DNA of 33,693 nucleotides from the NCBI GenBank assembly GCA_002699615.1, contig PAAM01000009.1, positions 1-33,693 of the forward strand. The letters run 5' to 3'. Every line of letters begins with the position of its first letter. Positions within the stretch are counted from its first letter, which is position 1. The DNA comes from Rhodobiaceae bacterium. GTDB taxonomy: Bacteria > Pseudomonadota > Alphaproteobacteria > Rhizobiales > TMED25. Of the stretch, positions 1-33,693 are shown piece by piece. Below the pieces are notes generated by a model, which did not search any database, was not told the origin of the DNA, and was given only the letters and a program-made list of their open reading frames with translations. Made by a program: the position numbers and the translations under genes.

Positions 1-274
1 TCTTGGTACTTCAAATAAATTATATGATATCGTAGGCCCGATCTGTGAAACGGGTGATTATTTTGCAAAAAATAGGAGTATGAACTCTGTTCAAGTTGGA
101 AGTTTGATAGCAATCAAGTCAACAGGAGCTTATGGATCGGTTCTATCCTCAAATTATAATTCAAGACCACAAATCGCTGAAATAATGGTTCAAGATGATA
201 AATATGAAGTGATTCGTGATAGGGTGGAGGTGAAAGATATTCTTGCTCGTGAGAGGATAGCGAATTGGTTATAA
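1..274 (+). CDS. lysA: Diaminopimelate decarboxylase, C-terminal end (partial)
   Basis: The reading frame is open from base 2 to the stop at 274 and carries the last 90 residues of a PLP-dependent meso-diaminopimelate decarboxylase, which makes L-lysine from meso-DAP. The recognisable pieces are the VGPICETGD motif, whose Cys and Glu belong to the active site across the dimer interface, and the later SSNYNSRP motif, whose Tyr lies near the PLP. The 5' part, with the PLP-binding lysine, lies outside the window. An internal ATG at 80 is not the start, because the CETGD motif is upstream of it in the same frame. ftsE follows 14 bases after the stop on the same strand, so the two are probably co-transcribed. 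The assignment is firm despite truncation. Confidence 0.93.
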   Translation, partial: LGTSNKLYDIVGPICETGDYFAKNRSMNSVQVGSLIAIKSTGAYGSVLSSNYNSRPQIAEIMVQDDKYEVIRDRVEVKDILARERIANWL

Positions 275-288
275 ATTTTTAGAATAAA

Positions 289-963
289 ATGGCGAACACC
301 TTATTATCTTTAGAGCAGATATACCATAGATACAGTATATCCAGAGATATTTTTAATGATATTACTTTAAATATTGGTGAAGGTGATTTTTATTGTGTTA
401 CAGGATCATCTGGGGCAGGTAAAAGTACATTTCTGAAGCTTCTGTCGTCATCATTGAAACCAACAAGTGGAAATATTTCATTTAATGGCAGTAATTTTAA
501 CGATATAGCTCAAAATAAACTCTATCATATAAAGCGACAAATTGGCTTTGTTTTTCAAGATTTTAGGCTTTTACCACATTTGACAACATATGAAAATGTC
601 GCATTACCATTAAAAGTTCAAAATAAAAAGGAAAAGAACTATAAAATGGATGTGGTAGAGCTCTTAAATTGGGTTAATCTCGAGCATTGTACCCATAGTT
701 ATCCAAATTATTTGTCCGGCGGAGAACAACAAAGGGCAGCAATTGCAAGAGCTGTTATAACATCACCGAAACTTATTCTCGCTGACGAACCAACTGGTAA
801 TGTTGATAATGAAAATACAAAAAAAATTCTCAGCCTATTCAATGAAATGAACAAATTAGGAACGACCGTTATCATAGCAACGCATGACGAGAATGTCCTA
901 TCTCAAAGCAGGGCTACTATTATTGAAATTGAAAATAATAAAATTAAAATAAAAGATAAATGA
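289..963 (+). CDS. ftsE: Cell division ATP-binding protein FtsE
   Basis: This is a 224-residue ABC ATPase, the cytoplasmic partner of FtsX in the divisome complex that controls peptidoglycan hydrolysis at the septum. Walker A is GSSGAGKST (residues 39-47), the Q-loop glutamine is near residue 90, the signature LSGGEQQ is at 142-148, Walker B LILADEP at 162-168 and the switch histidine in ATHDE at 199. The stretch after Walker B (TGNVD) and the total length are typical of FtsE/LolD-type ATPases; the directly following ftsX-like gene decides for FtsE. The stop codon overlaps the ftsX start as ATGA, which implies translational coupling. Confidence 0.95.
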   Translation: MANTLLSLEQIYHRYSISRDIFNDITLNIGEGDFYCVTGSSGAGKSTFLKLLSSSLKPTSGNISFNGSNFNDIAQNKLYHIKRQIGFVFQDFRLLPHLTTYENVALPLKVQNKKEKNYKMDVVELLNWVNLEHCTHSYPNYLSGGEQQRAAIARAVITSPKLILADEPTGNVDNENTKKILSLFNEMNKLGTTVIIATHDENVLSQSRATIIEIENNKIKIKDK

Positions 964-1598
964 AATTAATAAATAAGGTTATAAATAAATCTGAGGCGAA
1001 GAGAACATTAAAACAACTCGCTCCAAAGCCTGCATCAATTATTTCCCGTACGAGTTTTCACAGCAAGTATTTATTAATTGTAATATCCCTTCTAAGTTAT
1101 CTGATAACTATTCTCTTGACATCCTTCGTCATACTCATTGGACAACCGGAATTCTCAGCATTATCAATAGGCATGATACAAGGAAGCCTTGTATCATGGT
1201 TAATATTAATTTTTATAATTTTTATAATTATTGCATATATAACGATTTACGGGACTTATACATCAATTATGTATAATAGGAATACAATAAATTTATTAAT
1301 ACAATTAGGAGCAACAAATAATTTTGTGATAAGCAAAATTATTTTCTCTTTCACAAAAATTAGTTTTACAGCTGGATTAACAGGATCATTTGCAGGGTTA
1401 ATAACCATTATTTTCATCAATCCATTTCTGCTTCAAATAAGTGGATTATTAAGTAATATTTCGGATTTAGTGGTTGTATCAACCAGCTCGGTTTTTGATC
1501 AATATTATGTATTTATATCATTGCCTTTATTCATTACCATTATGTGTGCTGTATCCTCATACTTGACCGTCAAAAGATTAATAAAAAAATATTACTAA
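960..1598 (+). CDS. ftsX: Cell division protein FtsX, short form lacking most of the periplasmic loop
   Basis: This 212-residue membrane protein overlaps ftsE by four bases and has the FtsX layout: a basic cytoplasmic N-terminus (1-36), TM1 (about 37-60), TM2 (about 77-100), a cytoplasmic segment with the typical NLLIQLGATNNFVISK pattern, TM3 (about 128-155) and TM4 (about 182-205), then a basic tail. FtsX proteins are usually about 300 residues or more, because a folded domain of roughly 100 residues sits between TM1 and TM2 and recruits a periplasmic hydrolase activator such as EnvC. Here that loop is only about 15 residues. There is no frame break, so this is a compact version and not a disrupted gene. 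How it could transmit ATPase action to the periplasm is unknown. Confidence 0.85.
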   Translation: MKLINKVINKSEAKRTLKQLAPKPASIISRTSFHSKYLLIVISLLSYLITILLTSFVILIGQPEFSALSIGMIQGSLVSWLILIFIIFIIIAYITIYGTYTSIMYNRNTINLLIQLGATNNFVISKIIFSFTKISFTAGLTGSFAGLITIIFINPFLLQISGLLSNISDLVVVSTSSVFDQYYVFISLPLFITIMCAVSSYLTVKRLIKKYY

Positions 1599-1613
1599 GC
1601 CGATAATAGCGGG

Positions 1614-2216
1614 ATGTTAAAATCACTGAAAATAATTAAAAAAATAGTATTCTTTTTATGTATTTTTATTCTTCTTGTAGATATCCTTGGTTTTGTAAGA
1701 ATATTCAAAATGAGCCCTAGTGATATTAATCAACTAAGCAACATAGATGGCATTGTTGTATTCACCGGAGGTGAAAATCGCGTGAAAACTGCGGTTGAGT
1801 TGCTTTCGGTCGGTATTGCAAATCACCTATTCATATCGGGTGTAAATCCAGGAACAAATAAATACGATATATCGAAGCAAATGCTATCTGATTTCAATCT
1901 AATCGACTGCTGCATAGATCTTGGACGCAATGCGAAAAATACCTTTGAAAATGCATTAGAAACTGCAAATTGGATAGAGGAAAATGAATATAAAAATATA
2001 ATTATAGTAACTTCTGATTATCATATGAAAAGAAGTTTGCATATAATAAAAAATTTTAGTAAAAGTACAAACTTTTTCCCACACCACGTCCAAAGTAAAA
2101 TCCTCAACGACATGAACATAACAAAATTTGAAAAACTTAGGATAGTTCTACTTGAGTATTCTAAATATTTATATACACGTTTAAGATTGTTATTCGAATT
2201 TAATCAGGTGACATAA
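1614..2216 (+). CDS. YdcF/SanA/ElyC-family (DUF218) membrane-anchored protein
   Basis: The 200-residue protein has one N-terminal membrane segment (about residues 9-30) and then a DUF218 Rossmann-like domain. Diagnostic stretches are DGIVVFTGGENR, the ISGVN strand end, the NTFENALETANWI helix with its conserved Asn/Glu, and IIIVTSDYHMKRS. Members of this family sit in the inner membrane; E. coli SanA and ElyC affect envelope integrity and peptidoglycan or lipid-carrier metabolism, but the biochemical activity is not settled. It lies 15 bases after ftsX and its stop directly abuts the plsC start. The ftsE-ftsX-YdcF-plsC order is common in alphaproteobacteria and supports an envelope role. Confidence 0.85.
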   Translation: MLKSLKIIKKIVFFLCIFILLVDILGFVRIFKMSPSDINQLSNIDGIVVFTGGENRVKTAVELLSVGIANHLFISGVNPGTNKYDISKQMLSDFNLIDCCIDLGRNAKNTFENALETANWIEENEYKNIIIVTSDYHMKRSLHIIKNFSKSTNFFPHHVQSKILNDMNITKFEKLRIVLLEYSKYLYTRLRLLFEFNQVT

Positions 2217-2927
2217 ATGATAAGATCTTTGATATATTATATTATTTTTTCATTAAATTTATTAATATTTTCTATTATTTTTTTACCTCTCTTTTTTTTA
2301 CCAAGATCAATGGGACTGTTAGTCTTAACCTTCTGGGCACGTGTGTCTCAGAGCATACTTTTCTATTTGTGTGAGGTGGATTTTGAAGTGTATGGACAAG
2401 AATATATTCCAAAAAAAAGAGCGTTGATTGCTTCAAAACACCAATCAACTTGGGAGACAATAAATTTTCTTCATATTTTAGACCAGCCTCCTGTGATGAT
2501 TCTAAAAAAGGAACTACTATTTATCCCGTTCTTTGGTCAATATGCGCTAAAATTTGGTAACATTGCGATCAATAGAAAAGCTGGGGTTTCTGCAATTAAG
2601 GATATGGTAAAAAAAGCAAAAAAAAGTAGAGATCAAAATAGGTCGATACTTATATTTCCAGAAGGCACAAGAAGCGCAATTAACTCAGACCCTGAGTACA
2701 AAAGAGGTATATTAGCATTATATAAAAATTTAAAAATACCATGTGTACCCGTTGCATTAAATTCGGGGCTATTCTGGCCAAAAAATAAATTGATGAAAAA
2801 GCCAGGAAAAATATCGGTTGAATTTCTGAAGCCCATTGAACCCGGGCTTGAAGATGATGAATTCATGAGGCAATTGCAAACTCGTATTGAAGATACAACC
2901 AATATACTGATCAAGAAACACGAGTAG
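2217..2927 (+). CDS. plsC: 1-acyl-sn-glycerol-3-phosphate acyltransferase
   Basis: This 236-residue enzyme adds the second acyl chain to lysophosphatidic acid to give phosphatidic acid, at the cytoplasmic face of the inner membrane. It has an N-terminal hydrophobic region (about 1-50), acyltransferase motif I at KHQSTWE (His75, Glu80), motif II in the GNIAINR region (114-120) and motif III FPEGTRS (147-153). The usual HX4D catalytic pair appears here as HX4E, a conservative change worth noting. The start codon follows the stop of the YdcF gene with no spacer. The 3' end is six bases from the convergent tyrA, and no hairpin terminator is visible between them. Confidence 0.92.
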   Translation: MIRSLIYYIIFSLNLLIFSIIFLPLFFLPRSMGLLVLTFWARVSQSILFYLCEVDFEVYGQEYIPKKRALIASKHQSTWETINFLHILDQPPVMILKKELLFIPFFGQYALKFGNIAINRKAGVSAIKDMVKKAKKSRDQNRSILIFPEGTRSAINSDPEYKRGILALYKNLKIPCVPVALNSGLFWPKNKLMKKPGKISVEFLKPIEPGLEDDEFMRQLQTRIEDTTNILIKKHE

Positions 2928-2933
2928 GAAGTT

Positions 2934-3842
2934 CTATTCGGACTCCAATTTTTTTATTGAATCTAAGATTTTATCACGTTTATTGCGTGAATCTGTAAAT
3001 ATATTCTCCAATTTATTTCCATTTCCAGTTTTAATATTATCCTTTAGTTCAGCGAAGCCCTCTATAAAGCTATCAAGTATTTCTATCACCGCATCTTTAT
3101 TGTTCAGAAAAATATCCCTCCACATAATCGGATCCGATGACGCAACCCTTGTGTAATCGAGAAATCCTCCCGCTGCGTATTTTGTAATTTCCTGATTTTT
3201 ATTATTTTCTAGTTTGGCTGCGGTATCAACAAGATTAAATGCGACTAAATGGGGTAAATGACTAATTGTCGCTAGGACAAGATCATGCATTTCAGGTGAC
3301 ATAGTATCAACAAACATTCCAAGTTCTTCCCAAAAAGAAATTACTTTATTCAACTGTACTTTATCTGTTTTGGTATATGGTGTTAATAGACAGCATTTTT
3401 TATTAAATAATTCAGCGAAACCTGACTCTGGCCCTGAAAACTCAGTGCCCGCAATGGGATGCCCTGGTATAAAACTTACACCGTCTGGTAAGTGCTCGTC
3501 AATTTGATCAATAACTGCTTTTTTTACGGAACCAACATCTGTTATGATTGAACCCCTTTTCAGGTGTCCCTTGATCTCTTTCATAATGTCAGCATTTGAT
3601 CCAACAGGGGCACATAAGATTATTAAATCGGCATCATTTACTGCTCCAGCGGATGTATCAAAAATTCTATCCATATAACCAAGTTCTCCAGCTTTCTCTC
3701 TCGTAGCAGCTGTTTTGGCATAACCAAAAACCCTTCTGGCAATTCTATTTTTTTTAATCCCTCTAGCAATTGATGAACCTATCAGTCCAATACCAATTAT
3801 TGCAACTGTATCAAATATTATATTTTCTGATTTCATGTCCAT
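2934..3842 (-). CDS. tyrA: Prephenate/arogenate (cyclohexadienyl) dehydrogenase
   Basis: This 302-residue enzyme of the TyrA family oxidatively decarboxylates prephenate or arogenate on the tyrosine branch. The N-terminal Rossmann fold shows GIGLIGSS (GxGxxG at 17-22). Further family marks are LIILCAPVG, the ITDVGSVK segment, FIPGHPIAGTE with the catalytic histidine, and the helical C-terminal dimer domain with ATISHLPHLVAFNL. No ACT domain follows, so feedback by tyrosine, if present, is not through ACT. Two ATGs lie two codons apart (3842 and 3836); either may be used. It is the last gene of a set with hisC and chorismate mutase. Cofactor and substrate preference cannot be read from sequence. 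Confidence 0.92.
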   Translation of the reverse strand: MDMKSENIIFDTVAIIGIGLIGSSIARGIKKNRIARRVFGYAKTAATREKAGELGYMDRIFDTSAGAVNDADLIILCAPVGSNADIMKEIKGHLKRGSIITDVGSVKKAVIDQIDEHLPDGVSFIPGHPIAGTEFSGPESGFAELFNKKCCLLTPYTKTDKVQLNKVISFWEELGMFVDTMSPEMHDLVLATISHLPHLVAFNLVDTAAKLENNKNQEITKYAAGGFLDYTRVASSDPIMWRDIFLNNKDAVIEILDSFIEGFAELKDNIKTGNGNKLENIFTDSRNKRDKILDSIKKLESE

Positions 3843-3874
3843 AATTTTATTAAACCTTTAAAGGTGCTATTTAT

Positions 3875-5008
3875 CTATGGAAAGCCACCTTGCCTCATAT
3901 ATTCTCGTATTTTTTCTAGGACAAAATTATTTTGTTCCCTCTTACCAATCGTAATTCTTAAATGACACGATAGCCCATAATCTACAACATTTCTTACATA
4001 AATATTATTATGAATTAGATACTTATTCATATTTTCGGCTATTTCTTGATCGCCCATGAAACCGATGAAATCAATATTTGTTAAATCCAATAGTAAAAAA
4101 TTTGCAGCTCCACCTGTTGTTGGTATCATAATCTCCCTATACTCTTCTAATAGATTGACCTTTTCTTCAGTATTGAAATCGACTGATTTTTTAACATGAT
4201 CTTGATCATCGAGCGCTGCAGCTCCTGCATTTATTGCAGCCGTCGATAAATTGAAAGGACCTCTTATTTTATTAAGTGTTTCAATTATGTGTGATGGAGC
4301 ATACGCCCACCCAATTCTGAGTGCAGCAAGAGCATAAACCTTTGAAAAAGTTCTTGTCATTACAGTGTTGACTGCATCTGAAATGAGGCTTTTACCGTCA
4401 ATATAATCTTCCTCTTGGGCATATTCGGCATATGCGCCATCAATTACCAATAGTACACTCTCAGGTAATCGATCCCGGAGTTCATATAACTCGTTTTTAT
4501 TTAAATATGACCCAGTGGGGTTATTTGGATTTGCAATAAATACAATCTTTGTTTTTTTTGTGACGCAGCTGATAATATTATCTATATTTGCCTTGAGCCC
4601 ATCTTCTTTTGCAGCGATTGGAGTCCCATTATTTGCTAATGTAATTATTTTGTATAGTAAAAAGGCATGCTCGCTAAAAATTACTTCATCTCCCGGCATT
4701 AAATAAGCAGCTGCGATTAGGTTTAAAATTTCATCGGATCCCGCACCACATATAATGTTATTTACATTTATATTATGCAGTTCTGCTATTTTTTCTTTCA
4801 AAAGAGTACTATTGCCATCCGGATATATTGAAAGTGACTTAGCTGAGTCAATATATGCCTTTATAGCTCTATCACTCGGCCCCAAGGGCGACTCATTTGA
4901 TGATAATTTTAGCGCACCAATCGCTTGGCTACCTTTTCCGCCCTTATAGCGACTTATGCTAAGAATCCCATCGCGGGGTTTTATCAAATTACTCAACTTC
5001 TTCTCCAA
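3875..5008 (-). CDS. hisC: HisC-type aminotransferase (histidinol-phosphate / aromatic)
   Basis: This fold-type I PLP aminotransferase has up to 377 residues. The substrate-binding LSSNESPLGPS, the NPNNPTG motif (160-166), Asp190 with Tyr193 and the Schiff-base lysine in TRTFSKVYALA (Lys223) are all present. The family makes L-histidinol phosphate but often also transaminates prephenate or phenylpyruvate. Placement between chorismate mutase and tyrA suggests the aromatic role, alone or in addition. There is no ATG near the start. In-frame TTG codons occur at 5008, 4996 and 4987; the one at 4996 has GGAG six bases upstream, so the true start may be four codons inside. All options overlap the end of the chorismate mutase gene or abut it. 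Confidence 0.88.
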   Translation of the reverse strand: MEKKLSNLIKPRDGILSISRYKGGKGSQAIGALKLSSNESPLGPSDRAIKAYIDSAKSLSIYPDGNSTLLKEKIAELHNINVNNIICGAGSDEILNLIAAAYLMPGDEVIFSEHAFLLYKIITLANNGTPIAAKEDGLKANIDNIISCVTKKTKIVFIANPNNPTGSYLNKNELYELRDRLPESVLLVIDGAYAEYAQEEDYIDGKSLISDAVNTVMTRTFSKVYALAALRIGWAYAPSHIIETLNKIRGPFNLSTAAINAGAAALDDQDHVKKSVDFNTEEKVNLLEEYREIMIPTTGGAANFLLLDLTNIDFIGFMGDQEIAENMNKYLIHNNIYVRNVVDYGLSCHLRITIGKREQNNFVLEKIREYMRQGGFP

Positions 5009-5801
5009 TTATTATTGGCGTGGCATATCTACCGATACATTGAATTTCGTCAATAATCGAAACTTTATTTAATCTATTATCTATTTTACCTTTAATTGCT
5101 AACAAATAAAATTCTTCTGATAATTTTTTTATAAATTCTGAGTCAATATCTAAATGGTCTTGAAGAAAAGTGGAAAGATATTTTTTATCTGTCGTTTTTG
5201 TCTTATCAATTTTAATTTTATATAGATATGTATCATCTTCTGTAAGCAGTTGATCTTGCTGGCCAATAATATACAGAGTTGGCTCTGCGCTTTTATTTTG
5301 TAGCTGTGGTAATGCGCCTATTACAGATAGTTTTTTTCCATCAATATCAAGTAATGAGGAACTATCATTTTGAATAACGAGGATACATGAACCTATATTT
5401 TTTTCTTTGCTCAGTGAGTCAATCGGTGTCTCATCCTCGATAAGATTATTAATTGAACCGAAATTATGAAGTATTAAATCTCGATTATTTTTCTTGATAT
5501 CTTTCTCTATAATTATATTTAACTTTGATTGTATCGCAGTATTAGCATTAATTATTCCTCGCCAAATACACCAAATTTGATGTAAGTTGAGCGAACCTAA
5601 ATCTGAATTATTTAAATCTCGTAATATTTCCATTTCTCGAGACGGATGAAAAACAGATAAATTATGCGCTTTCTTCACTTTTGCAACTTGTGATGCAATA
5701 TTAGCCCTTTCAATTAGAGTTTTCCGCAAGCGGGCATCAATCTGGTCAAGGCTTATTCTCAGCGCACTGAGTTCACTATTGATTTTTGTTTCATCTACCA
5801 T
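4989..5801 (-). CDS. Chorismate mutase (AroQ class) with long C-terminal extension
   Basis: The 270-residue protein starts at the ATG at 5801; an upstream in-frame extension to 5873 lacks family residues. Residues 8-95 are an AroQ domain that turns chorismate into prephenate. Aligning by eye to the E. coli mutase domain with an offset of four puts the active-site residues at Arg15, Arg32, Lys43, Arg55 and Glu56, with a Gln at 91; the position of E. coli Asp48 is a His here. The remaining 175 residues match nothing I recognise. They show neither a clear prephenate dehydratase nor a clear ACT domain. The gene heads the run with hisC and tyrA and overlaps hisC. It diverges from metX. Confidence 0.82.
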   Translation of the reverse strand: MVDETKINSELSALRISLDQIDARLRKTLIERANIASQVAKVKKAHNLSVFHPSREMEILRDLNNSDLGSLNLHQIWCIWRGIINANTAIQSKLNIIIEKDIKKNNRDLILHNFGSINNLIEDETPIDSLSKEKNIGSCILVIQNDSSSLLDIDGKKLSVIGALPQLQNKSAEPTLYIIGQQDQLLTEDDTYLYKIKIDKTKTTDKKYLSTFLQDHLDIDSEFIKKLSEEFYLLAIKGKIDNRLNKVSIIDEIQCIGRYATPIIIGEEVE

Positions 5802-5989
5802 TTTGCTTAAGTGATTGACAGTTCCATAGTTATTTTTGAAATATAAAGTAAATATTATATCTATATAAAGCATATAGTTGTTAAATAATAGACAATATTT
5901 AAATTTAAATATATCTAAGTTATTCTAATATTAGAGAATTATTAAAATTTCTATGCGTTAATGTGAATATAATAAACCAGTAAAATGAG
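5802..5989. promoter_or_regulatory. Divergent intergenic region between chorismate mutase and metX
   Basis: At 188 bases this is the largest gap in the window and must hold both divergent promoters. It is very AT-rich. I see a 17-base inverted repeat with 6-base arms (5861-5866 and 5872-5877), an 18-base AT-only perfect palindrome (5895-5912) and a 12-base perfect palindrome TCTAATATTAGA (5924-5935). A TATAAT lies at 5968-5973, 16 bases before the metX ATG, but no good -35 pairs with it. Reading leftward, another TATAAT is on the minus strand just inside the first inverted repeat, with a TTAACA 19 bases upstream. The palindromes may be operators or simply chance in AT-rich DNA. Confidence 0.4.
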
Positions 5990-7093
5990 ATGACAAAAAC
6001 AGTCAAATATACCACTAATGATTTTAGTTTAGCTTCAGGAAAGTCAATTTCACCGCTCGAAATTGCATACGAGACATATGGAAAGCTCAATAAAGATAAA
6101 ACAAATGCTGTACTAATCTGTCATGCGCTTACTGGAGACCAATATGCCTGCGCTATTAATCCAATAACAAAAAAACCGGGTTGGTGGGATATTCTAGTTG
6201 GAAAAGGTAAACCAATTGATACTGATAAATATTTCATAATTTGCTCAAATGTTTTGGGAGGCTGCATGGGGACAACCGGACCAAAGTCACATAACTCAAT
6301 CACAAATGAGCCTTACGGACTAAACTTTCCAGTAATAACAGTCAGTGATATGGTAAAATCACAAGTATTACTGCTAGATCACTTGGAAATACAAAAAGTT
6401 TTAACTGTAATTGGTGGGTCGATGGGGGGTATGCAAGTGCTGTCATGGATGTCTGAATATCCAAATCGAATAAAATCAGCAATTCCTATTGCCACTGCAG
6501 CGTACCATACATCACAAAATATTGCGTTCCATGAAGTTGGGAGACAGGCGGTTATGGCAGACCCAAAATGGCATGATGGTAAATACTTTGAGCACAAAAC
6601 ATCACCCGAAAAGGGTCTATCAGTTGCTCGAATGACAGCTCATATTACCTATTTATCTGAAGTCGCCTTACAAAATAAATTTGGAAGAAACCTTCAAGAC
6701 AGAGCAAAAAAAACGTTTAGTTTTGATGCTGACTTTCAAGTTGAGAGCTATCTTCGATATCAAGGTGTAAATTTTGTTAAAAGATTTGATGCAAATAGTT
6801 ATCTTTTCTTAACAAGGGCTATGGATTATTTTGATTTGATATCAGAAAATGATGGAGTGTTGGCAAATGCATTTAGTGATTTAGATGCCTCAGTTTGCGT
6901 TATTTCTTTTACTGGTGATTGGCTATTCCCCTCACTCGAAAGTAAAAAAATTGTGCATGCATTAAATTCAAAGGGTGTTGATGTAAGTTTTATAGACATT
7001 CAGTCGAATAAGGGCCATGACGCCTTTCTGATGGATGAGCCTGCAATGTTCAAAACGATACGCGGCTTTCTGGATGCACAATATATTAAATAA
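5990..7093 (+). CDS. metX: Homoserine O-acyltransferase MetX
   Basis: This 367-residue alpha/beta-hydrolase acylates homoserine from acetyl-CoA (or succinyl-CoA) as the first committed step to methionine. The catalytic triad is visible as Ser144 in IGGSMGGMQ, Asp310 in FTGDWLFPS and His343 in [10 protein letters not shown]. The family motifs HALTGD near the N-terminus and [12 protein letters not shown] (88-99) are intact, and the length is normal. It is followed by metW 23 bases on, the usual MetX/MetW pairing in proteobacteria. Acetyl versus succinyl specificity cannot be decided by eye. I checked the leader for a SAM-II riboswitch and did not find one. Confidence 0.94.
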
Positions 7094-7116
7094 TCATTGA
7101 TAGGTCATGTGAAAAA

Positions 7117-7722
7117 ATGAGTAATAGATCAGATTTTTTAATTATAGAAGAGATGGTGGAGCTTGGTACTAAAGTTTTGGATATTGGCTGTGATGATGGA
7201 TCTCTATTGAAAATGCTACAGGATAGAAAAAAAGTTGACGCACGTGGTATTGAGTTATATTCAGATCGAGTAAATTTGTGCCTTGAAAAAGGCCTACCAG
7301 TTGTGCAAGGGGATGCAAACTGTGACCTTGAAATGTACCCGGATAATAGCTTTGATTATGTCATTTTGAGTAAAACACTTCAATCTGTAAATAAACCACG
7401 AGAAATACTTCAGCAGCTACTTCGCATTGGCAAAAAAGCAATTGTTTCTATACCAAATTTTGGTCATTGGAAAGTCAGGCTTTATCTTACACTAAATGGA
7501 CAAATGCCTATGACTCCATCACTGCCAGCTAAGTGGTATAATACTGAGAATATACACCTGTGTACCATTAATGATTTTTTGAGTTTATGTGATGAAATTA
7601 ATATTGAAATTATCAAATCGGTAGCTCTCGATAAAAATGGAGTACAGTTAAACTTTGCAAACCGTATTCGCTCTGTTAACTTGATAGGTGAACAAGCAAT
7701 ATTTTTACTTAAAAGAAAATAA
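7117..7722 (+). CDS. metW: Methionine biosynthesis protein MetW
   Basis: This 201-residue protein of the MetW family has a class I methyltransferase-like fold. The SAM-site motif reads VLDIGCDDGSLL (20-31), followed by the acidic strand end ARGIELYSD, and by the MetW-typical segments FDYVILSKTLQ, SIPNFGHWKVRLYL and the PMTPSLPAKWYNTENIH stretch. MetW acts with MetX and is needed for full homoserine acylation in several proteobacteria; no methyl transfer has been firmly shown. Its stop overlaps the ATG of the next gene by one base (TAATG), so gloB translation is probably coupled. Confidence 0.92.
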   Translation: MSNRSDFLIIEEMVELGTKVLDIGCDDGSLLKMLQDRKKVDARGIELYSDRVNLCLEKGLPVVQGDANCDLEMYPDNSFDYVILSKTLQSVNKPREILQQLLRIGKKAIVSIPNFGHWKVRLYLTLNGQMPMTPSLPAKWYNTENIHLCTINDFLSLCDEINIEIIKSVALDKNGVQLNFANRIRSVNLIGEQAIFLLKRK

Positions 7723-8492
7723 TGAATAAATTTGAGATACATCAATTCATATGTAGGGCCGATAATTATGGGGTTCTTGTCTCAGATAAAAATTCAGGCT
7801 TAACTATGTCTGTTGATGCCCCTGATGCCTTGAAAATTGACGAAGAGCTTGAAAAAAAGAAACTTAATTTAACCCATCTTTTAATTACACATAAACATCA
7901 AGATCACATTGATGGAATTGAATATTTAAAAAACAAATACAAATGTATTGTTTTGGGGCCTGAATCAGAAAAAGATCAAATACCTCAGTTAGATATAACA
8001 CTTATCGGTGACGAATATATAGACTTCTCAGGATCACCAATTAAGGTAATAGAGACACCAGGTCATACTTTAGGTCATATCATTTTCTTTTTTGAAAGAG
8101 AGAAAATTCTATTTGCTGGTGATACTCTATTTCTTATGGGCTGCGGCAGAGTATTTGAAGGAACTCATGAGCAGATGTTTGAGTCTGTAAAAAAAATAAG
8201 GGATTTACCTACTGACACAGTCATATACTGTGGACACGAATACTCTATGGCAAATGCAAAATTTGCCCTATCAATTTATCCAAATAATGAAAATATTAAG
8301 AATAGATACAAACATATCCAAAAGGCTGTATCAGATAAAAAACATTGTTTACCCACAACTTTAGAGCTCGAATTACAGACAAACCCATTCTTAATGTATG
8401 ATGATCCGATTTTAAGAAATAAATTAGGTAAGATTAAATCGACAGACTTAGAAGTTTTTTCGGAGACGAGAACACAAAAAGATAATTTCTAG
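7722..8492 (+). CDS. gloB: Hydroxyacylglutathione hydrolase (glyoxalase II)
   Basis: This 256-residue metallo-beta-lactamase-fold enzyme hydrolyses S-D-lactoylglutathione to D-lactate and glutathione, completing methylglyoxal detoxification. Metal ligands are seen in THKHQDH (His57, His59, Asp61, His62), His115 in TPGHTLGH, Asp134 in FAGDTLF and His172 in YCGHEYSMANAKF. The C-terminal PTTLELELQTNPFL stretch is characteristic of glyoxalase II rather than other family members. It overlaps metW by one base and its 3' end overlaps the convergent thiolase gene by four bases. No glyoxalase I is in the window. Confidence 0.92.
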   Translation: MNKFEIHQFICRADNYGVLVSDKNSGLTMSVDAPDALKIDEELEKKKLNLTHLLITHKHQDHIDGIEYLKNKYKCIVLGPESEKDQIPQLDITLIGDEYIDFSGSPIKVIETPGHTLGHIIFFFEREKILFAGDTLFLMGCGRVFEGTHEQMFESVKKIRDLPTDTVIYCGHEYSMANAKFALSIYPNNENIKNRYKHIQKAVSDKKHCLPTTLELELQTNPFLMYDDPILRNKLGKIKSTDLEVFSETRTQKDNF

Positions 8493-9679
8493 TTATATCT
8501 TTCTACACATAAGGCGACTCCCATCCCACCCCCAACACAGAGAGAGGCTAAACCCCTCAAGGACTTTCTCTTTTCCATTTCATGTAACAGAGTGACAAGT
8601 ATTCTCGCGCCAGAAGCACCAACTGGGTGTCCCAGAGCAATCGCACCACCATTTACATTCAATTTCTCTGCAGGAATATTTAAATCCTTAGCACAAGCAC
8701 ATGCTTGTGAGGCGAACGCCTCATTTAGCTCAAATAAATCAATATCAGAAATGTTCCAATCTATATTTGATAATGCGCGTTTAATCGCGGGAATTGGACC
8801 TGTCCCCATTATTGCAGGATCAACAGCCGCTTGCCCCCAACCTACAATTTTAGCTAATGGCTCCAGCCCCATTGACTTTGCCTTTGCGTGTGACATTAAC
8901 AAAACGCCCGCAGCTCCATCATTTATTCCAGAGGCGTTTGCAGCAGTTACGGTGCCGCCCTCTTTTTTAAATATTGTATTAAGCGAAGATATGTCATCAA
9001 TGCTAATATTTTTTCGAATGTATTCGTCTTCTAACACAATTTCTCTATTTTTCTTACGTTCAATATTAACAGGGCAAATTTCAGCAATAAATTTTCCAGC
9101 ATCTTGAGCCTTCGCTGCTTTCATTTGGGAACCAAATGCAAACTGGTCTTGCTCATCGCGTGATATCGACCATTTATCAGCAACATTTTCAGCTGTTACT
9201 CCCATATGATAATTATTAAAAAAATCAATCAGTGCGTCGCTAATCATTGTATCCTGCATTTGCAAAGCACCCATTTTCTGACCTTGTCGAATATATGAAA
9301 CATGGGGAGCTTGTGTCATACTTTCTTGCCCACCAGCAATTAATATCCGACCAATATTCTCTTTTATCTGCTGATGTGCAATTATTACAGATCTTAATCC
9401 TGATGCACAAAGCTGATTGATTAGCCAAGCAGGTGTCTCAAATGGAATGCCTGCATCAATTGCTGCTTGTCTTGCTGGATTTTGCCCTTGCCCTGCCGTT
9501 AAGATTTGCCCAAGAATTACTTCGTCAATGTCAGACGCTTTAATTTTTATCTTATCTAATAAGGATTTTATAACTGCAGATCCGAGTTTATATGGTGCCA
9601 CATCTCGGAAACTTCCATTAAAGCTCCCAATAGCAGTTCTTGAAGCTGCGACTATGACTGTGTCTGTATCTTGATACAC
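8489..9679 (-). CDS. Acetyl-CoA C-acetyltransferase (thiolase)
   Basis: This 396-residue biosynthetic-type thiolase joins two acetyl-CoA to acetoacetyl-CoA, or the reverse. The nucleophile is Cys91 in NQLCASGLRS; His351 in ALGHPVGASGAR and Cys381 in SLCVGGGMGVAL complete the active site. Length and motifs fit PhaA/AtoB enzymes, but no polyhydroxybutyrate or ketone-body gene is nearby, so the physiological direction is open. The start is a GTG at 9679 with AGGA six bases upstream; that Shine-Dalgarno lies at the end of the preceding MFS gene, whose stop is only three bases away. The two genes are thus probably co-translated. Confidence 0.93.
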   Translation of the reverse strand: MYQDTDTVIVAASRTAIGSFNGSFRDVAPYKLGSAVIKSLLDKIKIKASDIDEVILGQILTAGQGQNPARQAAIDAGIPFETPAWLINQLCASGLRSVIIAHQQIKENIGRILIAGGQESMTQAPHVSYIRQGQKMGALQMQDTMISDALIDFFNNYHMGVTAENVADKWSISRDEQDQFAFGSQMKAAKAQDAGKFIAEICPVNIERKKNREIVLEDEYIRKNISIDDISSLNTIFKKEGGTVTAANASGINDGAAGVLLMSHAKAKSMGLEPLAKIVGWGQAAVDPAIMGTGPIPAIKRALSNIDWNISDIDLFELNEAFASQACACAKDLNIPAEKLNVNGGAIALGHPVGASGARILVTLLHEMEKRKSLRGLASLCVGGGMGVALCVERYN

Positions 9680-9682
9680 TTA

Positions 9683-10879
9683 CTATCCTTTATTAATAAT
9701 TATTTGTGCGCTCTTCTTCTCACTTATGTCTGCCCTTAAAGTCATAAGAATAACTAAAAAACTTAGTGGAACGCATAATATATTCATAATTTCCCAGCCA
9801 ACAAGTGTCAACATAAAACCCGCAGATAGGCTTGCTATTGCTTGCATTGAAAAGACAACGATCTCATTAAACCCTTGGGCCTTAAACTTCTCTTCCTCTC
9901 TATATGAAATAACTAATAGACTTGTTGAGGTAATGAAAAGAAAATTCCATCCAATGCCAAGAAATATGAGGGCTATAAGAAAGTTAATATAAGTTGTTTC
10001 AAAATAGCTGGAAAATATCGTTAATAAGAAAAAAAATACACCTGTGTATATTATACGACTGTGACCGAATTTCCTTATTAACCTTCCTGTAAATAAAGAC
10101 GGCAAAAACATAGCAATTATATGGAATTGAATAACTATCTTTGTACTTTCTAGTGAAAACCCGTGGTTATGATGCATGCTCAGAGGTGTCGCAGTCATCA
10201 AGAATGACATAATGGCATATGACATTGCTGCAACAACTATGGCTTGACTGAATCTATGCGAACCTAGCAATTCACCATACGTTCTTCCAGTAATGATTTT
10301 CTTTTCACCTTTTACCACCCCACTCGGACTATAAAACATTAAAGATAAAACTGGTAAAAATGTCATAAACGATAGAGCGATATAAGGACCTACAAAAGTA
10401 TGCTCAGGTATTAGATTTTGGGAATATACTGCAATATTTGGGCCGAGTAATGCTGAAAATATACCTGCCAACATAATAACTGAAATTGCTCTTGGTATCA
10501 TATCTTCACTAACTGACTCTGCTGCTGCAAATCTATATTGGTGAGTAAATGCAAGACCATTACCAATGGCAAAGCAGGAAAGGCAATAAAACAAAAAACT
10601 CCCATAATAAATTGATATAGCGGCTATCAGCGAGGATATTGAGGTATAAATTGCAGCATAGATAAAACCTCTTTTTCTACCAATTCTACTCATTATCTTG
10701 GAAGCAATCATTGTTGAGCTTGCAAGACCAATCACCATCGATGCGGTTGGAAGTGTTGAAAGTGTGGTAAATGATGTAAGGGTTGAACCAATTATACCAC
10801 TTAAAAAGATAGTGACAGGCGCAGCGGTAAAACCGAATATTTGAGCTATAATTATTAAAATGAGATTTTTGTTATACAT
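9683..10879 (-). CDS. MFS transporter
   Basis: The 398-residue protein is hydrophobic throughout, with about twelve predicted membrane segments in two halves. A motif-A-like loop, SRIGRKRGF (64-72), follows TM2, and a matching RLIRKFGHSR loop follows TM8 in the second half, which is typical of drug/H+ antiporter-like MFS families. I cannot name the substrate. It starts 81 bases after selO on the same strand and ends three bases before the thiolase start, so it may share a transcript with thiolase. The spacer to selO is AT-rich and contains an AT-only palindrome just before the ATG. Confidence 0.85.
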   Translation of the reverse strand: MYNKNLILIIIAQIFGFTAAPVTIFLSGIIGSTLTSFTTLSTLPTASMVIGLASSTMIASKIMSRIGRKRGFIYAAIYTSISSLIAAISIYYGSFLFYCLSCFAIGNGLAFTHQYRFAAAESVSEDMIPRAISVIMLAGIFSALLGPNIAVYSQNLIPEHTFVGPYIALSFMTFLPVLSLMFYSPSGVVKGEKKIITGRTYGELLGSHRFSQAIVVAAMSYAIMSFLMTATPLSMHHNHGFSLESTKIVIQFHIIAMFLPSLFTGRLIRKFGHSRIIYTGVFFFLLTIFSSYFETTYINFLIALIFLGIGWNFLFITSTSLLVISYREEEKFKAQGFNEIVVFSMQAIASLSAGFMLTLVGWEIMNILCVPLSFLVILMTLRADISEKKSAQIIINKG

Positions 10880-10960
10880 TCTTTTTTAAAAAGATGTTTT
10901 AAAATATATAACTACTTATTTGAGCTCATGTCTATTAATTATTACTTTGAATTATGAGGA

Positions 10961-12418
10961 TTATGTGCCACAGAATGTTTGATATACGCGTTCTCGTGGT
11001 TCAGGTGGCATCTGGTAAGGCTTTGATTTGCCATCCGCCTTGTAAGGATTTTCTAATACCTCTAAAAAATCTCTAAAACATTTCAAATTACCTTGAGTCG
11101 CAGAGTTTATGACTCTTTCAACCTGGTGATTCCTTGGTATTATCAAAGGGTTATTATTTCTCATCATTGTCAGAGAGGTATCCCAAGATACATTATTTTT
11201 TTGTAATCTTACCATCCATTTTTTATACCAAGTTTGAAAAGATGATATTTTATATATCTTTTCTGTTGGTTTTTTATCATTACTCAGATCACGAAAAGTG
11301 TTTGTAAAGTCAGCGTCATTATTATGCATCCAATCTAAAAGATCTTTGATTAGCATTTGATCCTCGGCTTGATCACCATGTAAACCGAGCTTCGAACGCA
11401 TCATAGACAGCCATTTTTGCTTATATATATCCGAAAATTTATCTATTAACTTTTCGCCCAGTTTGACTGCATTATCCTCATTATTATCAATCATAGGCAA
11501 TAGTGCCTCAATTAATCGTGCTAAATTCCATTGAGCGATTAATGGCTGGTTCATATATGAATAACGCCCTCCCCTATCAATTGAACTAAAAAATGTATTT
11601 GGATCATAATTATCCATAAAAGCACAGGGTCCATAGTCAATCGTTTCACCAGAAAGGGCCATATTATCTGTGTTCATTACACCATGAATAAATCCGACGC
11701 GCATCCAGTGGACAATCAAATCTGCTTGTTTTTGCATTATTTTTTCAATGAGGCCAACTGCTCGATTTGGGTAATCGAAAACCTCTGGATAGTGCCTTTC
11801 TATTGTATAATCCAGCAATGATTTTAATAGATCTATATCTTTTAGGTTAGCAGCAAACTCAAAAGTTCCCACTCTAATATGAGAGCTTGCAATACGCGTT
11901 AATATCGCACCAGGTAATAAAGTTTCGCGTCTTACCCATTCGCCTGTTGTAATAATTGCAAGACTTCTTGTCGTTGGAATACCTAAATTATGCATTGCCT
12001 CAGAAATGAGGTATTCCCGTATCATTGGTCCAAGCGCGGCTCTGCCGTCTCCGCTTCTTGAATATGGAGTTCTTCCTGATCCTTTCAATTGTATATCTAA
12101 TCGTATACCATTTGGTGTAATATGCTCCCCTAGAAGATGGGCCCGGCCATCTCCTAACATCGAAAAATATCCAAATTGATGACCTGCATAAGCCTGTGAT
12201 AGAGGCGCCGATCCATCAGGTAGATCATTTCCAGAAAAAACTCTTGAGAGTTTTTGTTGTGTAGCTGTGGTCAAATTTAAACCAATTTCTTCGGCAAGTT
12301 TATAATTTATACTTACGATTTTGGGATCTGGAACGTGATCAGGTCGAAGCCTCTCAAAAAATTGTTTTGGCAAACTTTTATATGTATTATCAAAATTAAA
12401 GTTATATGTTTCAGTCAT
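10961..12418 (-). CDS. selO: Protein adenylyltransferase SelO (YdiU/UPF0061)
   Basis: This 485-residue pseudokinase-fold enzyme transfers AMP from ATP to Ser, Thr or Tyr of target proteins and has been tied to redox homeostasis in bacteria. Family signatures are YAGHQFG, LLGEH, LQLKGSGRTPYSRSGDGRAA, the long EYLISEAMHNLGIPTTRSLA block, GVMNTDNMALSG with the metal-binding Asn, TIDYGPCAFMD and the C-terminal YQTFCGT. The C-terminal Cys is where eukaryotic SelO carries selenocysteine. I chose the ATG at 12418, one base after the DUF2237 stop (TAACATG); the frame could run to 12442, but those codons overlap the upstream gene. Coupling with the DUF2237 gene is likely. Confidence 0.93.
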   Translation of the reverse strand: MTETYNFNFDNTYKSLPKQFFERLRPDHVPDPKIVSINYKLAEEIGLNLTTATQQKLSRVFSGNDLPDGSAPLSQAYAGHQFGYFSMLGDGRAHLLGEHITPNGIRLDIQLKGSGRTPYSRSGDGRAALGPMIREYLISEAMHNLGIPTTRSLAIITTGEWVRRETLLPGAILTRIASSHIRVGTFEFAANLKDIDLLKSLLDYTIERHYPEVFDYPNRAVGLIEKIMQKQADLIVHWMRVGFIHGVMNTDNMALSGETIDYGPCAFMDNYDPNTFFSSIDRGGRYSYMNQPLIAQWNLARLIEALLPMIDNNEDNAVKLGEKLIDKFSDIYKQKWLSMMRSKLGLHGDQAEDQMLIKDLLDWMHNNDADFTNTFRDLSNDKKPTEKIYKISSFQTWYKKWMVRLQKNNVSWDTSLTMMRNNNPLIIPRNHQVERVINSATQGNLKCFRDFLEVLENPYKADGKSKPYQMPPEPRERVYQTFCGT

Positions 12419-12419
12419 G

Positions 12420-12800
12420 TTAATGTGATGGCTTAATTGCAAAATCTTTTAGTATTTCAAGAGTAATATATCTCAGAGCTGCCTCATCACAAGCCTCTAG
12501 GATTACCGCTGGGGCTAATCCCTCCTCCCAAGCCTCTTTCCATCTCAATGCACAAAGACACCATCGATCTCCCGGTGATAAACCTGGAAAATTATATTCG
12601 GGCCTTGGAGTTGTCAGGTCGTTACCACGACTCTTTGAAAATTCAAGAAACCCAGCCGTAACCTCAGCACAAATAACATGACTACCAAAATCAGTGTCAT
12701 CTGTTCGACAATATCCATCTCGAAAATATCCGGTTTTTGGCGAATGGCAGCATGATTGTAGCATTCCCCCTAAAACATTTTTTTTAATTTCTGTACTCAT
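12420..12800 (-). CDS. DUF2237 family protein
   Basis: This 126-residue soluble protein matches the DUF2237 family, which is widespread in bacteria and of unknown function. Typical stretches are a Cys-rich start (LQSCCHSP, then GYFRDGYC), [35 protein letters not shown], and [11 protein letters not shown] followed by a helical tail. Several cysteines are clustered at residues 17-31 and around 97-99, which could mean metal binding or redox chemistry, but no function is established. It is the first gene of a two-gene unit with selO, whose ATG is one base after its stop. About 55 AT-rich bases separate it from the tRNA-Ser gene upstream. Confidence 0.85.
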
Positions 12801-12855
12801 TTTTATCTAACAATTCAACTTATAAAATATTACCCATAATTATTTATCATTTAAG

Positions 12856-12945
12856 TGGCGGAGAGAGAGGGATTCGAACCCTCGATAGTATTGCTACTAT
12901 ACACGCGTTCCAGGCGTGCGCCTTAAACCACTCGGCCACCTCTCC
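12856..12945 (-). tRNA. tRNA-Ser (anticodon GGA)
   Basis: The minus strand from 12945 folds as a class II tRNA. The acceptor stem pairs GGAGAGG with TCTCTCC (one G-U), the D-arm contains GCCGAGTGG, the anticodon stem CACGC/GCGTG encloses the loop CTGGAAC with anticodon GGA (complement of 12909-12911), a long variable arm pairs TAGTA with TACTA, and the T-arm reads GAGGG-TTCGAAT-CCCTC. Discriminator G and an encoded CCA end at 12856. It reads UCC and UCU codons. The 5' end lies nine bases after the mepA stop on the same strand, so it may be processed from a read-through transcript. Confidence 0.97.
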
Positions 12946-12954
12946 ATAAAGAAA

Positions 12955-13803
12955 TTATTCCATAGCTATTTTTTTACATGATTTTGGTAGATCAGACAAC
13001 AACATCCATTTACGTATTTTTGTTGAGTTTGATTCAAAAAGTTTATCCTTCTGCATCCAGTAATCTAATTCACTCCCGCATCCGCTAGAATTATTTACTT
13101 CAGCTTGGTTTATACATAACTCGGAGTCTGTAGGGCAACGCAATCTTACATGAAAATGTTTATAGTGTCCTGCCCATGGTCGTATCTTCTTTAACCAATC
13201 TGTATCATCGATCTCACCAGCTCTGATACACATTTTTTTCTTAATTAATGGATTAACAAAAACTCTTGTCACCATCTCGTCGCTTGCCGCAATTTTTAAT
13301 AGATTATAATGGTAATCAGACCATATGTTTTCATTTATCTCCCTTTGATTTGGTGAGAGAACAGACCTTGTCTTGAAAGTTTCAAGCTCGTACCTTTCCA
13401 TTGTTAAATCTGGTTTTTTTTCGAAATAAATGTCAACATCGAGACCTGTCTGATGGCTTTTATGACCATAGGGCATTGGCCCACCCCGTGGCATTGATAA
13501 GTCACCCAGAATAAGTCCATTTCCGTGAATTTCAAAAACTTCTTTTGATATATTTTTTATATAGTTTATTAAATTTGGGTGACCCCAAAATCTATTTCTT
13601 GATGGTTTTAGTGCCTCATAGTGAAGACTATGGTTAGGTAGGTATTCAGCACCTGATAAACAACCTTTTGAGTAGGAACCGATACTTTTTGCTTCAGAAA
13701 TAGTTTCAGTTCTAATCTTGTAAAATATTTCACTTGCATATTCTTTTGATAAAACCAAATCCGTATTGGCAATGAAAATTAGAAAAAATAAAATGAATCT
13801 CAT
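12955..13803 (-). CDS. mepA: Penicillin-insensitive murein endopeptidase MepA
   Basis: This 282-residue periplasmic LAS metallopeptidase cleaves D-alanyl-meso-DAP cross-links in peptidoglycan. From the ATG at 13803 the first 20 residues form a signal peptide (hydrophobic FILFFLIFIA), which is why I prefer this start to the longer frame reaching 13887 inside lepA. Zinc ligands by family comparison are His117 and Asp124 in SHQTGLDVD, plus the HFH of GHYKHFHVRLRCP near residue 213. The GDLSMPRGGPMPYGHKS lead-in is characteristic. It begins 25 bases after the lepA stop and ends nine bases before tRNA-Ser, so transcription probably runs on from lepA. Confidence 0.9.
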   Translation of the reverse strand: MRFILFFLIFIANTDLVLSKEYASEIFYKIRTETISEAKSIGSYSKGCLSGAEYLPNHSLHYEALKPSRNRFWGHPNLINYIKNISKEVFEIHGNGLILGDLSMPRGGPMPYGHKSHQTGLDVDIYFEKKPDLTMERYELETFKTRSVLSPNQREINENIWSDYHYNLLKIAASDEMVTRVFVNPLIKKKMCIRAGEIDDTDWLKKIRPWAGHYKHFHVRLRCPTDSELCINQAEVNNSSGCGSELDYWMQKDKLFESNSTKIRKWMLLSDLPKSCKKIAME

Positions 13804-13828
13804 TAAATAGCTGCACACGACTCTTAGG

Positions 13829-15655
13829 TTAATAATCTGCTTTAAGTGCAGCAATGAAAGCTTCTTGTGGTATCTCAACTTTTCCATATTTTCTCATTTT
13901 CTTCTTACCCTTTTTTTGCTTTTCAAGCAGCTTTCTTTTGCGTGTTACATCACCGCCATAACATTTTGCCGTAACATCTTTTCTTACTGCCGATATTGTC
14001 TCTCTTGCAATTACCTTTCCTCCAATAGCAGCTTGCAGGGGTATTTTAAATAGGTGTCGAGGAATTAAATCTTTTAATTTATCAATTATGACTCTTCCTC
14101 TATTTTCAGCAACACTTCTATGAACGATCATTGCCAATGCATCAACGGACTCCTCATTAACCAAAATTTGCATTTTAACAAGGTCCGCAGCGTTGTAATT
14201 TGCTATTGTATAATCAAAGCTAGCATATCCTTTAGAAATAGATTTTAGTTTATCGTAAAAATCGAATACAACCTCATTAAGAGGAATTTGGTAGGTAATA
14301 ACCGCCCGGCTGCCTGAGAAATTTAACTCTTTCTGTACCCCCCTTCGTTCCTCACATAGCTTTAAAATTGCACCAAGATATTCTTCGGGTACAATAATAG
14401 ATGCATCAATCCAAGGCTCTTCTATTTTTGATATTTTCTCTTGCGGGGGCAGGTCAACGGGGTTGTGCAACTCGATTACTTTACCATCGGTGGTATGAAC
14501 TTTGTAAATTACACTCGGGGCAGTTGTAACCAAATCAATGTTATATTCTCTGTCGATTCTCTCACAAATAATCTCAAGGTGTAACAAACCTAAAAAACCA
14601 CATCGATAGCCTAATCCTAGCGCAGCTGATGTCTCTTTTTCGTACTGAAAACTAGCATCATTAAGGCTTAACTTTTCAATTGAGTCTCTCAGACCATCAA
14701 AATCTGAAGTGTCTTGGGGGTACAGACCACAAAAAACAACTGGTTGCGAAGGCTTGAACCCTTCGAGTGCGTCAACATCTATTGCCTTTGCATCAGTAAT
14801 GGTATCTCCGACTCTCATATCTGAAACCTGCTTTATGGATGCTGTAAAGAAACCAATCTCACCAGGCCCTAGTTCGTCTTGCATCTTTTGCTTTGGCTGA
14901 AAAACTCCAACTCTCTCAATCTGATATGCCGCCGAGTTAGATAGAAGTTTTATTTTTTGTCCTTTTTTAATAGAACCATCATAAACCCTCACCAAAACAA
15001 CAACACCCAGATACGTATCATACCAAGAGTCAACGAGAAGAGCTTTGGTTGTTTGGTTAATATCCCCCGATGGCGGTGGAAGCTTTTCTGTAACCTTTTC
15101 TAATAAATCACCAATTCCATAACCTGTTTTCGCCGAAATTTCAATTGCATCACTTGTGTCCAAACCAATAACATCCTCAATTTGAGCTTTAACTCGTTCA
15201 GGATCCGCGGCCGGTAAATCAACCTTATTTAAAACAACTAAGATTTCATGGTTATTGGCAATGGACTGATACACGTTTGCAAGTGTCTGCGCCTCAACCC
15301 CTTGACTGGCATCAACGACCAGTATGGAACCCTCACAGGCAGCAAGAGATCTGTTAACTTCGTATGCAAAATCTACGTGACCCGGGGTATCGATGATATT
15401 TAGTGTATATTCACCATTTTTGTTACTGTTATATTTTAAACTAACCGACTGCGCTTTAATTGTTATCCCACGTTCTCTCTCAAGCTCCATTGAGTCAAGA
15501 ACTTGATCCTTCATTTCTCTTTGTTCAAGACCCCCTGTTATTTGGATCAACCTGTCGGCAAGTGTGGATTTGCCGTGATCTATATGAGCGATTATTGAAA
15601 AATTTCTTATCTTGGAGAGATTATTCATATCATTAGAATTTTTTGGGGAATCCAT
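13829..15655 (-). CDS. lepA: Elongation factor 4 (LepA)
   Basis: This 608-residue translational GTPase back-translocates or remodels stalled ribosomes and aids initiation and 30S assembly. The G motifs are AHIDHGKST (23-31), the switch [14 protein letters not shown] and NKVDLP. Domains II, III and V follow as in EF-G, and the specific LepA C-terminal domain is seen in [19 protein letters not shown], a basic, tRNA-contacting tail. The length is as expected. The ATG at 15655 lies two bases after the pheT stop; a second in-frame ATG at 15628 fits as well, since neither has a clear Shine-Dalgarno. It continues the infC-to-pheT transcription direction. Confidence 0.97.
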
Positions 15656-15657
15656 AT

Positions 15658-18066
15658 CTATGATCTAATTTCAGCTTCAAATTTTTTACCTACTTCGGAT
15701 ATAATCATTTTTGATATTTCTTCAATTTCTGTATCAGTTAATGTTTTTTCATATGGTTGAATTATAACATTGATCCCAATTGATTTCTTATTTTTTGGTA
15801 TATTTTTCCCCGAATAGATATCAAATATTTTAATATCTTCAATCATTGTGTTTTTAATTCTTTTAATTACATGAAGAATTTCTTCCGCTTTCGTATCTTT
15901 ATTAACTACAAAAGCAAAATCACGCGTCACCGGCATGAAATTACTTATTGTAAACCCTGGTCTTACTCGTAACTTGGCTTTTGTTTTTGATGATATTTTA
16001 TCCATGTATATCTCGAAGGCAAAGATGGGGCAATCGATGTCAAGGTCTTGTAAGATGGTTGGATGAATTTCACCAAAATGACCTAATATGTTGATTGGAC
16101 CCTGTCTTATTACACCAGACTTACCTGGATGATAATATTGGGGAGCATCTTGAGTAATTTTGTAATTACTATCTTCTATGCCTTCTGATCTTAAAATTGA
16201 AATTATATCCTCTTTTACATCAAATGAGTCATAATCTCGTGTATTACCTCTCCAGTCACTATTCCCACCATGTGATATTGCTTTTCCAAGCCTAACCCCG
16301 GATGCAAACTCAAATTGATCTTCTTCATCAGCTCCAGCATAACAATGGCTTACTTCAAACAGCGATATGTCTTTTTGACCTTTATCTAAATTTTTTTTAA
16401 CTGACAGCAATAAACTTGGCATTAAAAGCTGTCGCATTACATTCAATTCGGTCGATATCGGATTTAGTAGACGCAAATCATCATTAACTTGATAAAAAAG
16501 TTTTGCAATTTTATCAGAAATAAATGAATAGCTAACTGTTTCCATCATACCCCTACTTGCTAAAACCCTTTTTATGTTGAGTCTAATTTTTTGAGCTCTA
16601 TTTATTTTTTTGGATGACACACCGACAGATTTTTTGAGTGGAATTGGCTTTATATTATCGGTACCCTTGATACGCATAATTTCTTCAACAATGCAGGCAT
16701 TCTCAGAAATATCGTGTCTCCAAGATGGAATAGTAACTTCAATTTTATTATTTTTTTCTGATAATGAGAAACCCAAACCTGTAAGTATATTGTTTATTTC
16801 AGATTTTTTGAAGGAAACACCAAGTAGCCTCGAAACTTCGTCCAAGTTAAAATTTATTTTTTCTTGACGATTTACTGGCTTTCCTACTGATTTTGTATTT
16901 GAGATTTCACCTCCACAGATTTCTTTTATCATCTCGACAGCCTTATCTAAACCATTATCATTGAATTCGTTGTCAATCCCCCTCTCATTTCTATATCTTG
17001 CATCTGAGTTGATATTTAATTCCCTTCCAGTATTTGCGATATTAATTTTATCCCATGTTGCACTTTCTACTAAAACATTTACGGTATCATAATCGCAGCC
17101 GGTTCTTTTCCCACCAATAATACCTGCGATTGACTCTGGATTATTATCATCTGAGAAAATTGTATGTGATCGACTGAGCTCATACTCTTTGTCATCGAGT
17201 GCAAGAATCTTTTCACCAGCTTTTGCCTTTCGTATCTCTAAGCCCTTATTGATTTTATCATAATCAAATACATGCAAAGGACGATTTAAATCATATGTTA
17301 GATAGTTTGTCACATCAACAAGCGCATTAATTGGCCTTAATCCTATTGCCTCTAATCTACTCTTCAGCCATTTTGGTGAGTCACAATTTCTAACATTTTT
17401 CACTAATCTGAAGCTTGCGTATATATTTCTTTCGGCATCTTTATTTATTTTTATCTCTTTTTGAATATTATACTTACCAATAATCTTCGCCGCCTTCAGG
17501 GGCTTTAATTTTCCTATATCAGCTGCACTTAAATCACGTGCTATGCCCCTCACACCAAGTGCGTCCGACCTATTTGGCGTAATAGATATTTCGATTACTG
17601 GATCTGACTTATTAATTTGTTCATAAATATCTCTACCAATTTTAGATTTTGGATCTAGTTCCAAAATGCCATCATGCTCATCTGATAATGATAACTCTCT
17701 CTCAGAAAGCAGCATTCCATTCGATTTAATGCCTCGGATTTTTGTGGCTTGTAAGGTCATTGATAGTCCAGGTATGTAAGAGCCCTCCGGAGCGAAAACT
17801 GCTTTCATACCGACTCTTACATTACTAGCGCCACAAACTACTTCCTGTATTCCGTTAATCGTATTTAGAGTACAGATCTTTAACTTATCAGCATCTGGAT
17901 GTTTTTTTATGCTCGAAATCTCGCAGACTGTAAAATCTTTATAGACCTCAGATGGATCAAAAACATCTTCAACTTCGAGACCTATCATATTAAGCTTATC
18001 ACAGATCTCATCCAAGCTTGCGTCTGTAGTCAGATGGTCTTTCAGCCATGACAATGTGAATTTCAT
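15658..18066 (-). CDS. pheT: Phenylalanine-tRNA ligase beta subunit
   Basis: This 802-residue beta chain of the alpha2-beta2 PheRS has the full bacterial domain set. An EMAP-like tRNA-binding domain (about 39-150, with [12 protein letters not shown] and VVCGASNV) comes first. The B3/B4 editing region ([33 protein letters not shown]) is followed by the B5 domain, the catalytic-like core, and a C-terminal ferredoxin-fold anticodon-binding domain starting near [12 protein letters not shown]. The editing domain removes mischarged Tyr. The start overlaps the pheS stop as ATGA, so the two subunits are translationally coupled. Confidence 0.97.
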
Positions 18067-19151
18067 TCTGATAACCCCCTTGATAAAGATGGTATATCAA
18101 GCGCACGAAAACCATAGTGCCTTAGCCAACGCAGATCTGAGTCAAAAAAGGACCGAAGATCTGTCATACCATATTTTAGCATGGCCAATCGATCTATCCC
18201 AAGTCCGAATGCAAATCCTTTATATTTACTTGGATCAAGACTAACATTTCTTAAAACCTGTGGATGGACCATCCCACTCCCTAAAACTTCGAGCCAGTCA
18301 CTACCTTCACCAACTATTAGCCGATTTTTATCTTTTTGACATGCAATATCAACTTCCAGTGATGGTTCTGTGAATGGGAAATAACTTGGTCTGAGTCTCA
18401 TCTTTATATTATCAACTTCAAAAAAAGCTTTACAAAACTCTTCTAAGCACCACTTAAGTTGTCCCATATTTGCTTCTTCATCTATCACCAATCCTTCAAC
18501 CTGATGGAACATGGGTGTGTGTGTTTGGTCAGAGTCGGATCTATATGTTCTACCGGGGGCTATAATTCTTATTGGTGGCTCCTCTCGCATCATTGTTCTT
18601 ATCTGAACTGGACTCGTGTGAGTTCTAAGTAGCCTCGAATTACCATCTTTTCCTGGTAGATAAAAAGTATCAACCATCTGCCTAGCAGGATGGCTTTCTG
18701 GAATATTTAGAGAGTTAAAGTTATGATGTTCATCCTCAATATCAGGTCCTTCAGCTATGCTAAAACCCATATCTGAAAATATTTCGATTACCTCTTCGGT
18801 TACTTGACTTATGGGATGAATTTTACCATTTTCAAGGTTTGTATTTGTTAGAGGAAGAGTAACATCAACCGTGTCTTGGCTTATTTTTTTTGTAATCTCC
18901 GCTTGCTGCAATGCGGATTTACAGACTTCAATCTCGTCGGTAATTTGTTTCTTTAATGCATTTACCTGTTCACCAAAATCTTTACGAACCTCAATTGTTT
19001 GTGATGAGATATTTTTTAAAAGCGATGTAACAGCGCCTTTTTTCCCAAGCGCAGACACTCTTATATTGTCAAGTTGGTCCAATGACTTGATGTCATTAAT
19101 CTCTTTCATGAGCTTATCTTTGAGATTTGAAATATCTGGGAATTTACTCAT
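18063..19151 (-). CDS. pheS: Phenylalanine-tRNA ligase alpha subunit
   Basis: This 362-residue catalytic subunit of PheRS has an N-terminal coiled coil (about 5-90) that binds tRNA-Phe and a class II synthetase core. Motif 2 is in RTHTSPVQIRTM and the following APGRTYRSDSDQTHTPMFHQVEG, and motif 3 is GFAFGLGIDRLAMLKYG near the C-terminus. I start it at the ATG at 19151; a TTG six codons upstream (19169) is open but less likely. It follows rplT by 70 bases and overlaps pheT by four. No phenylalanine-rich leader peptide of the E. coli pheM type was found in the gap. Confidence 0.97.
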   Translation of the reverse strand: MSKFPDISNLKDKLMKEINDIKSLDQLDNIRVSALGKKGAVTSLLKNISSQTIEVRKDFGEQVNALKKQITDEIEVCKSALQQAEITKKISQDTVDVTLPLTNTNLENGKIHPISQVTEEVIEIFSDMGFSIAEGPDIEDEHHNFNSLNIPESHPARQMVDTFYLPGKDGNSRLLRTHTSPVQIRTMMREEPPIRIIAPGRTYRSDSDQTHTPMFHQVEGLVIDEEANMGQLKWCLEEFCKAFFEVDNIKMRLRPSYFPFTEPSLEVDIACQKDKNRLIVGEGSDWLEVLGSGMVHPQVLRNVSLDPSKYKGFAFGLGIDRLAMLKYGMTDLRSFFDSDLRWLRHYGFRALDIPSLSRGLSE

Positions 19152-19221
19152 AAGCAAGGAACCTATCAATTATTACAATAGAAATTTTACGACATTTAGA
19201 TAAATGAATGGTAAATAGAAT

Positions 19222-19578
19222 TTACTTAAGTTCTGCCTGAACCTTGCTAAGTATCTCCATAAATGCTTGTGGTTCATTTACAGCAAGATCAGCTAGGACC
19301 TTTCTATCGATAGTAATTCCAGCCTTATTTAAACCATGCATAAAAGTTGAATAGCGCATACCATTTTCTCTGACCATTGCATTTATGCGCTGGATCCACA
19401 AACTTCTAAAGTCTCTTTTTCTTACTTTCCTATCCCTATATGCATATTGTGCTGCTTTTTCTACAGCTTGCTTGGCAACGCGGATTGTGTTCTTTCTTTT
19501 ACCATAATAGCCTTTTGCTTTCGACAAAACCTTTGTGTGTCGAGCATGTGATGTTACGCCTCTTTTAACTCTCGCCAT
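19222..19578 (-). CDS. rplT: 50S ribosomal protein L20
   Basis: This 118-residue basic protein matches L20 throughout: an N-terminal extension [18 protein letters not shown], the [19 protein letters not shown] helix, and the globular C-terminal part with [22 protein letters not shown]20 binds 23S rRNA early in 50S assembly, and in several bacteria it represses its own operon by binding mRNA near rpmI. It lies ten bases after rpmI and should be co-transcribed with it. The order infC-rpmI-rplT-pheS-pheT is conserved widely in bacteria. Confidence 0.98.
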
Positions 19579-19588
19579 CCATTCTATC

Positions 19589-19786
19589 CTAATTATATGG
19601 TAAAAACTGCTTTACAATTTTTTGATCAGCATCAGCTAATACCGACATACCTCTAGCATTTCTGATAAATTTATTCGTTCTTTTAATCATACCGTGGCGC
19701 TTACCTGCTTGAGCGCACATTATTTTACCACTCTTTGTGACCTTAAATCTTTTCTTTGCACCAGATTTTGTTTTAAGTTTTGGCAT
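19589..19786 (-). CDS. rpmI: 50S ribosomal protein L35
   Basis: This 65-residue, strongly basic protein has the L35 signature [21 protein letters not shown] and the [16 protein letters not shown] segment. It is a late component of the large ribosomal subunit. The ATG is 99 bases from the infC stop, a relatively long gap for this window, and that gap contains a plausible promoter of its own. rplT follows ten bases downstream. Confidence 0.98.
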
Positions 19787-19824
19787 TATTTTACAGATTT
19801 TCTTGAATTTATAAACTATGTGAC

Positions 19825-19853
19825 TTTATAGGCTAGGTAAGAAATTTTTACAA
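19825..19853 (-). promoter_or_regulatory. Putative promoter of rpmI-rplT
   Basis: On the minus strand a TTGTAA (19853-19848) is followed after exactly 17 bases by TATAAA (19830-19825). Transcription would begin near 19818 and give a leader of about 30 bases before the rpmI ATG. TATAAA also pairs with TTTATA at 19815-19810 across a nine-base loop, so a small stem could form if transcription comes from infC. It matches the layout of two other candidates in the window. This is a prediction by eye in AT-rich DNA. Confidence 0.4.
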
Positions 19854-19885
19854 CAGAAAAATTAAAAATAATTGATTGAATAGTT

Positions 19886-20428
19886 TTATCTTGGCGCTAA
19901 CACCATGATGATTTGACGCCCTTCAAATTTTGGCTCAAGTTCAACTTTCGCTAGTTCATCTGTATCATCTTTTATTCGATCAAATAACTTCACCCCAAGC
20001 TCCGAATGTGACATTTCTCGTCCACGGAACATAAGTGATATTTTCACTTTATCTCCAAATTCAATGAATTTTTTCATATTCTTTAATTTTACTTCGTAGT
20101 CGTGTGTGTCAATGTTTGGACGCATCTTAATTTCCTTAACACCAATTACCTTCTGCTTCTTTTTAGCCTCGGCGGCTTTCTTCTGGGATTGATACTTAAA
20201 CTTACCATAGTCCATAATTTTGCATACTGGTAGGTCTGTATTCGGAGAAATTTCAACGAGGTCTAATGAATATTTTTCTGCCTCTTGCAAACCAATATCT
20301 ATAGTTACTTCACCATAATTTTCGCTATTAGGCCCTATAAGTCTGATTTTCCCTGCATCTATTAAATCATTTATTTTGTGTGCTGGCTCAGTTTTCTTTC
20401 TTGCGAAATCTTCTGTTCTTCTGGCTAT
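19886..20428 (-). CDS. infC: Translation initiation factor IF-3, with ATA start codon
   Basis: The product is a 180-residue IF-3, which blocks premature subunit joining and rejects non-canonical start codons and wrong initiator tRNA. The N-domain is seen in KINDLIDAGKIRLIGPNSEN and the LDLVEISPNTDLPVCKIMDYGKF linker region. The C-domain is seen in KEIKMRPNIDTHDYEVKLKN and MFRGREMSH. The frame contains no ATG, GTG, TTG or CTG between the in-frame TGA upstream (20446-20444) and a TTG at 20290, which would delete much of the N-domain. ATA at 20428 is preceded by GGAG with a seven-base spacer and gives the normal length. E. coli infC starts with AUU for autoregulation; ATA here would serve the same end. 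Confidence 0.93.
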   Translation of the reverse strand: MARRTEDFARKKTEPAHKINDLIDAGKIRLIGPNSENYGEVTIDIGLQEAEKYSLDLVEISPNTDLPVCKIMDYGKFKYQSQKKAAEAKKKQKVIGVKEIKMRPNIDTHDYEVKLKNMKKFIEFGDKVKISLMFRGREMSHSELGVKLFDRIKDDTDELAKVELEPKFEGRQIIMVLAPR

Positions 20429-20439
20429 GGTTAATCTCC
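20426..20439 (-). promoter_or_regulatory. Shine-Dalgarno and ATA initiation site of infC
   Basis: On the minus strand GGAG occupies 20439-20436, a seven-base spacer follows, and ATA is at 20428-20426. The site decides the start of infC because no standard start codon exists upstream before the in-frame TGA. IF-3 disfavours such codons, so the site should act as the sensor of IF-3 level: low IF-3 permits AUA initiation, high IF-3 blocks it. Confidence 0.7.
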
Positions 20440-20458
20440 AATATCAGTTTTAATTAGA

Positions 20459-20487
20459 ATTATAAATATATATAAAATTTTGTACAA
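20459..20487 (-). promoter_or_regulatory. Putative promoter of infC
   Basis: On the minus strand TTGTAC (20487-20482) and TATAAT (20464-20459) are separated by exactly 17 bases. The -10 is perfect and the -35 matches only TTG at its start; an overlapping TTGATT (20492-20487) with TATATT 16 bases on is an alternative. The start would fall near 20452, leaving a leader of about 24 bases that just contains the infC Shine-Dalgarno. The upstream SDR gene ends at 20511, so the 82-base gap fits a promoter. Confidence 0.45.
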
Positions 20488-20510
20488 ATCAAATACTTAT
20501 TGTGTATTAA

Positions 20511-21386
20511 TCAACTGCGGATCTCATACTTTAAAATATCTCTTAAGCCAATTTTATAATTTGGATATTTTAATTGTAAATTTAACTTTTCTTTTATTTT
20601 TTCATTCCTGATGTACTTAGTTTCAGAGTAAAAACTTCTTGCCATTTCGGTTAAGTTTGCTTCACTAAATTTAACAGCTTCTGGCGGATCGATTTCTAAT
20701 AAACCTGATGCAAACTCCACAACATCTTGAGGTGGTGCAGGCATGTCGTCGGAGACATTAAATATATCAGATTTAAGATCAGAAACTGATAGCATGTAAA
20801 TAATTCGAGCGATATCAGCAACATGTATCCTATTAAAGATATGGCCTCTCTTAATAATTCTTTTTGAATTTCCTTTTATCAAATTTCTGATTTGATTTCT
20901 ACCAATCCCATAGATACCAGAAAGGCGAAGTATGTTCAATGTAACTCCAAATTTGCCACATAAATCAGTCCACTGTTTTTCTGCCAATACTCGATACTTT
21001 GCACGATCCGACTGCGGATTTATATTATATTCTTCAGTCACACTAGAACCATTTGCATCACCATATACAGCGGTTGTTGATAAATAAACTACCCTTTTAA
21101 TTGATGTTTTTAGAGCTTTGGCTATATCCTCATAATTTGACTGCAATACAATATCGCCGTTACTATCTGGTGCAATTGATATGAGGAGAACTTTTGAATC
21201 TCGTAATGCCTCGCCTAGATATATTTTGTCCGCATTGGGATGGTATTCAATAAACTCAATATTTGAATTTACTTTTTTATTTATATCACGACTTGTTCCT
21301 GTAACAATCCAATTATGATTGAAAAAATATTCACAAGTATGCAATCCTGTAAAACCAACACCAAAGCAAAATAATTTATTCGACAT
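20511..21386 (-). CDS. Atypical SDR / NAD-dependent epimerase family protein (YeeZ-like)
   Basis: This 291-residue protein has an N-terminal Rossmann fold with GVGFTG (GxGxxG at 9-14) and a TSRD acidic end of the second strand. An STTAVYGD strand is characteristic of extended and atypical SDRs, and YRVLAEK stands at the active-site Tyr/Lys position. LRLSGIYGIGRNQI and FNRIHVADIARII are typical of the nucleoside-sugar epimerase group. The best match by recall is the YeeZ-type group, whose substrate is unknown. Its ATG abuts the queG stop codon (TAGATG), so it is translated from the GST-queG transcript. A separate infC promoter seems to follow. Confidence 0.8.
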   Translation of the reverse strand: MSNKLFCFGVGFTGLHTCEYFFNHNWIVTGTSRDINKKVNSNIEFIEYHPNADKIYLGEALRDSKVLLISIAPDSNGDIVLQSNYEDIAKALKTSIKRVVYLSTTAVYGDANGSSVTEEYNINPQSDRAKYRVLAEKQWTDLCGKFGVTLNILRLSGIYGIGRNQIRNLIKGNSKRIIKRGHIFNRIHVADIARIIYMLSVSDLKSDIFNVSDDMPAPPQDVVEFASGLLEIDPPEAVKFSEANLTEMARSFYSETKYIRNEKIKEKLNLQLKYPNYKIGLRDILKYEIRS

Positions 21387-22496
21387 CTAGCCCCATTCAC
21401 TAACAACCATAGGATCACGCTCCTCTAAGATATATATCTTACGCAATTTTTGAAATTCTTTTTTTGAAATTATTTTCTTAAGTGCCCAGATTGCACTCGC
21501 TCTGATTATAGATGATTCATGTTTTATAAATTTTTTAACCTTTATTGATATGTCACGAGATCCCGAGTTTCCTGCAGCAATAAGTACGTTTCTGAGAAAT
21601 CTATCCTTTCCAATTCTTTTTACGGGAGAGCTCTCAAAAAACTTATTAAATAAATCGTAATCAAATTCAAGAAAGAAAGAGATATCTGGCATATCCAAGA
21701 CTGCTCTGGCCTTCAACTGAATATCCCTTGTCTCGGATGCAAACTTATTCCATGGACAAACGGCAAGACAGTCATCACAACCATAAATACGGTTACCAAT
21801 TAACTCCCTGAATTGCTCTGGGATATGCCCTTTATACTCGATTGTCAAATATGATATACATCTTCTTGAGTCAAGTTTGTATGGTGAAATAATTGCATTT
21901 GTTGGACAAATATCCATGCACGACGAACAACTTCCGCAATGATCTAATTCGGGGGCTGAGCCTTCGAGCTCAATTGGTAACAAAAGAACTCCTAAAAAAA
22001 ACCATGACCCTAATTTTCGACTGACAAGATTTGAATGCTTTCCCTGCCACCCAATACCTGCTATTTGTGCAATTGGTTTTTCCATAATCGGTGCGGTATC
22101 AACAAAAAATTTTGACTCGATCTCATAGTTTTCTTCAAGCCACGCACTAAACTTCTTCAAGCTTTTTTTCATTAATTCATGATAATCATTTGCTCTGGCA
22201 TAAACAGAGATATTTGCTTTCAGCTTTTCTTCAATATTATTTAATGGGTTATCTTGAGGTCCATAATTTTTGGATACCACAATAACTGACTTAGCATCTT
22301 GCCATAGATTACTTGGATGTGATCTTCTATCTTTGTTTTTTTCCAGCCAGATCATATCACCGTGGAAGCCATTTTTAAGATACTCGTCTAAACTATCTTT
22401 CTGATCAGGGATATCAGTAATATCTGTAAAGCCAATATCATCAAAACCAAGCGTCCTTATCTTAGCTTTTAAGACTTCTTTGTTTATTGCTTTCAT
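21387..22496 (-). CDS. queG: Epoxyqueuosine reductase QueG
   Basis: This cobalamin-dependent iron-sulphur enzyme of 369 residues reduces epoxyqueuosine to queuosine in tRNA anticodons. Two ferredoxin-like clusters are seen as CGSCSSCMDICP and CDDCLAVCPW. The N-terminal half has the family stretches YARANDYHELMKK and VDTAPIMEKPIAQIAGIGWQGKHSNL. The C-terminal HEAT-like helices (RASAIWALKKI) bind tRNA. The ATG at 22496 is my choice; a TTG at 22508 overlapping the GST stop (TTGA) would add four residues and would couple translation. It lies between a GST and an SDR gene on one transcript. Confidence 0.93.
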   Translation of the reverse strand: MKAINKEVLKAKIRTLGFDDIGFTDITDIPDQKDSLDEYLKNGFHGDMIWLEKNKDRRSHPSNLWQDAKSVIVVSKNYGPQDNPLNNIEEKLKANISVYARANDYHELMKKSLKKFSAWLEENYEIESKFFVDTAPIMEKPIAQIAGIGWQGKHSNLVSRKLGSWFFLGVLLLPIELEGSAPELDHCGSCSSCMDICPTNAIISPYKLDSRRCISYLTIEYKGHIPEQFRELIGNRIYGCDDCLAVCPWNKFASETRDIQLKARAVLDMPDISFFLEFDYDLFNKFFESSPVKRIGKDRFLRNVLIAAGNSGSRDISIKVKKFIKHESSIIRASAIWALKKIISKKEFQKLRKIYILEERDPMVVSEWG

Positions 22497-22504
22497 ATTC
22501 TTAT

Positions 22505-23197
22505 TCAAAAATCAGGATTTGAGTAGTGGTTGGGAGGTTGGAATCCAGCTATGTGATCTCCTAATATTGATGAAAATGCTGGTTGTGACTTTATTCTTGC
22601 GTACCAGTTTTTTATTTCTAACCATTTGTCCCAATCAATTTTATTTAAATAATCAAGACATGAAATGTGAGATGCAGCAGCAATATCTGCCTGAGAAATA
22701 AAATCTCCAGCAATCCAGCTTCTCGAACTAATAAGATATGAGAGATACTCAAAATGATATATAGAATTTTCTTGAGCTATTCTCACCGACTCCATATTTG
22801 GACTTTTATCATCAATTCTATCTTTCATATAATACTTATCAATTAATTCCCTTAAAATTATTTTACTTACTTCATGATAGAATTTATTGTCATACCAATC
22901 AACCAACCTTCTAATCTCAGCTTTGGATATGAGATCGCCTGAAATAAGCGAGGAGCCACTAGTGGTATGGCTATGTTTTTCTTCAATATATTCAATTATC
23001 GCGTAATTATTAATAATGACATTATCATCCTCATCGATTAAGACGGGGAGAGAGCCCCCAGGGTTAACCGCAAGAAATTCCTTTCTTTTATTCCAGATTA
23101 TTTCGTCGATCATCACGAAACGCATATTATATTCTTCTAATGTAAATCTAACTCTTCTGGAAAAGGGACAAAGTTTAAATTGAAATAGTTTAATCAT
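22505..23197 (-). CDS. Glutathione S-transferase family protein
   Basis: This 230-residue protein has a thioredoxin-like N-domain starting MIKLFQFKLCPFSRRVR, with the potential active-site Cys10 and Ser13. The cis-proline is in GSLPVLID and the glutathione-binding acidic/Ser-like turn is at NNYAIIEYIEE. An all-helical C-domain with SRSWIAGDFISQADIAAASHIS follows. A Cys-Pro motif suggests a beta/omega-like or reductase-type GST rather than a conjugating one; the substrate is unknown. It is the first gene of a minus-strand run with queG and diverges from pirin across 83 AT-rich bases that must hold both promoters, where I can place no convincing -35/-10 pair. Confidence 0.88.
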   Translation of the reverse strand: MIKLFQFKLCPFSRRVRFTLEEYNMRFVMIDEIIWNKRKEFLAVNPGGSLPVLIDEDDNVIINNYAIIEYIEEKHSHTTSGSSLISGDLISKAEIRRLVDWYDNKFYHEVSKIILRELIDKYYMKDRIDDKSPNMESVRIAQENSIYHFEYLSYLISSRSWIAGDFISQADIAAASHISCLDYLNKIDWDKWLEIKNWYARIKSQPAFSSILGDHIAGFQPPNHYSNPDF

Positions 23198-23280
23198 ATT
23201 ATTATTTATATTATATAAAATTTGTAAAAAACATTCTTTAATAATAAGTTACTTTCTTTATAAAAATAGGTATTAATGCT

Positions 23281-24186
23281 ATGAGTTGGCTTCCCACTTC
23301 AAAAAGTAAATTAGAAGATGATCCGTACATCGATGCGATAATACTACCAAGAACTAGCGATATTGGTAATTTTGAAGTTCAAAGAGTGCTGCCCTCAAAA
23401 GAAAAACAAATGGTTGGGCCTTTTATATTTTGGGATCAAATGGGTCCCGGGGAGTTCCTTTCTGGTGCAGGTTTAGATGTAAGGCCACATCCGCATATTG
23501 GTCTGTCTACAATCACTTATCTCTTCAAAGGTTCAATGGATCACAAAGACTCACTTGATAATGATGTGAGAATTAAACCAGGAGATATTAATCTTATGTC
23601 AGCAGGTCATGGGATTGTCCACTCAGAGAGAACGGGGCAAGATATACGTAAGTTTCCATCAAAGTTATTTGGAATACAGAGCTGGATTGCACAACCAAAA
23701 AAATATGAGGACTCGGCCCCATCATTTCAAAATATATCTTCAGAAGAAATTACAAATATTGATAGCAGGGGTGTGAATGGAAAAGTATTATTTGGTGAGC
23801 TGGATGGACTAAAGTCATCAATTGAGACACAATGGGGGACGCTCTATCTCGATGTTATAATTGAGGAAAAAACAAAATTTAATATTCCGCCAACATACAT
23901 CGAAAGAGCCATTTACCTGATTTCAGGGAATGCAAATATCCATGAAACAAAATTACCGTTAAATACATTAATCGTATTAAAGCCATCGGTGGATATTACA
24001 ATTGAAGCGACAAAATGCACACGCTTACTTGTTCTTGGTGGAGAGCCAATGGATGGACCAAGATACATCTATTGGAACTTCGTTTCTTCGCGCAAAGATA
24101 AGATTGAAGACGCCAAAAATAAATGGCTTCAAGGCAGTTTCCCTGCGATTAGCACTGATAAAGAAGAATTTATTCCGCTACCTTAA
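23281..24186 (+). CDS. Pirin family protein
   Basis: This 301-residue bicupin is of the pirin family. The N-terminal cupin has the metal ligands His70 and His72 in RPHPHIGLST and His114 and Glu116 in GHGIVHSERT, with the spacing known from human pirin (His56, His58, His101, Glu103). The second cupin is degenerate, as usual. Bacterial pirins have been linked to quercetin 2,3-dioxygenase activity, oxidative stress and regulation of pyruvate metabolism, so the role cannot be fixed here. It is transcribed alone, divergent from the GST and 45 bases before uppP. Confidence 0.92.
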   Translation: MSWLPTSKSKLEDDPYIDAIILPRTSDIGNFEVQRVLPSKEKQMVGPFIFWDQMGPGEFLSGAGLDVRPHPHIGLSTITYLFKGSMDHKDSLDNDVRIKPGDINLMSAGHGIVHSERTGQDIRKFPSKLFGIQSWIAQPKKYEDSAPSFQNISSEEITNIDSRGVNGKVLFGELDGLKSSIETQWGTLYLDVIIEEKTKFNIPPTYIERAIYLISGNANIHETKLPLNTLIVLKPSVDITIEATKCTRLLVLGGEPMDGPRYIYWNFVSSRKDKIEDAKNKWLQGSFPAISTDKEEFIPLP

Positions 24187-24198
24187 GTAAATTTACTT
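24185..24198. repeat. 14-base perfect palindrome between pirin and uppP
   Basis: AAGTAAATTTACTT overlaps the end of the pirin stop codon and lies about 33 bases before the uppP ATG. A TATAAT at 24219-24224 follows, only seven bases before the ATG, which would mean an almost leaderless uppP mRNA if used. The palindrome is too AT-rich and lacks a U-tract suitable for a terminator; it may be an operator or chance. Confidence 0.25.
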
Positions 24199-24231
24199 TA
24201 ATAAAGCAATCAATGTAATATAATTCCTGAC

Positions 24232-25017
24232 ATGTTTGAATATTTATTAATTCTTTCAATAGTTCAGGGTATAACAGAGTTTCTTCCGATAAGTTCATCG
24301 GCTCATTTAATGATCCTTAATTACTTCAATGAGACTAATACTCAATCCGTGTCCGTAGATCTGAGTTTACACATTGGTTCACTTCTAGCTTTAGTCTTTT
24401 ATTTTTTAAAGAACCCACTCATATCAAAAAAAGTAGTGAATTATAATCCAGACTTTTTATCAACTAGGCAAGCTATTTACCTCATTTTATTTAGCGCTTT
24501 GCCAACGATAGTATTGGCTTATATTTTTTTAAATTATAATCTAATTTACACAATTAGAGAGAATATATATGTGATCGTTTGGTGTAATTTAATATTTGCA
24601 ATACTTCTGCTTTTTGGAGATTACTTCGGTAAAAAATCAAATAAAACGCTTTCTAACAAAAACTTGGCTTTTTTGGCGATATTTCAATCTATATCTCTTA
24701 TCCCGGGCGTAAGTAGGTCTGGTATATGTCTCACTATCTCGAGGTTTTTAGGCTTTGGTCGCACTGAGTCCTCTATTATTGCCGTAATAATGTCTTTTCC
24801 GATATTACTTGCAAGCCTCATTTTTATTGTAATAACAATCTATAAAGGACAGGATGTATTTCTAACCAATACAATATTTTTTGCCATAACCCTCTCATTC
24901 ATCACATCTTACTTATCTATAAAGATAATAATTGAATTTATTGACCGAATAAAATTATATCCCTTTGTCATTTACAGAGTCTGCCTTAGCTTGATAATTA
25001 TATATTTTATTAGTTGA
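24232..25017 (+). CDS. uppP: Undecaprenyl-diphosphatase (BacA/UppP)
   Basis: This 261-residue polytopic membrane enzyme dephosphorylates undecaprenyl pyrophosphate, recycling the lipid carrier for peptidoglycan and LPS synthesis. Signature one is QGITEFLPISSSAHL (12-26) with catalytic Glu17 and the serine-rich turn. Signature two is IPGVSRSG (157-164) with Arg162. Seven to eight hydrophobic segments are visible and the length is standard. It is convergent with the NDUFA9-like SDR, with only four bases between the two stop codons. Confidence 0.96.
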   Translation: MFEYLLILSIVQGITEFLPISSSAHLMILNYFNETNTQSVSVDLSLHIGSLLALVFYFLKNPLISKKVVNYNPDFLSTRQAIYLILFSALPTIVLAYIFLNYNLIYTIRENIYVIVWCNLIFAILLLFGDYFGKKSNKTLSNKNLAFLAIFQSISLIPGVSRSGICLTISRFLGFGRTESSIIAVIMSFPILLASLIFIVITIYKGQDVFLTNTIFFAITLSFITSYLSIKIIIEFIDRIKLYPFVIYRVCLSLIIIYFIS

Positions 25018-25021
25018 GTAA

Positions 25022-25966
25022 CTAGCTTGAAAAACGTCCCAGATACTCCGGAATTATATTCTTTGGTGAGCATGCTTGTATTCCATAATCTTCAAGTTTC
25101 CCAATCTCTTTATTTTTTGAATTACGTAAAATATTATCTGTTTTTAGTGACTCAAGTTGATCAAATGTGATGGGTCTTTTTGGCAAAACCTGCATCGGGG
25201 TAATAAATATTTTTGATAATGAAAACGGTATTGGGATCAGAAGTCTTTTCTTACCAATTGTTGTCAAAATTAACTCAATAACTTCCCGAAGGGAATAAAT
25301 TTCTTTACCACCAATCTCATATATACTTTTCTTATCAATATCTTCTAAATGCAGAATTATTAGCTTTACTAAATCGAGCACATAAACTGGTTGAAATTTT
25401 GTATCTCCATTTCCGATTAGAGGAAAAAAAGGGGCTAGAGTTAAAATTCGCGCAAATTGATTGAAAAAATTATCATCAATACCGAATACAATAGAGGGTC
25501 TAATTATTGTATGATTTATATTTTCACTCTTAACCGACTCTTCCCCTAGGGCCTTGCTTCTTTGGTATTTTGAAGTTGAGTTGACATCCGCACCCAAAGA
25601 TGACATGTGTATATACCTGTTCACCCCATATTGAGTACAACCTTTTGCAATAAGCCCAGGTAGTTCGCCATGAATATATTGGAATTTTTGTCTTTTTCTC
25701 TCCTCTAATACACCAATCAAGTTTATGACATAATCAGATCCTTGTATAAATTTATTAATTGAAACCTCACTATTCACATTAACGTTGGTAACTTCTATTT
25801 GCCCGGGTACGCCAGAAACATATAGGTGATTTGCAGTAGTCGGGTTTCTTGTTCCAATTTTTATTCTATAGCCATCTTTGGCCAACTCTCGAACTAAATT
25901 CCGACCGATGAAGCCATTGCCGCCGAAGACGGAAACGATCTTACTTTTATTTGATGGTATATTTAT
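25022..25966 (-). CDS. NDUFA9-like atypical SDR (complex I subunit family), with ATA start codon
   Basis: The product is a 314-residue atypical SDR related to the complex I NDUFA9 subunit and COG0702-type proteins. The Rossmann motif is VFGGNGFIGRNLVREL at the N-terminus, with VNLIGVLEER, HMSSLGAD, SKYQRSKALGEE (Tyr/Lys positions) and IIRPSIVFG further on. In alphaproteobacteria it is often found beside uppP, as here. The Rossmann motif lies upstream of a TTG at 25885, so that cannot be the start. Between it and the in-frame TGA (about 26106) there is no ATG, GTG or TTG. ATA at 25966 has GAGG eight bases upstream and gives a normal N-terminus, MNIPSNKSKIVSVFGG. A sequencing error changing ATG to ATA is the alternative. 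Confidence 0.82.
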   Translation of the reverse strand: MNIPSNKSKIVSVFGGNGFIGRNLVRELAKDGYRIKIGTRNPTTANHLYVSGVPGQIEVTNVNVNSEVSINKFIQGSDYVINLIGVLEERKRQKFQYIHGELPGLIAKGCTQYGVNRYIHMSSLGADVNSTSKYQRSKALGEESVKSENINHTIIRPSIVFGIDDNFFNQFARILTLAPFFPLIGNGDTKFQPVYVLDLVKLIILHLEDIDKKSIYEIGGKEIYSLREVIELILTTIGKKRLLIPIPFSLSKIFITPMQVLPKRPITFDQLESLKTDNILRNSKNKEIGKLEDYGIQACSPKNIIPEYLGRFSS

Positions 25967-25978
25967 TTTTCTAGCCTC
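25964..25978 (-). promoter_or_regulatory. Shine-Dalgarno and ATA initiation site of the NDUFA9-like gene
   Basis: On the minus strand GAGG at 25978-25975 is followed by an eight-base spacer and ATA at 25966-25964. Another in-frame ATA is at 25960 but is less well spaced. ATC and ATT codons further upstream have no Shine-Dalgarno. The arrangement resembles the infC site closely. Confidence 0.55.
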
Positions 25979-26014
25979 GGATGAAGTTGTGATGAAATAA
26001 TATAATTTAATTAA

Positions 26015-26043
26015 TTGTGAATATAATATATATTCAATATAAA
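26015..26043 (+). promoter_or_regulatory. Putative promoter of rnd-lptC-lptA-lptB-rpoN
   Basis: TTGTGA at 26015-26020 and TATAAA at 26038-26043 are separated by exactly 17 bases, placing the start near 26050 and a leader of about 23 bases before the rnd TTG. A further TATAAT at 26022-26027 lies in the spacer. The region is divergent from the NDUFA9-like gene. Prediction by eye. Confidence 0.45.
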
Positions 26044-26072
26044 AAAAATAAATTTTGTAAAAAGGATAAGAA

Positions 26073-26699
26073 TTGAGTAGTAATTTACCAAAAATATATC
26101 TTCATAATGACGATATACCAGAGAATATATCATTGGGAAATCAGATTGCAATTGATACTGAGACCCTCGGGCTTAATCCTAGTAGAGATAGACTTTGTCT
26201 AGTCCAAATTAATGATGGGAACGAGTGTACTCATCTAATTAGAGTTTCTTCCAAGATAAATCCTGCTCCAAATCTAATTAAAATCCTCGAGAGTAAAAAA
26301 ATACAAAAGCTATTTCACTTTGCCCGTTTTGATGTAGCGGTCATGACAAAGTCCTATGGAGTAACTGTAAATAATATTTATTGTACAAAAATCGCTTCAA
26401 AAATAGCGAGAACCTACACCGACAAACACAGCTTAAAATCTCTCTGCGATGAACTACTTAATATATCGCTATCAAAAGAAGAGCAGAGCTCTGATTGGGG
26501 CGCTGAAAAACTAACAGAAAATCAAAAAAAATATGCAGCAAATGATGTAATTTATTTACATAAAATCAAACAAGCCCTCGACTCAATTCTAGAGAGAGAA
26601 AATCGAATCGATCTCGCTAAGTCATGTTTTGAATTTATAAATACTCAAGTCGAATTAGATCTTAGGGGCTGGGGTAATCAAAATATTTTCGATCACTGA
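26073..26699 (+). CDS. rnd: Ribonuclease D (short form, exonuclease domain only)
   Basis: This 208-residue 3'-5' exoribonuclease of the DEDDy type has Asp28 and Glu30 in AIDTETLGL, Asp87 in HFARFDVAV, and Tyr154 with Asp158 in KYAANDVIYLHK. No HRDC domain follows, which is usual for the short alphaproteobacterial form. It would trim tRNA or other RNA 3' ends. The start is a TTG at 26073 with AGGA six bases upstream; no ATG fits. lptC starts three bases after the stop. The rnd-lptC-lptA-lptB-rpoN order is typical of alphaproteobacteria. Confidence 0.9.
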   Translation: MSSNLPKIYLHNDDIPENISLGNQIAIDTETLGLNPSRDRLCLVQINDGNECTHLIRVSSKINPAPNLIKILESKKIQKLFHFARFDVAVMTKSYGVTVNNIYCTKIASKIARTYTDKHSLKSLCDELLNISLSKEEQSSDWGAEKLTENQKKYAANDVIYLHKIKQALDSILERENRIDLAKSCFEFINTQVELDLRGWGNQNIFDH

Positions 26700-26702
26700 A
26701 CG

Positions 26703-27374
26703 ATGACAAATACTACTGAGAATAATTCTAAAATTAAGAAAAATGAGCAAATTGATAAAGTAAATTCTCATACAAAAAATTTAAAAATAATCAATAATTT
26801 TATTCTTCTACTTATTATTTTGGGTGCGGGGGCCTTTATTTACTCTGTAAATTTTGGAGGGCAGACGGTGACAAAAATAGAAAACATAACGCCCGTATCT
26901 ATTGAGGAAGACAAACACATGGATGAAAATACTATTGAGATAAAGAACTCGATTATTTCAGGTTTAGACGGGCAAAACCAATATTACGAAATAAGTTCAG
27001 AAAGAACTTGGAATTCAATAAATAATAAAGATATCGTCGAAATGACGGGTATCAGTACAAAGCTATTACTAAAGAATGGTTTAGAAATAAATATATTGGG
27101 TAAAAGTGCCCAATTTAATAATAAAACAAAGCAACTAAAATTAGAGAGCGATATTGAAATATCATCCAATAACAAATTTGAAGTTTTCATACAAGATATT
27201 GATATAGATCTACGTAAAAAAATAATTTCTAGTCCAAGCCCAGTTAAAATAAGATATGAGGATATATGCATTGAAGGGAAAAATTTTGAAATAAATAATA
27301 ATGGAGATAAGATAAAATTTACAGATGGTGTCAACTTCATCTTTGGGGAGCATGCTCAATGTCTAGTATCCTAA
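26703..27374 (+). CDS. lptC: LPS export periplasmic protein LptC
   Basis: This 223-residue bitopic protein has a polar, lysine-rich cytoplasmic tail of about 28 residues, one membrane helix (about 29-50), and a periplasmic beta-jellyroll region rich in beta-strand patterns (GQNQYYEISSERTW, NGLEINILGKSAQF). LptC takes LPS from LptBFG and passes it to LptA. Sequence conservation in the family is low; the assignment leans on topology, on the YEISSERTW-like pattern and on the neighbours rnd, lptA and lptB. The 3' end overlaps lptA by 16 bases. Confidence 0.85.
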   Translation: MTNTTENNSKIKKNEQIDKVNSHTKNLKIINNFILLLIILGAGAFIYSVNFGGQTVTKIENITPVSIEEDKHMDENTIEIKNSIISGLDGQNQYYEISSERTWNSINNKDIVEMTGISTKLLLKNGLEINILGKSAQFNNKTKQLKLESDIEISSNNKFEVFIQDIDIDLRKKIISSPSPVKIRYEDICIEGKNFEINNNGDKIKFTDGVNFIFGEHAQCLVS

Positions 27375-27907
27375 GACAGCTATTGATGCTCTCAATTATT
27401 GCCTGCTTTGCTTCAAAACAAAGTATATCTTCGGAGAGCATAAAATCATTTTTCAGTAATTCAACATTAAACATAGAAAGTTCAAGTTTAGAAATTATTG
27501 ATAGTGAAAAAAAAGCAATATTCAAAGGTCAAGTAAAGATCTCACACGACGATACATATCTTGCTACAGACAATCTAATATTACTTTATTCTATTGATGA
27601 AGCTACTAGTGATATTACGGTTCAAAAAATTACATGTCAGGGGAATGTATTAATTGAGTATGAAAATCAAATGATAACAAGCTTGAATGCAGTATATGAT
27701 GCTGTGACAAGTCAACTAGTATTTAGCGATGAGGTAATAATATATCGTGATGAGGGTAACGCAATGCAAACTGATAAAGCCTCCATTGACTTGAATACAA
27801 TGAGAATGAAAACGGGGCCAGTCAAGGCGTTCATTACCCCAAATAATAAGCACGAGAGGGATACAACGGAAGAGGTCTTTGACGAATTAAAAAAAGGGAT
27901 AATGTAA
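27359..27907 (+). CDS. lptA: LPS transport periplasmic protein LptA
   Basis: This 182-residue protein has a signal peptide (about 1-25, LLMLSIIACFASK) and one OstA/LptA beta-jellyroll. Typical repeats are LEIIDSEKKAIFKGQVKISHDDTYLATDNLIL, CQGNVLIEYENQMITSLNAVYDAVTSQLVFSDEVIIYRDEGN and the MKTGPVKAFI ending. It forms the periplasmic bridge that carries LPS to LptD. The ATG at 27359 lies inside lptC and has GGGGAG eight bases upstream, supporting this start. lptB follows after 14 bases. Confidence 0.88.
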   Translation: MSSILRQLLMLSIIACFASKQSISSESIKSFFSNSTLNIESSSLEIIDSEKKAIFKGQVKISHDDTYLATDNLILLYSIDEATSDITVQKITCQGNVLIEYENQMITSLNAVYDAVTSQLVFSDEVIIYRDEGNAMQTDKASIDLNTMRMKTGPVKAFITPNNKHERDTTEEVFDELKKGIM

Positions 27908-27921
27908 TTACAGAAGATAAC

Positions 27922-28647
27922 ATGCAGGATTTACTAAAAATTGAAAATATTGCCAAGGATTATAATGGGGTTAATGTAATTAACGATATTTCTATTTCAA
28001 TAAAGCCCGGAGAAATTATAGGTCTTCTTGGTCCAAATGGTGCAGGAAAAACAACATTATTCTATATTATCATGGGCCTTATTAAACCTCGAAAAGGTAA
28101 AATTAAATTAAATAATAATGATATTACAAAACTCGCCATGTACAGTCGAGCTCGGCTTGGTATAAGCTACCTACCACAAGAACCATCTATTTTTAGAGGC
28201 ATGAATGTAAGGGATAATATAAATTCTATTCTGGAAATAACGGAGAAAAATAAGAAACTAAGGAAAATTAAACTCGAGAAGTTACTTGAGATATTCGGAC
28301 TAGAGAAAATTCAGAAAAGTTCAGCACGTCTTCTATCTGGCGGGGAACGAAGAAGGGTAGAAATTGCTAGATCTATCGCCGGTCAACCAAAATATATACT
28401 GATGGATGAACCATTTTCGGGAGTTGATCCCCTTGCTATAGAAGAGATAAAGAGTATTATAAAATCCTTAAGCGCCAGTAATATTGGAGTTTTAATCACA
28501 GACCACAACGTTAGGGAAACGCTGAGTCTGATTGATAGAGCTTATATTATATACGAAGGTAATATATTAATTGGGGGTACCTCTGAAGAAATAATAGAGA
28601 GTGAAGAGGCAAAAAGAGTTTATTTGGGTAGTGAATTTAATATATAG
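27922..28647 (+). CDS. lptB: LPS export ABC transporter ATP-binding protein LptB
   Basis: This 241-residue ATPase powers LPS extraction from the inner membrane with LptF and LptG, which are not in this window. Walker A is GPNGAGKT (37-44), the Q-loop is at YLPQEPS, the signature LSGGERRR is at 138-145, Walker B ILMDEP at 159-164 and the H-loop histidine is His195 in ITDHNVRET. The DEPFSGVDPLA and TDHNVRETL strings are typical of LptB and separate it from LivF/LivG. It is eleven bases from rpoN. Confidence 0.95.
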   Translation: MQDLLKIENIAKDYNGVNVINDISISIKPGEIIGLLGPNGAGKTTLFYIIMGLIKPRKGKIKLNNNDITKLAMYSRARLGISYLPQEPSIFRGMNVRDNINSILEITEKNKKLRKIKLEKLLEIFGLEKIQKSSARLLSGGERRRVEIARSIAGQPKYILMDEPFSGVDPLAIEEIKSIIKSLSASNIGVLITDHNVRETLSLIDRAYIIYEGNILIGGTSEEIIESEEAKRVYLGSEFNI

Positions 28648-28658
28648 TTTTTTATAAA

Positions 28659-29981
28659 ATGAGTCTTGGCCTAACAAATATTGCAACGATAAATCAAGCA
28701 CAAACGCTGTCACCTCAGGTACAACTAACAATAAAACTTCTGAGTCTTAATAATATTGAGTTAGAGAGTTATTTAGAAAAAAAAATCGAAGATAACCCAT
28801 TATTGATTGATAGGCAGAATACAAAAGAACATGAGTTAAGAATTCAAAAGTATTCGGATAAATACTCCAGGAATTCATCAAACTTAGATCTATTAAATAA
28901 CATCGGTTATGCAAAATCTCTCCGCGAGCATCTTCTTGACCAACTTCTCATCTCAAGTATGAGCAATAAAGAAAAAATTATTGCAACATATCTAATAAAT
29001 ATTTTAGATGAGGCAGGTTACTTGACTGAAAATGATGAAACTATTTGTCTCAAACTTGGTGTAAATAATGATGCATACGAAGAGGTTTTAGTAAGCTTAC
29101 AAAGTTTCGAACCAACTGGTGTTTTCTCGCGAACGCTTAGTGAGTGCCTTTACTTACAGCTGAGTGAGAAGAATTTGATCAATGATGAATTATTAGAACT
29201 TCTTAAAAATATTGAGCTGATCGCTGAGGATAATTTTAGAGAATTATCAGCACGTTTAAATATTGGAAAAGATGATTTATTTAGGTTAATAAACATAATT
29301 AGAAAATGCAATCCAAAACCAGGCTTAAATTACTCTCGTGACACTCTTGAGATTATTGCACCAGATATAATTATTGAAAAAAACTTAAGTGGTGTATACG
29401 CCATAAAGCTTGTGCAAAACTATTTTTCAAATATTACTGTGGATCAAACGTATAATGATGTAATCCTAGAGTCAAAAAAGAAAAAAGACGAATTTATCAC
29501 AAACCATTACCGGGATGCAAAAATGCTGATTAGTAGTATTGCTCAGAGACAAAGAACTCTTTTAAAAATCGCCCATGAGGTAATGTTACAACAAAGAGAC
29601 TTTCTTGAGAATGGCATAAATCATATGCACCCTTTGAATTTAGATAAGATTTCAAAGATTACTAATCTACACATTTCTACTGTAAGTAGATCCATTCAAA
29701 ATAAATATATTGAGACGCCACGAGGGACATTTGAGATGAAATATTTCTTCGATAAAGGCACGTACGGAGAAGAGCAAAATAATCAAATTTCATCAAAGAC
29801 AATAGAAAATAGAATAAAAGAGCTCATAAAAAACGAGACCTCGTCAAATATTTTGTCTGATGACAAAATTGTAAATTTATTAAAAAAATATGATATTAAT
29901 ATAGCCAGAAGAACAGTTGCTAAATACCGAACGAAACTAAATATTCTGCCTTCATCAAAAAGAAAGAATCGTTTCTTATAA
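28659..29981 (+). CDS. rpoN: RNA polymerase sigma-54 factor
   Basis: This 440-residue sigma-54 has region I near the N-terminus (QAQTLSPQVQLTIKLLSL, 14-31), which contacts AAA+ activators and holds the complex closed. Region III includes the core-binding domain (SLREHLLDQL, LLISSMSNKEK) and the HTH-like segment DKISKITNLHISTVSRSIQNKYIETPRG. The RpoN box is ARRTVAKYR (416-424), reading the -24 element. The start is shortly after lptB. The hpf and ptsN genes that often follow rpoN are absent here; a catabolic gene comes 33 bases later. No activator gene and no clear -24/-12 promoter was seen in the window. Confidence 0.95.
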   Translation: MSLGLTNIATINQAQTLSPQVQLTIKLLSLNNIELESYLEKKIEDNPLLIDRQNTKEHELRIQKYSDKYSRNSSNLDLLNNIGYAKSLREHLLDQLLISSMSNKEKIIATYLINILDEAGYLTENDETICLKLGVNNDAYEEVLVSLQSFEPTGVFSRTLSECLYLQLSEKNLINDELLELLKNIELIAEDNFRELSARLNIGKDDLFRLINIIRKCNPKPGLNYSRDTLEIIAPDIIIEKNLSGVYAIKLVQNYFSNITVDQTYNDVILESKKKKDEFITNHYRDAKMLISSIAQRQRTLLKIAHEVMLQQRDFLENGINHMHPLNLDKISKITNLHISTVSRSIQNKYIETPRGTFEMKYFFDKGTYGEEQNNQISSKTIENRIKELIKNETSSNILSDDKIVNLLKKYDINIARRTVAKYRTKLNILPSSKRKNRFL

Positions 29982-30014
29982 GAAAATTTTTTAATTAAGG
30001 ACTTAAGTAAGAGC

Positions 30015-31010
30015 ATGACAAAAATAATAGATATGCATACCCATATAGCACCTAGACAGGCTGTTAAGATAGCAGAGAATGGAGGAACATGGCATGGTGT
30101 AGAATTTTATCGTGATAACAATGATAAACTAACAACATCTTACGGCGACCTAAAGATGTCCTTACCCTGGCCTAAAAAAATGGAAACACCAGATCAAAGG
30201 CTCAGATCTATGGATGCCCGTAAAATCGATATGCATATACTAAGTATTAGCCCCCTTATGCATTGGCATGGAATAGACAATTCTAATGCAATCTCTTACG
30301 CAAGAGATGTAAATGATGATATCTCAGATTATACAAATGCTAACAAAGATAGATTTAAATCATTCTGTTTTCTGCCGCTACAAGATCCAAAAGCATCCGT
30401 AATTGAACTTGAAAGATGCGTTAATTCAAAAAAAATGTTGGGAGCAATGGTTGCAACAAATGTAAACGGATTGGATTGGGATGACCACAAGTTATACCCC
30501 GTTCTAGAAGCAGCCAATGATCTAAAATGCCTGATTTTTTTTCATCCCACACGTGGTAGAGCTGACTCATGGTTAAAGAACTATCACTTACGAAACCTAA
30601 TTGGTAATCCATTGGAAACAACAGCGGCCATGGGATCTATTATATTTGGAGGGATTTTAGATAAACTTCCTGAGCTGAAACTATGTTTTGCTCATGGTGG
30701 AGGATTTATTCGGCAAGGTATCGGTAGATTTGATCATGGATATAGAGTGCGAGAAGAAGCAAAAGAAAATATTTCTTCTCTACCATCCTCTTATCTGAAA
30801 AGTTTTTACTATGATACCATTACACACTCTGAGAGCGGTCTAAGAAATCTAATTGACATTGTTGGTATCGATAAAATATTTTTGGGAAGTGACTATCCAG
30901 CTGATATGGGCGAACCCTATCCAGCTGACTTTATCAATAACTGCCAATCATTATCTCCAGAAGAAAAGAATAAAATCCTGAGTGGAAATATATCGAACTT
31001 TATAAAATAG
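30015..31010 (+). CDS. Amidohydrolase family protein (ACMSD-like)
   Basis: This 331-residue TIM-barrel metalloenzyme is of the amidohydrolase-2 family. Metal and catalytic residues by family comparison are His8 and His10 in DMHTHIAP, His177 in FFHPTRG, His227 in CFAHGGG and Asp293 in LGSDYPADMGE. The MDARKIDMHILSISP and GIGRFDHGYR strings resemble 2-amino-3-carboxymuconate-6-semialdehyde decarboxylase and related aromatic-acid decarboxylases or hydrolases. The exact substrate is not readable. It is followed ten bases later by a CMD-family gene, which favours a role in ring-cleavage product or hydroxy-acid catabolism. Confidence 0.85.
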   Translation: MTKIIDMHTHIAPRQAVKIAENGGTWHGVEFYRDNNDKLTTSYGDLKMSLPWPKKMETPDQRLRSMDARKIDMHILSISPLMHWHGIDNSNAISYARDVNDDISDYTNANKDRFKSFCFLPLQDPKASVIELERCVNSKKMLGAMVATNVNGLDWDDHKLYPVLEAANDLKCLIFFHPTRGRADSWLKNYHLRNLIGNPLETTAAMGSIIFGGILDKLPELKLCFAHGGGFIRQGIGRFDHGYRVREEAKENISSLPSSYLKSFYYDTITHSESGLRNLIDIVGIDKIFLGSDYPADMGEPYPADFINNCQSLSPEEKNKILSGNISNFIK

Positions 31011-31020
31011 GAAATATATT

Positions 31021-31431
31021 ATGAAAAAGAAAGAGGGTAATGATAAGAATAATAAACTAGCTGAGGTGTTTGCCGAAAGACGCAGCCATGCATACCCAGC
31101 ACACGAGTGGCTAGCCGAAAAGTTTCCAGAATATGTTCAAATTATGCTGGATTTAGATTTTGAAATAAGACAAAAAACAAAGATTTACGATGAAAAGATG
31201 CATGAGCTTTTTCACATAATTGCGCTTGCGGTTAAAGGCTCTAACCCGCATAATCAACCGCATCTAAAAGCGCATATAAAAAAAGGTTTAAAATTGGGTC
31301 TGAAGCCTGAAGAAATCGCTGAGGCATTAATGGTTTGCGTCAATCCAGGAGGTGCAATGGTGCTAACATACAGCATCACTTGCATGCTTGAAGCTATTGA
31401 AGAACTGCAGGAAGAGGGTTGGAAAGGCTAA
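31021..31431 (+). CDS. Carboxymuconolactone decarboxylase (CMD) family protein
   Basis: This 136-residue all-helical protein has the CMD fold: HELFHIIALAVKGSNPHNQPHLKAHIKKGLKLGLKPEEIAEAL and a following helix pair. The redox CxxC found in AhpD-type members is absent; the corresponding stretch reads NPHNQPHLKAH, so thiol peroxidase chemistry is unlikely. Members without CxxC act as decarboxylases or have no known activity. It has an AGGA-type Shine-Dalgarno, follows the amidohydrolase closely and is convergent with the Gfo/Idh gene across nine bases. Confidence 0.82.
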   Translation: MKKKEGNDKNNKLAEVFAERRSHAYPAHEWLAEKFPEYVQIMLDLDFEIRQKTKIYDEKMHELFHIIALAVKGSNPHNQPHLKAHIKKGLKLGLKPEEIAEALMVCVNPGGAMVLTYSITCMLEAIEELQEEGWKG

Positions 31432-31440
31432 AATAAAGAA

Positions 31441-32544
31441 CTAAATGTTCGCCAAAGGCACTGGTTGACCGGTTTCTGATGCCTCTGCCATGGCTAATGT
31501 TACAGCTAGAGTTTGCCTGGCTTCCTTTGCTGTTGTCAGATGGCATTTTGCTCCAGTTGATTGAGAGTCAAGCCATTCCTTTGTCTCATCTGCTATTCGA
31601 CCAAACATGATACCATCTGCCCACTCTCCAGATGATCTGCTACCCAAAAAAGCTAAGTTTAATTTTTGATCAGGAGCATAAGCATTGCTATACCCATGTT
31701 CCGAATACATGATTTGATCTCTGTGATCGTCATCAATTAGTATGACGCCGTCACGACCCATTACTTCAAGCCGAACGCTCTGCCCTGTTGTTGGGAATCC
31801 TCCCGGTAATGCATAGCATATATCAAATGAAAAAACTGCACCGGTTGAGTATTTTACCATCGTTAAACTAATGTCATCAACATCAAATCCTTGGTCTCTA
31901 AATATAGTTCCGTGACCCATTGCCTGAACTTCAACAGGTGAAACATCGGGACCAAGACACCATCCAATATAATCTACATTATAAGTAATAATATCTAATA
32001 TTGGAGTTGCTTCCGGACATCTTTTGAGAATTTCCAGCATATTTGTTCTTGTGTTATAAACACGCGTCATCCCACCTAATATTGGACCGATTTTTCCATT
32101 TGAAATTTCATCATGGGCTACAAAATATTTTTGTAGAAAGCGCTGAGAATAGCCAATTCTTAGATCCACGCCTTTTTCTTCTGCTAATTTTGACAATCTG
32201 TCACCATCTGTGATTGTTAGAGCAAGAGGCTTTTCAACTAATACAGATTTACCAGCAATGATTGCCGCTTCAACAGACTCCCTGTGTTCATCTTCGGGCG
32301 TGGAAACAATTACCACATCTACTCTTGGGTCATTAATTAATTCCATATTATCAGTTGAATATCCATTCGCTTTTGATATCTCAGCCAATTTTTTTGCTTG
32401 ATCTTCGTTTATATCACCAACAACAAGATAATTAACTGCAGGGTGGAGCGATGCAAGCCTTGCTCTGTGTGAGCCCATTCTTCCTGAACCCACCACAGCA
32501 ACGCCCAATTGGCGCTTTTTAAACTCCTTGCCTGATAAAATCAT
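31441..32544 (-). CDS. Gfo/Idh/MocA family oxidoreductase
   Basis: This 367-residue NAD(P)-dependent dehydrogenase has a Rossmann N-domain with VVGSGRMGSH (GxGxxG at 19-24), the catalytic-site EKPLAL (Glu104, Lys105, Pro106), and a C-terminal alpha/beta domain with DIITYNVDYIGWCLG, carrying the usual Asp and Tyr in place of the classic Asp-His. Substrates of the family include inositols, sugars and sugar acids; none can be assigned. It overlaps the dioxygenase gene as ATGA and so shares its mRNA. Base composition is richer in GC than most of the window; line 31741-31800 has 33 of 60 G or C. Confidence 0.88.
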   Translation of the reverse strand: MILSGKEFKKRQLGVAVVGSGRMGSHRARLASLHPAVNYLVVGDINEDQAKKLAEISKANGYSTDNMELINDPRVDVVIVSTPEDEHRESVEAAIIAGKSVLVEKPLALTITDGDRLSKLAEEKGVDLRIGYSQRFLQKYFVAHDEISNGKIGPILGGMTRVYNTRTNMLEILKRCPEATPILDIITYNVDYIGWCLGPDVSPVEVQAMGHGTIFRDQGFDVDDISLTMVKYSTGAVFSFDICYALPGGFPTTGQSVRLEVMGRDGVILIDDDHRDQIMYSEHGYSNAYAPDQKLNLAFLGSRSSGEWADGIMFGRIADETKEWLDSQSTGAKCHLTTAKEARQTLAVTLAMAEASETGQPVPLANI

Positions 32545-33566
32545 GCAACCTCTTTCTTTGGAATACCACCTCTCTCAACATAAGAATATCTCTCCATTAA
32601 GTCGGGTGCCAAAGCTCTTCTGTGTTCTTTGGGGAATGAAATCCACATTCTCAATAGATGCCTTTTTAGGTTTGGGTCTTCATGATCTACAAAATCCTCT
32701 CTGGCATGCAGAATTTGATGATTATTGATAAATTGAATATCGCCCTCGTTAAAATCCATTGAAAGACGAAGTGACTCGCGTTCACCAATTTCCTGTACGA
32801 CATCAAGAGCTTCTCTTTGTAATTCTGTTAGCCCGAGATGTTCACCATGACGCGTAACTGACTCAAAAAACGCTCTTGATGTAAGACGAGATGTCAGTTT
32901 TCCACCAAAATGACTATACATCGGACAAGTATACCATGGCTGTTCACCTTCCGGGTTTTCACCCCTCCAGTCCAGGTTAAAAGGACTATGTAATACATCT
33001 ATAAGGTCAGGCCTCTCTTCTCTTATAACATTATGTATCGTGAGTGCCGACACAAGAAAACTTGCCCCTCCCTTCTTTGCTTTTCTCTGACAAAATAGAC
33101 CTACAACATCAACCGGCAGTTGATCTGAATGAAAATCCATTTTTAATGTGGTTTGATAGAGTCTTGTTGTTGGGTCAGACATTTTCTTTCCTTCGTCGGT
33201 CACATGACCAAGCAGATGACCTCTTGTATTTTGAGATACAGGTCGGCCTAAATGTAACCCAATACCCCAATAAATTAATTCACATTCCTGATCTGTGTAT
33301 CTATCGCGATCGATCCCTCTTAATAGAATAAATCCCAACTGATTTTCCAAAACATCATATAAAGACACAATTTTTTTTGAGAGATTTGGCAGACTGAAGT
33401 CTTCCTTATTAAATGGAATTTTTAAATTATGTTCTTTGACCGATTGCAGCGCGCTGTGTATCTCATCAAGATCTGCTTTCTCTAGATGCATCAACCATTC
33501 ACTTGAATTTTGAATATCTGGACCAAACCATGCAGCTCTTTCATTAATTAGACTATCATTTACCAT
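32541..33566 (-). CDS. TauD/TfdA family Fe(II)/2-oxoglutarate dioxygenase
   Basis: This 341-residue dioxygenase-type protein has the iron-binding HxD as His146 and Asp148 in MDFHSDQLP, the distal His287 in NNHQILHAR, and the 2-oxoglutarate-binding Arg in the KRHLLRMWISFP stretch. Enzymes of this family hydroxylate small carboxylates, sulfonates or amines, often releasing the group for use. The start is the ATG at 33566, one base after the stop of the upstream membrane protein gene (TAAGATG), with AGGA upstream; the frame to 33623 would overlap that gene. Substrate unknown. Confidence 0.88.
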   Translation of the reverse strand: MVNDSLINERAAWFGPDIQNSSEWLMHLEKADLDEIHSALQSVKEHNLKIPFNKEDFSLPNLSKKIVSLYDVLENQLGFILLRGIDRDRYTDQECELIYWGIGLHLGRPVSQNTRGHLLGHVTDEGKKMSDPTTRLYQTTLKMDFHSDQLPVDVVGLFCQRKAKKGGASFLVSALTIHNVIREERPDLIDVLHSPFNLDWRGENPEGEQPWYTCPMYSHFGGKLTSRLTSRAFFESVTRHGEHLGLTELQREALDVVQEIGERESLRLSMDFNEGDIQFINNHQILHAREDFVDHEDPNLKRHLLRMWISFPKEHRRALAPDLMERYSYVERGGIPKKEVA

Positions 33567-33567
33567 C

Positions 33568-33693
33568 TTAATCGCTTCCTTTTTCTTTAAACTTCGAGAT
33601 AAAATATGAACATGCAACGACAATCATAGCACACGCGATTGATGCTTGTAAAATATTATCCTTTGACATAAATGGTAATAACCCTTGGGTACC
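33568..33693 (-). CDS. C-terminal end of a membrane protein (partial)
   Basis: On the minus strand the frame is open from the window edge (33693) to TAA at 33570-33568, giving the last 41 residues of a protein. They contain a loop (PFMSKDNILQ), one hydrophobic helix (ASIACAMIVVACSYFI) and a basic tail (SKFKEKGSD), which fits the last membrane segment of a transporter such as an MFS or other permease. The family cannot be named. Its stop is one base from the dioxygenase start, so it is probably the first visible gene of a membrane protein-dioxygenase-oxidoreductase operon. Confidence 0.7.
   Translation of the reverse strand, partial: GTQGLLPFMSKDNILQASIACAMIVVACSYFISKFKEKGSD

Follow-up and report, generated by a model that had tools for sequence, protein, structure and literature searches.

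The window analysed here, a contig of 33,693 nucleotides from a Rhodobiaceae bacterium (GenBank assembly GCA_002699615.1, contig PAAM01000009.1), carries on its minus strand a gene for an NDUFA9-like protein of the SDR type, and also the gene infC, which encodes IF3 (Table 1). The SDR product contains the Pfam domains Epimerase, NAD_binding_10 and NmrA, and no NCBIfam model matched it above its cut-off. When the profile of the SDR family was compared with PDB, 31 distinct sequences were matched at E ≤ 1e-10, mostly named NDUFA9, 39-kDa or NUEM subunits, and the best match was chain P of 9g83 (residues 7-312). The protein thus resembles the NDUFA9-type SDR of complex I, including the mitochondrial 39-kDa subunits, although the solved chains are no evidence that the SDR of the OCS116 family is itself a complex I subunit. 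A second SDR homologue, 32% identical, is present in the same assembly (G000:C17:5293-6168, locus L002). The neighbouring divergent rnd-like gene (window 26073-26699) has a DNA_pol_A_exo1 domain and, by frame listing, a TTG start in the genome of the window (G000) and in G001, whereas in G012 an ATG is found close by.

Table 1. Coordinates of the start sites and genes discussed in the text; positions are those of the window unless a locus or genome is named.
Feature	Position	Strand	Basis
NDUFA9-like SDR coding sequence, 314 aa + stop	25022..25966	-	Pfam Epimerase/NmrA; profile match to NDUFA9, 39-kDa complex I chains
ATA, putative start codon of the NDUFA9-like SDR	25964..25966	-	AUH in 13/13 readable family genomes; coding periodicity from here
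TGA, in-frame stop upstream of the SDR	26102..26104	-	Frame reading
TTG, first standard start in the SDR frame, inside the protein beyond the Rossmann motif	25883..25885	-	Frame reading
GAGG, SD-like, 8 nt before the SDR ATA	25975..25978	-	Duplex -5.9 kcal/mol, anti-SD assumed
ATA, putative start codon of infC	20426..20428	-	ATA in 14/14 family genomes
infC coding sequence from ATA	19886..20428	-	NCBIfam infC TIGR00168; Pfam IF3_N/IF3_C
MbhD/MbhE-domain gene, further AUH candidate	L120 13940-14461 (G001); G012 C8 near 67300		Two-genome reading

The SDR reading frame is open from position 26101 to the stop at 25024-25022. An earlier note on this DNA had stated that no ATG, GTG or TTG occurs before the TTG at 25885 and that the Rossmann motif VFGGNGFIG lies upstream of that codon, and the frame reading bears this out, with zero such codons between the TGA and the TTG at 25885-25883. 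The in-frame TGA that it described is present, at 26104-26102 and not near 26106, and the ATA at 25966 is indeed preceded by GAGG (25978-25975) with a spacer of 8 nt. A second in-frame ATA, at 25960, reads TTA in two relatives (G012 and G013), and the ATA at 25966 is therefore the conserved one.

The SDR gene is present in all 14 genomes sampled from the OCS116 family, the close loci coming from marine single cells and metagenomes. One genome (G008) was left out of the start reading since its contig stops short of the start codon. In the 13 readable genomes the codon at this place is ATA in six (G000, G001, G002, G005, G006 and G010), ATT in six (G003, G004, G007, G011, G012 and G013) and ATC in one (G009), and it is never NUG. 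Of the two observations named beforehand as able to overturn an ATA start, a G at the third base occurs in 0 of 13 family genomes, and an upstream start in relatives is equally lacking, as no in-frame NUG lies between the nearest stop and codon 1 except in G005, where a TTG stands 39 codons ahead of it, in a poorly conserved stretch. The stop is the codon directly before the start in G002, G003 and G009. Mean minor-allele counts at codon positions 1, 2 and 3 are 3.6, 4.0 and 4.47 over the 45 bases upstream, 0.67, 1.0 and 3.78 over codons 2-10, and 2.0, 0.77 and 5.2 over codons 11-40, with counts of 0, 0 and 7 at the start codon itself. From this pattern it follows that coding-type constraint on the SDR begins at codon 25966. 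The proposal that this ATA is the likely start of the SDR thus holds in sister genomes, with AUH (AUA, AUU or AUC) in 13 of 13, and the interpretation that the earlier note gave of it is partly supported.

Outside the family, each of the 89 SDR loci has a NUG in the stretch that runs from the upstream stop (or from 120 codons upstream) to codon 13. It falls exactly at the projected column 1 in 35 of the 89, and 85 have one of the 12 most frequent offsets, which lie between -7 and 11. The putative AUH start of the SDR is therefore, among the genomes read, a trait of the OCS116 family.

Calculated with an assumed anti-SD sequence, and not one read from this genome, the SD-like match of the SDR ranges from -2.9 to -6.4 kcal/mol over the 13 genomes, being -4.8 or better in eight and weak (-2.9 to -4.2) in five. 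A match at -4.8 kcal/mol or better precedes 14.8% of the 1072 internal AUH codons of G001, so that, taken by itself, this match is weak support for the SDR start; the share with a match of that strength among first aligned ATG codons is only 28%. RNA structure at the SDR start was unremarkable (z 0.29), and the promoter scan found 1 site against 1.6 expected. Translational coupling was ruled out for the SDR, the upstream neighbour being divergent. Three tRNAs with a CAT anticodon were found in the scanned stretches of G012, and one of these (L145 695-771, minus strand) has the initiator-type C1:A72 mismatch together with an AGG/CCU anticodon stem in place of GGG/CCC. The exact AGG/CCU pattern occurs in 49 of 61 relatives and the GGG/CCC pattern in none. 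Since most of the order shares this stem, a special initiator tRNA was ruled out as the cause of the AUH starts of the family.

The suggestion that AUA starts are in wider use in this lineage stood in part: further genes seem to be affected, while the class of putative starts is AUH, with AUA, AUU and AUC interchanging, and not AUA alone. The scans covered samples of the genomes (0.40 Mb of G001, 0.40 Mb of G003, 1.10 Mb of G012 and 0.19 Mb of G000), the first candidates coming from a partial scan and then from one with three genome pairs (228, 90 and 148 gene pairs). Most sampled genes use NUG starts. Nine of the 268 genes of G001 that have an orthologue in G003 or G012 were listed by a strict test, under which at least one genome had to lack any NUG between the stop and the eighth codon after the conserved beginning. 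By inspection five of them look real, namely the SDR, infC, an argE-like gene and the gene for cob(I)alamin adenosyltransferase, with an NlpC/P60-like gene as the least certain; the remaining four seem to be artefacts (an antisense frame, a cut end and, in two cases, a difference at the N-terminus). In a second scan of 231 genes, 10 were flagged, among them again the SDR, infC, argE-like and adenosyltransferase genes together with an MbhD/MbhE-domain gene, and the other five look false. A less strict scan, which flagged 126 of the 268 genes, was dropped. The gene-scan control on outgroups returned 67 of 446 genes as having no NUG, which on visual inspection were infC and, for the most part, false antisense frames of GC-rich DNA, and is unusable as a count; the contrast with other lineages therefore rests on the SDR and the adenosyltransferase and not on a genome-wide rate.

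The infC of the window also starts at ATA, as had been claimed, and the codon is ATA in all 14 genomes of the OCS116 family; among order-level loci infC has AUH in 15 of 16 and GTG in the other. Comparison of the encoded IF3 (window 19889-20362) with 16 order-level loci (L274-L289) revealed family substitutions at positions that are nearly invariant in the latter. By a threshold set by the analysts, 12 columns carry family-fixed substitutions, an example being the change of MAH to MSH within FRGREMAH.

To judge from these alignments, the adenosyltransferase is the cleanest case of a candidate AUH start. All 11 family loci read have AUH, as ATC in nine, ATT in one (G002) and ATA in one (G009). 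No locus in G000, G004 or G006 reached the matching threshold, and the count takes in one copy from G003. That genome has two matches, G003:C1:772-1353 and G003:C2:6263-6844, perhaps owing to the 6% contamination of its assembly. An accidental TTG lies 5 codons upstream in G002. In relatives, the N-terminus reads M-V-x-L-N-K-I-Y-T, and the same codon is ATG in 18 and GTG in one of the 19 loci read, all 19 being from the 46 order-level genomes that matched. A class-wide scan for the start motif in 385 genomes matched 49, with G as the third base in 48 and A in one; the first base of the codon was not printed, so that the NUG type includes CUG here. Some of the 48 genomes with the NUG type are only 1.0-1.8 Mb in size, so that a small genome is not in itself enough to bring about AUH starts.

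The argE-like gene passes the NCBIfam cut-off of acetylornithine deacetylase (TIGR01892) and is found in 13 of the 14 family genomes, where the presumed start, after GGAG(G), is ATA in six, ATC in four and ATT in three. The stop is the codon just before it in G003 and G009. In the alignment an indel shifts the codon of G007, G004 and G011, which by direct reading is ATC. Accidental NUG codons are a TTG 5 codons upstream in G002, a TTG 4 codons downstream in G001 and G010, and a GTG 9 codons downstream in G007 and G004. The MbhD/MbhE-domain gene, read in two genomes, has GGAG followed by ATA (G001) or ATC (G012); an ATG six codons further on is without an SD match. In G000, G001 and G003 the NlpC/P60-like gene (L190 12944-13750 in G000) is devoid of NUG close to where its conserved part begins; G012 has an ATG in frame 10 codons ahead of the AUH pair, and stops interrupt the copy in G008 (L221, L225).

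Taken together, these comparisons strongly support the use of AUH as a probable start codon in the OCS116 family. We assign a probability of about 0.6 to the reading that these are genuine starts, weak and discriminated against by IF3, which are kept because they hold synthesis low. It is known that fMet-tRNA can initiate at AUH, that IF3 discriminates against such codons and that the yield is low. According to this reading, the AUA of the NDUFA9-like gene would be its translation start, AUH would be kept there throughout the family, and the family's AUH starts would extend to infC, the argE-like gene and the adenosyltransferase. An SD-like sequence would position the 30S subunit at the AUH codon, where the initiator tRNA-fMet would pair with A and U and leave the third base mispaired. 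IF3 would reject most of these complexes, so that synthesis of the protein would be slow and would speed up under a shortage of IF3, and AUH would be kept where the product is wanted at a low or IF3-responsive level. We infer by analogy that the first residue is Met, that the yield is low, that initiation depends on IF3 and that selection favours low output. At the third base A, T and C interchange, and G is found in none of the 13 SDR, 13 argE-like and 11 adenosyltransferase sequences. Free exchange at this base with G absent would fit selection for low output; it is suggestive only, given that G makes up 13% of fourfold third positions in G001 and that the genomes are related. A more ambitious extension, which we regard as quite doubtful, is a start-codon regulon of the OCS116 family, in which metabolic AUH genes would be translated together with infC according to free IF3. 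Its members would be the SDR, the acetylornithine-deacetylase-like gene and the cobalamin adenosyltransferase, possibly with the MbhD/MbhE-domain and NlpC/P60-like genes.

The main rival is relaxed start selection, by which the ribosomes or the IF3 of the OCS116 family would discriminate poorly against AUH, so that these codons would be nearly neutral and would have drifted in with no regulatory role. It is a possible explanation, though an unlikely one. Several unrelated genes are affected, A, T and C exchange freely at the third base, and the 12 columns of family-fixed substitutions in IF3 provide a lead in its favour. Neutrality nevertheless predicts some return to ATG, which is seen in none of the 13, 13 and 11 sequences; most of the sampled genes start at NUG, and the constancy of AUA in infC (14 of 14) suggests that discrimination still matters. 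That translation of the SDR begins downstream, at the AUH of codon 10 or at an accidental NUG differing between genomes, is very improbable. In favour of such a start, the readable genomes have AUH at codon 10 as well, yet substitution across codons 2-10 is of the coding type, with S5, S8, K9 and I10 nearly invariant, and the downstream NUG codons (TTG at codon 14 or GTG at codon 11 in single genomes) are unshared and would remove the Rossmann motif. Sequencing error, a frameshift or a code in which AUA means Met can be given hardly any weight, nothing beyond the single-genome view being in favour: error and frameshift are excluded by AUH in all 13 assemblies, which agree with each other and stand in for a raw-read check of base 25964, by the coding constraint from this codon and by the preceding stop in three genomes, and a changed code is opposed by the apparent use of AUU and AUC as starts too and by 8 of 30 all-Ile columns that mix ATA with ATT or ATC in six genomes of the genus, so that AUA reads as Ile inside genes.

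If the weak, IF3-discriminated AUH starts are real in vivo, gene finders will miss or truncate such proteins, the SDR losing its NAD-binding motif, and the OCS116 family will offer a natural test of the purpose of AUH starts. Three enzyme genes hold AUH across the whole family, and relatives of two of them use standard starts. The recurrence of AUH in the SDR of every readable relative and in a few other genes suggests that the family resorts more than usual to a rare means of limiting protein output. Among the open-licence literature matches listed, none deals with such starts in OCS116, nor with their use in bacterial genes for NDUFA9-like proteins, argE or cobalamin adenosyltransferase, which is weak evidence of absence.

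Among the closest known systems is infC itself, which has an AUU, AUC or AUA start under autocontrol by IF3. Like the SDR, it has an AUH start conserved over the family, in the same genome; it differs in that the SDR belongs to metabolism or respiration, and no feedback loop is implied for it. In Escherichia coli, the AUU start of pcnB holds an ordinary gene low, which is the role proposed here, in another gene, whereas AUH in OCS116 spans several genes. In Staphylococcus aureus, according to one study, AUA and AUU starts gave about 10% of the output of AUG in minimal-medium reporters, and the ccpN start up to 30% in rich medium (PMC13009471). The same study (PMC13009471) describes ccpN (AUA), cvfC1 (AUU) and citZ (AUA), the first two conserved among relatives. 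Their codons are among those found here; they differ in resting on ribosome data and reporters, in an extended SD and in belonging to other genes and another phylum, the OCS116 starts being known from sequence. In another study 36 genome triplets served for a reconstruction, and of 61,358 ancestral AUG starts 1 had become AUU (PMC5622118); counts of this type rest on annotations that favour NUG. In Streptomyces, a report on sigR describes a GTC start repressed by IF3 (PMC5472188), a non-standard start that limits the protein as proposed here; it differs in the codon, in the product, a sigma factor, and in that its dependence on IF3 comes from experiment, whereas a role of IF3 in OCS116 would rest on precedent. 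AUH starts under IF3 are thus already known from infC, pcnB and ccpN, and what would be new in the OCS116 family is their presence in several metabolic genes together.
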